From a virus: 64,000 nucleotides of DNA. Every line of letters begins with the position of its first letter. The first letter of the stretch is position 1. The position numbers and the translations under genes are program-made. The notes beneath the pieces are model-generated. The model was given only the letters and a program-made list of their open reading frames with translations, did no database searches and was not told where the DNA came from. The stretch lies in IMG/VR virus record IMGVR_UViG_3300005578_000001, positions 1 to 64,000 of that record; one strand, given 5' to 3'. This document shows positions 1-64,000 of the stretch, one piece after another.

Positions 1-1
1 G

Positions 2-217
2 CCGCCTGATTCGTGGAGTTGGGTGGGTGAGCGTGGACCAGAGTTGGTTAAGGCAGGTCCACGCGGAGCCTCGGTTATGCCCAGTGGCGAATCGACGGCG
101 TTTGCGGGTAGTCACATGACGATGAATGTTTACACAAATGACGCACAGTCGTTTGCCTCGCGTCGCACCCAGACGCAGATTAAACGCGGGCTGAGAAAAA
201 TGCAGGAGGCGGCCTAG
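2..217 (+). CDS. Tail tape-measure protein, C-terminal end (partial)
   Basis: The frame is open to the window edge, so this is the last ~71 residues of a longer gene. The motif GERGPELV, followed by a segment ending in a basic helix (QIKRGLRKMQ), is typical of tape-measure C-termini. The gene just ahead of DUF2460 in such tail modules is the tape measure. Its product sets tail length inside the tail tube. The family is inferred from the motif and the position. Confidence 0.7.
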   Translation, partial: PPDSWSWVGERGPELVKAGPRGASVMPSGESTAFAGSHMTMNVYTNDAQSFASRRTQTQIKRGLRKMQEAA

Positions 218-232
218 AAAGGAGCTAAGAAA

Positions 233-871
233 ATTTATCACGACCTGTTATTCCCCGTGGCTGTGCGCTCAATCAGCGCTACACCAAACTGGCCTGTAGA
301 CATCGTTAAGCTTGGCGGTGGAGGCGAGCAGCGCATTCTCCTGCCCACTGACACGAAACGCGAGTACGACGCACGTCACTCTACGATCAATCAGACGCAG
401 GCGAAAGACATAGTTGAGTTCTTCAACGGGCGGCGTGGACAGCTTCACTCGTTCAAGGTCTATGACATCTTCCTACATCAAGCTACTGGAGAACCTTTCG
501 GCACAGGTGGAGGAATAGGATCGACTAATCAACTCATCTATGACGAGGGTGATAGTGCTAATAGTTACATCCGGGAGATCTACTTACCTAAATCCGGCAC
601 AGTTCAAATCTTCGCAGGCGTTACCCTCAAGACCGAGGGGGTGAACTACACGCTCAACTATAACGGCGCGAATGGGGGGTTAGTTACTTGGTTGACTTCT
701 GTATCAGGTCAGACACTCACATGGACCGGGGAGTTTTATATTCCGGTAAGATTTGACGTGGCAAGCTTGCCGGATCTGGAAGCAATTGCGCAATTGAGTA
801 GCACACAGTTCAAGGCCAGTGGACCAACCATTGGAATGACTGAGGTCGATTACCCCTCGGAGTGGATCTAG
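233..871 (+). CDS. DUF2460 distal tail protein, probable ATT start
   Basis: This is a GTA/siphovirus tail protein of the DUF2460 family, part of the distal tail below the tube. The sequence shows a GGGGEQR stretch, then a YDARHS segment and a FFNGRRGQLHSFKVYD segment, which is the family core. The first GTG (257) would cut off residues YHDLLFP, which match the usual DUF2460 beginning, and it has no ribosome site. An ATT at 233 restores them and lies 8 nt after AAAGGAG (218-224). A CTG at 245 is another option. The next gene follows directly. Confidence 0.8.
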   Translation: MYHDLLFPVAVRSISATPNWPVDIVKLGGGGEQRILLPTDTKREYDARHSTINQTQAKDIVEFFNGRRGQLHSFKVYDIFLHQATGEPFGTGGGIGSTNQLIYDEGDSANSYIREIYLPKSGTVQIFAGVTLKTEGVNYTLNYNGANGGLVTWLTSVSGQTLTWTGEFYIPVRFDVASLPDLEAIAQLSSTQFKASGPTIGMTEVDYPSEWI

Positions 872-1774
872 GTGTCTAATCTCAGGAAACCCGTAAATTA
901 CCAATCTCCCTCAGATGTTACGTCGCTAATCGGCTTTCTCTCGAAGACTGCTATTGACGGCATCTGCACCGGGGCCTACATGGTGAGTGCGATCGGAAAT
1001 ATCATTGTAGCCGTGACAGATCGCAGACGTGGTTTAATAGGCGTACCGGGTTATCCGGGAGTCACCTTCAAGCACACGATCGGACTAACAGCCTCACGAG
1101 TCGAATATCCATCAGGCACAGATGCCGCAAACCTCGAAGCGGATTTCTTTGTGAATAGCGAAGGGTTAACAGAAGCCGACATTGAAGCAGGCAAGTGGGA
1201 TCACGGTTCCTTTACTGTGTTCGTTACTAACGCGAATGCCTTGCACATGGGCCAAATGATTATTGCGCGCGGGTTCTTTGGAAAATTCGAACAACATGAC
1301 GGGATGTTTCGTGTTGAGTTGAAAGGAATCAACGAGGCGTTGAATCAGGTAATCGGGAAAGTTACAGAAGATTTGTGTGACGCGGACTATGGTGATTCCC
1401 GTTGTACGCTCAATCTTGTAGCGCGTGGAGAAGTGAAAACCGGAACCTTAACCAGCGCGACTAATCAATACACGTTTCGAGATACGTCACGAACTGAGGC
1501 GGCTGAGTACTTTGATAACGGACGTGGTTCGTTTACCTCAGGAAACAACAACGGCTTCCCTTTTCATGTTGATTCATGGAATCCGACTACAAAGGAATTC
1601 AGGTTAAGAAAAGCCATGCCCTTTCTCCCTGTTGCGGGCGATACCTATACAGTGAATCGAGGGTGTAAGAAGCGGTTGGTTGATTGTTTGGATCGGGATA
1701 ACGTAATTAACATGCGGGCACCCGGAGTTTACACCCCTACAACAGAAGACTTTTTGAGCGTCCCCAATGCCTGA
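872..1774 (+). CDS. DUF2163 / phage BR0599-type tail protein
   Basis: 300 aa with a GTG start immediately after the previous stop. The N-terminal half fits DUF2163 and the C-terminal part fits the BR0599 domain: a cysteine-bearing segment (EDLCDADYGDSRCTLN) and a final GCKKRLVDCLDRDNVINMRA region, the usual conserved C-terminus. In gene transfer agents and related phages this protein is part of the baseplate hub and sits between DUF2460 and the NlpC/P60 peptidase, exactly as here. Confidence 0.85.
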   Translation: MSNLRKPVNYQSPSDVTSLIGFLSKTAIDGICTGAYMVSAIGNIIVAVTDRRRGLIGVPGYPGVTFKHTIGLTASRVEYPSGTDAANLEADFFVNSEGLTEADIEAGKWDHGSFTVFVTNANALHMGQMIIARGFFGKFEQHDGMFRVELKGINEALNQVIGKVTEDLCDADYGDSRCTLNLVARGEVKTGTLTSATNQYTFRDTSRTEAAEYFDNGRGSFTSGNNNGFPFHVDSWNPTTKEFRLRKAMPFLPVAGDTYTVNRGCKKRLVDCLDRDNVINMRAPGVYTPTTEDFLSVPNA

Positions 1775-1791
1775 CACTGAAAGGATTCAAT

Positions 1792-2088
1792 ATGCATTCA
1801 CTGAGCCCGGTCATACCGGACAAAGAAGCTGAGGAGACGATCTACGCTAAAGATCAACCTCAATACATTTCCTTGCCCAGCGTAAAGACACCTGATGGAG
1901 TGGTGTTGACGCGCTGGAGTGTGAACGAGCAGGAAAAGCAACTCATTATTGAGCGGGGCTATATTTACTTATTGGTGAACACGTTCAATACACCGCTACA
2001 ACCCGTAATGTTAACGACAGATGTTCCTGGGGGGATGAACTTTAAGACGGCGTCTTTGGAAGAGTGGCCCACGGAGATTGATGCCTGA
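1792..2088 (+). CDS. Small conserved tail-module protein
   Basis: 98 aa, ATG start 6 nt after AAGGA. I recognise no named domain, but the core (TRWSVNEQEKQLIIERGYIYL, then LQPVML) resembles short proteins common in phage structural modules. Its place between the hub protein and the peptidase suggests a small tail-assembly role. The end overlaps the start of the peptidase gene. Confidence 0.75.
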   Translation: MHSLSPVIPDKEAEETIYAKDQPQYISLPSVKTPDGVVLTRWSVNEQEKQLIIERGYIYLLVNTFNTPLQPVMLTTDVPGGMNFKTASLEEWPTEIDA

Positions 2089-2542
2089 GATAAATTTCCA
2101 AGCAATGGTCACAGAAGCCCGTGCTCTTGTCGGAGAGACTCGCTGGCGTCATCAGGGACGTGATCCACGGGTTGGCCTCGATTGTATTGGCCTGCCACGC
2201 TGGTTATACGTGCAGCAGCTTGGCGAATTGCCGGAAGCGCTTGAGGCAGAGTTCAATGCCTATCACCGCAGGCCTGATGGTCAGAAGCTTTTGCAAACTA
2301 TCCGTGACTGGTTTGATGAAGTACCACGTGAGGCAATGCAGGCAGGAGATCTGGTGGTTATCTATGATCGCAGAAACCCACAACACATCGCCGTGGCGTG
2401 TGATAACGAGTTCGTAGTCGAAGCTTACGCAAGTGGACGCAATATGAAGATCGTTTACTGGAAGCTTGGCGTCTGGCGTGAACTGGCAGGAGTGTTCCGC
2501 TATCCGACTGAAAGTGACAAGGCCTTAAAATGGCTGGATTAA
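2081..2542 (+). CDS. NlpC/P60-family tail peptidase
   Basis: 153 aa. An ATG at 2081 after ACGGAG is preferred over the TTG at 2078. The GLDCIGL motif holds the catalytic cysteine (Cys35), and the NPQHIAV segment holds the catalytic histidine after a GDLVV strand, the order expected of NlpC/P60 cysteine peptidases. Tail-tip peptidases of this type cut peptidoglycan cross-links during DNA entry. It corresponds to the peptidase of GTA-like tail clusters. Its stop codon shares TTAA with the stop of the antisense HNH gene. Confidence 0.85.
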   Translation: MPEINFQAMVTEARALVGETRWRHQGRDPRVGLDCIGLPRWLYVQQLGELPEALEAEFNAYHRRPDGQKLLQTIRDWFDEVPREAMQAGDLVVIYDRRNPQHIAVACDNEFVVEAYASGRNMKIVYWKLGVWRELAGVFRYPTESDKALKWLD

Positions 2543-3132
2543 GACTTGGGCTCGTGGATTTTAATCCCGCTTATGGCGGTCAGATCAAGATCCGTCAGCG
2601 CCACGCCGAGACCCTTGCTTTCCGGCGCAACGCCAGCTGCGCGCATGTAAATGTCCTGTACGACTGTAGAGAGTTTCCTGACTTGATGTGGACACCCTCC
2701 GTGGTAACTTTTAGCTTGATGGCAATTAGCGCAAAGCAACTGCAGATCGCCTTTGGGGTAGCCCTGCCGTCGAATGAAATAGCTAAAACTGTTCGCACGG
2801 CCCACTTGAGCACGGTGCTGGTTGCCGTCTTCGTTCGTATGATCGAGATTAAGAAATTTTACTTCTGTTTCACCGCAGCACACACATTTGCCGCCATATG
2901 CGGCAATCATTTCCAAGCGGTTCTGGCGATGCCGCTCTCGTGTTTTTCGGAGTTCATCTTGATAAGAGTCTCCCGTAGGCTTTGCGCCACCATAGCCATT
3001 GGACTTTTTAATCCCTCGGCATGTTTTACAGGGTTCCCTGAAGCCACTCTTACGGCGATTGTCTCTCAAAAAGTATTGAGCATCCGCAGGTTTCTCTGCC
3101 CCGCATTTCCCACAAGTAATGGTTGGTTGCAT
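2539..3132 (-). CDS. Free-standing HNH endonuclease, antisense in the tail operon
   Basis: 197 aa. It has an N-terminal zinc ribbon (CGKCGAEK ... CKTCRG), a basic linker, and a C-terminal HNH region with CVCCGE, NLDHTNEDGNQHR and LLCANCHQAKSYHGG. This form is typical of mobile homing-type endonucleases. It is the only leftward gene within the tail module. Its stop codon overlaps the peptidase stop in a shared TTAA, and its start lies 41 bp before the next tail gene. That suggests an insertion that left the operon intact. Confidence 0.85.
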   Translation of the reverse strand: MQPTITCGKCGAEKPADAQYFLRDNRRKSGFREPCKTCRGIKKSNGYGGAKPTGDSYQDELRKTRERHRQNRLEMIAAYGGKCVCCGETEVKFLNLDHTNEDGNQHRAQVGRANSFSYFIRRQGYPKGDLQLLCANCHQAKSYHGGCPHQVRKLSTVVQDIYMRAAGVAPESKGLGVALTDLDLTAISGIKIHEPKS

Positions 3133-3173
3133 GGCGTTATGATAACACCTTACGCCACTAGGAGCATAGCTTA

Positions 3174-6100
3174 ATGTGCGCTCAAGTGGCCATCAGCCTT
3201 GCCGTGGCGGGCGCTACCACCGCAGCCCAGCTTCTCTTTGCGCCTAAGCCTAAGAAGCCTGCGCCGATCGATCGTGGCAAGCTTGATGATGCGCGATTTT
3301 CAATCCCCGCATTAGGCGCGGCGATTCCGAAAGGCTGGGGTACTTTTCGCTGTGCTCCGATCTGGATAGACCACGTTCCCACCATCCACACTGTTCAGGT
3401 TACAGAAGGACAATCAGGCGGCAAGGGGGGCTCGCCAACGCCTCCGACCGCGGATGAACGCAAACACATCTACACAAAGTCGGTGATTGGGGTCTTTCAC
3501 AACGGCCCTATCTTCAAAGGCGTCTCCAAGATGTGGTTTGGCGAGAAGCTTGTCTATAACTCTAATCTCGCCACCAACGAAGCTGATACCGCAACCCTGC
3601 GCGGTGAGGCAGAACATGGAGTACTAAGTGGCGGGGCGTCGGTGGTCACGCAGGCTGAATGCTCAGGTGGGCGTAAGGTAACGGGGATTGGAAGTGGTGG
3701 AGTGTGTGTGATCACTGTGGATGTGCCCACAACCGGAAGCTACGAGATTGCGTGCTTCTACACTTCAACAGTGCAGCGAACCTTTAAGATTCGGGTTAAT
3801 GGCGGGGCGCTCAATGATCTCGTTTGTCCAGCCTCGGGGGGCGCAGGTGAAGTTACCAGCGAGGTTATTACTCTTACTCTTACCGCGGGTGCAAATGCAA
3901 TTCAGTTTGAGAATTCGGGCGCTGCGTGTCCTGACCTTGACCGCATCGACGTAGCCCCAGCGCTCGTGTTCACGCCTGAGGGTGAAGACCCGCGTGGGTT
4001 TACCGGAATTATTCGTCCCGGTCGCTTTGGCCCTGACGATCCTGACTTTGCCTGGCCCGCGACAAATGAACAGCCGACGTTTAGCGAGACAACGGGTGGA
4101 ATGTCTAACGGAGGATTTATTCAGGCAAATCTTTCCGAATGGGGCAATCCGACTATCAGGTTTCACTTAGGCAGTGAACTACAGGAAGCCGATCCAATTA
4201 CTATCGCGTTGCGTGGCCTGAACCTCTCACCCGGCTATCGCGGGCTGGGAATCATAGCCATCGACAATATCCAGTTACAAAACGGGCAAATGCCGAATGT
4301 CACGCTGGAGATCCAACAGGGGGTACGTGAACTACCCGCGATCGTGGCCGATATTTACAAAGAGGTGAATGTCCCGCCTGAGTGGTTGGATTTGAGTGCC
4401 TTAGCCGGAAAGTTACTTGGAGATGAATCGGGCTTTGATCCCGGTACTTATACAGCCATCACGTGGACTGGGCTGAGTAACGCTACCCAAACAGGCGGAG
4501 GTGCGATTACCAAGACTTCGGGCACGAATAATACATGGAATGCTTATGCCAACTCAGGTGATTCCGTTTCAACGGGTACCAACGCCTCAATTCGCTTCAC
4601 CGCGGGTGCAGCGGGTACTTACATGGTGGGGTTTGCTTACACTACGACTCCCGGATCTACTCTTCCACACCCTTACGATCAGGTTCCGTTCGCGGTGGTA
4701 CTGAATAAGAATTCCAACCCCTCGCAGGAGGCCAAGAATTCGATCCAGCTCAGTCTAGGCGGGATCAATAACTCATTCGACGTAGGCATGTGGAGTGCGG
4801 GGGATAAGTTTCAGATCGAGTATCGTAATGGTCGATTCATGGCCTACCAGAATGGGTTAGCCCTAACTGGTTATATCCCTCCGGTTCCTTCTACTTTCCC
4901 GTTGAAGCCATTGTTCACGGGCTATGCGACAGGTGGTGGACCATCGGCAACTTCGTTCGCTACCGGGGCAAATATCGGCACTGAGCCTATCGTCGCCAAT
5001 GGGGGAGGATTGTTTATGGAATCCCCCGCCCCAGCCGCAGAGATGATCGCCGCCCTCATGCTGAGATTTCAATTCACTTTGCCCGAAGTTGACGGAGTAG
5101 TGAAAGCGGTGCTCAATAACGCTACTTCAGATCTGACTATCCCTTACACTGACCTGCGGGCGCACCGGGGCGAACAGCGCCCTCCTGAAGATATGATCAT
5201 CACGCGTGTTGATCCATTACAACTGGCAAAACGTACTACCGTTACTTATTCAGATCCTGCTTACTCCTATCACACGCGCACGCAATCAGAACAGAGATTA
5301 TTCGGCCCACAACAGGGAGCGCATGATGTAACTCTGCCGATGATCGAAACCGCGCAGAATATGAAGAACCTGGCGATTATTATTTCGAATCGCGAGGAGA
5401 TTGAAGGCCAGACGTACAAGTTTACGCTTGGCCCAAAGTACATGCGCATTCATCAGGGTACGGTGTTGACTATCAACGCTCGTTCCGGGGTTACACACAC
5501 AGTCAGGGTGAGAGATCTAGGGCTTGAACTTCCGGCTGGAGTAGTGGACGTAGATGCGGTCAGGCAAGATGCTTCAGTGTTCTCGGCTAACGGAACGCCG
5601 GGTGATATCGGAGTGGAGAGTCCGATTGTGCAAGTGCCGGGTAACACACTTGGAATCTTTCTCGACGCGCCCCTGATACCGCCGGATGATTCGGTGGATT
5701 TACCACAGCCAGTTTTATACATCGCCATGAGCGGTAGAGGCTCAGGTACATGGCCGGGTGGGTTCCTGTTCCGCGAGTTTCCTTTTAACTCCGGCAATTA
5801 TCAATTATTAACCAGCACGGATAAACCAGCCCTGACTGGAATCACTGCCGGGACATTGGGGAACCACGCAGATCTAACCGTGCTCGATACTGTAAACTCA
5901 GTGGCAATAAACTTCTATGGTCTAACCAGTCTGGAAAGCGTTACGGAGGCAGAGTTAATCGCCAACCCGCGCCTCAATCTGGTCGCTATCAAGGGCGCCA
6001 GCGGCGACTTTGAATACTTACAATTCCAGACTGCGACGCCGGGCGTGGCCGTAGCCCCTTATGTCTCGCGTTATACGATCAGTAACCTGTTGCGTGGGCG

Positions 6101-7190
6101 CTTCAATACCGGAACTGCGGTTAGCGATCACACTGGAACAGATGAGGTGGTAATTATGAATAGTGCTGTGATGGGAATCCTGATGTCAACCGCGCTCTTA
6201 GGCGTGAGTTGTAATTATAAATTTGTGACGGTAGGCCAGCAGCCGGATCAGATTACTGAACAGGCGTTCACCTGGCGTGGAATAGCCTTGAAACCTTACC
6301 CACCTGATAGTCTCACTGCGAGTAAGGATTCAAGTGGCGACTGGCATATCTCTGCCGTGGGCCATCCGCGTGAGGCAGAGAAGCCGGAGACATACATCGC
6401 TCGTATTCGCCGCGCTTCCGACGCAATGTTGATGCGGGATATTCCTATTACACCGGGCGTGCGTATGGCCGCGATACTTGATCATATTATTCACGCCAGC
6501 GGCGGCGGGACTTATTCAGGCTCAACACATGCGGCCATCAATCACAATAACGCGACCGGAGAATTAAACCCGACCGCCGCCTATGTAAAGCAGCCCTTTA
6601 CTCTGGGCAGTGAAATCAATGCTCGTCTCACGATAACACCAGCACCAGTGCCATATCTCACAGGTAATGTTAAGCTGAGTTTTGGCCCTTCGGATTTCAC
6701 CGATCCATACGGCACCGTAACAGGCGCGACCCTGACAACCAAAAACGATAACAGTACTACGCTAACACATATTCAGGTATTCGACTGGTCAACCAGCCAG
6801 TTTGCAGCATTTGATTTGCCCACAGTCGGGGGTGTTGTATTCGTGCGTATTGTCTGGTCGGGAACTGAAATCCGCTGGCAGTTTTCAGGTTCTCCAATTA
6901 ACGCGGCGGCTGCGCCTAACGTAATCTTAAAAGATGTTCCGACAGTGGGAGATTCCACGTTCCTTCGCCTATCGATGCTTAACGGCGGGCCCAGTGGCGC
7001 AAGCGCCGTCAAGGTGGAGAACATTACTATCGGCGGGCTGACAACGCCGCAGACGATCTACAGTCTGCCGCAACAGCAAAACGACAATAGCGGCTCCGGT
7101 ATCGCCACCAGTAATCTTGACGTAGAGCTGTGGCAGGTATCACGCTACCCGCCGGACTTCAAAGGCTTCTCAGTAAGGAAAGTTTTCTAG
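3174..7190 (+). CDS. Tail-tip / host-specificity protein with inserted carbohydrate-binding module
   Basis: 1338 aa, the largest protein here, in the position of the GTA phage-tail_3 or lambda J-like hub protein. The N-terminus begins with a hydrophobic segment followed by KPKKPAPIDR. Residues ~141-262 look like a CBM6/CBM35 beta-sandwich: GEAEHGVLSGG, a SGGVCVITVDVPTTGSYE strand, RVNGG and a PDLDRIDV end. Further Gly/Thr-rich beta domains lie near 425-580 and in the last ~250 residues. The central 700-1000 region keeps the usual hub core. It probably joins tail end to cell envelope, with the sugar-binding module giving adhesion (inference). Confidence 0.8.
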   Translation: MCAQVAISLAVAGATTAAQLLFAPKPKKPAPIDRGKLDDARFSIPALGAAIPKGWGTFRCAPIWIDHVPTIHTVQVTEGQSGGKGGSPTPPTADERKHIYTKSVIGVFHNGPIFKGVSKMWFGEKLVYNSNLATNEADTATLRGEAEHGVLSGGASVVTQAECSGGRKVTGIGSGGVCVITVDVPTTGSYEIACFYTSTVQRTFKIRVNGGALNDLVCPASGGAGEVTSEVITLTLTAGANAIQFENSGAACPDLDRIDVAPALVFTPEGEDPRGFTGIIRPGRFGPDDPDFAWPATNEQPTFSETTGGMSNGGFIQANLSEWGNPTIRFHLGSELQEADPITIALRGLNLSPGYRGLGIIAIDNIQLQNGQMPNVTLEIQQGVRELPAIVADIYKEVNVPPEWLDLSALAGKLLGDESGFDPGTYTAITWTGLSNATQTGGGAITKTSGTNNTWNAYANSGDSVSTGTNASIRFTAGAAGTYMVGFAYTTTPGSTLPHPYDQVPFAVVLNKNSNPSQEAKNSIQLSLGGINNSFDVGMWSAGDKFQIEYRNGRFMAYQNGLALTGYIPPVPSTFPLKPLFTGYATGGGPSATSFATGANIGTEPIVANGGGLFMESPAPAAEMIAALMLRFQFTLPEVDGVVKAVLNNATSDLTIPYTDLRAHRGEQRPPEDMIITRVDPLQLAKRTTVTYSDPAYSYHTRTQSEQRLFGPQQGAHDVTLPMIETAQNMKNLAIIISNREEIEGQTYKFTLGPKYMRIHQGTVLTINARSGVTHTVRVRDLGLELPAGVVDVDAVRQDASVFSANGTPGDIGVESPIVQVPGNTLGIFLDAPLIPPDDSVDLPQPVLYIAMSGRGSGTWPGGFLFREFPFNSGNYQLLTSTDKPALTGITAGTLGNHADLTVLDTVNSVAINFYGLTSLESVTEAELIANPRLNLVAIKGASGDFEYLQFQTATPGVAVAPYVSRYTISNLLRGRFNTGTAVSDHTGTDEVVIMNSAVMGILMSTALLGVSCNYKFVTVGQQPDQITEQAFTWRGIALKPYPPDSLTASKDSSGDWHISAVGHPREAEKPETYIARIRRASDAMLMRDIPITPGVRMAAILDHIIHASGGGTYSGSTHAAINHNNATGELNPTAAYVKQPFTLGSEINARLTITPAPVPYLTGNVKLSFGPSDFTDPYGTVTGATLTTKNDNSTTLTHIQVFDWSTSQFAAFDLPTVGGVVFVRIVWSGTEIRWQFSGSPINAAAAPNVILKDVPTVGDSTFLRLSMLNGGPSGASAVKVENITIGGLTTPQTIYSLPQQQNDNSGSGIATSNLDVELWQVSRYPPDFKGFSVRKVF

Positions 7191-7193
7191 CCT

Positions 7194-8108
7194 ATGGCTA
7201 ATACGCCAAACAGAAACTATCCGATACCCGATGCTGCGGGCTCAATCTACCCGCAGGTACGAGACCTCGCAATAGCAATTGACGCTGATAATATCCTGTG
7301 GCAGCCGATCCATAAAACACAGGTTGAACTGGATGCCATGCTGCCACCGCTGGAAGGCATTCTGTATTACAACACTGACGCGCATCACCTGCAAATGTTC
7401 GACGGTACAGCGTGGATCGTGTTTGGCGCAGGCGGCGGCGGCGGTATCATCGGCGTGCCACCATCCGCAACGGCATCATGGGCCAGTGATACGGGCGTGA
7501 CCGGATCGCCAGCCTCAGCGTGGGAGTCTATAGACGAATCTGTGACGCTGGCGCAGAGCAGTGGATCGAATCGCCCCGCAGTCACAGGCAGCGTGTTTGG
7601 TTCTACGCAAGGTTTGACGTTCGATGGCTCAAACGACAACCTGACTGTGGCAACACAGGTAATCACCGCTACTGCCGCAGGCACAATCAGCATTGTGTTC
7701 AAGACAGGCGCGAGCGTGGTCGGGCCGATGGTGATGGTCAGCCAGTCGGATTCAGCAGTGGCGAATAATTGGGTGGAGTTCGGCATCAACGCGGACGGCA
7801 GGCTATACATTGAATCGAACGCCAGCGGCACCAAGCACACCGTTGTCGGTTCCACGGTGTTGTTGCCCTCGACGCGCTATGACATGCAACTCGCCTTTGA
7901 TGGCATTGACTACTATATGCAGCTAAATAATGTCGAAGAAAACCCGCTGGAAATCGTGAACATTGGCGTGTTCGCGTGGTTCGGTCGCGTGGCAGGCACA
8001 ACGGCGTTCACGGTCGGCGGAACAATTACCAGCGGCGGGCTACAGCGTCCGTTCGCCGGAGCCGTTGGCGCAATCTACCTGTGGGCCGTGGATCTGACTG
8101 AGGCTTAA
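7194..8108 (+). CDS. Tail fibre protein with LamG-like domain
   Basis: 304 aa. The N-terminus (NTPNRNYPIPD ... LEGILYYNTDAHHLQMFDGTAW) is a common phage fibre attachment module. A glycine hinge (GAGGGGG) follows. Residues ~130-300 look like a concanavalin A/LamG sandwich (GLTFDGSNDNLTV, TISIVFKTG, GFAGAVGAIYLW-type ending). It is likely an adhesin that binds surface sugars. It sits between the tip protein and the spike. Confidence 0.75.
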   Translation: MANTPNRNYPIPDAAGSIYPQVRDLAIAIDADNILWQPIHKTQVELDAMLPPLEGILYYNTDAHHLQMFDGTAWIVFGAGGGGGIIGVPPSATASWASDTGVTGSPASAWESIDESVTLAQSSGSNRPAVTGSVFGSTQGLTFDGSNDNLTVATQVITATAAGTISIVFKTGASVVGPMVMVSQSDSAVANNWVEFGINADGRLYIESNASGTKHTVVGSTVLLPSTRYDMQLAFDGIDYYMQLNNVEENPLEIVNIGVFAWFGRVAGTTAFTVGGTITSGGLQRPFAGAVGAIYLWAVDLTEA

Positions 8109-8111
8109 ACT

Positions 8112-9872
8112 ATGGCGCTATTCACTTCATCGAATACGGGTAACTGGTCGAGTGCGGGAACATGGGGAGGGGCGGGGACTCCCGGTGCGGGTGATACCGT
8201 CTCAATCGGCGCGCATACCATCACCGTGGACGTGCCGACCATCATCGGCACCAGCCCAAATAATACCACAACCGCAGTGATCGATATGACCAGCGGCTCC
8301 AGCGTGCTGATTGTCGGATCATCGCTCTCGATTCGCGGCAACGTTGGCATGGTGAGCGGTTCATCGCTGAATATGGTGGCAGGTAGTTCTATCGTATGGG
8401 ATGCGTCGGCGTCTGGTGGCACGCCAGTCTATAAGATTATCAACAGCGGCTTCTGCAAGCTGGTGATCACTGGCACGAATAGTTCGCACTGCACGATGTC
8501 TGCGCCAGTCGGATTCACGTTTCAACTAGAGCAGAGCTATTCGCAACTGGCAATCGCCTACTGTGACTTCACTCGACACGCAGCTTTTACTGGTGATGGA
8601 TTGAAGATGGGCAGCAGCGTAGGTTTCGATGTGCAGCACAATACCTTTACCTCGTGCGGCTTTCTGCAACTTAACTCCACCAACACGAATCAGGATTTCT
8701 TCTTTAATCACAACACGTTCGTCAACAGCGGTGCCGACTGCTTTAAGCTGGCATTGAACGCGGTGCCGACAACTATTAATCCGCGCGAATGTATCGGCAA
8801 TAGCTTCGATACGGCCTTCACTTATTCATCTTATGGCGTTGTCGGGCGCGACAACTATTTCGGCGGCGGCATAGACGGCGTAGGTGATCATCCGTGGGCG
8901 GCGCTGCGTTATAACTGCATCGTCGGTACGCGCGCTGATGGGCAGGTACTTGATGGCGTTGTCGAGCGCAACTATTTCACGTCATTTAGCAACCCTAACC
9001 CACACTTTGTCGAGATTCGCGCGAATGTCCAGAGCTGCATTTTCGGGCAGAACATTATCGAGTCACACGACGCGGACACATCTGATTTTGGTGACATCCT
9101 GCTACCAGTCAACGATCGCTTTACGCCGCCGTTCAAGTGGACCGTTAAAAATAATATTGCTCTGCGTAACAGTTTCGCGCCGACAGGTTCAGGCACCCTA
9201 ATCACGCTATACGCGACTGGCTCAACGGATGTCGTCACCGAGCACCTGCACAACACAGTCAACGTGGACAACCCAGCCACGGGCGCATTCCCGCGGCGCT
9301 CGGCGTTCGCCACCAGCGAGGCCGGGGCTAGTGGCGCAGATAACGTCGCCAAGTTGAAATCAAACCTGGTGTGGGGCACGTCAGCAGGACAGGGCTATCT
9401 GGCAGAACGCGTCAATAACTTTCCAGCTGCGCTCGATGTGATCACCGTAGCGAATGCTGATTATAACTGGACGCACAATCTAAGCGCCGGAAATAACCAG
9501 CGTCACTATCACGACCAGTCAACCGGGGCTCCGCTCTGGAGCGCGGGAGATGCCGTAGCGGCAGGGGTGGATACACATCAGGGCACAGGTGATCCGCAGT
9601 TTTTTGACCGGAATCGAAACATTGCGCAGTGGGCTCAGGATCGCGGCTATGGCTCAACGTACTTTGACGGGCTGGCAGCTATCAAGGCGACGCCCACACG
9701 AACGGCTGATTTAGTCGCTTATGTATTCGCGGGATTCAGGCCGGGCAACTTCGATATGCGCAATGCGGCCCATGATGGTGGGTGTCCCGGTGCGGCTAAC
9801 TTCTACAAGTCAGATCGTACTTTAGCCGAGATTGATGCGCATCGCGCCAGTCTGTCACGGTTTGGTCTCTAA
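8112..9872 (+). CDS. Tail spike, right-handed beta-helix
   Basis: 586 aa. The start (GNWSSAGTWGGAGTPGAGDTV) resembles domains found at the front of beta-helix surface proteins. The middle has irregular repeats of N/D-rich strands (HNTFTSCG, HNTFVNSG, IGNSFDT, VERNYFTS) typical of a pectate-lyase-like beta-helix. Such spikes often bind or cut polysaccharide. No catalytic triad could be assigned. It is the last gene of the rightward tail module. Confidence 0.75.
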   Translation: MALFTSSNTGNWSSAGTWGGAGTPGAGDTVSIGAHTITVDVPTIIGTSPNNTTTAVIDMTSGSSVLIVGSSLSIRGNVGMVSGSSLNMVAGSSIVWDASASGGTPVYKIINSGFCKLVITGTNSSHCTMSAPVGFTFQLEQSYSQLAIAYCDFTRHAAFTGDGLKMGSSVGFDVQHNTFTSCGFLQLNSTNTNQDFFFNHNTFVNSGADCFKLALNAVPTTINPRECIGNSFDTAFTYSSYGVVGRDNYFGGGIDGVGDHPWAALRYNCIVGTRADGQVLDGVVERNYFTSFSNPNPHFVEIRANVQSCIFGQNIIESHDADTSDFGDILLPVNDRFTPPFKWTVKNNIALRNSFAPTGSGTLITLYATGSTDVVTEHLHNTVNVDNPATGAFPRRSAFATSEAGASGADNVAKLKSNLVWGTSAGQGYLAERVNNFPAALDVITVANADYNWTHNLSAGNNQRHYHDQSTGAPLWSAGDAVAAGVDTHQGTGDPQFFDRNRNIAQWAQDRGYGSTYFDGLAAIKATPTRTADLVAYVFAGFRPGNFDMRNAAHDGGCPGAANFYKSDRTLAEIDAHRASLSRFGL

Positions 9873-10509
9873 TCTACCGTATTGGGCTGAGCATTGAAAA
9901 ACACCAACGCCCCCAACGGGCGACTAAACCAACGTCCACTAGTGGCGTAAAAGCAACACCACTGTTGCAAATAGTCACACTGTTAAAATGTTACAGGATA
10001 GTGTAAAACAAGAAAGGCTGAGCGGTTAAGCCCAGCCAATCAAGTTTTTTCGCCGCCGTGTCTTGCGGCGCCACAGAATGGAATGAGCAAATACTACCAC
10101 AGATTCCACTCTAATGCGCAAGGTTTTTCGACAGCTAATGAATCCCTGGAAAATCAAGCTGCGCTCGAAGGCGACGAGCGGTCTGACCTGACCGTGCAAA
10201 GGACGGTCACGAACTGCAACACAAACTGGCTTCTCCCGTGGGAGCGGGAGTTTCCTCGCAACGGGCGAGTAATGTATCTCGCTACCCTTTGGGTATCTTC
10301 CGGTCTTACGTCGAGGTAGAGAAATGTGGTGTGACAGGCACAACCCTGTCAATCGTGTATAAAAAGCCAGAGAGTAATAGCGCGGTCTCAGACGATAAAT
10401 AATTCAGAACTTAGACACGGCAATAAGACAAGTGGTCAACCATCGCGGACGGTGCTCTCTTCATTAATATACACCACCACGAAAGGAAAGACCGGGATCT
10501 GTCTACTCC
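9873..10509. ncRNA. Gene-free hairpin-rich stretch, candidate structured RNA
   Basis: No convincing gene lies in these ~640 bp between the converging tail and leftward genes. Perfect stems follow one another: 9908-9912/9918-9922, the palindrome CCACTAGTGG at 9936-9945, then 10051-10056/10065-10070, 10079-10084/10103-10108, 10162-10167/10175-10180, 10189-10195/10203-10209, 10233-10238/10245-10250, 10255-10259/10265-10269, 10283-10287/10291-10295 and 10332-10338/10345-10351. The stems are 5-7 bp with loops mostly of 3-8 nt. The dense series suggests a folded RNA rather than simple terminators. The strand is undecided, and no known RNA class was recognised. Confidence 0.45.
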
Positions 10510-10644
10510 TCACTTAAACAAGTCCCTCAAGGTCTTCCAGAACATCGACCACCCCAGCGAGCGGGCAAAAGATCTCACGGGACGGCGGGAGCTGAGTGCG
10601 TTAGCCGTAGCGCGCAGGAGGTTACGTTTAGTCAGGAGTTTCAT
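10510..10644 (-). CDS. Small basic protein
   Basis: 44 aa starting at an ATG that overlaps the end of the preceding gene. The product is very basic (KLLTKRNLLR, SSRRPVRSFARS) and ends in an aromatic helix. There is no clear ribosome site, so it could rely on coupling or be spurious. It is the last leftward gene before the hairpin-rich stretch. Confidence 0.4.
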   Translation of the reverse strand: MKLLTKRNLLRATANALSSRRPVRSFARSLGWSMFWKTLRDLFK

Positions 10645-11038
10645 TTGATTGAGTCTTGACGGTGGCAAGTGCGGCGCGACAGATAGCAAGGGGCAGCGTG
10701 TCGGCATCGGCGTTTCTGCTTGATCTTGCCGTGCCCTTACAGAATGATGCGTAAGGTAGCTTACCTTCATATAGCGTGCAGGCGAATGACCAACCCTGTT
10801 CGCGCATTTTCTCAACCACCTGCATAGCGGCTTTAATTGACTCAGATGGGCACCAACCCCAAAGACTGTTAACATTTTCAGGGTTGCGGACATCGTATTT
10901 TATCTCTATGAATTCACCATTGGCAGTGACCCAATTTATCTGAGGTGGCGAGTAATCATAGTCAACTTGCTCATGCCATCTCATCACGTGCTCAGCAATA
11001 GCCGCGTCTAGCATTCTTCCGCTTAGCTTATTACTCAT
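10628..11038 (-). CDS. Phage ABA-sandwich domain protein
   Basis: 136 aa. The layout AIAEHVMRWHE ... WCPSESIKAAMQVVEKMREQGW ... ADTLPLAICRAALATV matches the phage ABA sandwich family, a small protein frequent in phage early regions and of unknown function. It overlaps its upstream neighbour by 4 nt (ATGA), which indicates translational coupling within the leftward operon started at 12.65 kb. Confidence 0.8.
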   Translation of the reverse strand: MSNKLSGRMLDAAIAEHVMRWHEQVDYDYSPPQINWVTANGEFIEIKYDVRNPENVNSLWGWCPSESIKAAMQVVEKMREQGWSFACTLYEGKLPYASFCKGTARSSRNADADTLPLAICRAALATVKTQSNETPD

Positions 11039-11481
11039 AATTTCACCACGTCCCGCTCACTCTGTACCTCTCGTAACGACTTCAACTGCGGCGCAATCCC
11101 ACTCGTCAACCCTGTCAATGCCTCAATCCTTGCGCTCTCTGCTCGATTTGCTAGTCGATGCGCGAGATAGCCATCAATGACGCGCTCGATTGCGGCGGCT
11201 AGTTTCTCGGCTTCTGTGTCACAAGTGGCGTTATCGAGTTGCTCCCAGAGCGGAGAGCGCTTAATTGATTCGTAGGCGAGTTCAGCGATCGAGTCTTTAA
11301 TTTGATGCTTAGCCGGAGGCGGTGTGGTCTGATGACATTCGCAGGGGCAGCCCTCAAAGCGCGAAATCAACTCTATTTCGGCTGTACATTTTTGGTGTTC
11401 TCCTATTTGACAGAACCACCATTTATTATCGGTTAGCCTGCCGGGCTTGCGTTTATTCTCATGTAGTTGTTGGGTGTTCAT
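11035..11481 (-). CDS. Hypothetical zinc-binding phage protein
   Basis: 148 aa. The ATG at 11481 follows AAGGGG and overlaps the upstream stop (TGATG). The N-terminal third has Cys/His spacing (CQIGEHQKC ... CPCECH), probably metal-binding. The rest is alpha-helical. No family was recognised. Confidence 0.7.
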   Translation of the reverse strand: MNTQQLHENKRKPGRLTDNKWWFCQIGEHQKCTAEIELISRFEGCPCECHQTTPPPAKHQIKDSIAELAYESIKRSPLWEQLDNATCDTEAEKLAAAIERVIDGYLAHRLANRAESARIEALTGLTSGIAPQLKSLREVQSERDVVKL

Positions 11482-11711
11482 CACTTGTTCCCCTTTGTCT
11501 TCTTACGACAGAACGGACAGTAGGTGCAGATCATTGCAGGTGGTGGTTTATGTTTGCGCCCACGCGGCGGTTCGTCTATCCAGCGGGTATTGATACTCAG
11601 CAATGACTCCATACGCATCTTTTTATCGAAAATCAATGACGGGGCAAGTTGGTAGTCATGACCCGTATCTCTTAGCTCTCGGTTAATTCTTTCAACGCAA
11701 TCGCAATTCAT
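11481..11711 (-). CDS. Hypothetical protein with CPFC zinc motif
   Basis: 76 aa starting MNCDCVERINREL. The start at 11711 follows AAAGG by 7 nt and is preferred to an upstream in-frame codon. The C-terminus has CTYCPFCRKK, half of a zinc ribbon. The N-terminal 'CDCVERINREL' layout is seen in small phage proteins of unknown role. Confidence 0.7.
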   Translation of the reverse strand: MNCDCVERINRELRDTGHDYQLAPSLIFDKKMRMESLLSINTRWIDEPPRGRKHKPPPAMICTYCPFCRKKTKGNK

Positions 11712-11794
11712 CTTGCCGCCTTTCTCGTAAATCCGCCCCACTGGTCAATGAAGCCATCGTCAGGTTGAGTAATCTTAGCTTGATCGTATTCCTC

Positions 11795-11932
11795 TCACTC
11801 GGACCAGCCACAGTCGAAGCAGCCCCACGGTCCATAGAGCCACGCTAAGCCGTTGTGAACTTCATCTCTGCGGCATTTACCGTTACAGCGCGGACACTGC
11901 ATCTCGTTCTCGTCCACTTGTTGGGTGTTCAT
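11795..11932 (-). CDS. Small zinc-ribbon protein
   Basis: 45 aa. CPRC (13-16) and CFDC (38-41) form a four-cysteine zinc ribbon. The start overlaps the upstream stop as ATGA (11929-11932), which strongly supports the reading. The function is unknown. It is one of many tiny zinc ribbons in this phage. Confidence 0.7.
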   Translation of the reverse strand: MNTQQVDENEMQCPRCNGKCRRDEVHNGLAWLYGPWGCFDCGWSE

Positions 11933-12081
11933 TTTGATTGCGTCTCCTGCTTCTTGGGCCATCTAGCCGCCCGCGCTTTCTCTAGACTCTTTTTCGAGGC
12001 CGCTCGTTTCTTCTTAGATGTAGCTTTCCCGCCCCGGCGGCCTAGTTCCTGCATGACTTTTTTGATTGTGTCGTTGTTCAT
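11929..12081 (-). CDS. Small Lys/Arg-rich 'GRRGGKA' protein
   Basis: 50 aa. The GRRGGKATSKKKRAASK then KARAARW layout is a recurring small basic phage/bacterial motif, likely nucleic-acid binding. It is coupled to the next gene by a 4-nt overlap. Confidence 0.7.
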   Translation of the reverse strand: MNNDTIKKVMQELGRRGGKATSKKKRAASKKSLEKARAARWPKKQETQSK

Positions 12082-12101
12082 TATTTATCGAATGTGGTTC
12101 C

Positions 12102-12344
12102 TTAGTAATGGATAGCTTTAAGGCGCTCTATTGCCGCTGCTTCGTCAATCTCGCCCGCGTTAAGCGCATCGCATACCGCTTGGCCCTGCCTTCGCAAAGA
12201 CTCCGATAAGACGCGGCGCTTTCGGCTGTATTCAGCGCGGCCAAAGTGGCGAAGAAACATCGGCGTGAACCCGTCGCCGTAACGCCGGATATAGGGCTGT
12301 AACCCGCCTTCGACTACCTCGTATGTCATCGGTAAAGATTGCAT
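12102..12344 (-). CDS. Hypothetical protein
   Basis: 80 aa, ATG with AAGGA upstream. Helical and basic (RHFGRAEYSRKRRVLSESLRRQGQ) with an acidic C-terminal helix. It has no recognised family. It is the second gene of the leftward operon. Confidence 0.65.
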   Translation of the reverse strand: MQSLPMTYEVVEGGLQPYIRRYGDGFTPMFLRHFGRAEYSRKRRVLSESLRRQGQAVCDALNAGEIDEAAAIERLKAIHY

Positions 12345-12349
12345 GGGGT

Positions 12350-12634
12350 TTATTCCTTATGTCCGCGACGGCAATACTCTCGACACTTTTCAGCAAGTTC
12401 TCCATAGCCGCCCGCCTCATTCCATCGTGCGTTTGATTCACACTGAGCGCAGGTTTCGAACGGGAACTCGCAATAGCAATTACACTTCTCGTCGCTCAAA
12501 AGAGCGCCTTCCATCTTTTCACAGAAACCGCCTTCGTTGTCGCTGTACCTTTCTTCGTGGCCGCACCTTAAGCAGATTCGCGCCGCTACCATGTTGGGCG
12601 GATGTGATCTTTCGAATGATGTATCAAAACCCAT
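12350..12634 (-). CDS. Cysteine-rich hypothetical protein, leaderless start
   Basis: 94 aa with CLRCGH, CEK, CNCYCEF and CAQCESN, so likely binds two zinc ions. The ATG is only 7 nt after the -10 box at 12642-12647 and has no Shine-Dalgarno. The mRNA should begin at or next to the start codon. It is the first gene of a leftward operon running to 10.5 kb. Confidence 0.7.
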   Translation of the reverse strand: MGFDTSFERSHPPNMVAARICLRCGHEERYSDNEGGFCEKMEGALLSDEKCNCYCEFPFETCAQCESNARWNEAGGYGELAEKCREYCRRGHKE

Positions 12635-12641
12635 AATCCCG

Positions 12642-12670
12642 AATATACAGTAAGCCGCTTACTGAGTCAA
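12642..12670 (-). promoter_or_regulatory. Leftward sigma70-type promoter with operator filling the spacer
   Basis: TTGACT (12665-12670), a 17-bp spacer and TATATT (12642-12647). The whole spacer, 12648-12664, is a perfect palindrome: CAGTAAGC, one base, GCTTACTG. A repressor bound there would block both boxes. Only 7 nt separate the -10 box from the ATG. Confidence 0.75.
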
Positions 12671-12760
12671 GGCTATTCTCAATTATTTCTCCATACTATT
12701 TCGTGCGGCTCAAGAGCTAAATCTCACACCTCCCGCCACAATTCTGTTACACTTTCCCAC

Positions 12761-12778
12761 AAGTGACGCAGATCACTT
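12761..12778 (+). promoter_or_regulatory. CRP/FNR-like palindrome upstream of the 12869 gene
   Basis: AAGTGA-N6-TCACTT, a perfect 6-6-6 palindrome containing GTGA-N6-TCAC, the core recognised by CRP/FNR-family regulators. It lies ~90 bp before the rightward secreted-protein gene. A regulatory role is inferred only from its form and place. Confidence 0.35.
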
Positions 12779-12868
12779 ATTCCTCCTGTTTTGAGGCTGG
12801 GCCTATTTGGGGGCATAAAGACCTGGCCTCGCTTTCCCTCTCTTCATCGATACGAAAGGAATCCCCTA

Positions 12869-15076
12869 ATGGCTATCAGTAGACAGACTGGAATTATTGC
12901 AGCGCTGGTTATATCGCTGGTCCTATTAGTTAGCGGCGTCATCGCGCACGCGGAGGTTGAGGATACCGCAGACATTCCAGCTATTCGCCCTGACGTTCCG
13001 TTAAGCGATTCAGGTCAAATAAATCTTATCCGTAACCTGAACATGGCGGTGAATATCATTGTCGAGCCTCAGGGAGATGCACAAGCGGGAATTAACGCCG
13101 CACCCTGTGGGAGCGCGGTAACGCTGACAGCGGGAACGACATACGCGGCGAATCTAATTCTTCCTAAAAAGGATTGCATAAACTTCATTACCATCCAGTC
13201 ATCGCGAGCGAGTGAGCTAGCGGAAGGGAAGCGAATCGATCCTGCCACCCAAGCCCCGCTCCTTGTCACCCTTGAATCAACTGTCAACGCTGAACCTGTC
13301 ATTCAGACCGCTCTCGGCGCGCATCACTACAAGCTAATTGGCCTACGAGCTAAAACACGCGACACGTCAGTATTCGTCTATGACTTAGTCAGGTTCAGCG
13401 GCAGCGGGCAAACCTCCCCCGATCAAGTGCCGCATCATCTTATCTTGGATCGGGGTTGGATCGAAGGGAACGCGAATCAGGACACGCAACGTGGGTTAAC
13501 TCTCAACTGCGCAGACTGTGGCGTGATCAATTCCCACATCACTAATATCAAAGGCAAGGGCATGGACACGCAGGCCGTGTGCGGGTGGAATGGAACCTTG
13601 CGTGCCTACGTGCTGAACAACTACCTTGAAGCTACAGGTGAGAACGTGATGTGGGGCGGGGCAGATCCGGCACAGGAGTTAATGATTCCCACCAACGTTG
13701 AGGTACGCCGCAACACCATCAGCAAGCGGCTGGAATGGAGAGGGCAGGGTTACACGATCAAGAACCTCATTGAAATGAAGAATTGTATCGGCTGTACGGT
13801 TGATGGGAATATGCTCGTTAATAATTGGGGTAATGAAGGCCAAGCCGGGGCGGCAGTCGTCATCACCGTGCGTAATCAAGACTGTCGTGCCCCGTGGAGT
13901 ACAATTCAAAACGGAAGCTTCACTAACAACTTCGTGAGTAACTCCGACGGCGTATTCAACTTTCTTGGAAAAGATAATGAAGCTGAGCCCACTTATCAAG
14001 ATAGTCCCGGCCATCCGAAGTGCAGCGATCCGGGTGAATCCTACGGCTCAGTGCGTGGAAATGCATTCCTTGTCGCGAATAATGTCTTCGACAAGATCAT
14101 CGGACCATTCATCGTCATCAACGGCTTCTACAGCATCACAGTGGAGAACAATACTGATTTGCAAACCTGCACGCAGGGCTGTAACACTGCTACCTTCTAC
14201 GGTGAGCCCTCGATGAACTACATCCATCGTAACAACGTTCACGATGAGAAAGCTTATGGATTAGCCGGAGACGCAGGGAAGCCGCCGAGCTTCTATGTGC
14301 CGAATGCAATCATGACCGGGAATGTAATTGCGCATCCCTACTCCCCGTGGCCGAGCGGGAATACGACGGTTGAGAGCTTGACTATTACCTCTGACTACCG
14401 CACGCCATACGCAGGCGTCGGGGCGGATATTGATAAATTGTTAGCGGCACAGGCTGGGGGTGGGGTAGCGCCGAGTCCGAGTCCGTCTGTAACTGCCACG
14501 GTTACAATTAGTCCGAGCCCGACTGAAACACCTTCGCCAGTGGTGAGTCCGACGAACACGCCAACCGCGACAGCGACCCCAACGCCAACAGCTACGGCCA
14601 CCGCAACCCCGACAGCAACCGTAACTCCAGTTAACGTCTCCCTAGACAACACTCGACTCCCACCTGCGGGTCAGATTGTCGATTCATTATCAGCGGTCTG
14701 GACGTTGAGTGGGACAACGATGCTGCGCAATGGTTCGGACTCAGGTGGGCGAGGCTCGCTCATCGTCTGGTTTGGGGGACAGGTTTACGCGATTGGCGTC
14801 GATACTAACTGGTGGCACTACACAGGCGGCACGTCATGGGAGCGGGTGAGTGGAGATCCGGCTGGATCCACAACACCCACTCCGACTCCGAGCGCGGTCC
14901 CGACAGCCACGCCCGCGCCAACCAGTACGCCGGCGCCGACAAGTAGCCCCACACCACAGCCGACGCCTACGCCTACGCCTACGCCCGGCATACGCTTCTG
15001 TCCATCAGGAACACGGCCTGTGAATGGATGTGTATGTAGGAATGGGTTTAAGGGGGCTTCTGGGAAATGTCGATAA
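12869..15076 (+). CDS. Signal-peptide beta-helix protein with Pro/Thr-rich linkers
   Basis: 735 aa. The ATG at 12869 lies 8 nt after GAAAGGA; the longer upstream frame lacks a site. Residues ~9-28 form a signal peptide or membrane anchor (GIIAALVISLVLLVSGVIAHA). A beta-helix-like region follows (N-rich strands, paired Cys). Then come a ~45-residue Pro/Thr/Ala-rich linker, a small domain with WWHYTGGTSWERV, a second linker of TP repeats, and a Cys-rich end (FCPSGTRP ... CVCRNGF). Such a layout suggests an exported carbohydrate-active or adhesive protein. A signal peptide is unusual for a tail spike. Confidence 0.75.
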   Translation: MAISRQTGIIAALVISLVLLVSGVIAHAEVEDTADIPAIRPDVPLSDSGQINLIRNLNMAVNIIVEPQGDAQAGINAAPCGSAVTLTAGTTYAANLILPKKDCINFITIQSSRASELAEGKRIDPATQAPLLVTLESTVNAEPVIQTALGAHHYKLIGLRAKTRDTSVFVYDLVRFSGSGQTSPDQVPHHLILDRGWIEGNANQDTQRGLTLNCADCGVINSHITNIKGKGMDTQAVCGWNGTLRAYVLNNYLEATGENVMWGGADPAQELMIPTNVEVRRNTISKRLEWRGQGYTIKNLIEMKNCIGCTVDGNMLVNNWGNEGQAGAAVVITVRNQDCRAPWSTIQNGSFTNNFVSNSDGVFNFLGKDNEAEPTYQDSPGHPKCSDPGESYGSVRGNAFLVANNVFDKIIGPFIVINGFYSITVENNTDLQTCTQGCNTATFYGEPSMNYIHRNNVHDEKAYGLAGDAGKPPSFYVPNAIMTGNVIAHPYSPWPSGNTTVESLTITSDYRTPYAGVGADIDKLLAAQAGGGVAPSPSPSVTATVTISPSPTETPSPVVSPTNTPTATATPTPTATATATPTATVTPVNVSLDNTRLPPAGQIVDSLSAVWTLSGTTMLRNGSDSGGRGSLIVWFGGQVYAIGVDTNWWHYTGGTSWERVSGDPAGSTTPTPTPSAVPTATPAPTSTPAPTSSPTPQPTPTPTPTPGIRFCPSGTRPVNGCVCRNGFKGASGKCR

Positions 15077-15126
15077 TCGCGATAAAACCGTGACAAACTG
15101 GCCCAACGGGAGTAGGATGCAACTTG

Positions 15127-15483
15127 ATGGACAACTTAGCCTCGTTCATTCAAGCAGCGACAGGAGCAGGATTTATAGCCAAGATGGTTGTCGATGGCTT
15201 TCGTATGGCGGTGGATATGCCGAGATGGATGCCAGTGCTGCTCGCGTTCGTTGCGGCCCAAGCTGGCGAATTCCTGCTGCTACTATCCCAGAACGCTACT
15301 TTCACTCGCCAGACGATGGCGCAGGCTGGGTTGATTGGACTAATCGCATGGGGGTTGACCATCGGCGTGACTGAGTTGCAGAAGAAAGCTAACCGCAGCG
15401 AGGAACGAATCGATACGGCTCTCGCAATGCCGGAAGGATCGTCGAAGAACGATCTTGAGAGAGTGATGAAAGGGAACATATGA
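15127..15483 (+). CDS. Holin-like membrane protein
   Basis: 118 aa, ATG at 15127 (the TTG at 15124 is possible). Two hydrophobic segments (RWMPVLLAFVAAQAGEFLLLL and AGLIGLIAWGLTIGV) are followed by a charged helix with KKANRSEER, typical of small phage holins. It lies at the head of a run of small genes after the surface protein. Its end overlaps the next gene by 4 nt. Confidence 0.6.
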   Translation: MDNLASFIQAATGAGFIAKMVVDGFRMAVDMPRWMPVLLAFVAAQAGEFLLLLSQNATFTRQTMAQAGLIGLIAWGLTIGVTELQKKANRSEERIDTALAMPEGSSKNDLERVMKGNI

Positions 15484-15935
15484 GACTTGCTCGACGACAA
15501 CTAGCACCAATCGCACTGCTCACGTTACTCATTATCACCACGGCTGGATTTAAGGGGTGCCCATCGTCGAACGATCTGGATCGCGGAGCGAAAGCATCAA
15601 ACGAACTTGCGCATGACGTACTACTGGCGAATCGTGTCCTGGTTGAATTTTATACCGCTGGCAAGATCCCACTCGCTGCGAAGGACAAGATTGCCGACAA
15701 GCTTGGTACGATCGGAGACAAGGGCGAGAAGTTCAACGCAACGCTGATCGAGCTTGATAGGAAGTACCCGCAAGGAACAATGCCACCGCAGGATTTGCAG
15801 TTTGTGCGCGACAATCTTGGCGAGTTGCGAAAACTGTACAGCGAAGTGCTGGCAGACCTGCTTCCGTTCAAAGCACAGAAGGCGGTAAGCGCCCTTGATA
15901 AAGACCTGTCCACTATCGAGAAGGTGGTGAAATAG
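15480..15935 (+). CDS. Exported helical protein, possible lipoprotein or spanin
   Basis: 151 aa, coupled to the holin-like gene by ATGA. An N-terminal signal segment (QLAPIALLTLLIITTAGFKGC) ends in a Cys at residue 27. The sequence before the Cys (FKG) is a poor lipobox. The rest is a long helix-rich domain. The position after a holin suggests a spanin-like role, but this is unproven. Confidence 0.6.
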   Translation: MRLARRQLAPIALLTLLIITTAGFKGCPSSNDLDRGAKASNELAHDVLLANRVLVEFYTAGKIPLAAKDKIADKLGTIGDKGEKFNATLIELDRKYPQGTMPPQDLQFVRDNLGELRKLYSEVLADLLPFKAQKAVSALDKDLSTIEKVVK

Positions 15936-16184
15936 ATGCTAGATCTCCACGACATCATCAACGGCTTACAGGAAGTATTACCTATTCTTGGCACGCTTAC
16001 AGGGCATCCCGAGATCGGCGTGCTTAGTTCCCGGTTGCTACAATTAGGTGAGGATGAACTACAACGACGTACAGCCATAAGCGGCTTAAGCCGGAGCGAG
16101 GAGCTGGCCGAAGCTGAGCGCACCTACAGGCAGTTTAGAATCGAGAACGAAGCGGCGAAAAAGATGGGCCATGAGAACGAATAA
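15936..16184 (+). CDS. Hypothetical helical protein
   Basis: 82 aa, starts directly after the previous stop. The C-terminal half is a charged amphipathic helix (RSEELAEAERTYRQFRIENEAAKK). No family was recognised. The stop overlaps the next start as TAATG. Confidence 0.65.
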   Translation: MLDLHDIINGLQEVLPILGTLTGHPEIGVLSSRLLQLGEDELQRRTAISGLSRSEELAEAERTYRQFRIENEAAKKMGHENE

Positions 16185-16444
16185 TGGGCACCGAACTACT
16201 CAACTCTGCCCTCGCTGAGATGTTTCCGCCCAACCTGACGATCTATCGCAAAGGCTGGGTCTGGCAGGGTAGGCCAGTGCAAATCTCTTACGTGCTCGGC
16301 TATGATGAATACGGCTGTCCTTACATGCATGACGAGGCTACAGGATTGCCGCTGGAGATGACGCCGCTGGATACGGAAGAGGATTTGCTTGAGCAGCGTG
16401 AGAAGAGATACTTGAGCAAGGTCGAGGCAGGCGGTAATACGTAG
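16184..16444 (+). CDS. Hypothetical protein
   Basis: 86 aa, TAATG-coupled to the upstream gene. It begins with an amphipathic helix followed by a WVWQGRPVQISYVLGYDEYG beta-hairpin-like part and an acidic helix. No family was recognised. Its TAG stop abuts the putative structured RNA at 16444. Confidence 0.6.
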   Translation: MGTELLNSALAEMFPPNLTIYRKGWVWQGRPVQISYVLGYDEYGCPYMHDEATGLPLEMTPLDTEEDLLEQREKRYLSKVEAGGNT

Positions 16445-16621
16445 GACAGGCGTGAAACGACACGTAGCCGAGAAATCTTCCCGAAGGGTCGCTGCTGCTG
16501 AACCGTACCGGAACTAAGAACCTTGCTCAAGTTATTTAACAACAAGGGTGGTCGTAACGGGCTGGTAGCGGCATACCTTAATTGGCCCGGTAGGCAGGAG
16601 CAGGCGGAAGGCTACCTGTCC
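16444..16621 (+). ncRNA. Candidate structured RNA closed by a 7-bp end stem
   Basis: This is the only gap longer than ~150 bp in this block of tightly spaced genes. Its ends pair perfectly: GGACAGG (16444-16450) with CCTGTCC (16615-16621). Inside are further stems: CCCGAAGGG-type hairpins near 16479-16490, CCTTG/CAAGG around a GTTATTTAAC hairpin (16520s-16550s), and a GGTA/TACC hairpin near 16564-16577. No open frame with a start and ribosome site fits. It may be a regulatory RNA or leader for the gene at 16630. Confidence 0.45.
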
Positions 16622-16629
16622 ATAAAGTC

Positions 16630-16974
16630 ATGAATCAGAACTGTGAACACACCGATCATATTCGACTTGGCCCAACCGAGGAAAGCTGGGCGCGGTTTGA
16701 AGAGGAACGCTCGAAAGCGATCGACAACTTCGTTCAGAAAGTTCTTAAAGGAGTCATATCTATGTCAGTGAGATGTAAGTTTGTATGTAGTTTCAAGGAG
16801 GGTCAAAGCGTTCATTTTAGCCCGGTCTATAGTGGTAGCGAGGAAAATAAGAAATTCTTTCAAGCTACGCCGGGCGGACAGATTGCGTTTTACACGGTCA
16901 ACGAATCGGCCCTGAGTCAATTCGAGCAAGGTAAAGAATACTACGTTGACTTTACTCCGGCTGATAGCGAATGA
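16630..16974 (+). CDS. Conserved small phage protein with an internal start
   Basis: 114 aa in frame from 16630. The last 70 residues, from MSVRCKFVCSF at 16762, match a widespread standalone phage protein (SGSEENKKFFQATPGG, then GKEYYVDFTPA). That ATG lies 8 nt after a strong AAAGGAG, so the 70-aa form is probably made separately. The extra N-terminal 44 residues (CEHTDHIRLG...) are unusual and may be a fused or overlapping gene. Confidence 0.75.
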   Translation: MNQNCEHTDHIRLGPTEESWARFEEERSKAIDNFVQKVLKGVISMSVRCKFVCSFKEGQSVHFSPVYSGSEENKKFFQATPGGQIAFYTVNESALSQFEQGKEYYVDFTPADSE

Positions 16975-17066
16975 CCAAGGATCGAATTTGACAATGCCAA
17001 GTAACTTTGAATAGTTGGAGTACTTGTTATCTAGAGTTGATCACCTGAATCTGTAAGGAGACTTGA

Positions 17067-17240
17067 ATGACCGACACATCCTCCGATCCCAACCCCGAAG
17101 GCGCAGGTTACACGCAGATCATTCTCCCGACAGAGATGGTCATCGACATGGGCCGCAAGCTCATGGCGCAGCCCCAGGTTGAGTTTACACAAGAGCAGAA
17201 GAATGAACTGCTGAGCGCGATTATGCGAGCGATTGGTTGA
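17067..17240 (+). CDS. Small hypothetical protein
   Basis: 57 aa. The ATG is 6 nt after AAGGAG. Polar N-terminus, then YTQIILPTEMVIDMGRKLM and a Gln/Glu-rich helix. No family was recognised. The strong ribosome site and full use of the gap support it. Confidence 0.65.
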   Translation: MTDTSSDPNPEGAGYTQIILPTEMVIDMGRKLMAQPQVEFTQEQKNELLSAIMRAIG

Positions 17241-17264
17241 TTGTAAACTTAAGAGACTACTGAA

Positions 17265-17876
17265 ATGATTCTCATCTTTCTACTCGCTATATTCTTCCAG
17301 CAACCTGACCATTCTCCCAAGCCCTGTCGGGTTACGGAGGTTGTCGTTGAAGGTGTACGTTCCGACTGTTACGGCTGGCAACCAGCTAGAGACGAGAAAA
17401 TATTTGCTCCGGCGGCGGTGAATGCGCAACTGCGAGTCGGTGACACCTTCTACTTCGTCTGGACGGAGACACGCTGGGTGGCAGAAATACGCTTTCGGCA
17501 AGGTCTATCTGAGCCCGTAGTTTTTGACGTGGTTGTCGTCCAGTTTACCGAGAAGCAGGTTAATCTCGCCTGGGAGTGTCCCGATCGTGCAGGAGAGTTA
17601 TGCAGTGAGATTATTCCCCGTTCCGAATGGGCGCGCGGTAGTTATCGCTACTGGCCCAAGCAGGTCAAACCCGGCCAACTATTGAAAGCAATGTTCTTTG
17701 TCGGCAACCTGAAATCAATTCCCGGTTGTGCGGAGCGAATAGAGGACGCGAAGACCGACTACAGGCAAGGGCTGGAGTTGAGACCGCCAGTAAACTCGTT
17801 GATACCGGGAGATTGCAGTAGGCCGACTTCGCCGTTCATTCGCAACTTGCTGGAGAAGACCGCACTGAAACAGTAA
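17265..17876 (+). CDS. Hypothetical protein with N-terminal signal segment
   Basis: 203 aa. The first 12 residues (MILIFLLAIFFQ) are hydrophobic, consistent with export or membrane anchoring, although there is no basic residue before the core. Four to six cysteines could form disulfides outside the cytoplasm. No family was recognised. Confidence 0.6.
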   Translation: MILIFLLAIFFQQPDHSPKPCRVTEVVVEGVRSDCYGWQPARDEKIFAPAAVNAQLRVGDTFYFVWTETRWVAEIRFRQGLSEPVVFDVVVVQFTEKQVNLAWECPDRAGELCSEIIPRSEWARGSYRYWPKQVKPGQLLKAMFFVGNLKSIPGCAERIEDAKTDYRQGLELRPPVNSLIPGDCSRPTSPFIRNLLEKTALKQ

Positions 17877-17888
17877 GAGGAAATGTGT

Positions 17889-18143
17889 ATGCCGCTAACC
17901 TTCAAGTTTGACCCTGAACAGCTAGATAGGCTAATTAGCTCGATCGATAACTTATCTACCAACCTCGCCAAGTGGCAAGCTGGACAAACTGTCGCTATCG
18001 AGCAAGGCTTTGCCAGCCTCGTCTCAACCCTCGGCGGCGACATGAGCGAGGAAGTACAACAACGCATCGACGCGATCGCCAATTCCGTTAAGTCCGTCAA
18101 GGACAAATTGCAAACATCCGTAGATTCACAAAAGGAGACTTAG
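17889..18143 (+). CDS. Coiled-coil hypothetical protein
   Basis: 84 aa from the second ATG, which is better placed after AGAGGA than the ATG at 17883. Nearly all helical with heptad-like Leu/Ile (LDRLISSIDNLSTNLAKW, IDAIANSVKSVKDKL). It is one of three short coiled-coil genes in a row. Confidence 0.65.
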   Translation: MPLTFKFDPEQLDRLISSIDNLSTNLAKWQAGQTVAIEQGFASLVSTLGGDMSEEVQQRIDAIANSVKSVKDKLQTSVDSQKET

Positions 18144-18149
18144 ACCACA

Positions 18150-18383
18150 ATGCCAGCAGATTTTACGACACTTGACACCGAAGTGGGAGAACTAACTTCC
18201 GTAGCTGATTCTGCCGTTGCGCTCATGGACGGCTTTGACCAACGATTGAAGGATGCAATCGCCGCCGACAACCTCAGCGACAACACGAACGTAGCGCGAC
18301 TCTCGGCTGACTTCAGCGCCCAGAAGCAGAAGCTGGCTGACGCGGTGACACGCAATACGCCAGCCGCGCCGACTGAGGGCTAG
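18150..18383 (+). CDS. Coiled-coil hypothetical protein
   Basis: 77 aa, helical, acidic, with a Pro/Ala-rich tail (TRNTPAAPTEG). Small proteins with this layout are frequent near phage lysis genes. The function is unknown. AAGGAGA lies 11 nt upstream. Confidence 0.65.
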   Translation: MPADFTTLDTEVGELTSVADSAVALMDGFDQRLKDAIAADNLSDNTNVARLSADFSAQKQKLADAVTRNTPAAPTEG

Positions 18384-18402
18384 TTTGCTCGTCCTCCAAT
18401 GA

Positions 18403-18756
18403 ATGCCCGACGAATCTCAGGAGCAACTAATTGGACTTGTCACTCGCGGACTGGCCTCAATCCAAGACCAGCTCCGCGAACGTGACACGCGCTATAACAC
18501 GATGTCCGAGTCGATGATCGGGCTCAAGTTCCAAGTTGAGGTGATGAGTAAGACGCTGAGTAAGCTGGAAGGAGACATTGTCAAGAACTCCACCGATCGG
18601 CTCACCATGCGCGTAGAAGCGCTGGAGAAGTCCGACACTGAGCACAGACGCAAACAGGATGAGAACGTTAAATGGATCAAAGGACTGGCAGCCAGTGTAA
18701 TCATGCTCCTGCTTGGCGTGCTCTTCAACTTCATTCGGATCAGCTTGAAGCAATGA
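18403..18756 (+). CDS. Coiled-coil protein with C-terminal membrane segment
   Basis: 117 aa. Residues 20-90 are a long coiled coil. Residues ~93-112 (GLAASVIMLLLGVLFNFI) are a membrane segment near the C-terminus. This topology is found in hemolysin-XhlA-like lysis proteins and spanin-like parts, so a lysis role is plausible. It is coupled to the PAS gene by ATGA. Confidence 0.65.
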   Translation: MPDESQEQLIGLVTRGLASIQDQLRERDTRYNTMSESMIGLKFQVEVMSKTLSKLEGDIVKNSTDRLTMRVEALEKSDTEHRRKQDENVKWIKGLAASVIMLLLGVLFNFIRISLKQ

Positions 18757-19187
18757 GCGATGATCTTGATAAACTGGTGGCGGTGGTGGACGAACTGGAT
18801 CCAAATACTCTCACCACCAAAGACAGGGAAGAGATTCTCAGGTGGGGCGCGGATAAAATCGGCTTCGTGTTAGTAGATGTAGATGAGCAAAAGATCCTAC
18901 ACGGTACATCAGGAGCAGAGAGTCTCTTTGGCTATGTTACCGACGAGATGACGGACCTGCCACTTATCGAGCTCGTTCCCGAAGGGCTACGGGCCGCGCA
19001 TGTCAAGCACGTGGAGAAATTCGGGGAAGCTATGCAGACGCGCAGCATGGGCCGTCGAGATATGGTGCTGATGGGCCGGGAACGAGATGGCTCAACTTTC
19101 CCGGTAGAGATTAGCCTTTACCCGCGCAAGTTTGGAAAACGAAGACTGTGTCTTGCTAATGTGGTGAGGCTGAGCAAGGAAGTCTAA
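18753..19187 (+). CDS. PAS-domain protein
   Basis: 144 aa. Residues ~28-140 form a single PAS domain: ADKIGFVLVDVDEQKILHGTSGAESLFGY, then LPLIELVPEGLRAAHVKHVEKF, ERDGSTFPVEISL and a final LCLANV strand. No kinase, cyclase or output domain is attached. PAS domains sense ligands or redox state or mediate dimerisation. It overlaps the preceding membrane coiled-coil gene by 4 nt, so the two are probably co-translated. Some overlap with cellular signalling proteins suggests capture from a host. Confidence 0.8.
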   Translation: MSDDLDKLVAVVDELDPNTLTTKDREEILRWGADKIGFVLVDVDEQKILHGTSGAESLFGYVTDEMTDLPLIELVPEGLRAAHVKHVEKFGEAMQTRSMGRRDMVLMGRERDGSTFPVEISLYPRKFGKRRLCLANVVRLSKEV

Positions 19188-19285
19188 CACCCCCAAATGA
19201 ATCGCAACCGTGATAACTTCGCAAGATCCAAGTGGTACACACCCATGCGTACTACGATCTAATTAAAAGGGAAACAAGGATAAAA

Positions 19286-19456
19286 ATGTCAAGCAATCGC
19301 CCAGACCAGAAACCAGTTGATGCGCCGCCGCAGGATAAGCCAGTTGAGCCACAGACACCGCAGCCGAAAGGGCCACCTGTACGCCCTCGTGACGGAGAAG
19401 ATCCGCCTCCTGATTTTGGGGTTCCGGTTGGGCCGGGCAAGGGCGGCGGTGGTTAA
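19286..19456 (+). CDS. Proline-rich small protein
   Basis: 56 aa starting MSSNRPDQ, ATG 5 nt after AAGGA. Low-complexity Pro/Gln/Gly sequence (PQDKPVEPQTPQPKGPPVRP ... GPGKGGGG), likely unstructured. Its TAA stop lies inside a TTAA shared with the stop of the antisense endonuclease. Confidence 0.6.
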   Translation: MSSNRPDQKPVDAPPQDKPVEPQTPQPKGPPVRPRDGEDPPPDFGVPVGPGKGGGG

Positions 19457-20049
19457 GCTGGTAGAAATTGACCGTTCGCTGCGCGGCGCTTGAAGTGGCT
19501 ACTATTCTCATATTGCTCTTGAATGGTAGCCCACCGCGTATTTAGCGGCCAACTCTTTTCAAGGCACTGCCTACACTCACCACAGGAATAGTTGCCGTCA
19601 TTGTTGATGCGGTCAACAGAGTGCTTGATAGAAGGTTTGAGACCCATTATTCGTAGGAAATTGGTGAACTCTTGAAACCCTTCGCACATTACAATCCCGC
19701 GCCCTCCGTAACGATGCCATCCCGGATAGTAGTTTGGGTTACTTGTCCGCTGTTTAGCGTGATCCCAGCTTCGGTATTCAGGCGAGTGACCATTCTTGAC
19801 GCGATTGTGCCCATGCTTAAACCACTGCTGCGTCGTTTGCTCAACTCTCCAGCAACCACAAGACTTACTTCCGTTTCGCTCCAGCGTCCGGATGTTTACC
19901 GCGCGCCATTCACCGCAGTCACAACGACAGATCCAATAAAAGGCGTTGCCTTTACGAGACTCTTGGCGCGAATAAGCAAAACAGAATACCGTCCAGCGTT
20001 CGTATCGCTTTCCTTCGTAGCCGTTGATATACTTGGACAATCTAGGCAT
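19453..20049 (-). CDS. HNH-like mobile endonuclease, antisense
   Basis: 198 aa. A four-Cys zinc site (CRCDCGEW ... KSCGC) is followed by a HGHNR segment, a WDHAKQRTSNPNYYPGWHRYGGRGI block and SVDRINNDGNYSCGECRQC ... NTRWAT. This order is that of phage HNH/His-Me-finger homing-type nucleases. It is the only leftward gene between 12.9 and 21 kb, and its stop codon overlaps the upstream gene's stop in TTAA, as with the gene at 2539. Confidence 0.8.
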   Translation of the reverse strand: MPRLSKYINGYEGKRYERWTVFCFAYSRQESRKGNAFYWICRCDCGEWRAVNIRTLERNGSKSCGCWRVEQTTQQWFKHGHNRVKNGHSPEYRSWDHAKQRTSNPNYYPGWHRYGGRGIVMCEGFQEFTNFLRIMGLKPSIKHSVDRINNDGNYSCGECRQCLEKSWPLNTRWATIQEQYENSSHFKRRAANGQFLPA

Positions 20050-20126
20050 CTGATAGCTCCGTTTCAGCTATTGGAATGGGATCGTCGAAGGCTGACACCT
20101 TTGACGATCTTGCCTATTGTAACATT

Positions 20127-20636
20127 ATGAGCGCTTTTCCCGCCACTGCTGCCGATGGAAAGAACGTGCTTGCCGCGGTTAACGAAGTCACGCTACTGCG
20201 AGACGTGCTAGTACGTGAGATTCGCGCGTTGGGGGCTCTGTATGTTGTTGGTAAGCGTCGGCCTATCTCTGAGCTACCAGAAGACAAGCAAATACAGATA
20301 CGGGAAGCCTATGCGAATACAGGCTGGGCCTCAGACTATTGCGTTGAGATGCAGGGGGTCTTTACCTCACAAAGACTTGCGGAAGATACCTGTAAGTCAA
20401 AAGGCGCGAACTGGTTTTATACGCGCTTGCCAATTGATTCATGCTTACCAGACGAAGTAGTATTTGGTGAATGGGCGCATCAGTTTCCCGGCTCAGACGC
20501 CACCGAGCTTTATGAAAATTTGCGGGCGGCGACAGTGGCAATGCCAGTTAGTCAATTACGACTTCTGGAAGAAGAAGCAGCGCGATTGTTGGAGATAATT
20601 AAATCGGCCCGTAGTACGACAGAGAATTCCCCGTGA
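20127..20636 (+). CDS. Hypothetical protein
   Basis: 169 aa from the ATG at 20127 (MSAFPATAADGKN); the frame continues upstream but without a good site. Helical, with one polar middle segment (YCVEMQGVFTSQRLAEDTC). No family was recognised. It may have been next to the Pro-rich gene before the endonuclease arrived. Confidence 0.6.
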   Translation: MSAFPATAADGKNVLAAVNEVTLLRDVLVREIRALGALYVVGKRRPISELPEDKQIQIREAYANTGWASDYCVEMQGVFTSQRLAEDTCKSKGANWFYTRLPIDSCLPDEVVFGEWAHQFPGSDATELYENLRAATVAMPVSQLRLLEEEAARLLEIIKSARSTTENSP

Positions 20637-20646
20637 AGACGATGCG

Positions 20647-21093
20647 ATGCAAATCTCACCTGCTCCGATCACATGGACCGAAGTGTTTCGCCTCCTCATT
20701 GCTACCTCCATCGGCTTAATTCCCTTTCTCGTAACCACTTATCGTAATAGAAAGAAGTCGGACTTAGAGAATAAGGAGATTGAGGCACGGGCTGAACTTG
20801 CTAGGGTAAACGCGCGCAGTACTGAGTTTAGAGACAACATCGCAGCAGGAGAGGGTGTAGGTAAACTATTGAGTGCCCTTATTGAGGCTGGCGATACAAT
20901 TCACGAATTACAAGGAAAGAACTTCCAATTGGAACAGGACAAGCTTGGCGAAGATATGCTGCGATTGGATCTTAAGAAGGCGATCGCTTTACTTGCTTTC
21001 CATTCGATCCCTTTCCATACCGCTGAACATCAAGACGTAAAAAAGATGGTGGAAGCCTATGAGAATCTAGCAAAGCGCCGATCGAAATCGTGA
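20647..21093 (+). CDS. N-terminally anchored coiled-coil protein
   Basis: 148 aa. A membrane segment (VFRLLIATSIGLIPFLVTTY, residues ~12-32) is followed by a basic patch and a coiled coil from residue 36 to ~100. Spanin inner-membrane subunits share this topology, but no partner was identified. It is the last rightward gene before the transposon region. Confidence 0.6.
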   Translation: MQISPAPITWTEVFRLLIATSIGLIPFLVTTYRNRKKSDLENKEIEARAELARVNARSTEFRDNIAAGEGVGKLLSALIEAGDTIHELQGKNFQLEQDKLGEDMLRLDLKKAIALLAFHSIPFHTAEHQDVKKMVEAYENLAKRRSKS

Positions 21094-21094
21094 T

Positions 21095-21126
21095 AACAAA
21101 AGAGACGCCACCCACGCAGCGCCTCT
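21095..21126 (-). terminator. Hairpin terminator for leftward transcription
   Basis: AGAGACGC (21101-21108) pairs, with one mismatch, with GCGCCTCT (21119-21126); on the minus strand it is followed by TTTGTT. A near copy with a perfect stem is at 29961-29989. It follows the last leftward gene at 21131. Confidence 0.5.
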
Positions 21127-21130
21127 CCTA

Positions 21131-21241
21131 TCAGTACGATCTACTCTTTCTCCACCGACGTAACACTTCAAATACCAGCACGCCGCCCAGCCCGCCAGCG
21201 ACGGCCATTCCGAGAATTTGCAGGAAGTCTAATAGTGTCAT
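21131..21241 (-). CDS. Small membrane protein
   Basis: 36 aa: MTLLDFLQILGMAVAGGLGG, then a hydrophobic segment and LRRWRKSRSY. A single membrane helix with a basic C-terminus. The ribosome site is weak. A terminator directly downstream supports a real transcript end. Confidence 0.45.
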   Translation of the reverse strand: MTLLDFLQILGMAVAGGLGGVLVFEVLRRWRKSRSY

Positions 21242-21609
21242 CGTAAACTGTACAAGGGTGCTCCCAAAAGGTTAGCCATTGACGCGCTACCGTGGTTTGC
21301 GACTCGGCTCAAATCCACCTTTGGTCTTTTCGCCTAGAGCCTCACAGTCTCCCATTCCGCACTACGGCCTTTATTGGTACAAACGCACCCTGTTGTTGTC
21401 GCGACAGCACGATTCCCGATTCTCCACGTGCGCCTCCCGCCGATGGGCGCGGGCATCCCCATCCACTTACGCGATTTAATCGGCCTCTTTCAGCCGACGC
21501 TGCGGGCGTGCTAATTTTTCAATCGTTTCTAGAGCACGGGCTTACACCGTGTCACTTTCTACACCATGCCGCGATCCTGAGGCTATCGAATACATTATTC
21601 ATTAACAAC
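21242..21609. other. Gene-free stretch before the transposon
   Basis: No convincing gene on either strand. Short possible stems exist (CACGG/CCGTG near 21537-21553, TCGGC/GCCGA near 21480-21498, palindrome TGTCGCGACA near 21396), but they do not form a clear series. Before the insertion it followed directly after the gene at 27864-28358 in the leftward transcript. Confidence 0.4.
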
Positions 21610-21618
21610 CAGTTTCGG
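21610..21618. repeat. Target site duplication, left copy
   Basis: CAGTTTCGG lies directly outside the left inverted repeat. An exact copy lies directly outside the right one at 27882-27890. A 9-bp duplication is the length usual for IS1-family transposition. Confidence 0.85.
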
Positions 21619-21636
21619 GGTAGTGTCCTAATCTGA
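21619..21636 (+). repeat. Left terminal inverted repeat
   Basis: 18 bp identical to the complement of 27864-27881. Two of the next three bases also match. A related copy (14 of 16) occurs inside at 22090-22105 in the same orientation. Confidence 0.85.
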
Positions 21637-21678
21637 GATTCAGACTTTATTTTATAGGCCGGGGGGAGCCAATAGTGA

Positions 21679-22068
21679 TTAGGGCGGGCAGTTACACCCG
21701 TCCTCACAGGTCCGAGTCGAAGGGTCGTATTTTGCGCAGAGCCCTTCCAGGCCATCTAAATGACATGCGCAGGGCGCCGTCCCAACCCGGGCGACAAAAC
21801 TCAACTGCTGAGCGGCCTTCTCGAGAGTGTAGCCCTCGAGAGTCCCGGTGGCTTGCAGCCACAAGCCTTTGGCTTTCGCGTCCGATTTCACGTGAATCGG
21901 TACGCGATGGTAGCCCTCAGGGATGGGCCGCGTGAAGTCAGCGTCAACCCTCAGCGCCCGTTCGACGACGACATTTGCTGCTGCATCGGCTGGCGTTCTT
22001 TGTAGTGTCGCGAAGGCCACGACACCGAAAACCGCCATTGCACATGTAATAAAAAGGATCTTTCTCAT
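21679..22068 (-). CDS. Exported cysteine-rich protein (transposon cargo)
   Basis: 129 aa, ATG 8 nt after AAGGAG. A signal peptide covers residues 1-~30 (KILFITCAMAVFGVVAFATL). The mature part is small and ends in a Cys-rich tail (CACHLDGLEGLCAKYD ... CEDGCNCPP). No family was recognised. It lies between the element's end and an internal end-like repeat, and may have been added separately. Confidence 0.65.
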   Translation of the reverse strand: MRKILFITCAMAVFGVVAFATLQRTPADAAANVVVERALRVDADFTRPIPEGYHRVPIHVKSDAKAKGLWLQATGTLEGYTLEKAAQQLSFVARVGTAPCACHLDGLEGLCAKYDPSTRTCEDGCNCPP

Positions 22069-22089
22069 CTTTATATCTCCTTGATTTGT

Positions 22090-22105
22090 GGTAGTGTTCT
22101 AATTT
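22090..22105 (+). repeat. Internal copy of the transposon end
   Basis: GGTAGTGTTCTAATTT matches the first 16 bp of the left end at 14 positions and has the same orientation. It could be an older or alternative left end 471 bp inside the element. Confidence 0.5.
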
Positions 22106-22127
22106 CCCACTTCTGCATATAGCCCCC

Positions 22128-22970
22128 TTATCGAGCGTGGAATTTATTCTCCGTGGGTGTCGGCTCGGTTGGTTGAGGTATGGTATCGGAGGGGGCGGGC
22201 GGTAACACTGGCGTCGTATTGATCCTTAACTGCTTAGGCATTTCAGCCTCCATCTCAGCTAACGCTTGCAAATGTGTATCAACTTCGGGCTTAGCTAGCT
22301 CGTAGCATTTCCACTTCGATTTCTCTTTGCTCAAACAAACTAACTGTATGTCGCCACCAACCCCTCCGGGCGAACTTCTACTCACCTCAGATAGTGTCCA
22401 AATACATGCCAACTGACCGTCCGTGAGAGTGGGTAAACCAGTAGGCCAAAAAATGCGTCGGATGAAAGCCAAGAACGGATCTGCTTGGGGCTGTCCGCTT
22501 CCGATTGCGACAAACGGCAAGTTCTCCGATACTTCCTCAGCGGCGCATTGATGCGAGAAAGTTACTAAGTGCGGCTCATCGTTAATCTCAAACGCCACGG
22601 CTGTTGAATGAGCGCACTGCATGATTGCTGCCTGTTGGCCTATCACACCAACGGTTGCTCCAGCGCGTTGCCAACAAAGCTCCGCATGTTTCCAAAATCG
22701 TTGCGTGAGGTCGGTCTTTGCGGCGGCAACTGATTTCCATTTCACCTGTTGACCATTCTGAGCTAGATACGCATCAATCTCCCCGCTATAGTCCTGCCCT
22801 AAACCGATCGGCCCAGACACGCCTATAACGATCCGATTGTTAGCGATATGTAGCTTAGTGACGGTATCTTGACTGATGGTGCTCTGGCCCATAGCCGTAG
22901 CGTAGGTGGCTTTCGAGTCCGCACCAAGCACGATTCCGTCAGAGCATTTAACGCCAACGATGAGAGTCAT
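22128..22970 (-). CDS. Proteasome-like Ntn hydrolase (transposon cargo)
   Basis: 280 aa. It starts MTLIVGVKCSDGIVLGADSKAT, the beta-type proteasome/HslV fold start. After Met removal Thr becomes residue 1 and Asp falls at 17, as in active proteasome subunits. A Lys at 39 (TVTKLHI) probably replaces the usual Lys33. GVSGPIG and GGVGGDIQLVCL further match the fold. The last ~35 residues are Pro-rich. It shares one base with the stop of the upstream gene (TAATG), so the two are coupled. Substrate and ring formation are unknown. Confidence 0.75.
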   Translation of the reverse strand: MTLIVGVKCSDGIVLGADSKATYATAMGQSTISQDTVTKLHIANNRIVIGVSGPIGLGQDYSGEIDAYLAQNGQQVKWKSVAAAKTDLTQRFWKHAELCWQRAGATVGVIGQQAAIMQCAHSTAVAFEINDEPHLVTFSHQCAAEEVSENLPFVAIGSGQPQADPFLAFIRRIFWPTGLPTLTDGQLACIWTLSEVSRSSPGGVGGDIQLVCLSKEKSKWKCYELAKPEVDTHLQALAEMEAEMPKQLRINTTPVLPPAPSDTIPQPTEPTPTENKFHAR

Positions 22971-23404
22971 TAGCCAACAAAAACGCTCTTAGCTTTATAT
23001 TGTGGGTATGCCCTATAGATAGCGGACAGCAGTTGTGCAAACGAGAGGCTTTGTACCCATTTGACGACCTTCGTAATGTAAGCCGACATCCGCTCACTAA
23101 TTTCAGTCTTGCGTACATACTCCGCAAGGTCTTGACCCGCGGACGTGATCGTATAATATGCCCAGCCCTTATTAGCCACCTGAACGCTCTGAACAAGGTC
23201 GCTGTAAATCAGAGATTCGGCGTCTTTGTACACGCGCGGATCAAATGGTCCATAATTGTAAGGAACAAACTCGTAGTAGTTATCGCCAACTTCATCCGGT
23301 AGATTCTGACCTATAAGGAATAAAACCTTTTGAAGCTGAACAGGCGATAACCCGGCTGGTCCAGCCTGATAAATCACTAATAGCGGCCAATGTCTACGAT
23401 CCAT
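22970..23404 (-). CDS. SocA/Panacea-like protein (transposon cargo)
   Basis: 144 aa from the ATG at 23404, 4 nt after GGAGGG. The layout GLSPVQLQKVLFLIGQNLP ... YYEFVPYNYGPFDPRVYKDAE ... YYTITSAGQDLAEYV resembles the SocA/Panacea (DUF4065) group, in which an antitoxin role is known for several members. I place it there on pattern only. It is the first gene of a two-gene unit with the Ntn hydrolase. Confidence 0.6.
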   Translation of the reverse strand: MDRRHWPLLVIYQAGPAGLSPVQLQKVLFLIGQNLPDEVGDNYYEFVPYNYGPFDPRVYKDAESLIYSDLVQSVQVANKGWAYYTITSAGQDLAEYVRKTEISERMSAYITKVVKWVQSLSFAQLLSAIYRAYPQYKAKSVFVG

Positions 23405-23570
23405 TACACCCTCCAATAGTTAGAGTACCGCGTGGATTTTTAAAAGTTAAGGCCGCACGCGCGGTTACGTGGCGTTGCAGGGCTGGAAAATCAGACGGAG
23501 GTATAAACAGTGTTTAAATGGCAACTGTGACCTACCCTATCATTGATACCGTCGAACAGCAAGAAAATAA

Positions 23571-23585
23571 TTTCGTAGTACGAAA
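23571..23585. promoter_or_regulatory. Palindromic operator upstream of the transposase
   Basis: TTTCGTA-G-TACGAAA, a perfect 7-1-7 palindrome just before the promoter of the transposase unit. A second, imperfect GTAGTAC site overlaps the -10 box. The ribbon-helix-helix protein of the same unit is a possible binder (inference). Confidence 0.5.
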
Positions 23586-23592
23586 ATAGTTG

Positions 23593-23621
23593 TAGACAGA
23601 TTATGGTTTCCGTAGTACAGT
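23593..23621 (+). promoter_or_regulatory. Promoter of the transposase unit
   Basis: TAGACA (23593-23598), 17 bp, TACAGT (23616-23621). The ATG follows 22 nt later with GGAGA as ribosome site. The -10 region contains GTAGTACAGTA, also present at 53249-53259. Confidence 0.55.
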
Positions 23622-23643
23622 ATTTCCACTGGAGACGGAAACA

Positions 23644-24483
23644 ATGTCTAACAACCACCTAAGCAAAGACAAACAGATTGCAGTTACGGAAGCACTAGCC
23701 GAAGGTAATTCGATCCGGTCGATAGAGAGAATGACCGGAATTCATCGTGACACGATCATGCGCTTAGGTGTTCGCGTTGGTCAAGGCTGTGCTGAATTGT
23801 TGGATCAGAAGATGCGCAACCTCGATTGCAACCGCATCGAGCTGGATGAAATTTGGGGATTTATTGGCAAGAAGGTCCGTCACCTGCGTGAAGATGACGA
23901 TCCGACATTTGGCGACGTTTGGACCTACTGCGCGATTGATGCTGAGACTAAGCTTGTGCCTTCGTACAAGGTTGCCAGCAAGCGCAATCTACCCAACACA
24001 ATCGATTTTATCAGCGACCTTAAAGCGCGGATGAACAATCGCATTCAGATCTCGTCAGATGCGATGCTCTCTTATGAAGAAGCTATCGACACGGTGTTCG
24101 GGATGGATGTCGATTATGCGCAGATTGTAAAAACCTACGGCACAGACGAAAGTAAGTACAGCACACCAGAACGTAAGTATTCCCCTTCGCGTATCACGGA
24201 CAGTGAGAAGATCTGGAAGATGGGCCAGCCCGAAGCGCGCTACGTTTCAACTAGCTACGTTGAGCGCTTGAATGCGTCTACCCGCTTGCACGTTAAGCGT
24301 CTCAATCGTCTTACGCTCGCGTTCAGTAAGAAGCTGGAAAACTTCGAGGCTGCGGTTTCCCTTCACTTCGCGGCGTACAATTTCGTGCGCACTCACAGCG
24401 CGGTGAAGATGACGCCCGCGATGGCAGCCGGAGTCACGCGTAACTTCTGGTCCTATGGCGATCTAGTCGAGGCAGTTCTATGA
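23644..24483 (+). CDS. IS1-like DDE transposase
   Basis: 279 aa. An N-terminal helix-turn-helix (SIRSIERMTGIHRDTIMRLG) precedes a DDE catalytic domain with LDEIW (Asp68), SSDAML (Asp139) and TSYVERLN (Glu207), the InsB/COG1662 layout. The following FSKKLENFEAAVSLHFAAYNFVR ... TPAMAAGV is also typical. The 9-bp target duplication fits IS1-family chemistry. The start overlaps nothing upstream; the end overlaps the next gene by 4 nt. Confidence 0.85.
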   Translation: MSNNHLSKDKQIAVTEALAEGNSIRSIERMTGIHRDTIMRLGVRVGQGCAELLDQKMRNLDCNRIELDEIWGFIGKKVRHLREDDDPTFGDVWTYCAIDAETKLVPSYKVASKRNLPNTIDFISDLKARMNNRIQISSDAMLSYEEAIDTVFGMDVDYAQIVKTYGTDESKYSTPERKYSPSRITDSEKIWKMGQPEARYVSTSYVERLNASTRLHVKRLNRLTLAFSKKLENFEAAVSLHFAAYNFVRTHSAVKMTPAMAAGVTRNFWSYGDLVEAVL

Positions 24484-24797
24484 GCGACTATATCGCAGAA
24501 ATCCAAGCGGTCTTTTTGAAGCTACACGGATGCGATGCGCAGTACGTTGAAAGCGTCCCTGTCGTCGAGGAATTTCAGGGTGAAACGATCTGGCAAGGCG
24601 ATGTAGAGGTATTCGATCTTGTGGGCCATCCGAAAGCAAAACGTGGATATGGATGGGGATATATGACAACCGATAGCGGTGGTCGGCGCTACTTCACAGT
24701 GTTGGAACTACCGCCCGTAGATTCACCACAAACGGCAGTCAAAATAGCGATAGCGTCGGAGATTAAGAATGCGAGAGAAAAGAAAAAAGGTAGGTAG
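24480..24797 (+). CDS. Hypothetical protein coupled to the transposase
   Basis: 105 aa, ATGA overlap with the transposase. Alpha/beta composition with a central GYGWGYMTTDSGGRRYFTVLELPPV beta part and a final DSPQTAVKIAIASEI helix. No family was recognised. The basic C-terminus overlaps the next gene. Confidence 0.65.
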   Translation: MSDYIAEIQAVFLKLHGCDAQYVESVPVVEEFQGETIWQGDVEVFDLVGHPKAKRGYGWGYMTTDSGGRRYFTVLELPPVDSPQTAVKIAIASEIKNAREKKKGR

Positions 24798-24948
24798 GCC
24801 AAATCTGGGCAAAGACGCGAAGAATGTAGTATTGCAGAGTCGCGTACAAGAGACTGAAAAGAAGGCCTATCAGAACGCAGCGAAGTCTGCCGGAGTAGAT
24901 CTCTCAACCTGGATTCGCCAGACCTTGAATCAGGCGATCAAGGCGTGA
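24769..24948 (+). CDS. Ribbon-helix-helix DNA-binding protein
   Basis: 59 aa. After a basic start (MREKRKKVGRPNLG), the pattern VVLQSRVQETEKKAYQNAAK then GVDLSTWIRQTLNQAI is the strand-helix-helix of MetJ/Arc/CopG-type repressors. It overlaps the previous gene by 29 nt. It may autoregulate the transposase unit through the GTAGTAC palindromes. Confidence 0.65.
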   Translation: MREKRKKVGRPNLGKDAKNVVLQSRVQETEKKAYQNAAKSAGVDLSTWIRQTLNQAIKA

Positions 24949-24964
24949 TAGCTTCTACTGGTCG

Positions 24965-25053
24965 CGGAGGACATGGGAATCGAACCCCACCGCGCGAACG
25001 GACCCTTTGGATGTAAATTCCATTTACGTGCGCCAGCACAAGGGATGTCCTCC
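24965..25053 (-). tRNA. tRNA-Ser(GGA)-like gene, degenerate
   Basis: 89 nt, the size of tRNA-Ser with its long variable arm. The acceptor stem is perfect: GGAGGAC (25047-25053) with GTCCTCC (24966-24972), and the discriminator base is G, as in tRNA-Ser. A 7-nt anticodon loop ATGGAAT gives anticodon GGA after U33. The T arm GTGGG / CCCAT encloses an 8-nt loop with TTCGATT, one base too many. The D arm is poorly formed. It may be inactive, or a tRNA-like element or former attachment sequence. Confidence 0.5.
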
Positions 25054-25054
25054 G

Positions 25055-25633
25055 CTATTTCTTTACCGCCCTCGCGCGCTTAACAGGCTTCACAGGCTTC
25101 ACAGTCTTCGTCGGTTTAGCGGCGGCTAGCTGCTTACGCTTCGAACGAAGGGATTTAATTTCTTCCAACACCCCCTCGGCTGCTGCTTTAGCATGGTCAA
25201 GAAACGATGCGGTCGGAAGAATGACTGCCGGATATGGACCACGTCCGGTCATAGTTGCGAGCATCTCACGAGCAGCCCCGTACAACACAGACGGCGCATT
25301 CGCGTAAACGAGTATGAACTCATTTGTATCCGGCTCCCCCGCATGAAAATGAAAGTACCCGACCAGTGACAGGCGAAAGCTATATGGATATCGATCCTTA
25401 CGTCCTGCCGAGGCGATTGTAAGAACGTAACGAAGCCGCGAGGGGTCTTCCGTATGCCGACCGACCTCGCCGTTGACGGTGAAATCGGTCGGCTCAATAT
25501 TCCATGCTTTCTCCATCCTGTAGTGATAGCCCGAAGAAGAACCAAAAACCGTTTTCTTCTCGAACGCCTCGTTCAGCTTGAAAAAGAACTCGGCGACGTG
25601 ATAGCCCTCAAGATGTAACGGTGACGGCTCCAT
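25055..25633 (-). CDS. SecB-like chaperone of a toxin-antitoxin-chaperone operon
   Basis: 192 aa. The SecB fold shows in the strand pattern (FFFKLNEAFEKK, RYVLTIASAG, FRLSLVGYFHFH) and the diagnostic end AREMLATMTGRGPYPAVILPTASF, matching SecB's ARE ... TxRG ... P motif. A Lys/Pro-rich tail (KTVKPVKPVKRARAVKK) is extra. It directly follows the antitoxin gene. In TAC systems such a chaperone stabilises an aggregation-prone antitoxin. Confidence 0.8.
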   Translation of the reverse strand: MEPSPLHLEGYHVAEFFFKLNEAFEKKTVFGSSSGYHYRMEKAWNIEPTDFTVNGEVGRHTEDPSRLRYVLTIASAGRKDRYPYSFRLSLVGYFHFHAGEPDTNEFILVYANAPSVLYGAAREMLATMTGRGPYPAVILPTASFLDHAKAAAEGVLEEIKSLRSKRKQLAAAKPTKTVKPVKPVKRARAVKK

Positions 25634-26059
25634 TTAAGATACGTATTCCTCCTCAGTGCCGAACTTGGATCGTTCGACTGTTTTCTTTTTGTATGTGTAC
25701 TGGATATCGGCGATGCTGTGATAGTTCTCGGCATCGCTGAACTCGCGATTTTTCTTCTTAACTGTACCCGCCATAGGAACCAGCATAACGCCGCTTCCGG
25801 TAAAGAGAATTCCCGTCTTCAATCCCTTTGCCAAACGTTGTAGTGTGGGAGCGGTCGGCATTTGACCACCTTCAATTCGCGCAATCATAGGCTGGCGAAT
25901 TCCTGTGAGTGCAGCAAGAGACTGCTGGGTCAGTCCTAGTTCTTCGCGTCTCTGTGCGAGGGCAAGCGCGAAATCCATCTCTTTATCGACTTGCTCGTAC
26001 TGTTCTGCAAACTCAGGATCTTGTAGTTGCTCTTGGAGGAACTCTTTAAAAGAACTCAT
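25634..26059 (-). CDS. HigA-type antitoxin (XRE)
   Basis: 141 aa from the ATG at 26059, after AAGGAG and overlapping the toxin stop (ATGA). Residues ~37-85 form an XRE helix-turn-helix (REELGLTQQSLAALTGIRQPMIARIEGG). The last ~45 residues (KKKNREFSDAENYHSIADIQYTY...) lie where chaperone-addiction sequences sit in TAC antitoxins. Toxin-first order is that of HigBA. Confidence 0.8.
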   Translation of the reverse strand: MSSFKEFLQEQLQDPEFAEQYEQVDKEMDFALALAQRREELGLTQQSLAALTGIRQPMIARIEGGQMPTAPTLQRLAKGLKTGILFTGSGVMLVPMAGTVKKKNREFSDAENYHSIADIQYTYKKKTVERSKFGTEEEYVS

Positions 26060-26421
26060 TGTTTCTCCTTTCCGGCTTCGTTTACGAGCCAATCATCCAT
26101 CCGGTCTTCTGCCGTTTTGATGTCTACCTCGGGGAGACGTTGCGTCGTTTTTCGGATCGCGTGCACTACGATGAACGCCTGATTCTCACTACTGAAAAAG
26201 AAGAAGATCCGAAATTCATTTCCCCCGTATTCGGGACGAAGCGCCCAGATCTCGCCTCGCACCTTTTCGAGATAGTTTCTGGGGAGCTCGAACCCGTGGT
26301 CTTCCAGCATCCCTATGTACTTGGCGCATTTAGCGCGTTCGCCGTGCGATAACTCTCGAAGAAATCTTGCAACCGGCTTTTTACCCGCGAGATTCTCGTA
26401 GAAATTTGCGTCCCAAGACAT
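26056..26421 (-). CDS. HigB/RelE-family toxin
   Basis: 121 aa from MSWDANFYEN. The pattern VARFLREL, LPRNYLEKVRGEIWALRPEYGGNEFRIFFFF and AFIVVHAIRKTTQRLP is that of the phage-derived Gp49/HigB mRNA-interferase family. The start lies 10 nt after the -10 box, so the leader is nearly absent. It is coupled to the antitoxin by 4 nt. Confidence 0.8.
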   Translation of the reverse strand: MSWDANFYENLAGKKPVARFLRELSHGERAKCAKYIGMLEDHGFELPRNYLEKVRGEIWALRPEYGGNEFRIFFFFSSENQAFIVVHAIRKTTQRLPEVDIKTAEDRMDDWLVNEAGKEKQ

Positions 26422-26431
26422 GCGGGAGAGC

Positions 26432-26459
26432 ATTATAACTCGGAAGTTATAATAGTCAA
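26432..26459 (-). promoter_or_regulatory. Promoter and operator of the TAC operon
   Basis: TTGACT (26454-26459), 16 bp, TATAAT (26432-26437). A perfect 9-4-9 palindrome, ATTATAACT ... AGTTATAAT (26432-26453), covers the spacer and -10 box. This fits autoregulation by the XRE antitoxin. Confidence 0.75.
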
Positions 26460-26545
26460 GCGCCGGGGAAAGCAAAAAGCACAATTTTCCAAAACAGATT
26501 ACTTATGGACGATCGGGCGCGGGTGTCGATTCGCGGACTGTGGTC

Positions 26546-26794
26546 CTAATTCGGTAGACCAACCCGATCATCAATCAAAACGTCCGTTGAGATTCCCGCC
26601 AGCCTTGCATATGCCAGCAAGACCATTAACGGCGGTTCCCTTCTTCCGCTCTCGAATTGTGAGATTTGCGCCGGGTAAAGCGGCGAAGCTTTATAGTTCA
26701 ACGCCTTCACCATTTCTGTTTGACTCAATCCTAAATTGGCCCGGATCTGCGCAAGCTTCTTTGCCAGCTTCTTAGGTACAGGACGCTTCGCCAT
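26546..26794 (-). CDS. XRE regulator, leftward member of a pair
   Basis: 82 aa from MAKRPVPKK, 8 nt after GGAGGG. Helix-turn-helix IRANLGLSQTEMVKAL ... PAQISQFESGRREPPL, then LLAYARLAGISTDVLIDD. It is clearly related to the rightward regulator at 27212. The two diverge around a palindromic operator, as in a phage-type switch. Confidence 0.8.
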   Translation of the reverse strand: MAKRPVPKKLAKKLAQIRANLGLSQTEMVKALNYKASPLYPAQISQFESGRREPPLMVLLAYARLAGISTDVLIDDRVGLPN

Positions 26795-26815
26795 TAGAAG
26801 CGCCCTCCGTAAGAC

Positions 26816-26844
26816 TTGCACGCGGTACTAGCAACTGCTAGTAT
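26816..26844 (+). promoter_or_regulatory. Divergent-region promoter with 8-2-8 operator
   Basis: TTGCAC (26816-26821), 17 bp, TAGTAT (26839-26844). The perfect palindrome TACTAGCA-AC-TGCTAGTA (26826-26843) overlaps the spacer and most of the -10 box. It sits between the two XRE genes and is a likely target for one or both. Confidence 0.65.
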
Positions 26845-26928
26845 CTTGTGGCTTATTCGATAGGTTGTGGTGTTCGCCCAGATATACCGGGCGAAGATCA
26901 CCTAATCATTTCCTCCGAGGATCTCAAT

Positions 26929-27210
26929 ATGGCGTATCGCAAACGAGTGTTCCTCAATCCGATCTCACTTGGCAAACCATCGTACATTCAGGCAGTCGCA
27001 GACTCCAGCCTTGAGGGTACTTATGTGCTGGGAAACTACCTCCTGATTATAGCGGACTGTCACCGCAATATCATGCTGGAGTTTTCGCTGGGTAACGAGC
27101 AGCAACGCAAGGTGAGTCTCGCCAAGATCGATAAGATGGCCCAAGTTGTCAACGAATTCAGAGACGCGGTCCACGCGGAAGCAAAACTAATCGAGGGAGC
27201 ATCCGAGTGA
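26929..27210 (+). CDS. Hypothetical protein between the XRE genes
   Basis: 93 aa from MAYRKRVFLN, 7 nt after GAGGA. Beta-rich first half (YIQAVADSSLEGTYVLGNYLLIIADC) and helical end. No family was recognised. It is transcribed with the downstream XRE gene. An 80-nt leader separates it from the promoter. Confidence 0.65.
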   Translation: MAYRKRVFLNPISLGKPSYIQAVADSSLEGTYVLGNYLLIIADCHRNIMLEFSLGNEQQRKVSLAKIDKMAQVVNEFRDAVHAEAKLIEGASE

Positions 27211-27211
27211 G

Positions 27212-27457
27212 ATGGGGAAGCGACCGCGCCGGAAGTCGAAAGACTTGCCCGCCAAGCTCCTTGCTATCCGGCAACGGCTGGAATTGAGCCAATGGGAAAT
27301 GTCGCGCTTGCTGAATTTTCTAATAACTCCCGCGCGGATAAGCGAGTGCGAACGAGGAAAACGGGAACCGAATCTGTTGGTCCTACTCGCTTACGCCCGC
27401 GCCGGAGATGTTACCGTGGACCAACTGATTGACGATGACCAAAAACTCTATTCCTGA
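27212..27457 (+). CDS. XRE regulator, rightward member of a pair
   Basis: 81 aa. IRQRLELSQWEMSRLLNF ... PARISECERGKREPNLLVLLAYARAGDVTVDQLIDDD aligns along its length with the regulator at 26546. Starts 1 nt after the preceding stop. Confidence 0.8.
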   Translation: MGKRPRRKSKDLPAKLLAIRQRLELSQWEMSRLLNFLITPARISECERGKREPNLLVLLAYARAGDVTVDQLIDDDQKLYS

Positions 27458-27492
27458 TTCTTGCTCCGCGCCGTAGTTGGGCAAGAAGACTG

Positions 27493-27531
27493 AAAGGCCG
27501 GGAATGCCCAGATCCCGGCCTTTTGGTTTTT
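27493..27531 (+). terminator. Rho-independent terminator
   Basis: An 11-bp stem AAAGGCCGGGA / TCCCGGCCTTT with a 9-nt loop, followed by TTGGTTTTT. It ends the rightward XRE unit. Confidence 0.85.
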
Positions 27532-27621
27532 GTGATGTTGGTTTACTGTTTAGGCACCTTGTAGGCGGCATGGCCCCACAAACCAGCCGCCCGTCCTTCA
27601 TCGCTTAATGGAGCACGCTTT

Positions 27622-27828
27622 ATGGCACGCATGTTAACGAGTCTTCAATGGTGGGAGATTACCGGCTACTGTGTTGCGCTAGGTCTAGTTGTTTTAGCTG
27701 CTTTAATGGATAAGATCGGCGGGCCGGACTCTGCGTCGGAACGCCTAAGCGGCATAATTGCGACTCTCGGCATCCTCGGATTCCTTGTAGTCTTCACAAT
27801 CGGTTTTGTGCTCAGGTTTGTGATCTAG
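27622..27828 (+). CDS. Two-helix membrane protein
   Basis: 68 aa, ATG 8 nt after GGAG. Two membrane segments (GYCVALGLVVLAALM and IIATLGILGFLVVFTIGFVL). No family was recognised. It is the last gene before the right end of the transposon. Confidence 0.6.
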   Translation: MARMLTSLQWWEITGYCVALGLVVLAALMDKIGGPDSASERLSGIIATLGILGFLVVFTIGFVLRFVI

Positions 27829-27863
27829 GGACAAGGGCCGTGCCAGATTTTCAATTCCAGATT

Positions 27864-27881
27864 TCAGATTAGGACACTACC
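27864..27881 (-). repeat. Right terminal inverted repeat
   Basis: Exact complement of 21619-21636. It also encodes the last residues (GSVLI) and stop of the leftward phage gene it interrupted. Confidence 0.85.
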
Positions 27882-28358
27882 CAGTTTCGGTTTCGGCAGT
27901 GACTTCACCGGGGCGAGGTCAATAGCCAGTTCTTTCTTTGCGTCCCGGCCCGCTTGACTGAGCTTAGCAGCTACTCCCATAGCATGATCGTATCGAGCCT
28001 GTCCGATGCCATCTAAGCGCTCACGTGGCACAATAGCCAAGCGCCGGAACGCGCGTCCTGTATGCCGGATTCCCTGTTTGATGTTTCGCTCCGACTCTTT
28101 CAGGCGATCAGCCGGATTGAGAAACTTCAATCCGATTCCATGGATCCACTCACTGTCGATGTCGCGATCGTTGCGGAGTCTGCGCCGCCATGCGTTCACC
28201 ACACCGTAATAGCGATTGGTTTTAGCGGGGATTTTTATTAACGCTTCGAACTCTGAGTGACGGATCACTTGATCTTCATCCGGCGTGGGAAATGCCTCTT
28301 CCAGCTTGCGCACGTCGGGGCCGTAGGGAATGCCATTTACTAACTGAGCAGGTTTCAT
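27864..28358 (-). CDS. Conserved phage protein with transposon-altered C-terminus
   Basis: 164 aa. Residues VIRHSEFEALIKIPAKTNRYYGVVNAWRRRL resemble a common phage early protein with a helix-turn-helix-like fold, of unknown function. The last codons after KPKL run into the transposon end and read GSVLI-stop. Across the duplication the uninterrupted phage sequence would read KPKLVVNE-stop. The start overlaps the upstream gene by 4 nt. Confidence 0.75.
   Translation of the reverse strand: MKPAQLVNGIPYGPDVRKLEEAFPTPDEDQVIRHSEFEALIKIPAKTNRYYGVVNAWRRRLRNDRDIDSEWIHGIGLKFLNPADRLKESERNIKQGIRHTGRAFRRLAIVPRERLDGIGQARYDHAMGVAAKLSQAGRDAKKELAIDLAPVKSLPKPKLGSVLI
27882..27890. repeat. Target site duplication, right copy
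   Basis: CAGTTTCGG, identical to 21610-21618. Confidence 0.85.
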
Positions 28359-28522
28359 TTCTTGTTTCTCCGATCCTTCATAAGCTCGGAAATAGATCCT
28401 TTCATTTCCACAGGTTTCTTTCTTCCGGCAAGTTGTTTGTTTACCTGAAGCGAATAGGTCAAAGCGCCCTTATGCTTACCATGCTTCCAGAATGCGCTGG
28501 ATTTCTGTCGCGTTTTGATTCT
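28355..28522 (-). CDS. Small basic protein
   Basis: 55 aa from MRIKTRQKSSAFW, the better start within a longer frame. Very Lys/Arg-rich (KHGKHKGALTYSLQVNKQLAGRKKP), likely nucleic-acid binding. It lies directly downstream of the three-unit structured element. Confidence 0.55.
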   Translation of the reverse strand, partial: RIKTRQKSSAFWKHGKHKGALTYSLQVNKQLAGRKKPVEMKGSISELMKDRRNKK

Positions 28523-28573
28523 CATGGCAGTTATACGCCATTGGCGTCGTTGCTTAACCTGTCCGGGCCTTCC

Positions 28574-28940
28574 ACGCTCCGCAACGCATAGCCGTGGATC
28601 GCTTAGCAATATAGAGCAAACTAATTTCAGGCCATTGGCCCCCATGACGTACCGAGCCCAGTAGGGCCGCGCAATGCACCGCTATAGCAATGCTCCGCGT
28701 TGGGAAAATCTATAATTGCAATAGGCCATAGGCCCCTAGCCATGCACGGCCTTACTACGGTGTGCCGCTCGCAGCCGAGCAACTGCCGGGCGCAGGCTGG
28801 CCCTGCTCTACGCAGAACTCTATATGATTTCAAAATGGACCATTGGTCCCCCCGCGCTGCGTTACCAACCTAGCCGCACAAAGGGCTACAGTGCCGGGCC
28901 GCGCGTCGCCACCCGAGGATAGCTCTGCTATACGGAGCCG
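28574..28940 (-). ncRNA. Three-unit structured RNA candidate
   Basis: Gene-free GC-rich stretch of ~370 bp within a leftward operon. Three related hairpins recur: GGCCATTGGCC (28630-28640), GGCCATAGGCC (28724-28734) and GGACCATTGGTCC (28837-28849). On the minus strand each is preceded by a run of G and followed by an A/T-rich 15-25 nt segment with TATAGA or similar, then a stem-loop with GYGGAGC or GTAGAGC in its loop. Units are ~94 and ~113 bp apart. It looks like a tandem folded RNA or a repeated protein-binding site. No known class was recognised. Confidence 0.55.
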
Positions 28941-28947
28941 AAAACTT

Positions 28948-29607
28948 CTATTCTTCAACGGTTGCCTCAAACATTCCAAACTGCCCCGGCGTAGGGCTTC
29001 CCGGTCGCCAGTTTCCTAACCCCTTGTAGCGACCTGCTAATTCAAGGATCTGTCGGAGAATCTTGACTGTAATCGCCTCATCCATGATGACGATCCGCCC
29101 CTCAGTGGCCCACTGCTCGAAGCGTGGCCGCACTCGTATATGCTTACTTTGACCTACGCGCACGCGCTTGACGAACAACGAGAATCCAAGCTTCCGCACC
29201 CCTTCGATATGTTCGACAAAATGAGCCTTGTCCTTAAGATCGTTGATATCAGACATAGAGATCGTCGCGCCTGAGCCATTAATGAAGAGAGGCCAGTGAA
29301 ACTCAGGGCATAACAAACCGCTTTGCGATTGTGCCTTAAAAGTCTTCTTCCCCGATCCGGTCGGCACCTGAGCCCCGCCTTCCATCAGACAGCGCATGAT
29401 ATATTCACTTGGAATGGTAACGATTTCCCCGTCCGTATTCAGCGAGCCAATCCAGCGAAACGGCGGCGTTCGATCGTCGCCAGCTTTCGACTTCGCTTTA
29501 TTCTCAGGTTCTTTACGCCACTCGTCCATCGCGTCAGACCACTCGATATTATCAGCGTGCATGAGTAGGGGCGTTAAGCCCTTAATGGTAACTTTTACGT
29601 TTAACAT
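28948..29607 (-). CDS. Conserved phage protein, possible RAMP-like fold
   Basis: 219 aa. It starts MLNVKVTIKGLTPLLMHAD and ends GLGNWRPGSPTPGQFGMFEATVEE. The beta-strand start and glycine-rich end recall RAMP/Cas7-like proteins, but this is weak. No catalytic motif was seen. It lies immediately upstream (in transcription) of the three-unit structured element, which makes RNA binding worth testing. Confidence 0.65.
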   Translation of the reverse strand: MLNVKVTIKGLTPLLMHADNIEWSDAMDEWRKEPENKAKSKAGDDRTPPFRWIGSLNTDGEIVTIPSEYIMRCLMEGGAQVPTGSGKKTFKAQSQSGLLCPEFHWPLFINGSGATISMSDINDLKDKAHFVEHIEGVRKLGFSLFVKRVRVGQSKHIRVRPRFEQWATEGRIVIMDEAITVKILRQILELAGRYKGLGNWRPGSPTPGQFGMFEATVEE

Positions 29608-29619
29608 AGACCGTTTCCC

Positions 29620-29901
29620 TTAGAGCCCAAAAACCTCACGGGCTTTTTCCAATCGTTGTAGATAGCCGCCATTACGTTTGCCTGCTTTAGAAGCCCAGCG
29701 AAACCGATGGCCGGGGAATACTTCAGCTTGGTCTACCAGTCCCGCTTTAACCAGCTTAGCGGTATGCGCACGTACCGTTCGCGCTGAAATAGCGCCTTCG
29801 ATTTGCTGCGCGATCTCCGAGTTGGTCAGCCACTTACTTTCGTCGCCGCGCAGGACTAAGTAAACTTTTAATTCGTGGATTGAGACTTCGCTTTTCTCCA
29901 T
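29620..29901 (-). CDS. Winged-helix DNA-binding protein, leaderless start
   Basis: 93 aa from MEKSEVSIHELKVYL. Layout WLTNSEIAQQIEGAISARTVRAHTAKLVKAGLVDQAEVFPGHRFRW is a winged helix-turn-helix. The ATG lies 7 nt after the -10 box with no ribosome site. Confidence 0.75.
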   Translation of the reverse strand: MEKSEVSIHELKVYLVLRGDESKWLTNSEIAQQIEGAISARTVRAHTAKLVKAGLVDQAEVFPGHRFRWASKAGKRNGGYLQRLEKAREVFGL

Positions 29902-29908
29902 ACGGCGG

Positions 29909-29937
29909 AGTATGGCATGGTGAGGCGAGGCAGTCAA
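29909..29937 (-). promoter_or_regulatory. Leaderless leftward promoter
   Basis: TTGACT (29932-29937), 17 bp, CATACT (29909-29914), 7 nt, ATG. Same geometry as at 12.64 and 50.01 kb. Confidence 0.65.
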
Positions 29938-29953
29938 CTATCAATATGACCGT

Positions 29954-29989
29954 AAACAAAAGAGACGCCACCCCACCCGCAGCGTCTCT
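29954..29989 (-). terminator. Terminator of the unit above
   Basis: AGAGACGC (29961-29968) pairs perfectly with GCGTCTCT (29982-29989); on the minus strand TTTGTTT follows. It ends transcription from the exported Cys-rich gene. Confidence 0.7.
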
Positions 29990-29994
29990 CTCAA

Positions 29995-30249
29995 TCAGTA
30001 AACCTGATACCACTCACACAAGGGACACATCACTACTCCACAGTTGTACATGAAATCCTTGTGGTAGGCATCGCAGTAGGTAGTGGAGTGACTTTGATAG
30101 CATTGATAAAGCAACGCCTGGTAGTCCTGAAAACAAGTTGACTGGCAGTTAGTGCAGAACTTATCCATACACTTAGCCGGAGGCGCGGAGCTGAAGAATA
30201 CGCTCAAGCTCAAGAGCATGAGCATGGCCATGAGAATTAGTTTGCGCAT
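29995..30249 (-). CDS. Exported cysteine-rich small protein
   Basis: 84 aa, ATG after AAAGGA. Signal peptide (MRKLILMAMLMLLSLSVFF), then nine or ten Cys in pairs (CTNCQSTCF, CYQ, MCPLCEW). Likely disulfide-bonded outside the cytoplasm. No family was recognised. It resembles in style the Cys-rich exported protein in the transposon. Confidence 0.65.
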   Translation of the reverse strand: MRKLILMAMLMLLSLSVFFSSAPPAKCMDKFCTNCQSTCFQDYQALLYQCYQSHSTTYCDAYHKDFMYNCGVVMCPLCEWYQVY

Positions 30250-30444
30250 TTGAGTTTTCCTTTTGTTAGATGAGTGATTTGCGAGGAGTTAACAGGAAAG
30301 ACGCTACCCGCTGGAAACGTCTCTCCTGCTCTTTTCCCGTTGCTGACCAGTTAGAACCATTAGCTGGAATCAACAACTTGACTTTCCTTTTAACTCGTCC
30401 CTCCTTTCAAGGTTGGATTTGACTACTTCCCTGCTTGATAGAAT

Positions 30445-30813
30445 TTAATCGCTATCACCGTACTCCCATTGACTACGACAGCGCGGGCAAGTCTGGATAC
30501 CTTCAAACCAGTGGAAAGTGTACTCGCCATTGAATGATGTTCCGGTTCGTTCACATTTAAACCAGCCTTCAAAACTACCCCATTCCCAGCTATAGCCGCA
30601 AAACTCACAAGGATCGTAGTGACCCGGATAGCACCACCTAATCCACCATTTCTTAATCGGCGCTCGCTTGCCTGTGCTCCAGTACAACTTACTACCACCA
30701 TGAGCCCAGACCCAGAGCCGTATCTGTAACCAATAGTAACCAAACCAGCGCCAGAACAGAGGGTGATCTGAATGCCATGCAAGTTGATCTTTGTTGTCAG
30801 CTATCGCACTCAT
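30445..30813 (-). CDS. Trp/Cys-rich hypothetical protein
   Basis: 122 aa. Two CxxC pairs (CEFCGY, CPRCRS) and many Trp. Start overlaps the upstream stop (TGATG). No family was recognised. The 195-bp gap after it holds only a weak 5-bp hairpin at 30299-30322. Confidence 0.65.
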   Translation of the reverse strand: MSAIADNKDQLAWHSDHPLFWRWFGYYWLQIRLWVWAHGGSKLYWSTGKRAPIKKWWIRWCYPGHYDPCEFCGYSWEWGSFEGWFKCERTGTSFNGEYTFHWFEGIQTCPRCRSQWEYGDSD

Positions 30814-31052
30814 CACTTTTCCTTTACGTAATCCGGCAAGCTGCGCGAACTATTCGACGCTTCCCGATCCTGTACCTTCGGCATGATCTCTTGGAGTTTT
30901 CGCTGGAGTACAGAAACCGTCAACATTACTTCCTGCCGCTCACTTGCGTTAAGGAACGTGAATGTACTCGTAAAGGGATCGAACACTGAGAGGTTCAGGT
31001 AGAAGCCGAGCAGGAAATCATACTCAGTCTTGGAATTTGTGATCGTGTCCAT
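30813..31052 (-). CDS. Hypothetical helical protein
   Basis: 79 aa from MDTITNSKTEYDF, 6 nt after GGAG. Mostly helical, with SERQEVMLTVSVLQRKLQEIM. No family was recognised. Confidence 0.6.
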   Translation of the reverse strand: MDTITNSKTEYDFLLGFYLNLSVFDPFTSTFTFLNASERQEVMLTVSVLQRKLQEIMPKVQDREASNSSRSLPDYVKEK

Positions 31053-31320
31053 TTGAATCTCCAAATTGCGCCTTGAGTGTGCGTAGGGTAGCGATTGTTG
31101 CGGTCAGTTTACTTACGTCAACTCTAATCGCTTTCATCTTCTCATACTCCGTCGCAGTAATCTCATAAGTAGTGAAGCGCGCGCCACAGTGCAAGCACTC
31201 ATGCCGCCGTCGCCGGCACTTACCTGAAACTGAGTCGCGCGAGTCCAGTACTGAGCTACTGCCGCGATGACACTTTGGGCAGCCTAGACCGACTGGAAAT
31301 GTGCGGGTAGAACGTTTCAT
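31024..31320 (-). CDS. NrdR-like zinc ribbon protein
   Basis: 98 aa. CPKCHRGSSSVLDSRDSVSGKCRRRRHECLHCGARFTTYE matches the zinc-ribbon half of NrdR, the regulator of ribonucleotide reductase genes. The ATP-cone half is missing. It lies near thyA, so a link to nucleotide metabolism is possible. Confidence 0.75.
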   Translation of the reverse strand: MKRSTRTFPVGLGCPKCHRGSSSVLDSRDSVSGKCRRRRHECLHCGARFTTYEITATEYEKMKAIRVDVSKLTATIATLRTLKAQFGDSNGHDHKFQD

Positions 31321-31323
31321 CGG

Positions 31324-31497
31324 TCAGTACGGATCGTCTTTGTCGAAATCGTAAATATCAAACTCACCATCGCCACATTCGGAACATTGCTCTAGCTCAC
31401 GCCCGTAAAGCTGTCGCCAGATCGGATAATCAGGTGTTGAGCAATTCCGGCAGTACTCGCCGCCGTCGTTAATTACTTCGGAAAGCCATTGACTCAT
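31324..31497 (-). CDS. Small zinc-ribbon protein
   Basis: 57 aa. CRNC (16-19) and CSEC (38-41) with an acidic tail (DIYDFDKDDPY). It fills the gap between neighbours exactly. Confidence 0.6.
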   Translation of the reverse strand: MSQWLSEVINDGGEYCRNCSTPDYPIWRQLYGRELEQCSECGDGEFDIYDFDKDDPY

Positions 31498-31503
31498 GGG
31501 CCA

Positions 31504-31692
31504 TCATCTCTCCTTTGTATAATCCGGCGTCGTGCGTTTAATTGCCGCGTCCACGTCCAGTAACTTCGCCCCGGTGCCGCTGGTAGTGGTAGCGAGGGGA
31601 AGGCCCTGTTTCTCGGCGTCAGACTGCCACTCAGGCTGTTCCAGCTTATCTAGTACCTCGTCAATTTCGCGGTTGGTGGGAGGGGTGGTCAT
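31504..31692 (-). CDS. Hypothetical protein
   Basis: 62 aa, ATGA overlap with thyA. Acidic helix first, then Thr/Gly-rich and IKRTTPDYTKER. No family was recognised. Confidence 0.6.
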   Translation of the reverse strand: MTTPPTNREIDEVLDKLEQPEWQSDAEKQGLPLATTTSGTGAKLLDVDAAIKRTTPDYTKER

Positions 31693-32570
31693 ACTGCGAC
31701 CTCCGCTTTGATTGTGGGATAGGGATCATAATTCGACAGTTTTAGATTCTCGTACTTGAACGTCAGTAATCTTGATAACGGCGTCCAGAACGATTCTTCC
31801 GCTTCTTCCCATAGGCTGACAGTCAGTTCCGGCAACGGCTTCGGTGTTCGTGTTAGCTGCTCTCTAACTTGAGAAATGTGATTCTTGTAGATATGTACAT
31901 CACCGAAGCTAATAACCAGATCCTTCGGCTCGTATCGTTTTGTTGCGCGGGCAATCAAAGTAAGTAGAAGCGCGTAACTGGCGATGTTAAAGGGCAGGCC
32001 GAGAAAGCTGTCGATACTACGCGCATAAAGATGAAGCGACATATATTGGTTAGGGTGAACTTTAACCTGCCAGAGAGTGTGACACGGAGGCAGAGCAACG
32101 CGGTCACAGGAATTCGGGTCCCATCCCGAGACAATATGCCTACGAGAGTTTGGATTCTTTTGTAGATCGGTCATTAGTCGCGAGATTTGATCCAGTCCGC
32201 CAACGCGACCGTATTGACGACAGGGATATTCGCCACCAAAGTTACGCCAAAGATAGCCGTACACTGGTCCCAGATCGCCCGCCTGACGCCCAAATTTTGC
32301 ACACTGCTCCTCGGTAGCCCACTCTTGCCAGATGTTAACACCAGACTGCTCTAGTTCATGTTCGTTTGTACTGCCGCGCAGAAACCAGAATAGCTCCTCT
32401 GCAATCCAGCGCAAAGGCAGTTTCTTAGTGGTTAATAGTGGGAATCCTTCACGCAGATCAAAGCGAATCTGTTCCCCGAACAATGAGAGCGTACCGACTC
32501 CGGTTCGATCATCGTGTTGCTCACCGCGGGTGAGAATCTTGTCGAGTAATTCTAAGTATTGTTGCATCAT
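31689..32570 (-). CDS. thyA: Thymidylate synthase
   Basis: 293 aa, full length for ThyA. Makes dTMP from dUMP using methylene-tetrahydrofolate. RTGVGTLSLFG, FLRGSTNEHEL, LGPVYGYLWRNFGG, the active-site LPPCHTLWQ cysteine, SLHLYARSIDSFLGLPFNIASYALL and FGDVHIYKNH are all in place. Coupled to the MazG-like gene upstream by 4 nt. It boosts dTTP for phage DNA. Confidence 0.95.
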   Translation of the reverse strand: MMQQYLELLDKILTRGEQHDDRTGVGTLSLFGEQIRFDLREGFPLLTTKKLPLRWIAEELFWFLRGSTNEHELEQSGVNIWQEWATEEQCAKFGRQAGDLGPVYGYLWRNFGGEYPCRQYGRVGGLDQISRLMTDLQKNPNSRRHIVSGWDPNSCDRVALPPCHTLWQVKVHPNQYMSLHLYARSIDSFLGLPFNIASYALLLTLIARATKRYEPKDLVISFGDVHIYKNHISQVREQLTRTPKPLPELTVSLWEEAEESFWTPLSRLLTFKYENLKLSNYDPYPTIKAEVAV

Positions 32571-32779
32571 CGCTCCTCAATCGCTTGTCGTAGATAGACC
32601 GCAAGATCCAATGCTTCTTCGTAAGCGTCCTGCAATGCATCACGTCCGTTATTCGCCTGCAATGGCGTTCCATAGCGCTCTCGGCCTACGTGATCACGCT
32701 TGTGCATGTCCGCAATGACCAGTTCCCAGATCGGTCGAGAGTTATTGGCTACAGGTTCAGGTTGCGCTTCATTGATCAT
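32567..32779 (-). CDS. MazG-like phage protein
   Basis: 70 aa from the ATG at 32779, after GGAGGA. Layout RPIWELVIADMHKRDHVGRERYGTPLQANNGRDALQDAYEEALDLAVYLRQAIEE is a widespread phage protein with MazG-type ExxE and D residues, suggesting nucleotide pyrophosphohydrolase descent. Together with thyA it forms a nucleotide module. Confidence 0.75.
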   Translation of the reverse strand: MINEAQPEPVANNSRPIWELVIADMHKRDHVGRERYGTPLQANNGRDALQDAYEEALDLAVYLRQAIEER

Positions 32780-32834
32780 CCAATCCTCCACACTGGTCCA
32801 ACTTTCTCACCCTCACCCCCACACCACTCTTGAG

Positions 32835-32966
32835 CTAAGCTGCGCTGATGTCGTCGGAGCCGTCGTCACTCTGGTCCAGTAGCTCGATAATCTTATCCAG
32901 CTTATCCATAATCACAGCTAAGATGAAAATTATAATAAGGCTTGTCACCGCCAGCGCTATAACCAT
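32835..32966 (-). CDS. Small membrane protein
   Basis: 43 aa. A single N-terminal membrane helix (VIALAVTSLIIIFILAVIM) followed by an acidic tail. GGAGAG upstream. Confidence 0.55.
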   Translation of the reverse strand: MVIALAVTSLIIIFILAVIMDKLDKIIELLDQSDDGSDDISAA

Positions 32967-32969
32967 CTC

Positions 32970-33209
32970 TCACTCTCCACTCGTAGCGGCGGTTGCGTTG
33001 CTGAGCCTTAACCTCGCTTCCGTAATCAACGCTAGAATGTTTCCAGTATGTCGCCACGCATCGTTAAGCGCCTCCAACTCAGAATTGCCCTCGCCTAAGA
33101 TGCAGAAGGTTTCGAACCATACTTCGTAGCGATGGTTATCGCCGGGCTGGGCCTGCTCGATATAGATAGCTCCAGCGTCGCCATGAAATTCCTTTGATGA
33201 CTTAGTCAC
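32970..33209 (-). CDS. Hypothetical protein
   Basis: 79 aa from a GTG 5 nt after GGGAGG; an upstream in-frame start is also possible. Beta-rich (YEVWFETFCILGEGNSELEALNDAW), helical end. No family was recognised. Confidence 0.55.
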   Translation of the reverse strand: MTKSSKEFHGDAGAIYIEQAQPGDNHRYEVWFETFCILGEGNSELEALNDAWRHTGNILALITEARLRLSNATAATSGE

Positions 33210-33351
33210 TTGAACCTCCCGCTGCACCTTGCGTTGTGCGACCCGACGCCTGCATTAGCCCACGGATACGGGCTAGCTCTGCAAGCACACCTACCAGTAA
33301 CCCTACGCAAGCCGAGCCATAAAAGATCATCAGGAATAATGCTATACCCAT
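33202..33351 (-). CDS. Small membrane protein
   Basis: 49 aa, strong AGGAGG 8 nt before ATG. Membrane segment ALFLMIFYGSACVGLLVGVL, then a basic tail. Overlaps the next start. Confidence 0.6.
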   Translation of the reverse strand: MGIALFLMIFYGSACVGLLVGVLAELARIRGLMQASGRTTQGAAGGSSD

Positions 33352-33352
33352 C

Positions 33353-33907
33353 TCAATCACCTCCTGAAACGCTCCGAGCATCTAGCGCACTTTCCATCCC
33401 GTCCCCGGTGCTCGGAATAGAACCAATTGCCGCGCCATTCGTTAACGATGGCTGCGCTGCATCTCGAGCATCGAACTTTCCCGCGACGAACTTGTGATAC
33501 CCTAGGTATCCCATGCTCTTATCGTGGATCGGGTTATCTGCCAGCGCGTCGCAGGGCATGAGTCCGCCGTTATCGTCTACTTCGTAGGTACAACGCGGAG
33601 CTTTGCCAGCGGGTTTAATCTGTTCGGCCAAAGACACTGCCCGTCTCGATCTGGTTGGTTGATAGACGTGGTAGCCGACGCGGTTAGCCTGCGTATGGAC
33701 GGGATGAGTCTTGATATGATCGCAGGCAGCACATTGACCTTTTCGCTCGACCGCTGCCTTCTTCTTTACAGGCTTGGCTTCAGGTTCCGGCTCCGGTACG
33801 CACAGGTCAAGAAACAGCAGGTATTCGTCGGCGCTAAGATTCTCCTGCACGTAATGAACCATACCATTCACTCGTTGAATCGTTTCCGTCAGTGGACTCC
33901 GTGGCAT
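33353..33907 (-). CDS. Hypothetical zinc-binding protein
   Basis: 184 aa, AAGGAG before ATG. CAACDHIKTHPVH and CTYEVDDNGGLMPCDALADNPIH suggest two Cys/His sites. Otherwise unrecognised. Overlaps the upstream gene by 74 nt. Confidence 0.65.
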   Translation of the reverse strand: MPRSPLTETIQRVNGMVHYVQENLSADEYLLFLDLCVPEPEPEAKPVKKKAAVERKGQCAACDHIKTHPVHTQANRVGYHVYQPTRSRRAVSLAEQIKPAGKAPRCTYEVDDNGGLMPCDALADNPIHDKSMGYLGYHKFVAGKFDARDAAQPSLTNGAAIGSIPSTGDGMESALDARSVSGGD

Positions 33908-34091
33908 TGTTAATCTCCTTGTTCTCTTTTAAGATTCTCGTTAATCCTTCAACTAGTGCTTCTGCTTGAATATCAGTTAGCGGAATTAGCTCACTACGGC
34001 TGTAAGGATAGATGCCTTTCAGTACTCGACGCCGTCCTTCCCAGTCGTAGACCACGTCAATTCCGTGGCCTGTTTGCATGTGAATTGACAT
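33834..34091 (-). CDS. Hypothetical protein
   Basis: 85 aa, AGGAG 7 nt before ATG. Small beta domain (GIDVVYDWEGRRRVLKGIYPY) with helix (DIQAEALVEGLTRILKENK). The unusual 74-nt overlap with the next gene may reflect a lengthened C-terminus. Confidence 0.6.
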   Translation of the reverse strand: MSIHMQTGHGIDVVYDWEGRRRVLKGIYPYSRSELIPLTDIQAEALVEGLTRILKENKEINNATESTDGNDSTSEWYGSLRAGES

Positions 34092-34287
34092 CGCTCGTCT
34101 CCTGTCTCTTTAGTCGTAGCCATTGCAGAAACCGTTCAAACCTCCACTCGTAAGCTGGGAGATCCTCAGCCTCCCCGACTGCCTCATCGATAAACTCCCG
34201 CATCAACTGACGCAGTTCATCCAAATCGATCACAATCCCCTGTCTTGGTCTAACTATACTGAACCTACGCGGGGTCTTTAGTGGCAT
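34057..34287 (-). CDS. Hypothetical protein
   Basis: 76 aa, TAATG coupling. Strand then an acidic helix (LRQLMREFIDEAVGEAEDL) and basic end. No family was recognised. Confidence 0.55.
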   Translation of the reverse strand: MPLKTPRRFSIVRPRQGIVIDLDELRQLMREFIDEAVGEAEDLPAYEWRFERFLQWLRLKRQETSDVNSHANRPRN

Positions 34288-34508
34288 TACTTCCCCCACC
34301 TCGCATTTACGGGTTGCCGGGTATCGTCGGCGGGGGGTATCTCGGTAAGTTCTGAATGCATCTTCTTGCCGACTCCGATCAGATCATCCGCGTGATGCTT
34401 CAGAGTTTGACGATCCGGTTCGTCGAGATCGGATTCGTAGAGGCAAAGGAACTCAGATAATACTCTGTCCAGTCTACCAATTACTAAATCAAAGTTGTCT
34501 CGATTCAT
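34287..34508 (-). CDS. Hypothetical helical protein
   Basis: 73 aa from MNRDNFDLVIGRLD; GGAGGAG before ATG. All-helical. No family was recognised. Confidence 0.55.
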   Translation of the reverse strand: MNRDNFDLVIGRLDRVLSEFLCLYESDLDEPDRQTLKHHADDLIGVGKKMHSELTEIPPADDTRQPVNARWGK

Positions 34509-34509
34509 T

Positions 34510-34686
34510 TCATCTCCTCCGTTCAGTGAGAATTGAACCCTGCCCGCAAACACACTTCCCACTCCCATCCAAATACACATGCCTCGGCTTCAATCCTGCG
34601 CCGCGATCCTCGCATTGCAACTGCGCGATCTTCTCCGCGGTCCACTGGTCAGCCTCCTGCTTAACTTTTCTCTCACCCTCATCCAT
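34510..34686 (-). CDS. Small zinc-binding protein
   Basis: 58 aa from MDEGERKVK; GGGAGGA upstream. CEDRGAGLKPRHVYLDGSGKCVCGQG carries Cys/His residues. Overlaps the methyltransferase end. Confidence 0.55.
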   Translation of the reverse strand: MDEGERKVKQEADQWTAEKIAQLQCEDRGAGLKPRHVYLDGSGKCVCGQGSILTERRR

Positions 34687-35419
34687 CCAGCAATCCTCCC
34701 TGACGTTCTTTAGCTGCAATCAGGTGGTACATGCTCGGTTGCGCTTCGTTACAGCGACGAGCGGCGATCTCGCAGTATTTCTCCTCAAGTTCGATTCCGA
34801 TTGCTTTGCGGCCTAAGTCTTTAGCGGCGCGGAGGGTGGTGCCGCTACCGAGGTATGGATCGATTATCAGATCGCCCTCTCGGGTTGATACTTGGATTAG
34901 CTGCCCGATAATGTCGACGTCCTTTTCCGTAGGATGTCCAAACTCAGATGATGCGCAGGTTGTGCGTTTTACTTTTGAATAGAACTGAAACGGAGCATCA
35001 TTATTGAAATAGCACTTGCCTGCTTCACGGTAGAACAAAAGGAATTCAATGTCTGAGAGATACTTATTGTTTTTAGTCGGGATAGGGTTAGCTTTCGTAT
35101 AAGCAAGCACGTCCCAACCCCACCCCGACTGACTAAGAAACACCGTGTACTCTGGCAGTAGATCCTTCGAGCAAAAGATATACCCGTGGGCCGACTTCCC
35201 AACCGTCGAAAGAGTGGATATAAACCATTGCGGGTCAAACTCGCTAAGCGGTTTTATGGAACGATAGGTCTCCCTTCTAGCTATCATCCCGCCGCCGCCC
35301 GTGCTTTGCTTGTAAGGCGGATCAGTAAGCAGCAGATCGCATTTCGGCAAAGATGATAGCACTTCGCGGGCATCACCGTGATAGATCGTAATTCCATTTT
35401 CTTCGTAGTACGACCTCAT
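34679..35419 (-). CDS. DNA N6-adenine/N4-cytosine methyltransferase
   Basis: 246 aa. Catalytic DPPY motif at residues ~32-35 (LLTDPPYKQ) and the SAM-binding DPYLGSGTTLRAAKDLGRKAIGIELEE near the C-terminus give the beta-class order. No partner nuclease is adjacent, so it is an orphan that may protect phage DNA. ATGA overlap with the sliding-clamp gene. Confidence 0.88.
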   Translation of the reverse strand: MRSYYEENGITIYHGDAREVLSSLPKCDLLLTDPPYKQSTGGGGMIARRETYRSIKPLSEFDPQWFISTLSTVGKSAHGYIFCSKDLLPEYTVFLSQSGWGWDVLAYTKANPIPTKNNKYLSDIEFLLFYREAGKCYFNNDAPFQFYSKVKRTTCASSEFGHPTEKDVDIIGQLIQVSTREGDLIIDPYLGSGTTLRAAKDLGRKAIGIELEEKYCEIAARRCNEAQPSMYHLIAAKERQGGLLDG

Positions 35420-36492
35420 GCGTCCGGCCTCAACGTCGCGTGTAGATACCGATGCTCACCTTCACTGAGGAGGAGAATCGAGGTTGCGTCCTTCAGGTGT
35501 AGCTCCGGCGCTTCCACTTGTTCCAGAAACGTTAACAACTGATCCGCGTTCACCTTCACCACCAGCCCCTCTCCATTCAACGTCGGGCAACTCAACGGCA
35601 CTTCTTCGATCGACTCCCCGTCTCCACCGTAGGAGCGCACAGTGAGTGATTCGCGGCTAAACTCCAGGTTCAATCTCCGGCGCACCAGATTCCCCTCACT
35701 CGCCGTCACACAGCACCGTCGAATTGCGTCCCTGACTTCACTGTTCAACCGCACCACATGCGGCGTCTCAGTCGGCACAATCTTTTTCCACGGCGGGAAT
35801 TGACCGAGCAGGAGCCGCGCGTGCATCTTGCGTCCCTCACACCCTACCGTGAGACTGTTTTCACTCACGGTTAGCGTGGCTATCTCCCTATCGTTGAGTA
35901 CCGCGCGCAACACCGGGACCGCCACATTCGGCACGGTGGCTTGAAAGGTGAGATCGCAATCCATGAGGCGTACAATCCCAGCTTGTGTCCCATCAAACGC
36001 CACTACATTCAACTCCCCTTGCTCAGCCTGCAAACACACCCCCTGGGTCGCATACCTGCCTTCCCGCTTGTCCGCGCAAGGGGAGACTCGTGAAATCGCG
36101 TCTGAGAGCCTCTGTGCGTCAACGGAGAGGGTCTGGCCGGACTGGTCATGCGTCACCGGGAAGGCGTCAACCGGGTGAAACGGGAGTCGATGGCGGGAGC
36201 GTCCGGCAATTACTTCGACTCGATTGTCTTTCAGTTCAAACCTCACGCTCTCATCCGAGGTCAGTCGCATGGCCTCTCGCAATGGCGTCAACGGGAGACA
36301 GTACGCCTCCTCTCCCCCACCGGGCACCGTCACGCTCAACGTCGCATCCACGCGCGTCGTCGTCAGTCGCGCCTCACCTTGTGTAGCCTCAACTTTCACA
36401 AAGGCGAGAATCGGCATCGTCGTCTTCACCTCCAGCGCCGAGGCGAGAAGAGCAAGAGCGTCGGCAAGGGGCTTACGGGGGAGGGCGATCAT
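35416..36492 (-). CDS. dnaN: DNA polymerase III beta sliding clamp
   Basis: 358 aa, near the usual ~365. Three-domain clamp pattern: LPRKPLADALALLASALE (domain 1), FPVTHDQSGQTLSVDAQRLSDAISRVSPCADK (domain 2), and VVKVNADQLLTFLEQVEAPELHL ... LLSEGEHRYLHATLRP, the usual clamp end. Encircles DNA and tethers polymerases. The local base composition is more G+C-rich than its neighbours. A phage clamp without a phage polymerase in view suggests it recruits host enzymes. Confidence 0.9.
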   Translation of the reverse strand: MIALPRKPLADALALLASALEVKTTMPILAFVKVEATQGEARLTTTRVDATLSVTVPGGGEEAYCLPLTPLREAMRLTSDESVRFELKDNRVEVIAGRSRHRLPFHPVDAFPVTHDQSGQTLSVDAQRLSDAISRVSPCADKREGRYATQGVCLQAEQGELNVVAFDGTQAGIVRLMDCDLTFQATVPNVAVPVLRAVLNDREIATLTVSENSLTVGCEGRKMHARLLLGQFPPWKKIVPTETPHVVRLNSEVRDAIRRCCVTASEGNLVRRRLNLEFSRESLTVRSYGGDGESIEEVPLSCPTLNGEGLVVKVNADQLLTFLEQVEAPELHLKDATSILLLSEGEHRYLHATLRPDA

Positions 36493-36752
36493 TCGGCGCC
36501 CAGCTTCTCTTCCAGTGTGTCCAGGTCAGCCTTGAAAGTGTCAAGTTGATCTTCTAATTCCTGGGCCTTATCTCGTAATTGATCAATCTCACTTTGCATT
36601 TCAGCACGTATCTCCTCACCGCTCACTTGCTGTTCCTCCGATTGTCGTAAGGCGTTAGCTAAATACGCAATCTTCTCAGCCTCAGTCGTCACCCCCAGAT
36701 ACGAAGGCCAGTGGTCTAACTCGGCGTTGGTGGCTAGTTCGTGTAGGTCCAT
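36489..36752 (-). CDS. Coiled-coil protein
   Basis: 87 aa, ATGA-coupled to the clamp gene. The C-terminal half is an acidic coiled coil (EIDQLRDKAQELEDQLDTF). No family was recognised. Confidence 0.6.
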   Translation of the reverse strand: MDLHELATNAELDHWPSYLGVTTEAEKIAYLANALRQSEEQQVSGEEIRAEMQSEIDQLRDKAQELEDQLDTFKADLDTLEEKLGAE

Positions 36753-36754
36753 GA

Positions 36755-36952
36755 TTAGTCTCCCTCGCCACGATCGATCTTATTGTTAGCAGCACTCTCC
36801 GCGCATTTGGGGCATAAGTCGCCGTGCTCGCTATTCATATCCCAACCCCGACGTTGCATGCGCTCGTGAACCACATTGCTTACGTCTACGTTTGCGTGTT
36901 CACCGCAACTATCGCAGTCAACGCCAATATCAACATCTGCATCAATTGCCAT
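36755..36952 (-). CDS. Small zinc-ribbon protein
   Basis: 65 aa. CDSCGEHANV and CPKCAES with an acidic start. TGATG coupling to the upstream gene decides the start. Confidence 0.6.
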   Translation of the reverse strand: MAIDADVDIGVDCDSCGEHANVDVSNVVHERMQRRGWDMNSEHGDLCPKCAESAANNKIDRGEGD

Positions 36953-37107
36953 CACTCACCACCTTTCTCCAGTGCGGCCATTTGCTGCTCGTAGTCGCCT
37001 TTCAGTCTTGCCGAACAGTCAGCACAGAGCGGCATCCCATCTGCAAGGATTACGGCGGGCTTTGGTATTCTTCTCTCCGTTACGCAGTTTTCACAGTCTA
37101 ATTTCAT
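36952..37107 (-). CDS. Small zinc-ribbon protein
   Basis: 51 aa. CENC (5-8) and CADC (28-31) with a helical end. Coupled at both ends by overlapping stop/start codons. Confidence 0.6.
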   Translation of the reverse strand: MKLDCENCVTERRIPKPAVILADGMPLCADCSARLKGDYEQQMAALEKGGE

Positions 37108-37313
37108 TATGATTTCTCCAGCTTGTAAGAAGCGAAACGTTTCTTATTCTTCTCAACGATGACGGTGGTTATTGGATAACCCGCCTGTCTTAACTCCAGA
37201 ATCCTTCCTGAGAGTCGGAAGACTCCAAACCTTTCCAACGCCAATAAGGGATCGATCGAGTGGCCCTGTTTGAGCCATGAAAGGATTTCTTCGTTTTGAC
37301 TTTTGGTGTTCAT
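37107..37313 (-). CDS. Helix-turn-helix phage protein
   Basis: 68 aa. ILSWLKQGHSIDPLLALERFGVFRLSGRILELRQAGYPITTV is the common phage helix-turn-helix (HTH_55-type) with a wing. Likely binds DNA. Confidence 0.75.
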   Translation of the reverse strand: MNTKSQNEEILSWLKQGHSIDPLLALERFGVFRLSGRILELRQAGYPITTVIVEKNKKRFASYKLEKS

Positions 37314-37325
37314 CTCAACCCCTCG

Positions 37326-37370
37326 GGGAGAATTGGACCAGCCCTGTTGCGTAACCAGCCCAATTCTCCC
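37326..37370. repeat. Long inverted repeat before the HTH gene
   Basis: GGGAGAATTGG (37326-37336) and CCAATTCTCCC (37360-37370) pair over 11 bp with a 23-nt loop. No T run, so it is more likely a regulatory or attenuator structure than a terminator. Confidence 0.5.
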
Positions 37371-37388
37371 ACGTAGCCGCCCCCTCGG

Positions 37389-38108
<720 letters not shown>

Positions 38109-38159
38109 ATTAGACCTCGCCCTCGATCATCTCTTGAATGCGCTCAGCCGCCCCTTCAG

Positions 38160-38531
38160 CTAAACCCTGTGTTTAGGTCGTGGATTCGTTGATTCTAAAA
38201 CCGCTTCTGCTTCATCGATAATGTTTTGGTGCGGGACAACTCCGTTACGGGAGTATTGAATCACACGATCAAGCGCGTCTCGAAGATTGTTACGATCAAT
38301 ACACGCCGCCATCATTTTCGTTCTTAGTGATTCGTTCTGGCGTCTTGTTACCTTATCTACGCCATTTGCCTGCAAATCCATTACCTGAATTTCTAAAGCA
38401 GTAACCTCGAAACATTTATCCCGATAACCTTCCTGAAAGGCCAGGGCGCGACGCTTCCACTGCTCCGCACGCGCGGCTAGTTCGTTTACAAACGACGTTA
38501 ATAACGGATTACATTCAGGGCTGGTATTCAT
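38160..38531 (-). CDS. Hypothetical helical protein
   Basis: 123 aa, ATGA-coupled to the XRE gene. Almost all helix. No family was recognised. Confidence 0.6.
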   Translation of the reverse strand: MNTSPECNPLLTSFVNELAARAEQWKRRALAFQEGYRDKCFEVTALEIQVMDLQANGVDKVTRRQNESLRTKMMAACIDRNNLRDALDRVIQYSRNGVVPHQNIIDEAEAVLESTNPRPKHRV

Positions 38532-38812
38532 GCCCGCCGTATCCTTTCAAATAATTTTGGTTGCGCAAGCATCTTATTCAATACGTCTGGAGGTATTTTC
38601 CCAGCCAACGCAAACAATTCATCAGCGGCCCCGCGCTCAAGCCCTAATGCCTTGACCATTCGCTCAATCGTGGTTGGCCCCGGCATATGATTAGGAACGT
38701 CGTTCTCAATCCGGGAAAGATAGGCGGCGTCCATCTGGAGCAACGCCGCCAGCTCGCGCTGTGCCAACCCCCCGGACACGCGCAGAGACTTAAGTTTTCT
38801 GCCGAAAGTCAT
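38528..38812 (-). CDS. XRE-family regulator, leaderless start
   Basis: 94 aa. LKSLRVSGGLAQRELAALLQMDAAYLSRIENDVPNHMPGPTTIERMVKALGLE is an XRE helix-turn-helix. The ATG lies 6 nt after the -10 box with no ribosome site. Confidence 0.8.
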   Translation of the reverse strand: MTFGRKLKSLRVSGGLAQRELAALLQMDAAYLSRIENDVPNHMPGPTTIERMVKALGLERGAADELFALAGKIPPDVLNKMLAQPKLFERIRRA

Positions 38813-38818
38813 GGATAT

Positions 38819-38848
38819 TGTGTATCACTTTCTAGATAACGATGTCAA
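38819..38848 (-). promoter_or_regulatory. Promoter of the XRE gene
   Basis: TTGACA (38843-38848), 18 bp, TACACA (38819-38824), 6 nt, ATG. The -10 box is weak. Confidence 0.45.
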
Positions 38849-39324
38849 CATATTTCTTGCTCGTAACGTAATTTTTCTTTTTCATGTTCCTGTTTCCACA
38901 GGATAGCCATTAGTTTACGATCTTTCTTCTGTCTGGTTTGGGCGCGAATCATTAAACGATCGTATTCAGCTTGACCTATTTGATTTAGTTTCCATTGACG
39001 GTGAAGTTCTGGATTCCCCCCTAATTCATTATGGCAGTTAAAACAGTGTGCGCTGACGTTAAGAGGATCAAAACGAGTAGACTCTCTATCTCGCGACCAA
39101 AAATGGGAGGCGTGCAAACCCTGCGAGCCTACTTCGTATTGAGTACCGCAGCGTTCGCAACACCAGTTCGCTTTATACCGGATGTATAAAGAAAAGAAAC
39201 GGTCAGCCGGATCAATCTTTATGCCCCTTGATCGTTTACGAGCCTGCGGGGCACGTGAAGAAAAAACCTCTTCATAAGTTTTACTGGCGAACCCTGTTCT
39301 TCGCATGGGAATTGATCGTTTCAT
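38845..39324 (-). CDS. NinG/Rap-family recombination endonuclease
   Basis: 159 aa. ADRFFSLYIRYKANWCCERCGTQYEVGSQGLHASHFWSRDRESTRFDPLNVSAHCFNCHNELGGNPE is the NinG core with its HNH-type zinc site. Lambda NinG (Rap) helps resolve recombination intermediates. Confidence 0.85.
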   Translation of the reverse strand: MKRSIPMRRTGFASKTYEEVFSSRAPQARKRSRGIKIDPADRFFSLYIRYKANWCCERCGTQYEVGSQGLHASHFWSRDRESTRFDPLNVSAHCFNCHNELGGNPELHRQWKLNQIGQAEYDRLMIRAQTRQKKDRKLMAILWKQEHEKEKLRYEQEIC

Positions 39325-39530
39325 TCAGGCAACCTAATCCCCCGGTTAATGTTGGGAACACGGGTAATTAACCCGAGGTTTTCCAATCCAACCAGAATAT
39401 CAAAAATACTCGCAGGGGATCTCAGCCCGACAAACTGACCGATTTCTTTGATGGTGGGGGATTCTTTATTTGAAGCAATGTAACCTCTGATAAAATCCAA
39501 GACTTGTTTGTATCTTTTATGTGCTGTCAT
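39321..39530 (-). CDS. LexA-like DNA-binding domain without protease
   Basis: 69 aa. ESPTIKEIGQFVGLRSPASIFDILVGLENLGLI is the winged helix of LexA, but the Ser-Lys self-cleaving domain is absent. May compete for SOS operators. ATGA overlap with ninG. Confidence 0.75.
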   Translation of the reverse strand: MTAHKRYKQVLDFIRGYIASNKESPTIKEIGQFVGLRSPASIFDILVGLENLGLITRVPNINRGIRLPE

Positions 39531-39541
39531 TTTGCTTTCCC

Positions 39542-39967
39542 TTAAGCGTATTCGTAGCGTTCAACATTCGAATCCTCTAAAGCCGATTTGCACTCAGCCT
39601 CAAGATCGAATAATTCCCGATCGGGCGGAATCTTTGCTTGACGTAACGCCGCGAATATACACACCGGACAGCCGCCCGCCTTTCTTCTGAGCAGCGGTAG
39701 TGCTTCATGTAATGCGGCGTACAAGGGAGACAATGGCTTGTTCTGCCACATCTCTTCGTCGGTGCGGGTATCGGGCATATCTGGATCAGGGAGCAGCGCG
39801 ATTAACTCTTCAAGTGGCGTGTGTTCCGTTTCCAGCACGTCACACATGCGGCAGACGCGGTGTGGGTTATTCGTGCAGTGCTGCTCGTGTATCTTCATCG
39901 CCCCAGCATGACAATTCGCCTTCTTGCAAAAATCGCAGTAGTAGCGCCAGACTCTTTTCTTTCTCAT
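39542..39967 (-). CDS. Hypothetical protein with zinc finger
   Basis: 141 aa from MRKKRVWRYYCDFC. A C2H2-like start (CDFCKKANCHAGAMKIHEQHC), CRMCD, and CPVC later. The function is unknown. Start overlaps the upstream stop (ATGA). Confidence 0.65.
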   Translation of the reverse strand: MRKKRVWRYYCDFCKKANCHAGAMKIHEQHCTNNPHRVCRMCDVLETEHTPLEELIALLPDPDMPDTRTDEEMWQNKPLSPLYAALHEALPLLRRKAGGCPVCIFAALRQAKIPPDRELFDLEAECKSALEDSNVERYEYA

Positions 39968-40086
39968 TTGCTTTCCTGTTTGTCTCGCTCTTCCCGTTCC
40001 CCGCCGCAAATCTGAGAGAGTGATAAGTAATCAGAATCCTGTTCACGAAAAGGATCGCCACAGTTAGCGCATTCTATTAGAATCAT
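39964..40086 (-). CDS. Small Cys-containing protein
   Basis: 40 aa. CANC near the start and one later Cys; polar tail. ATGA coupling with the next gene. Confidence 0.55.
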   Translation of the reverse strand: MILIECANCGDPFREQDSDYLSLSQICGGEREERDKQESK

Positions 40087-40105
40087 TTAGCACTTCCTGT
40101 TTCGG

Positions 40106-40309
40106 TTAAGCTTTCTTCAACGGTGGACGCTCATAATCCACGTCGCCTTGATACACAACTTTGTCATCAGGTGGCGTATAGAACACAGCCTTAGTGAATC
40201 TCACTTCGACATATCCATCACTGGCTAATTTTTCAGATACGAATTCTCCGGCGTCCAGGCGTCGGCGTTCAATAAAAGATTCAACTCGTTCACGTGGGGT
40301 TTCTCTCAT
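40106..40309 (-). CDS. Hypothetical protein
   Basis: 67 aa from MRETPRERVESF, start overlapping the upstream stop. Strand-rich second half (YVEVRFTKAVFYTPP). No family was recognised. Confidence 0.55.
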   Translation of the reverse strand: MRETPRERVESFIERRRLDAGEFVSEKLASDGYVEVRFTKAVFYTPPDDKVVYQGDVDYERPPLKKA

Positions 40310-40533
40310 TTTGGTTTTACGCTGGCCGGGATACCGCAGCACTTGGGCCACTTCTTGAGATACTTTTCCATCTCCTTAGCGATCTTTTCTCCGCGCCGTC
40401 CACAGACCGGGCATGAGAGTATGGCTCCGTTCGGAAAACAGAAGCTTACAAACTCCTCGGTTGACTTAAACTTCTGGCGCATGGTCTTTGGCAGGCCAAG
40501 AGTATTAAATCCGATAGGTGAATTCTGCCTCAT
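40306..40533 (-). CDS. Hypothetical zinc-binding protein
   Basis: 75 aa from MRQNSPIGFNTLG. CPVCGRR and CCG. Both ends overlap neighbours by 4 nt. Confidence 0.55.
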   Translation of the reverse strand: MRQNSPIGFNTLGLPKTMRQKFKSTEEFVSFCFPNGAILSCPVCGRRGEKIAKEMEKYLKKWPKCCGIPASVKPK

Positions 40534-40727
40534 CGCAGATCGCGCCCTTCGTTTCTCATATGCCGTCGCAATGCTCGAACGTTGACAATAGAATCTTTCT
40601 TTAGGATTCGCTGTAACCACGGCGGGCAATCATCCCGTCGAAGCGAGTAGCAGTCCGATAGTTCGTACCACCACGTATTACCATTCTCAAGAGTTACGGC
40701 AAGCTGGGTTAAGCGGACAGCTTTCAT
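40530..40727 (-). CDS. Hypothetical protein
   Basis: 65 aa. LTQLAVTLENGNTWWYELSD, then a basic helix. No family was recognised. Confidence 0.55.
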   Translation of the reverse strand: MKAVRLTQLAVTLENGNTWWYELSDCYSLRRDDCPPWLQRILKKDSIVNVRALRRHMRNEGRDLR

Positions 40728-40899
40728 CTGATGCGATTAACCCGTATAGATCATGCCCACTGTCACGCCGAACGCGCACGGGTTTCCCGATCTTAAATTC
40801 AGCGTCCCGCGCTTCTTTAAGCCAGTCGCGATACTTGCAGAATACTTCCAGACGTGATTTTAGAATTTCAGTCGGCAACTTAATTACCGTCCTTTCCAT
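40687..40899 (-). CDS. Hypothetical protein
   Basis: 70 aa from MERTVIKLPTEIL. Helix then a small beta part (KPVRVRRDSGHDLYGLI). Overlaps the next gene by 41 nt. Confidence 0.5.
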   Translation of the reverse strand: MERTVIKLPTEILKSRLEVFCKYRDWLKEARDAEFKIGKPVRVRRDSGHDLYGLIASDESCPLNPACRNS

Positions 40900-41182
40900 T
40901 TCCGTTAGAATGCCACCGCGTAAAGCGAATACAGGGATCGCCACAGAAGAATTGATTGGCCCAAACTTTCACCATGTAGACTACGTTGCGCGGGTTCTTT
41001 CCCTCAAGCATAAATTCGGTTAAGGTACAACGCCAGATTGCTAACCCTCTTTCGCAACAGCTTACGTTTTCTACTACAAACTGTCTTTGCAGATAGTTGA
41101 GCTGCAAGTGAATGATGTTTTTGAACTCGATTACAGCGGGACAATCGAGATTAACGTCACGTTTTGTTCCTTTAGGTGGCAT
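40880..41182 (-). CDS. Hypothetical protein
   Basis: 100 aa from MPPKGTKRD. Beta-rich (NIIHLQLNYLQRQFVVENVSC, CTLTEFML). The start lacks a ribosome site, but upstream in-frame sequence overlaps another gene. Confidence 0.5.
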   Translation of the reverse strand: MPPKGTKRDVNLDCPAVIEFKNIIHLQLNYLQRQFVVENVSCCERGLAIWRCTLTEFMLEGKNPRNVVYMVKVWANQFFCGDPCIRFTRWHSNGNGKDGN

Positions 41183-41198
41183 GGGGAATATATGTTTG

Positions 41199-41396
41199 TT
41201 AGCGATAGTCTGGTAAGTCTTCCCAGTTTTGTGACACGCCGCATTCGGCTGTATCGGGATGACAGCAAGTATCGGCCACACAGTCACACTCCTGTTGGCA
41301 TTCAGGGCATTTATGTACATCAATTCCCTGAGCCCGCTCAATGTCATCTAGTGAACAACCGGGCGGCAAGTCCCACCTGAAAAGTCCGTTGCGCAT
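41199..41396 (-). CDS. Cysteine-rich small protein
   Basis: 65 aa with eight Cys (KCPECQQECDCVADTCCHP ... ECG). Likely metal-binding. No family was recognised. Confidence 0.6.
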   Translation of the reverse strand: MRNGLFRWDLPPGCSLDDIERAQGIDVHKCPECQQECDCVADTCCHPDTAECGVSQNWEDLPDYR

Positions 41397-41425
41397 TTTC
41401 GTTACCTCTCTTGCTCTTTCGCGGT

Positions 41426-41614
41426 TTAGTTAAGCAGGCGTACCCGATTACCATCGATGCTGTAACACCCTGAGACCCCCTCAAACCATGCCACAGCGCT
41501 ATGAAACCCCATGACGACCGCGGGCGAAATAATAGTGGTTTCGACTTCCTCGGTGTCCTTACGCAGCATAACCTTTGTACCCACTGGAAACTCGCGATTA
41601 AATTTTGCGACCAT
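41426..41614 (-). CDS. Hypothetical small beta protein
   Basis: 62 aa from MVAKFNREFPVGTKVMLRKD. The FPVGTKV ... VRLLN pattern suggests an SH3-like barrel. No family was recognised. Confidence 0.55.
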   Translation of the reverse strand: MVAKFNREFPVGTKVMLRKDTEEVETTIISPAVVMGFHSAVAWFEGVSGCYSIDGNRVRLLN

Positions 41615-41619
41615 ATACT

Positions 41620-41823
41620 CTAACCGTCTTTGGTTTGGTTGATTTCTGACATTTCTTCCCATTTGCTCTCCTCTCTCGTTTTCTGTGCTAGTAATTTCTT
41701 AACTGCGCTTAATCCCTTTTCGTACCGTTCAGTATTCTCGTATCCTAACTTTCGCGCGGTAGTCTTCTGTAGCTGAAAGTCTTTCAGTGTCGAGTTGCGT
41801 TGGCTATGTTTCTTCTTTTTCAA
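41620..41823 (-). CDS. Small basic helical protein
   Basis: 67 aa, Lys-rich. KKKKHSQRNSTLKDF, then a helix. Ends just before the next gene's start. Confidence 0.5.
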   Translation of the reverse strand: MKKKKHSQRNSTLKDFQLQKTTARKLGYENTERYEKGLSAVKKLLAQKTREESKWEEMSEINQTKDG

Positions 41824-42202
41824 TCAATATACCCCGTCTTTTCTGCGCTCTTAATCGACAGGAGTGCGCGGTCTTTGCGCGGTGACAAGGGACACAGAGC
41901 GTTTGCATGTTATCCACCTCAAACGGATCACCTCCGTCCGTAATTTCCTTAACATGATCGGCTTCCCAGAGGCTACCGGACATTACTCCGCATACTCGAC
42001 AAACACCCTTGTCACGTCGGAACACCTCTGCTTTTAGTGCTCCGGGGCCAGTGCGAATTCTGACCTGTTTTCCACAAGCTCCGGAGCAAAACGTCCGTCG
42101 CGGTCTAAAAACCAAACCGCAGCACCATCTGCAAAGTGAGTTTCCTGAGAAATCAATACGCTCGGGGAAGTCAGAAGAGCGAAGCCGTCTTAGATTCGCC
42201 AT
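41804..42202 (-). CDS. HNH endonuclease
   Basis: 132 aa from MANLRRLRSSDF. CRWCCG ... TFCSGACGKQ zinc site, then CRVCG, EADHVKEITDGGDPFEVDNMQTLCVPCHRAKT, an intact HNH. McrA-like in form. It lies in the same direction as its neighbours, so it may be a functional early gene. Confidence 0.8.
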   Translation of the reverse strand: MANLRRLRSSDFPERIDFSGNSLCRWCCGLVFRPRRTFCSGACGKQVRIRTGPGALKAEVFRRDKGVCRVCGVMSGSLWEADHVKEITDGGDPFEVDNMQTLCVPCHRAKTAHSCRLRAQKRRGILIEKEET

Positions 42203-42699
42203 GTCTTTCTTTCCCGGCGCGCGGTTGCGAGCTGATCTGCCCATTGCTCTCGGGCAAGCTTCGCAATCTCTAATTTACGTTTTGTGCGGACGGCTGAAGG
42301 TTTGGCTTGCCCAGCGAGATAGTCGGCTTCGCGATTGCGCTCGCGTGGTATCCATCGAAGTACGACTTTTGGTAATTGCTGTTTGAGATTTTGTGCTTCT
42401 TTGGCCCACTTGTAATACAGACCACGACGTACTTTCCACTTTCCGTTTAATTGTTGAACAACGAGCTTTGAGTCGCCGTAAATTACCCCTTGAGAGATAT
42501 GATTTTTGAGCAGGAAGCGCAGCACCGCAATCACCCCAGCGTATTCAGCGACATTACATGACATTTCCGGTCCACAGCCGACATAGACAGACTCTTGGAA
42601 TAATGTCTTTCCTTCCTTGTTTCTAACTATAGCCCCATAGGTTGCTTGACCCTTCGGACCACAACCACCATCGAAGTAACTTACAGTCTCGATATCCAT
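42190..42699 (-). CDS. Ribonuclease H-like protein
   Basis: 169 aa from MDIETVSYFDGG. Acidic residues of RNase HI: FDGG (Asp), NVAEYAGV (Glu), YGDSKLVVQQL (Asp), NREADYLAG (Asp). Removes RNA from RNA-DNA hybrids, for example replication primers. Confidence 0.85.
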   Translation of the reverse strand: MDIETVSYFDGGCGPKGQATYGAIVRNKEGKTLFQESVYVGCGPEMSCNVAEYAGVIAVLRFLLKNHISQGVIYGDSKLVVQQLNGKWKVRRGLYYKWAKEAQNLKQQLPKVVLRWIPRERNREADYLAGQAKPSAVRTKRKLEIAKLAREQWADQLATARRERKTWRI

Positions 42700-42732
42700 G
42701 TCTTTCCTATTACAACGCTTAGGGTGGTGAAG

Positions 42733-42817
42733 CGAAGCGAGGACAGACGGAGCCTTATAGTAACAGGGTGTCTGTCCACGAGAAGTCAACGCCCAGTGAC
42801 GGAGCCAGCTCGCTTCG
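42733..42817. ncRNA. Nested hairpin, candidate structured RNA
   Basis: CGAAGCGAG (42733-42741) pairs with CTCGCTTCG (42809-42817), and inside GGACAGAC (42741-42748) pairs with GTCTGTCC (42770-42777). Nine and eight perfect base pairs sharing one base. It lies just upstream of the RNase H gene, so on the minus strand it may be its 5' leader. Confidence 0.4.
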
Positions 42818-43192
42818 GACGCGGGTTCTGCGCGGGGTGTGTACGTCCTAGTCGAATCGGACGCACGGCCATGCAATTACATTTAACGTCTTATCCGCGC
42901 ACGCCCATAGCGCTAAAACATGCTACAGCCTCTGCCGAGGATGTTCCGCAAGCGGGTGCCTTAGACGGGATACATTCAAATTGTGATTGTGGATTGAAAT
43001 CCATTATCGACTATACCCAAAACAATCTTATGATAATTTTGCCATTGAAGGCAAGAACTTTTTTTGCTAGGATGTTTTTGGCTTTGGTCACTTCGGATAA
43101 TTGCCTGCCTAAAAACCATGCGACTATATCCAACCGAAGATGAGCCACGGCTGAATGATTTGACCGTCATCAGCCTTTAAGATCCAAGCACG
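42818..43192. other. Gene-free stretch
   Basis: No supported gene. An A/T-rich part near 43020-43080 contains CCATTGAAGGCAAGAAC, then seven T. It may hold promoters for the RNase H gene, but none was clear. Confidence 0.4.
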
Positions 43193-43222
43193 CGCCCCGC
43201 CAGTTTAACGACCAGCGGGGCG
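43193..43222 (-). terminator. Strong hairpin after the SSB-like gene
   Basis: CGCCCCGC / GCGGGGCG, 8 bp perfect, 14-nt loop. Little T run on either strand, so it may act with Rho or as an RNA-stabilising stem. Confidence 0.45.
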
Positions 43223-43236
43223 TTCGTGTGTCTGGG

Positions 43237-44079
43237 CTAAAACGGTATCAGTGAGTCTAACTTTTCAAGCATTGCCTCACGGAGCGGTTTGGGTAACTTT
43301 TCAATCTCGCCCCAGTTAGTAGTCCCGAAATAGTCCGTCAGAAGTTGCTCTGTCGTAGCTCCGTCTACGGCCTTTGTGTCTGCCAATGCGTTGACTGTTC
43401 GTTTGATATCCCGTAACGGGTCATCTTCCGCGTCGTGACTTTCCAGCCCGTTTGAATCCTGAGCGGGGTGTGAATCCTCTGTCTTGTTCTCCTGAGGGCT
43501 CTGAGCCCCGTTTCTGGCGAAAGCAGCGGCCCCTACTGTCGGGATGACAAACCGGATCATCCGGTCAGTGAGAAAGTCTTCTTGAGCACCGTAATCCCAC
43601 TTCCCGCTGGAACGTTGAATGGGTTCAGGCATTTGACCCGGATTCTCACGGGTATACTTCTGCGGCACTGAAACCCCGTCCTGTTGAGCGTTAAACGCGA
43701 TTGCGTCTTCTTTCTTGTCGTGCCACGCAGAGAACCGAACAGGTTTTGAGTAATCAATCATTTCCGCGATTTTCATAAAGCGGGTGTTTACTCGTGAGTC
43801 AAAAGGGATTTCCAGAACACAATCGGTTCCGTCCGCGTCGATGAAAATATTCCAACCCCGGAACTTTCGCCCGCCGTGCTCCCGATCGTAGCGTTCAATT
43901 TTGTTTATATACCCAGCTACGGCCCGGTAGGGATGGATCCATTTTTTGTAAGGCGTTCCATCGAACACGCCTTCGATCTTTTTGAATCCTTCTCTCTCGA
44001 TTTTGGACTCCTGGATAATTCCACCGTGCTTGATTTTCAGGTAAATACCTTTACCGCCGTCGTATTCCTCTAACGCCAT
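43237..44079 (-). CDS. SSB-like recombination protein
   Basis: 280 aa. N-terminal beta domain (KGIYLKIKHGGIIQE ... FRGWNIFIDADGTDCVLEIPFDSRVNTRFM) resembles phage single-strand-binding-like proteins that sit beside Cas4-type nucleases. The C-terminal third is acidic and helical, as in many SSBs. The family is inferred from pattern and context. Confidence 0.6.
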   Translation of the reverse strand: MALEEYDGGKGIYLKIKHGGIIQESKIEREGFKKIEGVFDGTPYKKWIHPYRAVAGYINKIERYDREHGGRKFRGWNIFIDADGTDCVLEIPFDSRVNTRFMKIAEMIDYSKPVRFSAWHDKKEDAIAFNAQQDGVSVPQKYTRENPGQMPEPIQRSSGKWDYGAQEDFLTDRMIRFVIPTVGAAAFARNGAQSPQENKTEDSHPAQDSNGLESHDAEDDPLRDIKRTVNALADTKAVDGATTEQLLTDYFGTTNWGEIEKLPKPLREAMLEKLDSLIPF

Positions 44080-44128
44080 GATAGTTTTCCTTTCGTTAAG
44101 GCGAGCTAATTACTTAATCTCGCATTGG

Positions 44129-45082
44129 TTAATAGGGAATAAGCCCCAGCTTTGTTTCAGAAGCGATTTTAATGCTTTCTTTCAGTTGATTGCTGAGACT
44201 TGGTTTAAGTTTTGCCCACTGTGGACAAAATTCCGAAACCGGGCAATACGATTCACAGCGAACCGATCCGCCCGGTCTGTGTTCTAGTTGATATAAATGC
44301 GCGTGACTATCAGCGATATTATTGTCGATCCATCTCTTTGCCTGACTTTCATCGTCGCATAACTTGGTGGCCTTTTTATTTCCTTTTTTCATGATGGCCC
44401 ACTTGACCGGATGCGCCCAACGTTCTTCCTCTGAACATTCGGGCCAGATACCCTCACGATCGGCTCGTTGATGCAAGGCGACTCGTTCATGTAGATAAGC
44501 TCTAACCTGTTCATTGGACCATAACGGAACAGGCTTGATAATTACTTGTCGTTGGGGATAATCGGGTTCTCTTGCGGCCCGTGATCTAGACCAATCCCGG
44601 CCAATAGCAACAATCTGAGCCCTTAAAACTATTTTACCGATCAATCGAAGTAAATAGGCGTAGACATTTACTTGTGCTTCCCATTCGGATTTTAGGTTCT
44701 TATCCTTCATGGCATAGACTGAGGTCAGTTTCCAGTCAGTTAATACTTCACCTTCTAAGGTAAACTCACTGAGATCGTAGTGACCGATAACTTTCCAGCC
44801 TAAAATCTCAGTTGAGAGCGCCTCTTCCGTGGTACAATGATCGAAGTTCTTTGCACTCTTTTCTAGCACGTCATGTAGCAGGGTTCCCATGAGAGAGAAG
44901 ATGCGATCCGCGGCGTCTTCTTCGATGTCGTTATCGTGTCGTTTCATTAAAGCCCGGAGCTGGACGGGCTGGATGACACTGGATACGCGAATAGAATTCG
45001 GATCATCGTCAGACTCGTGACGGGTAGCGGTGACAGCCCTTACGAGCGGGGCGGGCAGGTTGTATTTATTCGTTATTCTCAT
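44129..45082 (-). CDS. PD-(D/E)XK nuclease, Cas4/RecB type
   Basis: 317 aa. Motif residues: MGTLLHDVLEK (His), GHYDLSEFTLEGEVLTDWKLTS (Asp ... Asp-x-Lys), EWEAQVNVYAYLL (Gln/Tyr). Four late Cys (CDDE, CESYCPVSEFC) suggest an iron-sulfur cluster as in Cas4/AddB. With the SSB-like protein it forms a recombination module. No cas genes are nearby. Confidence 0.8.
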   Translation of the reverse strand: MRITNKYNLPAPLVRAVTATRHESDDDPNSIRVSSVIQPVQLRALMKRHDNDIEEDAADRIFSLMGTLLHDVLEKSAKNFDHCTTEEALSTEILGWKVIGHYDLSEFTLEGEVLTDWKLTSVYAMKDKNLKSEWEAQVNVYAYLLRLIGKIVLRAQIVAIGRDWSRSRAAREPDYPQRQVIIKPVPLWSNEQVRAYLHERVALHQRADREGIWPECSEEERWAHPVKWAIMKKGNKKATKLCDDESQAKRWIDNNIADSHAHLYQLEHRPGGSVRCESYCPVSEFCPQWAKLKPSLSNQLKESIKIASETKLGLIPY

Positions 45083-45426
45083 CCGATCCTCCGTCCTTCA
45101 TCAAGCCACCGTAAACGGCTCTGATGAACCGTTAAGAGCGATTCCAGCGCCCGTATTCGTTCTTTAGCGGCGTCTCTGATGGCTTCCGCGATTCTCGCTT
45201 CGCGCATCTGATGTTCAACGATCTGAGTCGTCATTGCGTCCTTAACGGCCACGGTTTCTTTTGGATTATCAGTTGAGATTTTCAAAAGGGCTTTGGCCCA
45301 CGCTACGTCGTAGTCGTTCCGGGCCTCGGCGGCGATCCGGCACAGTGCCTCGAACTCATCTATGACGCCACTCAGGCTATTTGAGAGACGTACTAATTCC
45401 TGTTCGATAGAAACCAGATCGTTCAT
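45079..45426 (-). CDS. Coiled-coil protein of the recombination module
   Basis: 115 aa, overlaps the nuclease by 4 nt. ARNDYDVAWAKALLKIS ... REARIAEAIRDAAKERIRALESLLTVHQSRL is a layout seen beside phage Cas4-type nucleases. Function unknown. Confidence 0.65.
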   Translation of the reverse strand: MNDLVSIEQELVRLSNSLSGVIDEFEALCRIAAEARNDYDVAWAKALLKISTDNPKETVAVKDAMTTQIVEHQMREARIAEAIRDAAKERIRALESLLTVHQSRLRWLDEGRRIG

Positions 45427-46514
45427 CACTTCCCCTCTCCCTTTAGTTGCTCAAGCGCGGCCAGCAACGACTCGTGCGCAGCTTCCAAGTAGCTCCTGGC
45501 CGCAGTCCATGCTGCCTCGTCGGACTCCGGTATCTCGCCTAGCACCTGTGGATGACGATGTTTAACGACCTCGATCGCTTCTCCAATAGTATCGGCGCGG
45601 GCGGTGGCGAGCTTCTGTCGCGCTTCTGCTAACGCTGCCTGCGAGTGGCCTAAGTGAGTCATCAGTCGCCGTATCTCGTCTTTAAGCTGCTCGACTTCCG
45701 CCGTGACGAACGGATACGCAGGACCAACACGGAAGCCAATTCCGTTTGGCACGAACGATTGCGCGTACCACTTTTCGTAATCTTCCTTCGGCATGTCTGG
45801 TGGTAGTTGATCCTCGTACGTGTACCGCACTTCTGGATGCTGTACTGGTAAGTAGTCTATAGGTTGACGTGACTGCTTGCCGTGTCTGAATCCGTTGTTG
45901 TAACCGTCAGCGTGGGATCGATCCAGTAGCGCGGCAATCTCGGTAATCAGTTCTCGTAGATCGCGGAAGTCAGATGCTGGCCCAATCTTAGGAAATCGTT
46001 TCGACGCGTGAACACGCTGATGCCACGCCTCAACGAATTGTCGCGCCTTCTCTTGCGTATCCAGCGCATCGGCTTCTGGTTGCGCTGTGGTTGGTGTGGT
46101 AGTGCTCACCGGATTGCAGTTGCATGGCCTATCAGGGTAGATCCATTTATCGCACTCGACAGTATGGCCCACCGTATCGCCTTCTAGTTGCGCTACCTCG
46201 ATCGCGGGTTCATTGTCTTCGTTGATTATCATTCGTCCGTCATAGTTGATTGAGCCTGACATTTCTTCGATCGTGGGTAGTTGACCACTCATTGTGTAGT
46301 TCGCTGGCCGCCCTACTACGGGAACAGTGGCAGTGATTTCTTCAAGCCTGTCGAGGTTAATAACCCCGCTAACAGCGTCGAGCTGAGCAAGCAGGTAGTC
46401 GATGACCTCGCACGCGAACTCAAACCTTGCCGTTGGGCTGCTCAGGTGCGACCACGGTAAAAGCTTCACCGCCCGTGCTTGCTTAATTGAATCGAGATCA
46501 ATTTTGTCGCTCAT
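45426..46514 (-). CDS. Hypothetical protein
   Basis: 362 aa from MSDKIDLDSI, after AGGAG. Mixed domain: HVECDKWIYPDRPCNCNP zinc-like site, a Thr/Pro linker, helical middle, and a C-terminal coiled coil (VTAEVEQLKDEIRRLMTHLGHSQAALAEARQ). No family was recognised. Confidence 0.6.
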   Translation of the reverse strand: MSDKIDLDSIKQARAVKLLPWSHLSSPTARFEFACEVIDYLLAQLDAVSGVINLDRLEEITATVPVVGRPANYTMSGQLPTIEEMSGSINYDGRMIINEDNEPAIEVAQLEGDTVGHTVECDKWIYPDRPCNCNPVSTTTPTTAQPEADALDTQEKARQFVEAWHQRVHASKRFPKIGPASDFRDLRELITEIAALLDRSHADGYNNGFRHGKQSRQPIDYLPVQHPEVRYTYEDQLPPDMPKEDYEKWYAQSFVPNGIGFRVGPAYPFVTAEVEQLKDEIRRLMTHLGHSQAALAEARQKLATARADTIGEAIEVVKHRHPQVLGEIPESDEAAWTAARSYLEAAHESLLAALEQLKGEGK

Positions 46515-46518
46515 GGTA

Positions 46519-46599
46519 TTAGTCTCCTTCACGATCCCATACGTACAGCACCGTCATGCCCGCGACGAATCCACACGCGCAACTAAGTAAAGCGATTAT
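46519..46599 (-). CDS. Possible tiny membrane peptide without usual start
   Basis: Frame IIALLSCACGFVAGMTVLYV-WDREGD, 26 codons then stop, beginning right after the upstream stop with ATA. It fills the gap and looks like a membrane peptide, but the start is non-standard. Confidence 0.25.
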   Translation of the reverse strand: MIALLSCACGFVAGMTVLYVWDREGD

Positions 46600-46737
46600 T
46601 CATCTAACGAATGGACCAAACACCTTATGACACCATTCACAGTATTTATGCCATGCGGTTGACTGAGCGCTGATCTGGATCCAGCACAACTCCAGCCAGC
46701 CGCAACGTGGACATTGCTCGCTAATTCGTTCAGTCAT
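46600..46737 (-). CDS. Small zinc-ribbon protein
   Basis: 45 aa. CPRC (9-12) and CEWC (33-36). Trp-rich between. Fits the gap. Confidence 0.6.
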   Translation of the reverse strand: MTERISEQCPRCGWLELCWIQISAQSTAWHKYCEWCHKVFGPFVR

Positions 46738-46753
46738 GATGATTCATTGCTTT

Positions 46754-46996
46754 TCAACTTCGCGCTCGCTTCATATGCGATTGCGTCTGTCGTTCGCAGA
46801 AGTCCGCAATGGTTCGCAGGCAAGTCCGTTCAAATACAAGATCCGCGTTCGGTAAAAACGAATACTGTCGCCAGCGCCCTTCGCCGAGGCTGATGCGTGT
46901 CTGCGTGTTACGCACGGTCCAGATCTTTGTCTTCGGCACTGGTCCGACAATATCGCCAAGCTGAGTGGCTTTAACGAAACGTAGTCGCTTCTTCAC
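46754..46996 (-). CDS. Hypothetical protein
   Basis: 80 aa from a GTG 5 nt after AAGGAG that overlaps the upstream stop (GTGA). MKKRLRFVKATQLGDIVGP ... TQTRISLGEGRWRQYSF. No family was recognised. Confidence 0.6.
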   Translation of the reverse strand: MKKRLRFVKATQLGDIVGPVPKTKIWTVRNTQTRISLGEGRWRQYSFLPNADLVFERTCLRTIADFCERQTQSHMKRARS

Positions 46997-47532
46997 GTCC
47001 TCTCTCCTTCCCTCTCTGCGCGGGACTTGGCCCAAGCGCGAACTTGATCCATCGCTTCGTCAAGACTCGCGCGCTCCGTTCGCAGCAACTCGAGCGGCAC
47101 AATACTGTTCGCGTAAACTGTGATAGCGACGCCGCCGGTCGTAAGAAAGCTCACGTTGCAGCAATGCGGCGTCAACTCTCGAAGTTCTTTCAGCGCTGCT
47201 TCTACTGTTAATCCTGTCTCAAAGTGGGGAGTGGCGATTATCCGCCTGAGAATCTCGTTTGCCGTAGCTCGCAAGTAGCCCAGCCGGAGTTTGTCGCCGC
47301 CAGCCGCATTCTCTGCTGTCTGTCCGCATTCGTCGATGTAGCCGTTGATGATACCCAGCACGTCCGCTGCTGCGCGGGGAAGATCAGCGTCCGGTAACTT
47401 CGCGGCGCGCAAAGTCATGGCCATGTTCGTTCCGAATTCAACAGTACGTTCGTTAGTTTCCGGCCCGTTTCGTAACGTGTCCTCAATCCATTGTGCGGCC
47501 CACTCAAGGGCGTCGTTGTATGTTTTTGCCAC
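46993..47532 (-). CDS. Hypothetical helical protein
   Basis: 179 aa, GTG start after GGAGG. Mostly helical with one strand region (CCNVSFLTTGGVAITVY). No family was recognised. Confidence 0.6.
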   Translation of the reverse strand: MAKTYNDALEWAAQWIEDTLRNGPETNERTVEFGTNMAMTLRAAKLPDADLPRAAADVLGIINGYIDECGQTAENAAGGDKLRLGYLRATANEILRRIIATPHFETGLTVEAALKELRELTPHCCNVSFLTTGGVAITVYANSIVPLELLRTERASLDEAMDQVRAWAKSRAEREGERT

Positions 47533-47702
47533 TTAATCCTCCAAGAAGTAATCGTGCGGCGCTTCTCCAGCTCGCAATTCGTACACCGCCCGGCTTCAAT
47601 GTCTGCACTCGTCAGCACCGCGTCGCAAGACCAGCACGCGCCGAGGTTGTAGTCGGAGCGAGGTGCGGTGATGCGGGCGTGGAGTTGAGTGCGGCTGATC
47701 AT
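47533..47702 (-). pseudogene. Zinc-ribbon gene with a one-base deletion
   Basis: The frame reads CWSCDAVLTSADIEAGRCTNC and then leaves its expected path, running 118 bp into the next gene (to 47415). Adding one base near 47574 gives CTNC-RAGEAPHDYFLED-stop, with TAA directly before the next GTG, and a length of 171 nt (57 codons). Read as is, the gene is 170 nt. This is either a natural mutation or a sequence error. Confidence 0.6.
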
Positions 47703-48058
47703 AGGTACTTCTCGATTCTGTCGGCGATGTACTCAAATGTTTCGCCACGGTCATTTAACTTTGACGCTGACGCTGAATTACTCGCGATTCCGAGAACGGG
47801 GTTAGGGTCGCCGAGTTCCGCCCACTCCTGTACCGCAAAGGGAAGTTCTGAATCGTCAGCGCCATTGGAGGTTTCAAACCACGCTTTGTTGTGTTCGTTC
47901 CATGAGCCGTCGCCTGTATCTTTACGGTAGACCTCACACAGTACTCCTAGACAACAGAAGCGATCGTCTCCGTTGGAAACCCGTAGCAGCTTTTTGCCTT
48001 GTTCATACTTGCCGCTCCGCAGCGCCTTGATCCACAACTTCTTGATTCGTTTGTTCAT
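47699..48058 (-). CDS. Conserved phage protein
   Basis: 119 aa. IKALRSGKYEQGKKLLRVSNGDDRFCCLGVLCEVYRKDTGDGSW is a common phage/host layout of unknown function. ATGA overlap with the zinc-ribbon gene. Confidence 0.75.
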   Translation of the reverse strand: MNKRIKKLWIKALRSGKYEQGKKLLRVSNGDDRFCCLGVLCEVYRKDTGDGSWNEHNKAWFETSNGADDSELPFAVQEWAELGDPNPVLGIASNSASASKLNDRGETFEYIADRIEKYL

Positions 48059-48104
48059 CTCTGAATCCTCTCCCTCCCGACGCGCAGCATTTCAATCAGA
48101 TTTC

Positions 48105-48401
48105 TCATCTGACATTCGCCTCCGTATCCAGCTTACCCGCATCATACAATCCGATCCGTTCACAGATTCGCATCATCTGATTTGCTATCCCGCGTCTCTC
48201 GTTGATAAGCGCTCCGGCGCAGTGAATCGACTTCCCGGTGGCGCGATACTCGGACTCTTCATTGTCCGCATCAGCGGTCTGATGACAGGGGAATTCATTA
48301 GCGGCGAACTCTCTCAGTCGCGCCAGTTTGAAGCCTCGCTTCATTTGCGGCGTGTTCAGAAACGGACACTGGTTGCACGGCGAAGTCATCGTGTATTTCA
48401 C
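48105..48401 (-). CDS. DUF6283-like protein
   Basis: 98 aa. SPCNQCPFLNTPQMKRGF ... FPCHQT ... CAGALINERRG is a phage layout with conserved Cys/His, probably metal-binding. ATGA overlap with the upstream gene. Confidence 0.7.
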   Translation of the reverse strand: MKYTMTSPCNQCPFLNTPQMKRGFKLARLREFAANEFPCHQTADADNEESEYRATGKSIHCAGALINERRGIANQMMRICERIGLYDAGKLDTEANVR

Positions 48402-48928
48402 TCTGTCCCCACTTTCCGTGTGCGTAGTAGCTCTTTCAGGTCAGTGTTCTGCTCCCGCAATGTCTCTGTATGCGCATCAGCCCAGCCTGTCGCGTAGCCC
48501 GTAGAATAATCGTAAAATTGCGGGTCGAAGTTGTACGGGGCGCATTGCAACTCGGCTATCCGTTGACACACCGCATCGACGAAATTACAGCGCTGCTCGT
48601 TGGCGAAATCTTCATCTGCGTTATCGAACCGCCACTCGTGTGTTAGGCTGTCCGAGTGCCGGCAGCCTGCGTCGATCACGTCCATGATGGCCGCACGAAT
48701 TGTCGTCAACGAGGCGAACTTCTTATCGTTCTCCATTGCGGCCAGGATTCGTTGCGCACGGGCCGGATCGAGTCGCTCCGTCAATTTCTCTCCGTCGTTC
48801 AAATCTACTCGGGCTCGTTCCAGCACGGGAGTGGCGAGGGCGATGAACTCAGCTTCATTTAGCCTGCTCGACTGCTCACCCACCCAGCGGCACATACTAC
48901 ATGCGCATAGATTACTGTCGTGAATCAT
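48398..48928 (-). CDS. Hypothetical protein
   Basis: 176 aa. CACSMCRW near the start, then helical. No family was recognised. Coupled at both ends. Confidence 0.6.
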   Translation of the reverse strand: MIHDSNLCACSMCRWVGEQSSRLNEAEFIALATPVLERARVDLNDGEKLTERLDPARAQRILAAMENDKKFASLTTIRAAIMDVIDAGCRHSDSLTHEWRFDNADEDFANEQRCNFVDAVCQRIAELQCAPYNFDPQFYDYSTGYATGWADAHTETLREQNTDLKELLRTRKVGTE

Positions 48929-49257
48929 TGCCGTACCTCCTCTTCCACCGTCACTACGTCCGGCCGTTCACGCTCGTCTTCGCCTGTCAACTCTTCCAGT
49001 TGCCGATCGAGTATTTCCTGAATCTCACCACGACTGCGACAACGGATATAGAGGTGCCACGTCCACCACAGGCGGTTACGGCAATCGCCCCAGCGCAGTA
49101 CGCCGAAGTTTCCACCCAACGCCCGGTACATAACCGAGTAACACATGTAGATGACAAGAAACGGCGGCATGATGTCAAAGTGTTTGAAACAGTCACGCGC
49201 GGCTTTGCAACGTTCATTATAAAATTGCTTGTTGGGTGGCTTAATGTTAACTCTCAT
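48925..49257 (-). CDS. Hypothetical protein
   Basis: 110 aa from MRVNIKPPNKQFY, GGAGG upstream. A hydrophobic middle (MPPFLVIYMCYSVMY) and acidic C-terminal helix. No family was recognised. Confidence 0.55.
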   Translation of the reverse strand: MRVNIKPPNKQFYNERCKAARDCFKHFDIMPPFLVIYMCYSVMYRALGGNFGVLRWGDCRNRLWWTWHLYIRCRSRGEIQEILDRQLEELTGEDERERPDVVTVEEEVRQ

Positions 49258-49294
49258 CCGCGCTCGCCTCCTCGGGTGGTGGGGTTGGTTGCGC

Positions 49295-49492
49295 TCATCC
49301 CAGCCACGTCTTGATCTGTTCAAGGTAGTAGATCGCCGCATAGATCACGTAGGTCCAGCCGAACACGGCGGCAAGTAACGCCCAGAGGAACGAATGCCAC
49401 AGCTTCCATGAAATAATGAAAGCTACTACGCCGCCCGCTGAAAACATTGTGCAGCCTGCGCCGCTACTTGAATTTGATTTGCTCTCACTCAT
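49295..49492 (-). CDS. Membrane protein
   Basis: 65 aa from MSESKSNSSSGAGC, GGGGAGG upstream. Two membrane segments (MFSAGGVVAFIISW, FLWALLAAVFGWTYVIYAAIYYL). Confidence 0.55.
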   Translation of the reverse strand: MSESKSNSSSGAGCTMFSAGGVVAFIISWKLWHSFLWALLAAVFGWTYVIYAAIYYLEQIKTWLG

Positions 49493-49520
49493 CTCCTCCC
49501 CTTCCCTTTCGGCCCCGGCT

Positions 49521-49874
49521 TCATCCTTTACACGTTCCGCACGCAAATGCGAACAATGTTGCTAGGTTAATTTCTGCGATAGCCTGATTTTCCTTGTAGA
49601 GCACGATGAACATTTCCGTGAATAGATGCGCCTCTTCCATGTCGATAACAGCCGAACCGATCTCGTTTGATTCTGGCGACAGGCGAGAGCGTAATTCTAG
49701 TTCGCGCTCCGATAAGTGCTTCAATCCCCAGAATCCCGCATTGTCGAAGTTACCGCCGAAAGCTACGGCGTCCAAGTCCTGCTCGTCAGGCTCGTGCCAG
49801 TCGGGCCGGACCTTTAGCTCTTTTGCTAATTCCTGTAGTTGTAGTTGCGTGCGAATCCTTCTGATGTCGCTCAT
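49521..49874 (-). CDS. Hypothetical helical protein
   Basis: 117 aa. No family was recognised. Ends CGTCKG. Its start overlaps the zinc-ribbon stop by 4 nt. Confidence 0.6.
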   Translation of the reverse strand: MSDIRRIRTQLQLQELAKELKVRPDWHEPDEQDLDAVAFGGNFDNAGFWGLKHLSERELELRSRLSPESNEIGSAVIDMEEAHLFTEMFIVLYKENQAIAEINLATLFAFACGTCKG

Positions 49875-50005
49875 CTTTTTTCTTTCGGCTCCTCGCGCCA
49901 GTCCATGCGCTTACATCTTGAGCAAACCTTCGGCAACTTCGGTTTACGTGGATGCCAGACATGGCCGCAGCGCTTGCATTCCAACGTGCTTAGTTTCACT
50001 CTCAT
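49871..50005 (-). CDS. Zinc-ribbon protein, leaderless first gene
   Basis: 44 aa. ECKRCGHVWHPRKPKLPKVCSRCKRMDW, a zinc ribbon close to the one at 60298-60456. The ATG is 7 nt after the -10 box. First gene of the leftward unit from 50.0 kb. Confidence 0.7.
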   Translation of the reverse strand: MRVKLSTLECKRCGHVWHPRKPKLPKVCSRCKRMDWREEPKEKR

Positions 50006-50010
50006 ACTGA

Positions 50011-50041
50011 TACGTATAACCTATACGTAGTGAGAAGTCAA
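50011..50041 (-). promoter_or_regulatory. Leaderless promoter with 8-3-8 operator
   Basis: TTGACT (50036-50041), 17 bp, TATACG (50013-50018), 7 nt, ATG. TACGTATA-N3-TATACGTA (50011-50029) is a perfect palindrome over the -10 box. Confidence 0.7.
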
Positions 50042-50061
50042 CAAAATAATTCACTCCTCTC

Positions 50062-50466
50062 TCACCCACTCCGGCGCAGGGTGGCGAGCAGCTCCTTGAA
50101 CTCGTCCAGACTGCGCCGGGCCTGACCGTTGCCGAGATGCGAAGACTTATTACCTGCGTAGGCATCGACGTACTTCTGTATCGCGGCTACCAGTCGTGGC
50201 ACGGCAGCGTGGTCAGCGACAATCTGCTCGGCAGTTGCTTCGTCCGTCGTAAAAGCCACATAGAAGCCGCGCTCGTCAACGATCTCTCGCTTGCTCTTAT
50301 GGACGCGCCACTCCCTAGTGTCCGGCGCGGGTTGCGTGGCGGGTTGTGTAGCTGGCTGCGGTAATGGCTTGTGATGCGACGGATGTGTATCATCCGCGCC
50401 GCATCTGACGCAGTATTTTCCATAAGGCTCAAATTCGTGGTAAGGCATAGTCGTTTCAGTTGTCAT
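50062..50466 (-). CDS. Hypothetical zinc-binding protein
   Basis: 134 aa. CVRCGADDTHPSHH and a PQPATQPATQPAP linker, then a helical end. No family was recognised. Confidence 0.6.
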   Translation of the reverse strand: MTTETTMPYHEFEPYGKYCVRCGADDTHPSHHKPLPQPATQPATQPAPDTREWRVHKSKREIVDERGFYVAFTTDEATAEQIVADHAAVPRLVAAIQKYVDAYAGNKSSHLGNGQARRSLDEFKELLATLRRSG

Positions 50467-50506
50467 CTCCTGATCCCCTTTCTGAGTTGCGGTCTGATGA
50501 GTTGCG

Positions 50507-50656
50507 TTAGCAAACGCAATGGTCCGTTAGTTCCATAAACCACGCACGCCAGTATTCAATATGATCACTAGCAGGAAGATCCTTTCTAATCGTCACCGAC
50601 GGAGGGTGGACGTAGACATCGTTACCTAGCACGGTAACAACCCAGCCGTTATTTTT
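50507..50656 (-). CDS. Small protein with uncertain start
   Basis: 49 codons, KNNGWVVTVLGNDVYVHPPS ... HIEYWRAWFMELTDHCVC. AAAAGGAG lies just upstream, but the expected ATG is absent (GAATAAAAAT); one lost G would explain this. The stop falls within an inverted repeat TTGCGTT/AACGCAA (50502-50519). Confidence 0.5.
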   Translation of the reverse strand, partial: KNNGWVVTVLGNDVYVHPPSVTIRKDLPASDHIEYWRAWFMELTDHCVC

Positions 50657-50668
50657 ATTCCACTCCTT

Positions 50669-50941
50669 TTAACTTTCCATCTCAAACTCATCATAGTCAC
50701 CGTGCGCTGCAAACACGCAGGCTCGTTCCATGTAGTAAGGCTCGCCAAAGAACTTGTGTAGAATCGTCTCGGCGACGTCGTAAGCAAACCCCGTATCAAT
50801 CGGATCGCCGTTGAGATACGTATCTCGCAACGTGATCCAGACACCGTGTAGCTCTCGCTTCACGATCCGCCCGTCACGGCCTTGTAATTCAGGAAAGTCG
50901 GGTCCGGCGTAGACTGCGAATTTGTCAACCGTCGTCATCAT
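50669..50941 (-). CDS. Hypothetical beta-rich protein
   Basis: 90 aa. DKFAVYAGPDFPELQGRDGRIVKRELHGVWITLRDTYLNGDPIDTGFAYDVAETILHKF. No family was recognised. GAGGAGAAGG upstream. Confidence 0.6.
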   Translation of the reverse strand: MMTTVDKFAVYAGPDFPELQGRDGRIVKRELHGVWITLRDTYLNGDPIDTGFAYDVAETILHKFFGEPYYMERACVFAAHGDYDEFEMES

Positions 50942-50983
50942 CCTTCTCCTCTTTCTTTAAGGTGAGCACGAGATTAGTCGCCC

Positions 50984-51358
50984 TTAGCCACCAAACCATG
51001 CCGCTGAAACATTATTGAGCATTGTCGGCCACGAATTGTCCGGTGTATACATCTTTCGCGTCTTTCTGGCCCATGTAATTACCTCACCTGGAGAGTCGAT
51101 CACCGTCTCGTAACTAAAACTCTGATATGGCGTAAGTACCGAACTGTCCGAATCGTGAACCACAACACAAAACGTCGCACCGCGTTTATCAATTCCCATA
51201 AAAGTACAGTCGGATAAGCTGGCGACTTTCTCTGCACGTTCCGCGATCAGGTTCATAGCCTGAAATCTATTTAGACCCTGCTCCCGAGCAAGATCGTTTC
51301 TGAATTGAAAGTTTGGATTCACTGTCTTAATCTCCTCTGTCGTGTTCGTCTCGTTCAT
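50984..51358 (-). CDS. Hypothetical protein
   Basis: 124 aa. Alpha/beta with CTFMGIDKRGATFCVVVHDSDSSVLTPYQSFSY. No family was recognised. Confidence 0.6.
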   Translation of the reverse strand: MNETNTTEEIKTVNPNFQFRNDLAREQGLNRFQAMNLIAERAEKVASLSDCTFMGIDKRGATFCVVVHDSDSSVLTPYQSFSYETVIDSPGEVITWARKTRKMYTPDNSWPTMLNNVSAAWFGG

Positions 51359-51370
51359 AGTGAGTGCATC

Positions 51371-51886
51371 CTACTTGTTGAGTTTTTCAACCGAGCCGCC
51401 ATCGATCCCCTGTTTCCAGTAGCCGTATGTACCATCGTCGCGCAATGTCTCGATGTACCAGCCGTCTGTTTTACCGTAGTGGTTAGCAGTTTTGACATTG
51501 AACTCGCGCCCGTTGATACGAACTCGATCACCGCTCTTAAGATCGAAGTGTTTGACCAAGTTCAGTCCGGCCTTGCGCTTGTCGGCGCACTTGCCACATT
51601 CGCCGTAACCATTCAGAAAGTTAAGTTTCTGACATACCTTGCAATCTTCCATACCCTGCTCGCGCTGACTTGCGGCATCAAATTCATTGAGCGTGTCAAA
51701 GGCAGACTGCGCATCTTCAATAGCTTCACGGACGTTTGCTTTGCCGATCTGCGAGTACGGTTTGTCGTACATCGCGCCCGCAAGTTGCAACAGTTTCTCG
51801 CTGCGTGACATTAAGCGGTTGATTAGATCATTGCGACTGCTCGCGTCTACCATTGATAGGATTTGCTTTGTCGTTTTCGGTTGCAT
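51371..51886 (-). CDS. Hypothetical protein, first gene of the leftward early operon
   Basis: 171 aa, AAGGAG before [22 protein letters not shown] zinc site, then a [13 protein letters not shown] beta domain. It has a normal leader of ~24 nt from a TTGACA promoter, unlike the leaderless genes. Confidence 0.65.
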
Positions 51887-51910
51887 CGTTGTTATTTCTC
51901 CTTGACGCGC

Positions 51911-51983
51911 ATCCTACTCCTGTTATTTCCACCTGTCAAGCAAATAATTACCACTTGACAAAATTATTTTCAGGGTGTAATCT
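51911..51983. promoter_or_regulatory. Divergent early promoters
   Basis: Leftward: TTGACA (51934-51939), 17 bp, TAGGAT (51911-51916). Rightward: TTGACA (51955-51960), 17 bp, TAATCT (51978-51983), 8 nt, ATG. Between them AAATAATT (51942-51949) and AATTATTT (51962-51969) form an inverted repeat that could control both. Confidence 0.7.
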
Positions 51984-51991
51984 GCGGCTCG

Positions 51992-52189
51992 ATGAAACCC
52001 GTAACGATTACAGAAGCGGCCAAGATCAAAGGCGTGACGCGACAGGCGATCCACGCTGCCATCCGGGCCGACAAGCTCAGAACTGTCATAGTTGACGTGC
52101 CGACGCGCATGGTGGTGCGGCAATCGCTAAACCACTGGCAACCGAATGGCAATATGAAGCGAGCTGGCAGACCGAAGCGAAAGGGGTAA
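51992..52189 (+). CDS. Helix-turn-helix protein, leaderless start
   Basis: 65 aa. PVTITEAAKIKGVTRQAIHAAIRADKLRTV is an excisionase/MerR-like helix-turn-helix, then a basic tail. First gene of the rightward unit. No Shine-Dalgarno. Confidence 0.75.
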   Translation: MKPVTITEAAKIKGVTRQAIHAAIRADKLRTVIVDVPTRMVVRQSLNHWQPNGNMKRAGRPKRKG

Positions 52190-52194
52190 AGGAG

Positions 52195-52338
52195 ATGAAT
52201 CTAGCACTGACAACCAATGACGGCGAGATCGTAACCGTAGTCGAAGATATTGAGGATTACGACCTAAGTAAGCAGGTGGCAGCGGTGGAAGTAATTGAAG
52301 CTATTAAGACGGAGCTTGCAAGGAGACGGCATGGGTAA
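52195..52338 (+). CDS. Small acidic protein
   Basis: 47 aa, AAAGGAG before ATG. TTNDGEIVTVVEDIEDYDL, then a helix. No family was recognised. Confidence 0.55.
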   Translation: MNLALTTNDGEIVTVVEDIEDYDLSKQVAAVEVIEAIKTELARRRHG

Positions 52339-52705
52339 GCGGCGTAGCGCTGTCCATTACACGCCTGTAGACACGTGGTCATGGTGTAAGTTACCGCTTC
52401 CAGTTAACGGAACGGCCAATCTTGAGCACGTAACCTGCAAGCGCTGTATCGCAGCGATGACGCCAGCACAACGAGCGCAGCAACTAACCAACCCACGGGA
52501 GGGAGTACGAGCGAGGCGAGCGATATCTACGCAAGGCAAGTCCAAGATCTCCGCAACTGGTACAAGCTGCGACTGCCAGCCTTCGGCAAGATCGTACTTA
52601 GCGAGGCTGAATACAAAGCCGGAACCGACAGTCTCGAAGGTTTCCACGCAGATCTGGTCAAGGCCGCATTTGTCGAATGGCTGTCAATGCGCAGGTACGA
52701 ACTGA
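52331..52705 (+). CDS. Hypothetical phage protein
   Basis: 124 aa. AVHYTPVDTWSWCK ... HVTCKRCIAAMTPAQ resembles short zinc-binding phage proteins of ~60 aa. The part after ~residue 60 is rich in Arg/Ser and runs over another gene, so the true protein may be shorter. Confidence 0.55.
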   Translation: MGKRRSAVHYTPVDTWSWCKLPLPVNGTANLEHVTCKRCIAAMTPAQRAQQLTNPREGVRARRAISTQGKSKISATGTSCDCQPSARSYLARLNTKPEPTVSKVSTQIWSRPHLSNGCQCAGTN

Positions 52706-52776
52706 GCTACAATCAGGGTTGTGTAGCGTTCTTTAGCGCGGCGAAGGATTTGGAACTACTGGAGGTTCAGCCATGA
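52501..52776 (+). CDS. Conserved helical protein without usual start
   Basis: Frame SDIYARQVQDLRNWYKLRLP ... SLEGFHADLVKAAFVEWLSMRRY ... is clearly protein-like and resembles a phage helical family, but no ATG, GTG or TTG lies in frame after the previous stop (52423-52425). It may begin at a rare codon, by frameshift from the overlapping gene, or the sequence has an error. Confidence 0.5.
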   Translation, partial: GSTSEASDIYARQVQDLRNWYKLRLPAFGKIVLSEAEYKAGTDSLEGFHADLVKAAFVEWLSMRRYELSYNQGCVAFFSAAKDLELLEVQP

Positions 52777-52816
52777 TCACCACCACCTACAACCTCTGGC
52801 GTAATGGAGGACAGCC

Positions 52817-52969
52817 ATGCACCGACTAACCCTCTCCGACTACGCCCTCGTCATCCTGCTCCTTATTGCCCTGGCGCTCGGTTTGAGCTATGGGTTACAG
52901 CGCTGGTTGACGCAGGTGAGTAGTGAGACGAGTGGGCGAATTGAGCACGCGGGGAGGAGCTATCAATGA
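52817..52969 (+). CDS. Membrane protein
   Basis: 50 aa, GGAGG 6 nt before ATG. Single membrane helix DYALVILLLIALALGLSYGL. ATGA overlap with the next gene. Confidence 0.6.
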   Translation: MHRLTLSDYALVILLLIALALGLSYGLQRWLTQVSSETSGRIEHAGRSYQ

Positions 52970-53148
52970 TCTTTCCAGTTATTACGTTTTTCCTCGCGGT
53001 TGTGGCATTAGTTGGACTCGTTCGATCGGAGTCTTTTGCCGCACAGGCTATATTCGCGTTCTGGGCAGTTCTGCTTACGATCTTGACCGCGCAAGCCTCG
53101 ACCGATGAAGCAATTGAAGAACGGCGTAAGTCAAGAGAAACGGCTTAG
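52966..53148 (+). CDS. Two-helix membrane protein
   Basis: 60 aa. Segments VITFFLAVVALVGLV and AAQAIFAFWAVLLTILTA, then acidic/basic tail. GGGGAGGAG upstream. Confidence 0.6.
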   Translation: MIFPVITFFLAVVALVGLVRSESFAAQAIFAFWAVLLTILTAQASTDEAIEERRKSRETA

Positions 53149-53245
53149 AAACAGGCACTGGTAAATAACGCACGGGCCAACAAATCTCAACGGTGACTAA
53201 CACGGATGAAATATTGAAGTAAGAAATTCTTCCGTTCATTGAGTG

Positions 53246-53258
53246 ACTGTAGTACAGT
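53246..53258. promoter_or_regulatory. Palindrome over a promoter -10 box
   Basis: ACTGTA-G-TACAGT, perfect 6-1-6; contains TACAGT (53253-53258). It shares GTAGTACAGTA with the transposase promoter. No good -35 box was seen. Confidence 0.4.
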
Positions 53259-53278
53259 AGGGGATTAGAGGGTCACGT

Positions 53279-53452
53279 ATGATCTCAATTCCACTAATAA
53301 TTTGCTTACTTGGCCTGACTTTTTGGATCATCCTGAGTGCGCCAACCTCGTCACACTGGATCAAGTCTCTACTCGCAGAAGCCTCCAAGTGGTGTTTTAT
53401 TATTGGTTTATTCTGGACTTTAGCGCCTTATGCGGGGAAGGTGTTGTTTTAG
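53279..53452 (+). CDS. Two-helix membrane protein
   Basis: 57 aa, GAGGG before ATG. PLIICLLGLTFWIILSA and CFIIGLFWTLAPYAG. Possibly antiholin-like, but unproven. Confidence 0.55.
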   Translation: MISIPLIICLLGLTFWIILSAPTSSHWIKSLLAEASKWCFIIGLFWTLAPYAGKVLF

Positions 53453-53462
53453 GGCAGTTACC

Positions 53463-53891
53463 GTGAGCACGAATCGCCTTATTGTCGCCGCTTTTGACTG
53501 GACTGAGCAACGCTCTCGTGCCGCGGTCGCCCTAGCTGAAGGGAAGACACAAAAGCAAGTTGCGCAAGAGGTTGAGGCGGGAGAGCGCACAATCCGAGAC
53601 TGGCTGGCTAATCCTGATTTCGCGGCAGAGGTAGATCGGTTATCTTTAATGGTGGGAATTGCGAGTCGGGCTGAACGGCTTCGATTAGCGATGCGTGTTG
53701 TCAGAGAGAGAACCAAAGGTGAGGCGCCGGAAACAGATAGAGACTTGCTAGAATGGCTAAAGTTTGCGCAAAGTGAAACGGACGGAATCAAACTCAGTCT
53801 TACCGCCCAACTTGCCGCCGTCTCTACGACTGAGACACCTGTGGCCGATTCAGGATCAGATCGAGATAGCCTCACGAGCCAGTCAATCTAA
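53463..53891 (+). CDS. Terminase small subunit
   Basis: 142 aa from a GTG. Helix-turn-helix: AAVALAEGKTQKQVAQEVEAGERTIRDWLANPDF, as in phBC6A51-type small terminases; helical oligomerisation region follows. Binds the packaging site for the large subunit next door. Confidence 0.75.
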   Translation: MSTNRLIVAAFDWTEQRSRAAVALAEGKTQKQVAQEVEAGERTIRDWLANPDFAAEVDRLSLMVGIASRAERLRLAMRVVRERTKGEAPETDRDLLEWLKFAQSETDGIKLSLTAQLAAVSTTETPVADSGSDRDSLTSQSI

Positions 53892-55419
53892 TAGTCCCGT
53901 CCTCGAAAAATATCAATCCCGTCCACAAGCTTACGCCAGAGAAATCCTTGGGGTCTCGCTGACCGAGGATCAGGACGAGATGCTGCAAAGCATCATTGAT
54001 AACCGCTACACTCTCGTCAAAGCTTCTCACGCAATCGGTAAGACGATGACAGCAGCGGTCGCTCTTTCTCACTGGTATGATTGCTGGGCGCGACATATTG
54101 GTTATGTGACCGCGCCAACCTGGGATCAGTCGTTCGGACTCACTTTCAAGCAGTTAAAGTCTCTTCGCCGCGCTAAGAATCTGCCCGGTTTAATCCTTGA
54201 GCGCATAATTAAAGATGCAGATAAGAACCGCGAGGGAGATCATTACGTTCGCGCCCTCAATGCTGAAAAAGGCGAAGGGTTTCAGGGAGAGCACTCGGCC
54301 CCGATCCTGATTGTCATCGAGGAAGGACCAGGCGTTCCAAAATATATCTGGGATGCTATCGGTGGCTTGATGACTACCCCGTCATGTCGAGTTTTCGCTA
54401 TTGGCAATCCAACTGACGAGGCGACCGAGTTTGGGCTCGCTTCTGAGTCGTCGCTCTATCACGCAATGAGCATTTCCGCATTGAACCATCCAAACATTAC
54501 CGCAGAGTTAAAATGCGAGGATGCACCCATTCCTGAAGCCGTCCGTCTCCTATGGCTGAAAGAAATGCTCGAAAAGGAATGTGAGCAAGTCGATTCTCCC
54601 TCAGAAGAATCATTCTTCTTTGTAGCTTTGCCTGAGATTGAAAAAGCCTTACGCGGTCAACCGGCAGACCTAGCCCACCAGTGGCACTACATGCCGACAG
54701 CATACTTTCAGGGTCGCGTGCTGGGCGAATTCCCAACACAGGCTGATCAGCAAGTTATTCCTAAATCCTGGTTAAAGTTTCAACCTGCTCTTACATGGTT
54801 AGGATCTGATTTACCCGAAATTGGTTGCGACGTTGCGCGTTTTGGTGACGATCGCACCACAGTCTTTGTACGTCGCGGGCCATGTCTGCTGAAGGGCAGT
54901 GAAATTCGCAAGATGGACACGGTTGAAGTTGCTACAGCTTGTAAAGATGAAGCGCTCGAAGCTGCACAAAACTATAAACCTGAGGCAACTAAAGAAGAGC
55001 AAGAGAGAATCGCCAAAAGACTCAGAATAAAGATTGACGTTACCGGAGGTTTAGGCGCAGGACCGCGCGACCTCCTTAAAAGTTGGGGTTACAACGCGAT
55101 CTCCGTAAATTCAAGTGAAAAGGCCAAGGACGAGGAGCAATACAAGAATGTGCGCTCTGAATTGTGGTTTGAGATGCGCGAGCGAGCCCGTACTAAGAGA
55201 CTTGACCTCTCACGATTGCGCAAAGACATTCGTGAACGTTTAGAGCGGGAATTTTCGGCTCCGAAGTACAAAGCGCCTGGCAAAAAGGTCGTAGAAGACA
55301 AGGCGCAAATGAAAGCGCGGCTGGGATACTCCCCAGACTTGGCAGACGGAGCAAATCTCACATTCTACGAACCTGCCAAGAGCGGTCAGGTTCAAATAGT
55401 AGGCCGGATACTCGGGTAG
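53764..55419 (+). CDS. Terminase large subunit
   Basis: 551 aa from a TTG; the start is uncertain because it overlaps the small subunit by 128 nt. ATPase: VKASHAIGKTMTAA (Walker A), ILIVIEEGPG (Walker B). Nuclease: GCDVARFGDDRTTVFVRRG and late acidic residues. Cuts and pumps DNA into the head. Confidence 0.9.
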   Translation: MRKVKRTESNSVLPPNLPPSLRLRHLWPIQDQIEIASRASQSNSPVLEKYQSRPQAYAREILGVSLTEDQDEMLQSIIDNRYTLVKASHAIGKTMTAAVALSHWYDCWARHIGYVTAPTWDQSFGLTFKQLKSLRRAKNLPGLILERIIKDADKNREGDHYVRALNAEKGEGFQGEHSAPILIVIEEGPGVPKYIWDAIGGLMTTPSCRVFAIGNPTDEATEFGLASESSLYHAMSISALNHPNITAELKCEDAPIPEAVRLLWLKEMLEKECEQVDSPSEESFFFVALPEIEKALRGQPADLAHQWHYMPTAYFQGRVLGEFPTQADQQVIPKSWLKFQPALTWLGSDLPEIGCDVARFGDDRTTVFVRRGPCLLKGSEIRKMDTVEVATACKDEALEAAQNYKPEATKEEQERIAKRLRIKIDVTGGLGAGPRDLLKSWGYNAISVNSSEKAKDEEQYKNVRSELWFEMRERARTKRLDLSRLRKDIRERLEREFSAPKYKAPGKKVVEDKAQMKARLGYSPDLADGANLTFYEPAKSGQVQIVGRILG

Positions 55420-55439
55420 ATACCTACAGATAATTCTAG

Positions 55440-55468
55440 TTGACGATAAGTAGGAATAGGTGTAGAGT
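55440..55468 (+). promoter_or_regulatory. Leaderless rightward promoter
   Basis: TTGACG (55440-55445), 17 bp, TAGAGT (55463-55468), 8 nt, ATG. Confidence 0.6.
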
Positions 55469-55476
55469 GCACCCCT

Positions 55477-55710
55477 ATGAGAGTCGAGTATGAACTTGAC
55501 CAATGGGAATGGCAGGGCACGACACGCTCGATCGAGATCGATCCTGAAGATTACGCTGGGCTGAGCGCAGATGAAATCAAAACACGGGTCTATAAAGAAA
55601 TCCGGCGAGACGCTGAGCAGAATCTGCACTTTGTTTATGCTGAGGACGACGTTGCCCAAGAGATCATAGAAGCCGCAGAGTCAGAAGACGACGAAGATGA
55701 GGCAGACTAA
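55477..55710 (+). CDS. Acidic hypothetical protein
   Basis: 77 aa, leaderless. Beta start (RVEYELDQWEWQGTTRSIEID), very acidic end (AAESEDDEDEAD). No family was recognised. Confidence 0.6.
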   Translation: MRVEYELDQWEWQGTTRSIEIDPEDYAGLSADEIKTRVYKEIRRDAEQNLHFVYAEDDVAQEIIEAAESEDDEDEAD

Positions 55711-55712
55711 AG

Positions 55713-56078
55713 GTGCGCTACCAAAGTAAAACCTACTCTCTCTCAGATGAAGTTGTCTTATGGCTGGAAGGGTTGCGCGCGGATTACGGCTCTATCAACA
55801 AGGGCTTGCTGGCAGTGATGGCGGTGAACGGCAGTGCTGACAAGAACGAGTCTATACAACACTCAGACCCTCGCACGATTCCCGGCATCTCGGTTGGCTT
55901 ACCAGAACAGAAACCGGAAGCTGGAGGATTCAAATGCCGCTGCGTTCACGCCAACTGCGGCAAGAAGTTTATGGCACCGACTCGCTACGCGACTCTTTGC
56001 GATGATTGTAAGGAGAAGGGTCACTTAGGGGTCCCAAAAGACTGTGGCGAGTGCTTGCTGTTACAGGGAGGATTGTGA
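55713..56078 (+). CDS. Hypothetical zinc-binding protein
   Basis: 121 aa, GTG start. N-terminus fits a short DNA-binding helix pair (YSLSDEVVLWLEGLRADYGSINKGL). C-terminus CRCVHANCGKKF ... CDDCKEK. Confidence 0.6.
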   Translation: MRYQSKTYSLSDEVVLWLEGLRADYGSINKGLLAVMAVNGSADKNESIQHSDPRTIPGISVGLPEQKPEAGGFKCRCVHANCGKKFMAPTRYATLCDDCKEKGHLGVPKDCGECLLLQGGL

Positions 56079-56099
56079 GAGTTAAAGGTGAATGGCCCA

Positions 56100-56258
56100 G
56101 TGACGGTTAAGTATCCTAACTTGAAGCCGATGACCTACTTTAACCCCAACAGCCCAACCTTACGCGAGTTGATCATCGTCCTATTTGTAGGTATAGCGGT
56201 ACTGGTAACAACAAGACTGGAAGAGGCGTGGCGGTTTGTTACAGGAGGAGCCCGATGA
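56100..56258 (+). CDS. Membrane protein
   Basis: 52 aa from a GTG; the ATG at 56130 is possible. Membrane helix LRELIIVLFVGIAVLVTT. ATGA overlap with the next gene. Confidence 0.5.
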   Translation: MTVKYPNLKPMTYFNPNSPTLRELIIVLFVGIAVLVTTRLEEAWRFVTGGAR

Positions 56259-56419
56259 ATGAAGAACAGAAATCGATGGAAGAGCTACTCGACGAGGCGA
56301 CGGGACACCTTAACGACGCACGGCGACACTTAAATCAACTATTAGATGATCCTGAGCTGGGAAAACTATTTGAGCTACCGGATTGGCTGGCGACTATCGA
56401 GATCGACGGCGAACAGTAA
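56255..56419 (+). CDS. Small acidic helical protein
   Basis: 54 aa, GGAGGAG before ATG. EELLDEATGHLNDARRHLNQLLDD. No family was recognised. Confidence 0.6.
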   Translation: MNEEQKSMEELLDEATGHLNDARRHLNQLLDDPELGKLFELPDWLATIEIDGEQ

Positions 56420-56428
56420 AAAGGTTAA

Positions 56429-56602
56429 ATGCGCGACTCATGGTTAATTATCTATCCTCTCGTTCTCGTAATCGAGGATTGTTACGTGCCTGAATCAGCC
56501 CGCTTAATTCTTGAAGTAGTAAAATACCTTGACGATGAAACCTGCGCGGTAACGCTTAAGCTACGGGCTATGGAAGCAGGTTGGAATCCGAGTCTCAATT
56601 AA
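56429..56602 (+). CDS. Hypothetical small protein
   Basis: 57 aa. SWLIIYPLVLVIEDCYVPES then a helix. No family was recognised. A 7-bp hairpin ACATGCG/CGCATGT (56616-56645) follows. Confidence 0.5.
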   Translation: MRDSWLIIYPLVLVIEDCYVPESARLILEVVKYLDDETCAVTLKLRAMEAGWNPSLN

Positions 56603-56723
56603 GGCGGGATGCGTTACATGCGCCGAACGTCAGACCGACGCATGTATCCGGCTTCTGTTCCTGATACGAGCTGACGCAGGGATTTGTATTATAACTTAAT
56701 CTATAGCCTATTTTGAATCTGAA

Positions 56724-56972
56724 TTGGGTAACAAAGTGAATCTTACCTCCTGTCCTGATTGCGATAAGAGTATCTCACTCTCTGCGGAAACCTGTCCGCA
56801 CTGCGGCAAACTCTTTGCCCGTGAACCGACTGAGGTTACTCCCGGCCCGCGCTGGTCGTGGACAATCTACTGGGGCATAGTGCTGTTTGTGGTGATTCCG
56901 GGAATTATCAGTGCGGTAATTTCCACTCTCATATTCCTGTTGATAGCGGGAGCAGTGGCAGCAAGGAGATGA
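56724..56972 (+). CDS. Zinc-ribbon membrane protein
   Basis: 82 aa from a TTG; a GTG four codons later is possible. CPDC (10-13) and CPHC (24-27) zinc ribbon, then membrane segments IYWGIVLFVVIPGIISAVI and FLLIAGAVAA. Confidence 0.65.
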   Translation: MGNKVNLTSCPDCDKSISLSAETCPHCGKLFAREPTEVTPGPRWSWTIYWGIVLFVVIPGIISAVISTLIFLLIAGAVAARR

Positions 56973-57068
56973 GTCGCAGGTTGGATTAAACTCGGCTCGC
57001 GTAAAACTTTTCTCGCCTGAAAACCTTTAACTCGTTTATACTGCGCAACAGAAAAGGCCAGCGATGGT

Positions 57069-57494
57069 CTATTTCCTCTGAGAACGATCGAGATAGGTAA
57101 TCGCATTAATAAGACTATCTCGACGGTCTTTGAAACAACCAAGTCCTAAGTTACATTGGGTACACAAGAGCCCGCGTACAAAGCCCGTAGCGTGATCGTG
57201 ATCAACGGCAAACGGCAACTTCCCGCTGCCGTCCCATTCGCGCAACTCGCTACAGATAGCACATCTGCGGCCTTGTATTTCGTAACGACGTTTATATGAG
57301 ATGTAGGTCAACCCGTATTGCTTAAGCCGTTCATCAATGCGGGGGTGAGACGATGACCGCGGGGCGTTTTTCATACCCCGCAATGTGACGTATTCCATGC
57401 AAAAGGTCTTATTTCTGAACAGGTATAGCGGTAAGTTCTTAATGCAGCCGGGGCAAAGTTTCTTAGGTTCCGTGCTAGATGGTGTGGTATCCAT
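57069..57494 (-). CDS. Recombination endonuclease VII, antisense
   Basis: 141 aa, AGGAG before ATG. CPGC zinc site, then RYEIQGRRCAICSELREWDGSGKLPFAVDHDHATGFVRGLLCTQCNLGLGCFKD, the endonuclease VII core. T4 endonuclease VII resolves DNA junctions, but free-standing copies also act as mobile genes. It is the only leftward gene between 52 and 59.4 kb. Confidence 0.85.
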   Translation of the reverse strand: MDTTPSSTEPKKLCPGCIKNLPLYLFRNKTFCMEYVTLRGMKNAPRSSSHPRIDERLKQYGLTYISYKRRYEIQGRRCAICSELREWDGSGKLPFAVDHDHATGFVRGLLCTQCNLGLGCFKDRRDSLINAITYLDRSQRK

Positions 57495-57531
57495 TGGGCG
57501 CGATCTCCTGAATAGATTGCGATTGATGGTA

Positions 57532-57565
57532 GAACGGTCAGAACGCCTAAACGCTCTGACCGTTC
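57532..57565. repeat. 11-bp inverted repeat before the portal gene
   Basis: GAACGGTCAGA (57532-57542) and TCTGACCGTTC (57555-57565), loop 12. It lies between the endonuclease and portal genes; no T run. Could be a control site for either. Confidence 0.5.
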
Positions 57566-57599
57566 GTATTGTAACACGCTTTCAACGAGCCATTACCTG

Positions 57600-59000
57600 A
57601 TGCCCGATCTCCTGAACGACGCCAATTCCCCAGCCTATCGTAATGCGGCGTGGACGCGCCAGCAGCCAGCCTTAACCCTCGTGCGCGATCTCGCTGGGGG
57701 CACACCTGTTATCCGCGCCAAAGGTGAGACCTATCTCCCTAAAGAAGCAGGTGAGAGTCAGACTGCTTATGACGTGCGCCTCGCTCGCTCACTCCTGTTC
57801 AACACCTTCGTCAAGGTACGGGAAGCCCTTATCGGCATGGCGCTCAAGCGCAACCCTGAGTTACAGGATGACGTACCTGCCCAAATCAAATCCGACATCG
57901 AAGACATCGATCTCGAGGGCAACCATCTCGACGTATTCATTAAAGAATCCTTTCGCGACGTAATCAACGATGGGCACGTGATCTGGTTGATTGACATGCA
58001 GCCGCCGCTTGATCGCTCATTGACCTCGCTTTCATCCACGCCGACCGCGGAAGATGATCAAATCGCGGGCCGTCGCCCTTACTGGGTGAAGTATCGGAAA
58101 GACCAGGCCATCAACTGGAAATCAGATCGCATTAACGGTGAGAAGGTACTTACTAAACTCACCCTTGAAGAATGCGCTACTAAGACCGACGGCGAGTATG
58201 GCGAACAGGAAGTGAAGCGTTATCGTGTACTGACGCTGCCAAAGCTCGCGGAGAAGACTGCCACGAGACCAGCTGTGTATGGCCCGATGGTCTGGGAATT
58301 GTTTGAGAAGCGCACAACCAGCGGGCAGGATAGTTACGATCTGATTGATGGCAACGTTACCGATCTCGATCGTATTCCTATCGTGGTCATCTACGCGCGT
58401 AAGAAAGGGTTACTGGAATCCGATCCACCTTTACTTGATCTCGCTTACCTGAATATTGGTCACTGGCAGCAATGGAGTGATTTGAATTGTCAACTCCGCA
58501 TGTTGGTCCCCATCCTGCACATCAAAGGCGAGATTCTAAACGTTCCTGAGGCGCGGGAAGGTTCACCCAAACCACAATTGAAGATCGGGCCGGGCGTGGC
58601 GGTGCAGACTGATAAGGACGGAGCAGTAGCGTATGTCTCTGCCGACGCTGAAGCTACACAAGGCATGAGCGACAATCTGTCCAGTCTTGAACAGCGCATG
58701 TCAGCAGTCGGGTTATCGATTATCGCTCCTAAGCCTACTCAGCCCGCACAAGCGCCAACCGCTACTGAAAAGGTAATGGACCAGAATGAGCGCGAGTCGG
58801 AACTGGCTTCATGGTTACGAGCATTAAAAGACGGTATTGAGGCTGCATTTCAGGTTCATGCTGAGTATCTGGGCTTGCCGGACGGAGGCTCGATCATTCT
58901 CGGATTCGATGAAGTAGATCCTGAAGCAGTGCAGGCGGTTGAGGCTCCGAAAGGTGGGGTTCAACCGCAACAGGTTCCTGCCCCCACGATGGTACAGTGA
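57600..59000 (+). CDS. Portal protein (DUF4055)
   Basis: 466 aa. MPDLLNDANSPAYRNAAWTRQ ... LPKEAGESQTAYDVRLARSLLFN ... DGHVIWLIDM ... LNIGHWQQWSDLNCQLRMLVPILHIKG matches DUF4055 portal proteins. Forms the head vertex channel for DNA. Located after terminase, as usual. Confidence 0.85.
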   Translation: MPDLLNDANSPAYRNAAWTRQQPALTLVRDLAGGTPVIRAKGETYLPKEAGESQTAYDVRLARSLLFNTFVKVREALIGMALKRNPELQDDVPAQIKSDIEDIDLEGNHLDVFIKESFRDVINDGHVIWLIDMQPPLDRSLTSLSSTPTAEDDQIAGRRPYWVKYRKDQAINWKSDRINGEKVLTKLTLEECATKTDGEYGEQEVKRYRVLTLPKLAEKTATRPAVYGPMVWELFEKRTTSGQDSYDLIDGNVTDLDRIPIVVIYARKKGLLESDPPLLDLAYLNIGHWQQWSDLNCQLRMLVPILHIKGEILNVPEAREGSPKPQLKIGPGVAVQTDKDGAVAYVSADAEATQGMSDNLSSLEQRMSAVGLSIIAPKPTQPAQAPTATEKVMDQNERESELASWLRALKDGIEAAFQVHAEYLGLPDGGSIILGFDEVDPEAVQAVEAPKGGVQPQQVPAPTMVQ

Positions 59001-59443
59001 AGAAAGACAAACCTATATCCTTTCGTCTCTACCCTGAGGGCTCGTTTCTTTATTGCCAAGTAAACATCTGGCCTAACAAGAAAGCAATGCACGCTCATAC
59101 CCGGTTGCCTAATCACAACTACGAAGCCTGCTGTGGGGGCCGCGAGGAGTATGTGGTTAGAAAGAAGAAAAGGACGCGCAAGACAGGCTTGTTCGCGGAG
59201 GCAAATTTCAACAGGCACCGGGTAGGCGTGGAAATCATGTCGCACGAGTTAACCCATGCAGCCTTTGCGTTCGCTGAGCGACGTAAGCTTGATTTGAATG
59301 AGGCTATTGACAAGACTTATATTGAGAACGGCGCGTTAGTCGCAATGCAGCGCGATGGCCCTGAGGAACGATTCTGTTATGCGCTGGGCCAGATGTGCCG
59401 CCAGTTCACTATTAAGTGTTACGAGTTGGGTATTTATCCTTGA
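58997..59443 (+). CDS. HExxH protein, possible metallopeptidase
   Basis: 148 aa, GTG overlapping the portal stop (GTGA). VEIMSHELTHAAFAFAERR has the HExxH zinc motif. Small phage proteins of this type sit near head genes. Catalysis is not proven. Confidence 0.65.
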   Translation: MKKDKPISFRLYPEGSFLYCQVNIWPNKKAMHAHTRLPNHNYEACCGGREEYVVRKKKRTRKTGLFAEANFNRHRVGVEIMSHELTHAAFAFAERRKLDLNEAIDKTYIENGALVAMQRDGPEERFCYALGQMCRQFTIKCYELGIYP

Positions 59444-59646
59444 GTGTTACCGCGTGCTCGGTTGAATTGCCCAGCCGCTTCATCAACTATCCGATCCATC
59501 AATCCCAGCACTTGTTGGGCTATCTGTCCAGCCAACACGTCCCATTCCTCACCTGAGAGTGACTGGAATGCGCTAGAATGTTTAATGTAATCATAGGCGA
59601 GTTTATTCGCGGCTTCGATTAGTTCCTGTTTAGCTTCAAGGTTCAC
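59434..59646 (-). CDS. Hypothetical helical protein
   Basis: 70 aa. All-helical. ATGA-type overlap with the next leftward gene; tail overlaps the rightward gene by 10 nt. Confidence 0.6.
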   Translation of the reverse strand: MNLEAKQELIEAANKLAYDYIKHSSAFQSLSGEEWDVLAGQIAQQVLGLMDRIVDEAAGQFNRARGNTQG

Positions 59647-59879
59647 TGGTTAGTTCTTCTAATAGCCGAGGCAATCCGCAGCGCTGTAGCTTTCGCGTCG
59701 CCAAGTGTGCCGTTGCGCCAGTCAATCATGGAGTCCCGCTCAGCGATTAAGGCGGCGCGCTCATCACGGGCTTTAATGAGTAGCTCAATCGCGTCAAGTG
59801 GACTCGCGTAGATGTGCCACTCGTCCAAGAAGAGTTTCGCTATTTCTCTGGGGGATTTTTCTGTAGTTGTGGTTAGCAT
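59643..59879 (-). CDS. Hypothetical protein
   Basis: 78 aa. SPREIAKLFLDEWHIYAS then a helix. No family was recognised. TAATAA lies 7 nt before ATG, but no -35 box was found. Confidence 0.6.
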   Translation of the reverse strand: MLTTTTEKSPREIAKLFLDEWHIYASPLDAIELLIKARDERAALIAERDSMIDWRNGTLGDAKATALRIASAIRRTNQ

Positions 59880-59949
59880 GGCAGAGTTATTAGTCGAGAG
59901 TCGCTGTTCCTGAGATGCTTAGCCGAGGTGTTGTCTAAACTCCACGAGT

Positions 59950-60276
59950 TTATGGGTTGTGCTGATTATACGGCCACCAGCGGATAACACTTGCGTAACC
60001 CTCATTGGTCCGCGTACTACCGTCACTATTCAGGTATGTCGGCGGCTCATCGGTGCAGAATGGTGAGTAGAGATAGTTGGTTACGTTACCGCGACGCGAA
60101 GTATAGCGGTGCGAAATACGCAACTTAACTTTTCCGTCTGGGTACTCGGCCCAAACAAGCCGAACTAATCGTAGGCGTTCAAGTAGGCGTTTTAGGCGCG
60201 TTATGAAGTCGTTCCCAATTCGCATAAGTTTCTTCTCAACAGATTCCGGCAGTGTGTCATAACGATCGAGTTCCAT
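59950..60276 (-). CDS. Hypothetical basic protein
   Basis: 108 aa, AAGGGAG before ATG. Basic helix (ITRLKRLLERLRLVRLVW) then Tyr/Trp-rich end. No family was recognised. Confidence 0.6.
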   Translation of the reverse strand: MELDRYDTLPESVEKKLMRIGNDFITRLKRLLERLRLVRLVWAEYPDGKVKLRISHRYTSRRGNVTNYLYSPFCTDEPPTYLNSDGSTRTNEGYASVIRWWPYNQHNP

Positions 60277-60297
60277 TTCTCGCTCCCTTCAAGGTTT

Positions 60298-60456
60298 TTA
60301 GTGTCCATTAGTAGGTCGCCCCACCTTCAACTCCCCGCGCTTCACGTCCCAATAAGGCGAATGACACTTAGCACACGTCTTTGGTCTCTCCGGTGATCTA
60401 GGCCACCATGATTTATTACAGCGGAGACAGTGGAGTTGCTTGAGTGTTGCGGTCAT
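60298..60456 (-). CDS. Zinc-ribbon protein
   Basis: 52 aa. HCLRCNKSWWPRSPERPKTCAKCHSPYWD, close to the ribbon at 49871. It precedes the small gene at 59950 in the leftward unit. Confidence 0.65.
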   Translation of the reverse strand: MTATLKQLHCLRCNKSWWPRSPERPKTCAKCHSPYWDVKRGELKVGRPTNGH

Positions 60457-60723
60457 CTATTCGGCCCTGCCCGTGCAATCATAGAGTAGCGCAAGACCAC
60501 CGATGCGCAACGGCTTGGCGGCCTTTTGGTTAGGCCGTGAATTAACCATCATAACCATTGAACAGTCTAAACAGAACGCTTCCGCGAAAGCTTTAACGCG
60601 ATCGCCGTAAGAGGTAGCAAAACCGCTCATCCTGTGACCCTTAGTCACCGCTTGTTTAAGCGCATCTTTTTCTAGTTTGCGGCGTTCGTCTGCCGCTGTA
60701 CGTGATTTTTTGGTTGTTACCAT
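60457..60723 (-). CDS. Hypothetical protein
   Basis: 88 aa, AAAGGAG before ATG. Basic helix start, CLDCSMVMMVNSRP, helix end. No family was recognised. Confidence 0.6.
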   Translation of the reverse strand: MVTTKKSRTAADERRKLEKDALKQAVTKGHRMSGFATSYGDRVKAFAEAFCLDCSMVMMVNSRPNQKAAKPLRIGGLALLYDCTGRAE

Positions 60724-60740
60724 CGGCTTCTCCTTTGCTA

Positions 60741-61079
60741 TTAGCCCCTCGCCAATTGATACGCATCTTCAGCCGCTCGCACGAGTCCTGTTAACGCCTT
60801 CACTGAGTAGCCTCTATTCACCGCCAACTCAATCAGTCTTTGATGTCGCGCCATTACTTCGTCCACGTCGAACGCCTGAAACTTGGAAGTGCCGCGTTTC
60901 GACTCCACTTTCGGCATCCGCTTCTGCAATAGCGCCATCAGGCGCGTTCTAACCTTCGGCATCGGTCTTTGCGAAACTTCTGCCCCGCATTGGGTACATT
61001 GACCCATCTCGTGGTCGGCAGCGGTAATTCCACCCTTGCATTGTCGGCATATCTCTTGGCGCTTCGCGTTTATCATCAT
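60741..61079 (-). CDS. Zinc-ribbon protein
   Basis: 112 aa, AAGGAGG before ATG. ICRQCKGGITAADHEMGQCTQCG zinc ribbon (as in the broken gene at 47533), then a helical domain. Confidence 0.65.
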   Translation of the reverse strand: MMINAKRQEICRQCKGGITAADHEMGQCTQCGAEVSQRPMPKVRTRLMALLQKRMPKVESKRGTSKFQAFDVDEVMARHQRLIELAVNRGYSVKALTGLVRAAEDAYQLARG

Positions 61080-61081
61080 GG

Positions 61082-61312
61082 TCAGGCGGCCTCCTTGTTA
61101 GTTTCTCTTCGGGGCCATTTCGCGGCAAATTCACTCGTGGTCAACACGGCCAAGTCGTCGCCGGGTTCTCCGTCAAAGCACGCACGGCATAGCGCTAATT
61201 CAGACTCGCCTTTGCCCGTTTCGCGGGTAAGGAACGTGCACGCCCTGCACATGTAGCAGCCTGAGCCCCGTCCGAATCTTGATCTGCGTCTCGCTTTGTT
61301 TGTCTTTGTCAT
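61082..61312 (-). CDS. Zinc-binding protein, leaderless start
   Basis: 76 aa. CYMCRACTF ... LALCRACFDGEPGDDL. ATG 9 nt after the -10 box, no ribosome site. Confidence 0.65.
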   Translation of the reverse strand: MTKTNKARRRSRFGRGSGCYMCRACTFLTRETGKGESELALCRACFDGEPGDDLAVLTTSEFAAKWPRRETNKEAA

Positions 61313-61321
61313 GGTGAAGAC

Positions 61322-61350
61322 AGAATACTCTAATTCTATCCACGTGTCAA
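61322..61350 (-). promoter_or_regulatory. Leaderless leftward promoter
   Basis: TTGACA (61345-61350), 17 bp, TATTCT (61322-61327), 9 nt, ATG. Confidence 0.7.
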
Positions 61351-61373
61351 CATAATTCTTCTACTTTCTTCTT

Positions 61374-61604
61374 TTACTGCAACACTTTTTCGTAAGCCTT
61401 AATCAGCTTTTCATTCCATTCACGTCTTCCTCTTTCAAGATCCGAGACGTAGGCGGCGCTGAACTCCATCAACTCCGCTACGCGCTGGAGTGACAAGCCT
61501 GCCGTTTCTCTCTTTTCTCTCATAACCTGCCCACGATAGGTAGCATTTTCTCGCTGCCCGGTCCCGTTACAGCGTTCGCACGGTCTCGTCTTTGTTATAC
61601 GCAT
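61374..61604 (-). CDS. XRE regulator with zinc-ribbon start, leaderless
   Basis: 76 aa from the ATG at 61604. CERCNGTGQ start, then REKRETAGLSLQRVAELMEFSAAYVSDLERGRREWNEKLI helix-turn-helix. It faces the head-gene promoter and may act as a repressor of both directions. Confidence 0.75.
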   Translation of the reverse strand: MRITKTRPCERCNGTGQRENATYRGQVMREKRETAGLSLQRVAELMEFSAAYVSDLERGRREWNEKLIKAYEKVLQ

Positions 61605-61612
61605 TGCCACGC

Positions 61613-61691
61613 ATGGTAAGCATATAAAGCTAACATTGTCAAGGGCTTAGCGATAAAAATTGTTTGCAATTTGACCGAATAAGTGTATTCT
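61613..61691. promoter_or_regulatory. Divergent promoters with operator
   Basis: Leftward: TTGACA (61637-61642), 18 bp, TACCAT (61613-61618), 8 nt, ATG. Rightward: TTTGCA (61663-61668), 17 bp, TATTCT (61686-61691), 7 nt, ATG. AAATTG-TTTG-CAATTT (61657-61672) is a perfect palindrome over the rightward -35 box. The leftward spacer has GTAAGC and GCTAAC, like half-sites at 12.65 kb. Confidence 0.6.
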
Positions 61692-61698
61692 TTGTTCG

Positions 61699-61815
61699 AT
61701 GTTGAATCTGAGTCGCCTCAGATCATCAGTTATCTTTGACGCGAAGGCGCAAAGGTTCGGCTTCTGGCCCATGAGCCAAGCGCAAATCAGGGCCACACTC
61801 AACTATGTTAAATGA
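61699..61815 (+). CDS. Small leaderless protein or leader peptide
   Basis: 38 aa. LRSSVIFDAKAQRFGFWPMSQAQIRATLNYVK. ATG 7 nt after the -10 box; stop overlaps the next start (ATGA), so it may couple translation. Confidence 0.5.
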   Translation: MLNLSRLRSSVIFDAKAQRFGFWPMSQAQIRATLNYVK

Positions 61816-63023
61816 CTCGCAGGCTGATAATCATCGGAGGCCCGCACGTTGGTAAGACAACTCTTGCCCAGCGGTTCAAAGACGAATTTGGAATCTCCAC
61901 GACTCGCCATAGTGATGACGTTAAACATCTTGGCTGGAGTGAATCGAGCGAATTTGCCTCGAAGTGGTTCAGTGAACCGGGCGAGTGGGTAATTGAAGGT
62001 GTGCAGATGGCGCGGGCCCTCAGGAAATGGCTGAAAGCTAATCCTGAAACGCCCTTAGACGCTGATATTCTGATACTTGAAAAGCCCTTTGGCCCACTGT
62101 TGCAAGGCCAGCAGTCGATGGCTAAAGGCGTACAAACGGTTTTCAGGGAAATACAAGGGGATTTAATAAAACGCGGCGCGCGGATTCACAGGTTAAGCAA
62201 TCCGGACGACGCGATTGGCATTATAAATACTTCTCCCGAGCGTGATGCAGAGGAAAACCAGAAAGGTGTGATACCTCGAATGGGCTACAAGAAAACCTTA
62301 ACCAAGGCCGAATGGGAGGCGCTACCGGAAACGGCGCGCCAGGCGCTTACTGAACAGAAGGTCTATGTTGCGGATGGCGAGAATTGGAAGCTTGACGCCG
62401 ACGATTCCGACGATGTGACAAAACTCTCAGCTGCGATCAAAAAAGAGCGTGAGGCTCGGGCGCAGGCAGAGAAAGACCTGAAAGCGGAGCGCGACAAACT
62501 AAGTGGAGTCGATCTTGAACGATACAACCAACTCATCGCGGAGGCTGACGCCAAAGAAACCGACGAGTTGAAGTCCAAAGGCAAGATTGACGAACTTATT
62601 GAGAAACATAACAAGGAAAAGAAGGCCATCAACGACGGCTGGGAAAAGAAATACAACGACCTGACGGCAGATTTCAACACGCTGCGGGTCGATCACAGGC
62701 TTCGTAAGGCTTTCGAAGATGGCGGCGTGATCGCGGATCGCATCGATGATGCGGTTGAGCTAACCAAGAAAGTTGTAAAGCTCACGGATAAAGGCGATCT
62801 CCAGGTGCTTGATGATGATGGCTCCCCAATGGACGCGAGCCTTGACATCTACGCCAAGGAATTGCTGAAAGAGCGCAAGCCGTGGCTTTACGCGGCGAGT
62901 AACGCTGGCGGAACCGGAGCCCAAAACGGCACACATATCTCGCCTTCGGGTGTAGATCTTTCCAAGCTCTCGGCCACAGAGAAGCTGAAGTATGCTAATC
63001 GAGTGGAGGCCGGAGCTACGTAA
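61812..63023 (+). CDS. P-loop kinase fused to phage scaffold protein
   Basis: 403 aa. Residues 1-~145: P-loop NTPase with GGPHVGKTT (Walker A), DVKHLGWSESS and an ADILILEKPF strand, like small nucleotide kinases. Residues ~155-403: scaffold (PRMGYKKTLTKAEWEALPETARQAL, a long coiled coil, then KPWLYAASNAGGTGAQ). An internal ATG at ~62280 could give the scaffold alone. The fusion is odd: scaffolds normally stand alone. Confidence 0.8.
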   Translation: MTRRLIIIGGPHVGKTTLAQRFKDEFGISTTRHSDDVKHLGWSESSEFASKWFSEPGEWVIEGVQMARALRKWLKANPETPLDADILILEKPFGPLLQGQQSMAKGVQTVFREIQGDLIKRGARIHRLSNPDDAIGIINTSPERDAEENQKGVIPRMGYKKTLTKAEWEALPETARQALTEQKVYVADGENWKLDADDSDDVTKLSAAIKKEREARAQAEKDLKAERDKLSGVDLERYNQLIAEADAKETDELKSKGKIDELIEKHNKEKKAINDGWEKKYNDLTADFNTLRVDHRLRKAFEDGGVIADRIDDAVELTKKVVKLTDKGDLQVLDDDGSPMDASLDIYAKELLKERKPWLYAASNAGGTGAQNGTHISPSGVDLSKLSATEKLKYANRVEAGAT

Positions 63024-63037
63024 AGGAGTAACACTAA

Positions 63038-63964
63038 ATGGCACTCACGCTCGTGGAAGCTGCCAAGCTTAATTCGGGAGAAGTTAAGCGCAGCGCGATC
63101 ATTGAGTTATTTGCGCAAGGTTCAGACATCTTACGCACCCTTCCTTTTGACACCATCGCCGGAAACGCCCTCCAGTACAATCGTGAGGAAACCCTGCCCG
63201 GCATCGGTTTTCGTGGAGTCAACGAAGCCTACACAGAATCAACGGGCGTGATCAATCCAGTCACCGAACCGCTGGTTATCGCGGGCGGTGATCTTGACGT
63301 TGACGTATTTATTCTTGACACGATGGGGCAGGATCAACGCGCCGTGCAGGAAGCGATGAAGACCAAAGCCCTTGCCCTGCGCTGGTCACAGGCAATCATC
63401 AAAGGTGACTCGACGGTTGACCCGCGCGTGTTTGATGGCCTACAGGTCAGACTGACAGGCTCGCAGAAGATTCAGGCTGGCACTACGGCCAACGGTACGC
63501 CGCTCTCTCTTGCGAAGCTGGACGAAGCCATCGACGCGGTTGATTCACCTACGCACCTGATTATGAATAAGACCATGCGGCGTTTGCTTACTGCTGCTGC
63601 GCGCGCGACTACCGTGAGCGGGTACATTACTTACGGGCAGGATGAATTCGGGCGCTCGATAACGAAGTACAACGATCTCCCGATCCTGATTATCGAGCAG
63701 GATAATGCGGGCAATGAGATCCTACCATTCACTGAGACTGCCACTTCAGGCACCGCGACTGCAACCTCCATCTACGTCGTCTCTTTCATGGAAGGAAAAC
63801 TACAAGGTATTCAGAATAGCGTGATGAGCGTGCGTGATTTGGGCGAGTTGCAAACGCAGCCCGTCAAACGTACTCGCGTGGAGTGGTATGCTGGTATTGC
63901 CCTCTTCCACCCGCGCGCTGCTGCGCGTCTCTGGTCCATCTCAAACGGCGCCGTGACTGCGTAA
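63038..63964 (+). CDS. Major capsid protein, HK97-like
   Basis: 308 aa, AAAGGAG before ATG. No long delta domain. NALQYNREETLPGIGFRGVNEAYTES ... RALRWSQAIIKGD-type core and MNKTMRRLLTAAAR ... YNDLPILII support the HK97 capsid fold. It follows the scaffold, as usual. Confidence 0.85.
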   Translation: MALTLVEAAKLNSGEVKRSAIIELFAQGSDILRTLPFDTIAGNALQYNREETLPGIGFRGVNEAYTESTGVINPVTEPLVIAGGDLDVDVFILDTMGQDQRAVQEAMKTKALALRWSQAIIKGDSTVDPRVFDGLQVRLTGSQKIQAGTTANGTPLSLAKLDEAIDAVDSPTHLIMNKTMRRLLTAAARATTVSGYITYGQDEFGRSITKYNDLPILIIEQDNAGNEILPFTETATSGTATATSIYVVSFMEGKLQGIQNSVMSVRDLGELQTQPVKRTRVEWYAGIALFHPRAAARLWSISNGAVTA

Positions 63965-63985
63965 GACGCTACAAGGAGAATCGAT

Positions 63986-64000
63986 ATGACTTATACCGCT
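63986..64000 (+). CDS. Start of the next head gene (partial)
   Basis: ATG at 63986, 6 nt after AAGGAGA; only five codons (MTYTA) are in view. Probably the next head or head-tail joining gene. Confidence 0.5.

Follow-up and report, generated by a model that had tools for sequence, protein, structure and literature searches.

A cargo-carrying transposon of an IS1-like clade inserted in a phage genome

The viral DNA analysed here, a stretch of 64 kb that we call the window, carries a block of toxin-antitoxin, protease-like and transposase genes amid phage genes, which raises the questions of whether this block is a discrete mobile element and whether its defence-type genes form a fixed package. 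Our results indicate that positions 21619-27881 of the window (6263 bp) are very probably an autonomous transposon that carries cargo and belongs to an IS1-like clade. The first-pass annotation had proposed perfect 18-bp inverted ends, an exact 9-bp flanking duplication and a phage setting, and all three hold: ends and duplication are as described (Table 1), and the surrounding genome encodes phage tail, portal, terminase, scaffold and major head genes. The only inverted 18-mers in the window are the ends of the element and their own copy shifted by 1 bp, and a search of the whole 81.8-kb viral record, allowing up to two mismatches, found no further copies of the ends.

The element has inserted into a phage gene, close to its 3' end, and this gene now runs into the right end and terminates as PKLGSVLI*; read across the flanks, it terminates as PKLVVNE*. 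A site at the extreme 3' end of the gene would make the insertion tolerable to the phage. The annotation had also suggested looking for a related phage with an empty site, and we found one: contig L213 is uninterrupted through the same point. Around the empty site, L213 and the window share 71-74% DNA identity, so that the exact junction is placed by about 14 bases and the stop codon. IMG/VR contigs are metagenome-derived, and a bacterial transposon wrongly joined to a phage contig during assembly would be an alternative; we consider this highly improbable in view of the exact duplication at both junctions, the uninterrupted relative and a like insertion in an isolate, the jumbo phage Gurke, sequenced at 98.5-fold coverage (PMC10070969). 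Gurke is the only cultured phage in which we found a relative, a divergent and unannotated element that carries an arsenic-resistance operon and has ends matching at 18/18 positions and an 8-bp duplication. In Kikimora, a near-twin of Gurke, the site is empty and holds one target copy, and the flanks align without a gap (97.5% over 1079 bp).

Table 1. Coordinates of the element, its genes and its flanks in the window
Feature	Position	Strand	Basis
Left target-site duplication copy, 9 bp, CAGTTTCGG	21610..21618		Flank sequence
Left terminal inverted repeat GGTAGTGTCCTAATCTGA	21619..21636	+	Perfect 18-bp match to right end
129-aa protein, hydrophobic N-terminus, outside the internal end at 22090	21679..22068	-	ORF
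Second, internal left-type end GGTAGTGTTCTAAT	22090..22103	+	1 mismatch in 14
Proteasome/HslV-like N-terminal-threonine hydrolase, 280 aa	22128..22970	-	Pfam PF00227, 5.7e-10
SocA/Panacea-like protein, 148 aa, adjoining the proteasome-like gene	22970..23416	-	PADLOC PDC-M19A, 3e-15
IS1-like DDE transposase (tnp), 279 aa, single ORF, D68/D139/E207	23644..24483	+	Profile matches, AF2 model
orf2, conserved accessory protein, 105 aa	24480..24797	+	Present in 54/60 elements
rhh, NikA-like ribbon-helix-helix, 59 aa, third core gene	24769..24948	+	Pfam PF21983, 3e-6
tRNA-like gene, 9/3 'allo-tRNA' type	24966..25053	-	9-bp acceptor, 3-bp T stem, long variable arm, G73
SecB-like chaperone, toxin-antitoxin-chaperone operon	25055..25633	-	Pfam SecB, 0.0012; PDB SecB, 0.08
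HigA-like XRE antitoxin	25634..26092	-	Pfam HTH_3, 7.6e-12
HigB-like toxin (Gp49/DUF891)	26056..26484	-	Pfam Gp49, 4e-21
XRE regulator	26546..26821	-	Profile match
120-aa protein	26848..27210	+	ORF
Second XRE-type regulator	27212..27457	+	Profile match
Small membrane protein (by sequence), 68 aa	27622..27828	+	ORF
Right terminal inverted repeat	27864..27881	-	Perfect 18-bp match to GGTAGTGTCCTAATCTGA
Right target-site duplication copy CAGTTTCGG	27882..27890		Flank sequence
Phage gene hit by the insertion	27864..28358	-	Reading frame, comparison with related contig

The claim of an IS1-like DDE transposase is confirmed by the Pfam model DDE_Tnp_IS1 (PF03400), which the window protein matches with 28.0 bits against a cut-off of 24.1; its score with the NCBIfam IS1 equivalog is 43.8 bits, under the cut-off of 100. 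That NCBIfam model (NF033558) is matched by all 58 aligned transposases, with invariant D, D and E residues, and 11 of the 58 also match IS1595, more weakly than they match IS1; the window protein does not match IS1595. The AF2 model of the transposase (pLDDT 90.5) has an RNase H-type fold, and within the PDB it resembles ISCth4, Mu and retroviral integrases most closely. The clade resembles the IS1 family in its transposase, in its inverted ends, which start with GGT, and in a target duplication of about 8-9 bp, within the 8-10 bp or so of IS1. It differs from classical IS1, which has two frames (insA/insB) and a programmed frameshift, in its single transposase ORF, in two extra core genes, in a duplication that is mostly 8 bp and in size, because the 60 elements described below span 2154-6263 bp and all carry cargo, unlike the compact IS1 without passengers. 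The IS1 family itself includes single-ORF subgroups, for instance ISMhu11. Nor is the element a composite transposon, as it has one transposase and terminal inverted repeats only, with no flanking IS pair.

Both extra core genes, orf2 and rhh, are kept alongside the transposase across phyla and would probably help or regulate transposition. The orf2 product has a predicted alpha-beta4-alpha fold (AF2 pLDDT 90.5) and matched nothing in Pfam or, by sequence, in the PDB, and no known fold convincingly; judged by its sequence, it is a new protein family.

Searching for the 18-bp ends in other genomes, as had been proposed, we retrieved 60 elements that encode a transposase and are bounded by these ends, GGTAGTGTCCTAATTTG, and by exact duplications (8 bp in 55, 9 bp in five), from many bacterial phyla and three viral contigs; the carriers are mostly metagenome-assembled. 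Positions 1-17 of the ends are 80-100% conserved among them. The conserved core consists of tnp, orf2 and rhh, the last found in 36/60, and the cargo is different in each element, that of the window being the largest. Elsewhere the same ends enclose a methylase, trpC, a PIN toxin, P63C proteins, membrane proteins or a single small gene, and other members carry restriction-modification and arsenic-resistance genes. By the refuting condition set in the first-pass annotation, ends that occur apart from this cargo, the notion of a single fixed defence package is refuted, and the element instead belongs to a cargo-bearing IS1-like clade, a kind of 'transporter IS' (tIS). Among viral contigs, 16 of 177 end pairs had 8-9-bp duplications, and a wrong-geometry control gave 0 pairs. 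A literature search for the end sequence returned no relevant paper, only three primer coincidences.

The suggestion of a new kind of element was only partly right: the element is one of many in a large clade that shares its ends, and the tIS concept is already known (PMC3129680). As in the tIS or IS1595-type elements with passengers (Siguier 2009, cited in PMC3129680), IS-like ends and one transposase surround unrelated passengers as one unit, with empty sites in L213 and Kikimora; unlike them, the clade has conserved accessory genes and phage-borne examples, and its transposases fit IS1 (58/58) better than IS1595 (11/58). One could hold that these are ordinary transporter IS, a bare element with random neighbours and neither a special family, accessory genes nor a phage role, and plasmid relatives are indeed annotated plainly as 'IS1 family transposase'. 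This seems unlikely to us, and is already weakened: no bare element occurs among the 60 with a duplication, the shortest measuring 2154 bp, of which the transposase takes up 840 bp; orf2 and rhh have been conserved together with tnp in different phyla; and tRNA-like genes recur in the clade.

Cargo functions were assigned by homology, and the defence-type character noted at first holds; the match of the HigB-like toxin is strong and that of the HTH antitoxin clear (Table 1). The toxin also matches HigB (2.7e-8) and HigB1 (3e-4) in the PDB, and forms one operon with the HTH antitoxin and the SecB-like chaperone, a call that is weak by sequence (E=0.001) and fits by operon position. The order toxin, antitoxin, SecB-like is that of HigB1-HigA1-SecB-like of M. 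tuberculosis, from which the window operon differs in being on a phage-borne transposon and in its only weakly similar chaperone. In Pfam the SocA/Panacea label is weak (SocA_Panacea, 0.073), and searches of plasmids, phages and, by sequence, the PDB turned up no relative of the proteasome-like protein. Most likely, the HigBA-chaperone operon and the pair of proteasome-like and Panacea-like genes would stabilise the element or arm the phage or its host against competitors. HigBA-SecB and Panacea-type partners act in known cases as post-segregational or stress modules, and carriers hold few copies of the element, which would suit a cargo that serves only as a selfish addiction module of the transposon, with no phage defence; likewise, Tn3-family transposons include toxin-antitoxin genes (PMC7157771). 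We put the chances of this reading a little short of even, as the restriction-modification, methylase, arsenic-resistance and trpC cargo of other members means that not all are addiction modules.

How would passengers be gained? The transposase would cut at GGTAGTGTCC ends regardless of the DNA between them, so that passengers could be acquired when a new end-like sequence on the far side of an adjacent gene comes into use, and copies that lose the transposase would become small cassettes, mobilised in trans. The second left-type end, at 22090, is probably an older boundary of the element, and suggests that the outer 471 bp were added by capture as the element grew; this capture model is based on internal ends in only two of the 60 elements. 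Movement extends to end pairs that enclose no transposase: cassettes bounded by these ends, each with its own target duplication, as in mobile insertion cassettes and MITEs (MIC231 type, PMC3129680), were found in viruses and bacterial genomes (L009, L010, L014, L022, L049, L077, L106, L216 and others). They are relatives of the window element and, unlike the known cassettes, are here single-gene cassettes of 0.2-2 kb in many viral contigs.

The tRNA-like gene of the window was not called by ARAGORN and scores 29.7 bits with Rfam tRNA-Sec, below the 47 needed. Its loop, AUUUACA, gives by this reading the anticodon UUA. This gene and a second one (L124, 11320-11414) share a 12-bp acceptor branch divided as 9+3, a long variable arm and G73 with allo-tRNAs (Mukai 2017, reviewed in PMC7609411; ochre anticodons are reported among the 9/3 type); here they are tied to a defined transposon, and most other members have short tRNA-like genes with G3:U70. 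The G73 and long variable arm of the window gene would fit serine. With no anticodon filter and with controls included (an earlier, anticodon-filtered scan was set aside as biased), a tRNA-like gene lies just upstream of tnp in 20 of 91 transposase loci, vs 2/1046 controls.

We regard as doubtful the proposal that this transposon family, which spans phyla, has a natural stop-codon suppressor tRNA of its own, of alanine type (G3:U70) or serine type (9/3 allo-tRNA), charged by synthetases that do not read the anticodon, and that expression of the element, its cargo or a read-in host gene depends on suppressed stops. We found no consistent case of a gene in the elements needing stop-codon read-through, and the frames of tnp and orf2 are uninterrupted in essentially every one. 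The one clean in-frame TAA is in a PIN-domain gene of L187, where no tRNA was found. X-crossing matches, considered as read-through evidence, were mostly antisense artefacts. Opinion could fall either way on whether the tRNA-like genes instead play no part in decoding, as decayed or passenger tRNAs, or serve as regulatory leaders of tnp: C37 is unusual in a tRNA that decodes, the anticodon stem is imperfect in several of the genes, some genes lie only 29-55 nt ahead of the tnp start, and allo-tRNAs linked to transposon ORFs were unused for translation in E. coli (PMC7609411), whereas stop-codon anticodons occur in 16 of the 20 unfiltered hits, G3:U70 and A73 in 16/16, and the acceptor stems vary yet stay paired. 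Recurring stop-anticodon tRNA genes would help to explain the odd allo-tRNAs found beside transposon genes.

In all, the clade is widespread and apparently undescribed, ferrying varied gene bundles, and often unusual tRNA genes with stop anticodons, among bacteria and phages. Discrete transposon insertion, rather than recombination, is a concrete route for toxin-antitoxin, restriction-modification, metal-resistance and metabolic genes into phages. Since the ends hardly vary across many phyla, a single transposase may mobilise cassettes that arose elsewhere; the end sequence GGTAGTGTCCTAATTTG together with an 8-bp duplication offers a simple handle for finding accessory modules.

The inverted ends, perfect over 18 bp, bound a single element in the window, flanked by the 9-bp duplication CAGTTTCGG; with both features recovered, the transposon proposed in the first-pass annotation is real. 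No inverted 18-mers were found in the 64-kb window besides these ends and their own shifted copy. The window comes from an IMG/VR viral record (81.8 kb), and genes for tail, terminase, portal, scaffold and major head proteins support a phage as the carrier, as do those for thymidylate synthase, a polymerase clamp, an exonuclease and a NinG-like nuclease; GC content is 0.51 for the element versus 0.52 for the phage. Insertion occurred at the extreme end of an ORF, whose terminus is now GSVLI*, at a cost of about four C-terminal residues. The empty site, which was to be sought in related phages, is present in L213, the only close viral relative of this ORF (87% amino-acid identity), where the gene is uninterrupted and the alignment continues past the insertion point as far as the stop codon.

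A second viral contig, L003, carries a 3.09-kb element with the same ends, an 8-bp duplication, different cargo and a transposase 63% identical to that of the window. A genome scan using both transposases yielded 130 relatives, 80 of them retained, and the search for the 18-bp ends in other genomes suggested at first pass showed them to be common to 60 elements once a duplication was demanded: 57 bacterial loci, L003, the viral contig L046 and the window. Carriers include Acidobacteriota, Verrucomicrobiota, Pseudomonadota, Myxococcota, Thermodesulfobacteriota, Chloroflexota, Bacteroidota and Fibrobacterota. Target duplications are of 8 bp in 55 of the 60 elements and of 9 bp in five, and lengths range from 2154 to 6263 bp (median 3.0 kb), the longest being that of the window. 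Although the transposases diverge to 45–48% identity with the window's, end positions 1–17 are kept at 80–100% on left and right. In 25 genomes selected as copy carriers, the 17-bp end, with one mismatch allowed, gave 89 matches versus 1 with the reversed control, mostly as one complete pair each. Read inward, the end GGTAGTGTCCTAATTTGA, in the window and the family, contains TAG, TAA and TGA, one per frame; in half of 120 family ends, no frame stays open beyond 20 bp.

The window transposase was modelled as a DDE fold (pLDDT 90.5), with ISCth4 and Mu as nearest PDB structures. Its gene overlaps by ATGA with orf2, present in 54/60 elements, which has a confidently modelled alpha-beta4-alpha fold and for which we found no relatives among known families; a NikA-like ribbon-helix-helix gene occurs in 36/60. 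The transposase tree places the window next to L124 from Acidobacteriota (72%, support 100), L003 falls among Acidobacteriota and L046 among Verrucomicrobiota, so it is reasonable to infer that these phyla are the probable hosts of the respective phages. The window element is a recently inserted member of a coherent clade of cargo-carrying IS1-like elements active in phages. As for the suggestion of a new kind of element, the concept is already known, from transporter IS and mobile insertion cassettes, but the clade, its accessory genes, phage-borne members and stop-anticodon tRNA genes appear undescribed in the sources searched, with ISfinder outside the comparison.

Among 125 viral loci, matching 8–9-bp duplications flank 16 of 177 end pairs, the L003 element entering twice, versus 0 in a wrong-geometry control. 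Several of these pairs enclose one or two genes without a transposase (see table), and one such cassette contains another of the same family. Bacterial cassettes lacking a transposase include L216, with an 8-bp duplication, and the less clean L215 and L217.

Scanning 105 cargo ORFs with Pfam and PADLOC retrieved, among others, P63C (5), Panacea, DUF5343, the Tsp45I restriction enzyme and methylases; HigB, zeta toxin, RelA/SpoT-like, PIN and NYN matches; and ParA-type ATPase, ClpP-like and proteasome-like proteases, RmrA-type and M78 proteins, giving the impression of a defence-biased cargo. The toxin-antitoxin-chaperone operon of the window comprises HigB, HigA and a SecB-like gene, and its adjoining proteasome-like hydrolase and Panacea-like protein are possibly an unstudied toxin-antitoxin-like pair. 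What acidobacterial members carry most often is a recurring membrane protein of 243–377 aa (10/60 elements), which is the left cargo in L128, L134, L137, L143, L145, L147, L154 and L003. Second left-type ends in the window and L166 suggest that cargo may sometimes be enlarged by recruiting new outer ends past neighbouring genes.

A tblastn search of 50,697 phage records retrieved one relative (32% identity), in a region without annotated gene of the Brevundimonas jumbo phage vB_BpoS-Gurke (L208, ON529850.1); neither transposons nor arsenic come up in the publication on this phage (PMC10070969). The ends of the Gurke element, GGTAGTGGCACAGTTTGA, match at 18/18 positions, with the duplication CGAGTGTG, and enclose genes for an ArsR-like regulator, ArsC, an SBF-family (Acr3-type) transporter, a GNAT and an ArsH-type FMN reductase. 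This element, with its arsenic-resistance operon, adjoins the DNA polymerase gene. In the sister phage Kikimora the site is empty, with joined flanks 97.5% identical over 1079 bp, gapless, and a single target copy. Plasmid relatives have diverged ends, e.g. GGTAGTGTCTCAGTTTGA, and 8-bp duplications.

Coordinates and contents of features in the window and compared loci
Locus	Positions (strand)	Feature
Window	21619-27881	IS1-like element, 6263 bp
Window	21619-21636	Left end
Window	22090	Second left-type end
Window	22128-23416	Panacea-like protein and proteasome-like hydrolase
Window	24966-25053 (-)	tRNA-like gene; 9/3 fold, long variable arm, G73, loop AUUUACA
Window	27864-28358 (-)	ORF at insertion site
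L166	8875	Second left-type end
L046	1277-2137 (-)	Cargo indole-3-glycerol phosphate synthase (trpC)
L046	154-229 (-)	tRNA-Stop(tta), ARAGORN
L187	about 8887	In-frame TAA
Gurke (L208)	480-7133	Element, 6654 bp
L077	1329-2414	Outer cassette
L077	1467-2120	Nested cassette, 654 bp, own 8-bp duplication
L009		Cassette: methylase
L014		Cassette: PIN pair
L022, L077		Cassettes: small membrane proteins
L175, L181, L196, L171, L172, L157, L152, L167, L170, L156, L184, L153, L166, L151, L158, L188		tRNA-like gene upstream of tnp: UUA/CUA, G3:U70, A73

The tRNA-like gene of the window is of the 9/3 type, as is that of its nearest relative, L124. In an unfiltered scan for acceptor plus T arm, plus-strand tRNA-like genes lay at most 420 nt upstream of tnp in 20/91 loci versus 2/1046 control segments. 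Anticodons, which we read from the loops, were UUA (14), CUA (2), UUC (2), CAA (1) and UAC (1). All 16 genes with stop anticodons have A73 and G3:U70, an identity element (PMC7609411), a combination that would confer alanine identity. ARAGORN independently assigned L166, L170 and L177 a stop anticodon (tta), but gave 'ttac' for L156 and Val(tac) for L158. The tRNA-like genes call for caution: the loop has C37, three have C33, and anticodon stems are imperfect. The trait requires about nine changes on the transposase tree. In L046, a tRNA-Stop lies 0.7 kb beyond the left end of the element. We found no gene among the elements clearly dependent on stop read-through. The element in L187 has an in-frame TAA within an otherwise open PIN-domain gene, and we found no tRNA-like gene in it. 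Ochre 9/3 allo-tRNAs have been reported, and allo-tRNAs are suspected to be linked to transposable elements or TA systems (reviewed in PMC7609411); the IS1-like elements described here provide such a link.

Follow-up and report, generated by a model that had tools for sequence, protein, structure and literature searches.

An element at ~28938-28535 on the minus strand of the analyzed window, the whole stretch of 64,000 nt covering positions 1-64,000 of IMGVR_UViG_3300005578_000001, is very probably (roughly 0.9, judging from sequence) the array of guide RNAs belonging to a tailed-phage VIPR system. This system would comprise the RAMP protein Vipr, four vrRNAs and the accessory protein Vap, and its relaxed [N]GY-NN units go together with a D199N substitution in Vipr.

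According to the 2026 preprint that described it, VIPR combines a RAMP protein of phages, Vipr, with accessory Vap proteins and with vrRNAs built from GGY/NN units and a structured tail (PMC13142463). Pairing to dsDNA is through the NN bases and skips one base, mostly the codon wobble position; phages direct it at satellites and at the lysogeny regulators of prophages and thereby silence their competitors (PMC13142463). The preprint gives 9-16 units per vrRNA with the consensus GGY/NN or a related one, the related consensus sequences being placed in fig. S17 (PMC13142463). As the locus appears to be a VIPR system, its kind is already known from that work. To our knowledge, what is new is a sister pair in which one scaffold base has been released, with a unique G-loop substitution and guides that still spell regulator motifs, although the supplementary figure of related consensus sequences may already list a relaxed one (PMC13142463).

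Array layout and tail hairpins

The array strand is the minus strand, and the element occupies the space that separates two genes, 28948-29607 and 28355-28525. A preliminary description of this DNA had recognized three GGCC-type hairpins in a gene gap, each with a G run on the 5′ side and A/T-rich DNA on the 3′ side. We confirmed these hairpins on the minus strand (28849-28837, 28735-28723, and 28641-28629) together with the two flanking genes, but the units are four rather than three, as a missed hairpin, ACGCC-AAT-GGCGT at 28547-28535, lies immediately before the next gene. Each unit consists of a guide tract followed by a tail hairpin with a covarying stem, all on the minus strand. The tract of vrRNA 1 (28851..28938) carries 18 [N]GY-NN units, two of which are short by one base, and its tail is GGACC-AAT-GGTCC (28837..28849). 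vrRNA 2 has 15 units, one with an extra base (28736..28811), and the tail GGGCC-TAT-GGCCT (28723..28735), while vrRNA 3 has 11 units (28643..28698) and the tail GGGCC-AAT-GGCCT (28629..28641). The 12 units of vrRNA 4 (28549..28607), which was absent from the preliminary description, precede the fourth hairpin (28535..28547).

The second stem-loop that had been proposed for every unit, with the letters GYGGAGC or GTAGAGC, turned out to be the first repeat units of the tracts (GC-GGA-GC and GT-AGA-GC), and folding of the units was no better than that of shuffles (z 0.12, 0.21, -1.02, and -0.20). The whole region likewise showed no excess structure over dinucleotide shuffles (z -0.45 on the minus and -0.47 on the plus strand); thus, structure alone would not have flagged the element. 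The covariance models of Rfam release 15 gave no match at the gathering threshold or at E up to 5, a DNA search with the element in phage records gave none either, and a sigma-70 promoter scan found no candidate. A terminator scan returned one terminator-like match on the plus strand, which equals the chance expectation.

The tails behave differently in comparative analysis. The stem letters vary among the window units with pairing kept, and a covarying hairpin follows all four tracts, in line with the structured 3′ tail of VIPR. Among the relatives, 98.5% of the stem cells are paired, and changes on both sides of the stem, the compensatory changes sought by the preliminary description, occur in 14 cells versus 3.4 in shuffles. 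A perfect stem was found at 165 of 289 array ends compared with 8.8% of control places. The noncoding RNA element of several units, encoded by the minus strand, was thereby borne out. Its proposed identity as a new RNA class or a replication element was not, for the units are guide tracts with a 3′ hairpin beside a RAMP gene, that is, the putative vrRNAs of a VIPR system.

Vipr, Vap and related loci

The gene upstream of the array, vipr (28948..29607, minus strand), encodes a 219-aa protein of phrog_4652, a family that carries no functional annotation, and contains the G-loop KGLGNWRPGSPTPGQFG with N199. Its AlphaFold model (pLDDT 81.6) adopts a RAMP fold of the Cas7/Csm3 type; the best Foldseek matches and the top 50 VIA-align rows were CRISPR RAMP complexes, and type VII Cas7 aligned with Z 10.2 over 161 residues. 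Profile comparison by hhalign linked the protein to Vipr of Escherichia phage SUSP1, whose VIPR system is of type II (PMC13142463), at 98.6% (E 7.8e-16). The model and this profile match together identify a phage-encoded RAMP-fold Vipr with a G-loop. Downstream of the array, vap (27864..28358, minus strand) encodes a 164-aa accessory protein with a winged-helix-like domain and long helices, whose model (pLDDT 87.9) has weak matches to DNA-binding proteins. By hhalign, it matched SUSP1 vap1 at 89.8% (E 1.8e-6), and homologues were found in 61 of the related loci scanned, as expected of a vap adjoining vipr. PADLOC and NCBIfam held no family for vipr or vap.

Between the array and vap, a small basic ORF of 56 aa was called on the minus strand (28355..28525), and it had no family match passing the cut-off. 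Elsewhere in the window, we observed an IS1-type transposase gene within the phage contig (23644-24483, plus strand), an overlapping HTH_3 gene and Gp49-family gene that are likely a toxin-antitoxin pair of the HigBA/RelE type (25634-26092 and 26056-26484, both minus strand), and a 98-aa protein with an NrdR-type zinc ribbon (31024-31320, minus strand) near the thymidylate synthase gene at 31689-32570.

We fetched relatives of Vipr from nine viral loci in a first scan, 78 in a second scan and three in bacterial genomes. In nearly all of the ~80 viral relatives, the stop codon of vipr is followed directly by tandem GGYNN pentamers, which often precede the gene as well, with each tract terminating in a short covarying hairpin. 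Canonical relatives such as L002 and L012 (vipr 79% identical) share with the window a locus arranged as vipr, four vrRNAs and vap, as well as the tail hairpin type, but their units are strictly GGYNN (first G 0.92-1.0) and residue 199 is Asp, in contrast to the relaxed units and Asn199 of the window. SUSP1 resembles the window in its homologous Vipr with a G(V/L)GxWRP loop, its homologous vap, and its tandem-pentamer vrRNAs with a structured tail, read with a one-base skip and with the wobble at the skip (PMC13142463). It differs in having the first G in ~76% of units with Asp in the loop, and in that its published tail contains a pseudoknot whereas the window tail is a simple hairpin. Vipr of the window is nearer to that of the sister phage L009 (87%) than to that of L012 (79%), while its Vap is nearer to L012 (87%) than to L009 (74%); the opposite nearest relatives suggest a mosaic history within the locus.

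Relaxed units and residue 199

A pentamer HMM scored the minus strand of the window at 27.1, a value reached by 0 of 500 dinucleotide shuffles (maximum 20.5), and the L009 array at 42.9. In the full units of both phages, the second position is G in 72/84 (86%) and the third is C or T in 81/84 (96%). The first position is G in only 23 of 51 window units (45%) and in 37/84 over the two phages. The window thus has 11-18 units per tract that keep GY without the strict GGY. The parse of the tracts, which uses a few one-base indels, maximizes G2 and Y, and for this reason a second count was restricted to ungapped runs of at least six GY pentamers. In this count, the fraction of first G was 0.83-1.00 (median 0.96) in nearly all relatives, 0.76 in SUSP1 and 0.6 in L009, the last on five units only; the window contains no ungapped run of six GY units. 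In SUSP1 (locus L011), T or A replaces the first G in about one quarter of the vrRNA units at 2820-2887 and 4090-4310, so GGY is less strict there than stated in the main text of the preprint (PMC13142463). The SUSP1 value also indicates that the first G is not absolute even when Asp is present. Among the loci compared, majority loss of the first G is restricted to the window and L009.

The same two phages are set apart at residue 199 of Vipr (KGLG-D-WRP). In an alignment of about 80 Viprs, in which L071 is the same contig as L009, Asp occupies this column in 78/78 other sequences, SUSP1 included, and Asn is confined to the window and L009. It is the sole column conserved above 90% at which both deviate, and four more distant phage Viprs likewise have Asp. 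A scan of viral contigs for KGxGNWRP coding sequences found no Vipr beyond the L009 contig; L093 and L094, considered as further GNWRP-type Viprs, were rejected as unrelated proteins. As no further Asn199 Vipr was found, the substitution represents one evolutionary event and its link to the code is a correlation, from which we infer that D199N may have caused the relaxation.

The guide letters themselves are maintained. Between the window and L009, the NN bases agree at 34/38 and the third base at 15/18 (25/28 and 11/13 in the aligned guide 2 tracts), compared with four-fold sites that agree at only 0.36 in vipr and 0.32 in vap. The vipr genes of the two phages differ with dN 0.094 and saturated dS, indicating purifying selection.

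Predicted targets and alternative explanations

Guide 2, decoded with a one-base skip, reads YIRFTVAHELGHCL, which is the HExxH motif of ImmA/IrrE peptidases, and its counterpart in L009 (L9b) likewise spells this motif. By hmmscan, decoded guide 2 gave weak matches to Peptidase_M78 (E 0.054) and Met-zincin (E 0.035), and decoded guides 1, 3, 4, L9a and L9b gave nothing, as did control peptides. A target pattern that took its NN bases from guide 2 and L9b and left the third bases free, fixed before any target was known, was used to scan viral contigs. There were 22 matches, 21 of which encode HELGH in codon register with the wobble at the skip base; many of these sites read RFTxAHELGHW, and 5/5 proteins checked belong to Peptidase_M78 of the ImmA/IrrE family. 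In support, guide 2 stripped of its GY bases and used as a blastn query retrieved plasmid genes, in which the site was HELGH in 4/4 records checked, two of them annotated as XRE family regulators.

The first guide of L009 (L9a) matched the HTH_3 gene of the window at 27212-27457 (plus strand) at 29/38 NN positions, at the motif LLAYAR..V..LID and with a one-base skip. None of 200 shuffled guides reached this level, and other skips were at chance. A second place with 26/38 NN lies at the same motif of a related HTH gene (26546-26821, minus strand). Both genes are near the VIPR locus, and given these matches the window phage may itself be a target of its relative's VIPR. Matching of NN with a one-base skip was therefore seen for the HELGH sites of guide 2 and L9b and for guide 1 of L009. 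Guide 1 of the window decodes as PLxHYAKLVGASHEYLM, a similar motif that is possibly HTH-repressor-like; its best place in the window is the same site of the gene at 27212-27457, at chance level, and tblastn with the decoded guide found nothing. Exact target scans with L9a and with guides 1, 3 and 4 of the window gave no matches, and an exact natural target was found for no guide. Guide 3 had looked excisionase-like and guide 4 XRE-like by eye, which was not supported, the target scans being without match.

ImmA-type peptidases and HTH repressors jointly control lysogeny in many mobile elements. The occurrence of both motifs in the guides fits the published role of VIPR. Because guide 2 and the L009 guides spell regulator motifs, the system looks intact and aimed at lysogeny regulators.

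Possibly, though we consider it doubtful, Vipr of the window reads three bases per unit: D199N would free the first G, and GY-NNN units would then pair along a target without gaps. This would account for a third base nearly as conserved as NN (15/18 versus 34/38, with four-fold sites at only 0.32-0.36), and guide 2, when no base is skipped, encodes the target motif free of stop codons. Contiguous reading of L009 guide 1, in contrast, gives a stop codon at a Tyr, the wobble base of L9b does not fit the Glu of HExxH, and recombination could have exchanged the two arrays. Wobble consistency of the decoded codons was discarded as support, being largely circular. If true, three-base reading would place the window between the gapped VIPR code and the contiguous guides of CRISPR, set by one G-loop residue.

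More than half of the units lack the first G and there are several one-base indels, as would also be expected of a decaying VIPR array, whose repeats drift after function is lost, with Asn199 as part of the decay. We regard decay as unlikely, because it should strike all fixed bases, yet G2 stands at 86% and Y at 96%; purifying selection on vipr is strong, a single conserved column being changed, the guide letters agree far beyond nearby four-fold sites (NN 34/38 and third base 15/18 against 0.32-0.36), and the tails still pair despite changed letters.

The remaining explanations start from the hairpins. Repeated in a gene gap, they could be DNA sites, hairpins or iterons, to which a phage protein binds for replication or packaging, as the preliminary description suggested. 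The pentamer code is strand-specific, however, and placed after vipr in relatives, the variable guide letters spell regulator motifs, and no Rep or origin gene adjoins apart from that of a short wHTH protein (29620-29937) whose Rep-like matches are weak, which leaves such an element very improbable. Least probable of all is a CRISPR-like array of hairpin repeats and spacers bound by a Cas7-like protein. A hairpin and a variable stretch do adjoin a Cas7-fold protein, and Class 1 CRISPR RAMPs (type VII Cas7 and Csm3) share the RAMP fold with Vipr (Z about 10 over 160 residues) as well as guides with periodically unpaired bases (PMC13142463). In place of near-identical direct repeats, however, the window has stems that differ between units and stay paired; the variable stretch has a period of 5 nt, not 6 nt, and matches only with a one-base skip, and there is only one small RAMP, with neither direct repeats and spacers nor a cas gene among the neighbors tested.

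The VIPR reading is thus carried by features that can be read from the DNA itself, namely the RAMP fold, homology, tract periodicity, tail covariation and the motif matches of guide 2 and the sister's guides. The minus-strand operon would encode Vipr, four vrRNAs and Vap, each vrRNA being made up of 11-18 pentamers and, after them, a hairpin tail. Vipr would bind all along the guide tract, gripping the fixed bases in every unit and leaving the variable ones accessible, so that the NN pair could base-pair with codon positions 1-2 on the coding strand of the target while the wobble base lies opposite the fixed part. We infer that the vrRNAs are expressed, that RNPs form and that the window system silences its targets; the bound complexes would act on regulators of the lysogeny switch in competing mobile elements, which for guide 2 would be an ImmA/IrrE peptidase and for guide 1, less surely, an HTH repressor. 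In the window and one relative, the first G of GGY would no longer be required, alongside D199N in the G-loop.

VIPR, described only recently, recognizes DNA by means of guide RNAs and is thought to be older than CRISPR. Of the three bases fixed in its code, one appears to have been released naturally in the window, and a single candidate residue, 199 in the G-loop, may govern this, which makes it testable how a RAMP sorts guide bases into scaffold and read. The guides would also extend the predicted targets of VIPR, for a group of uncultivated phages, to lysogeny regulators of the ImmA/IrrE and HTH types.
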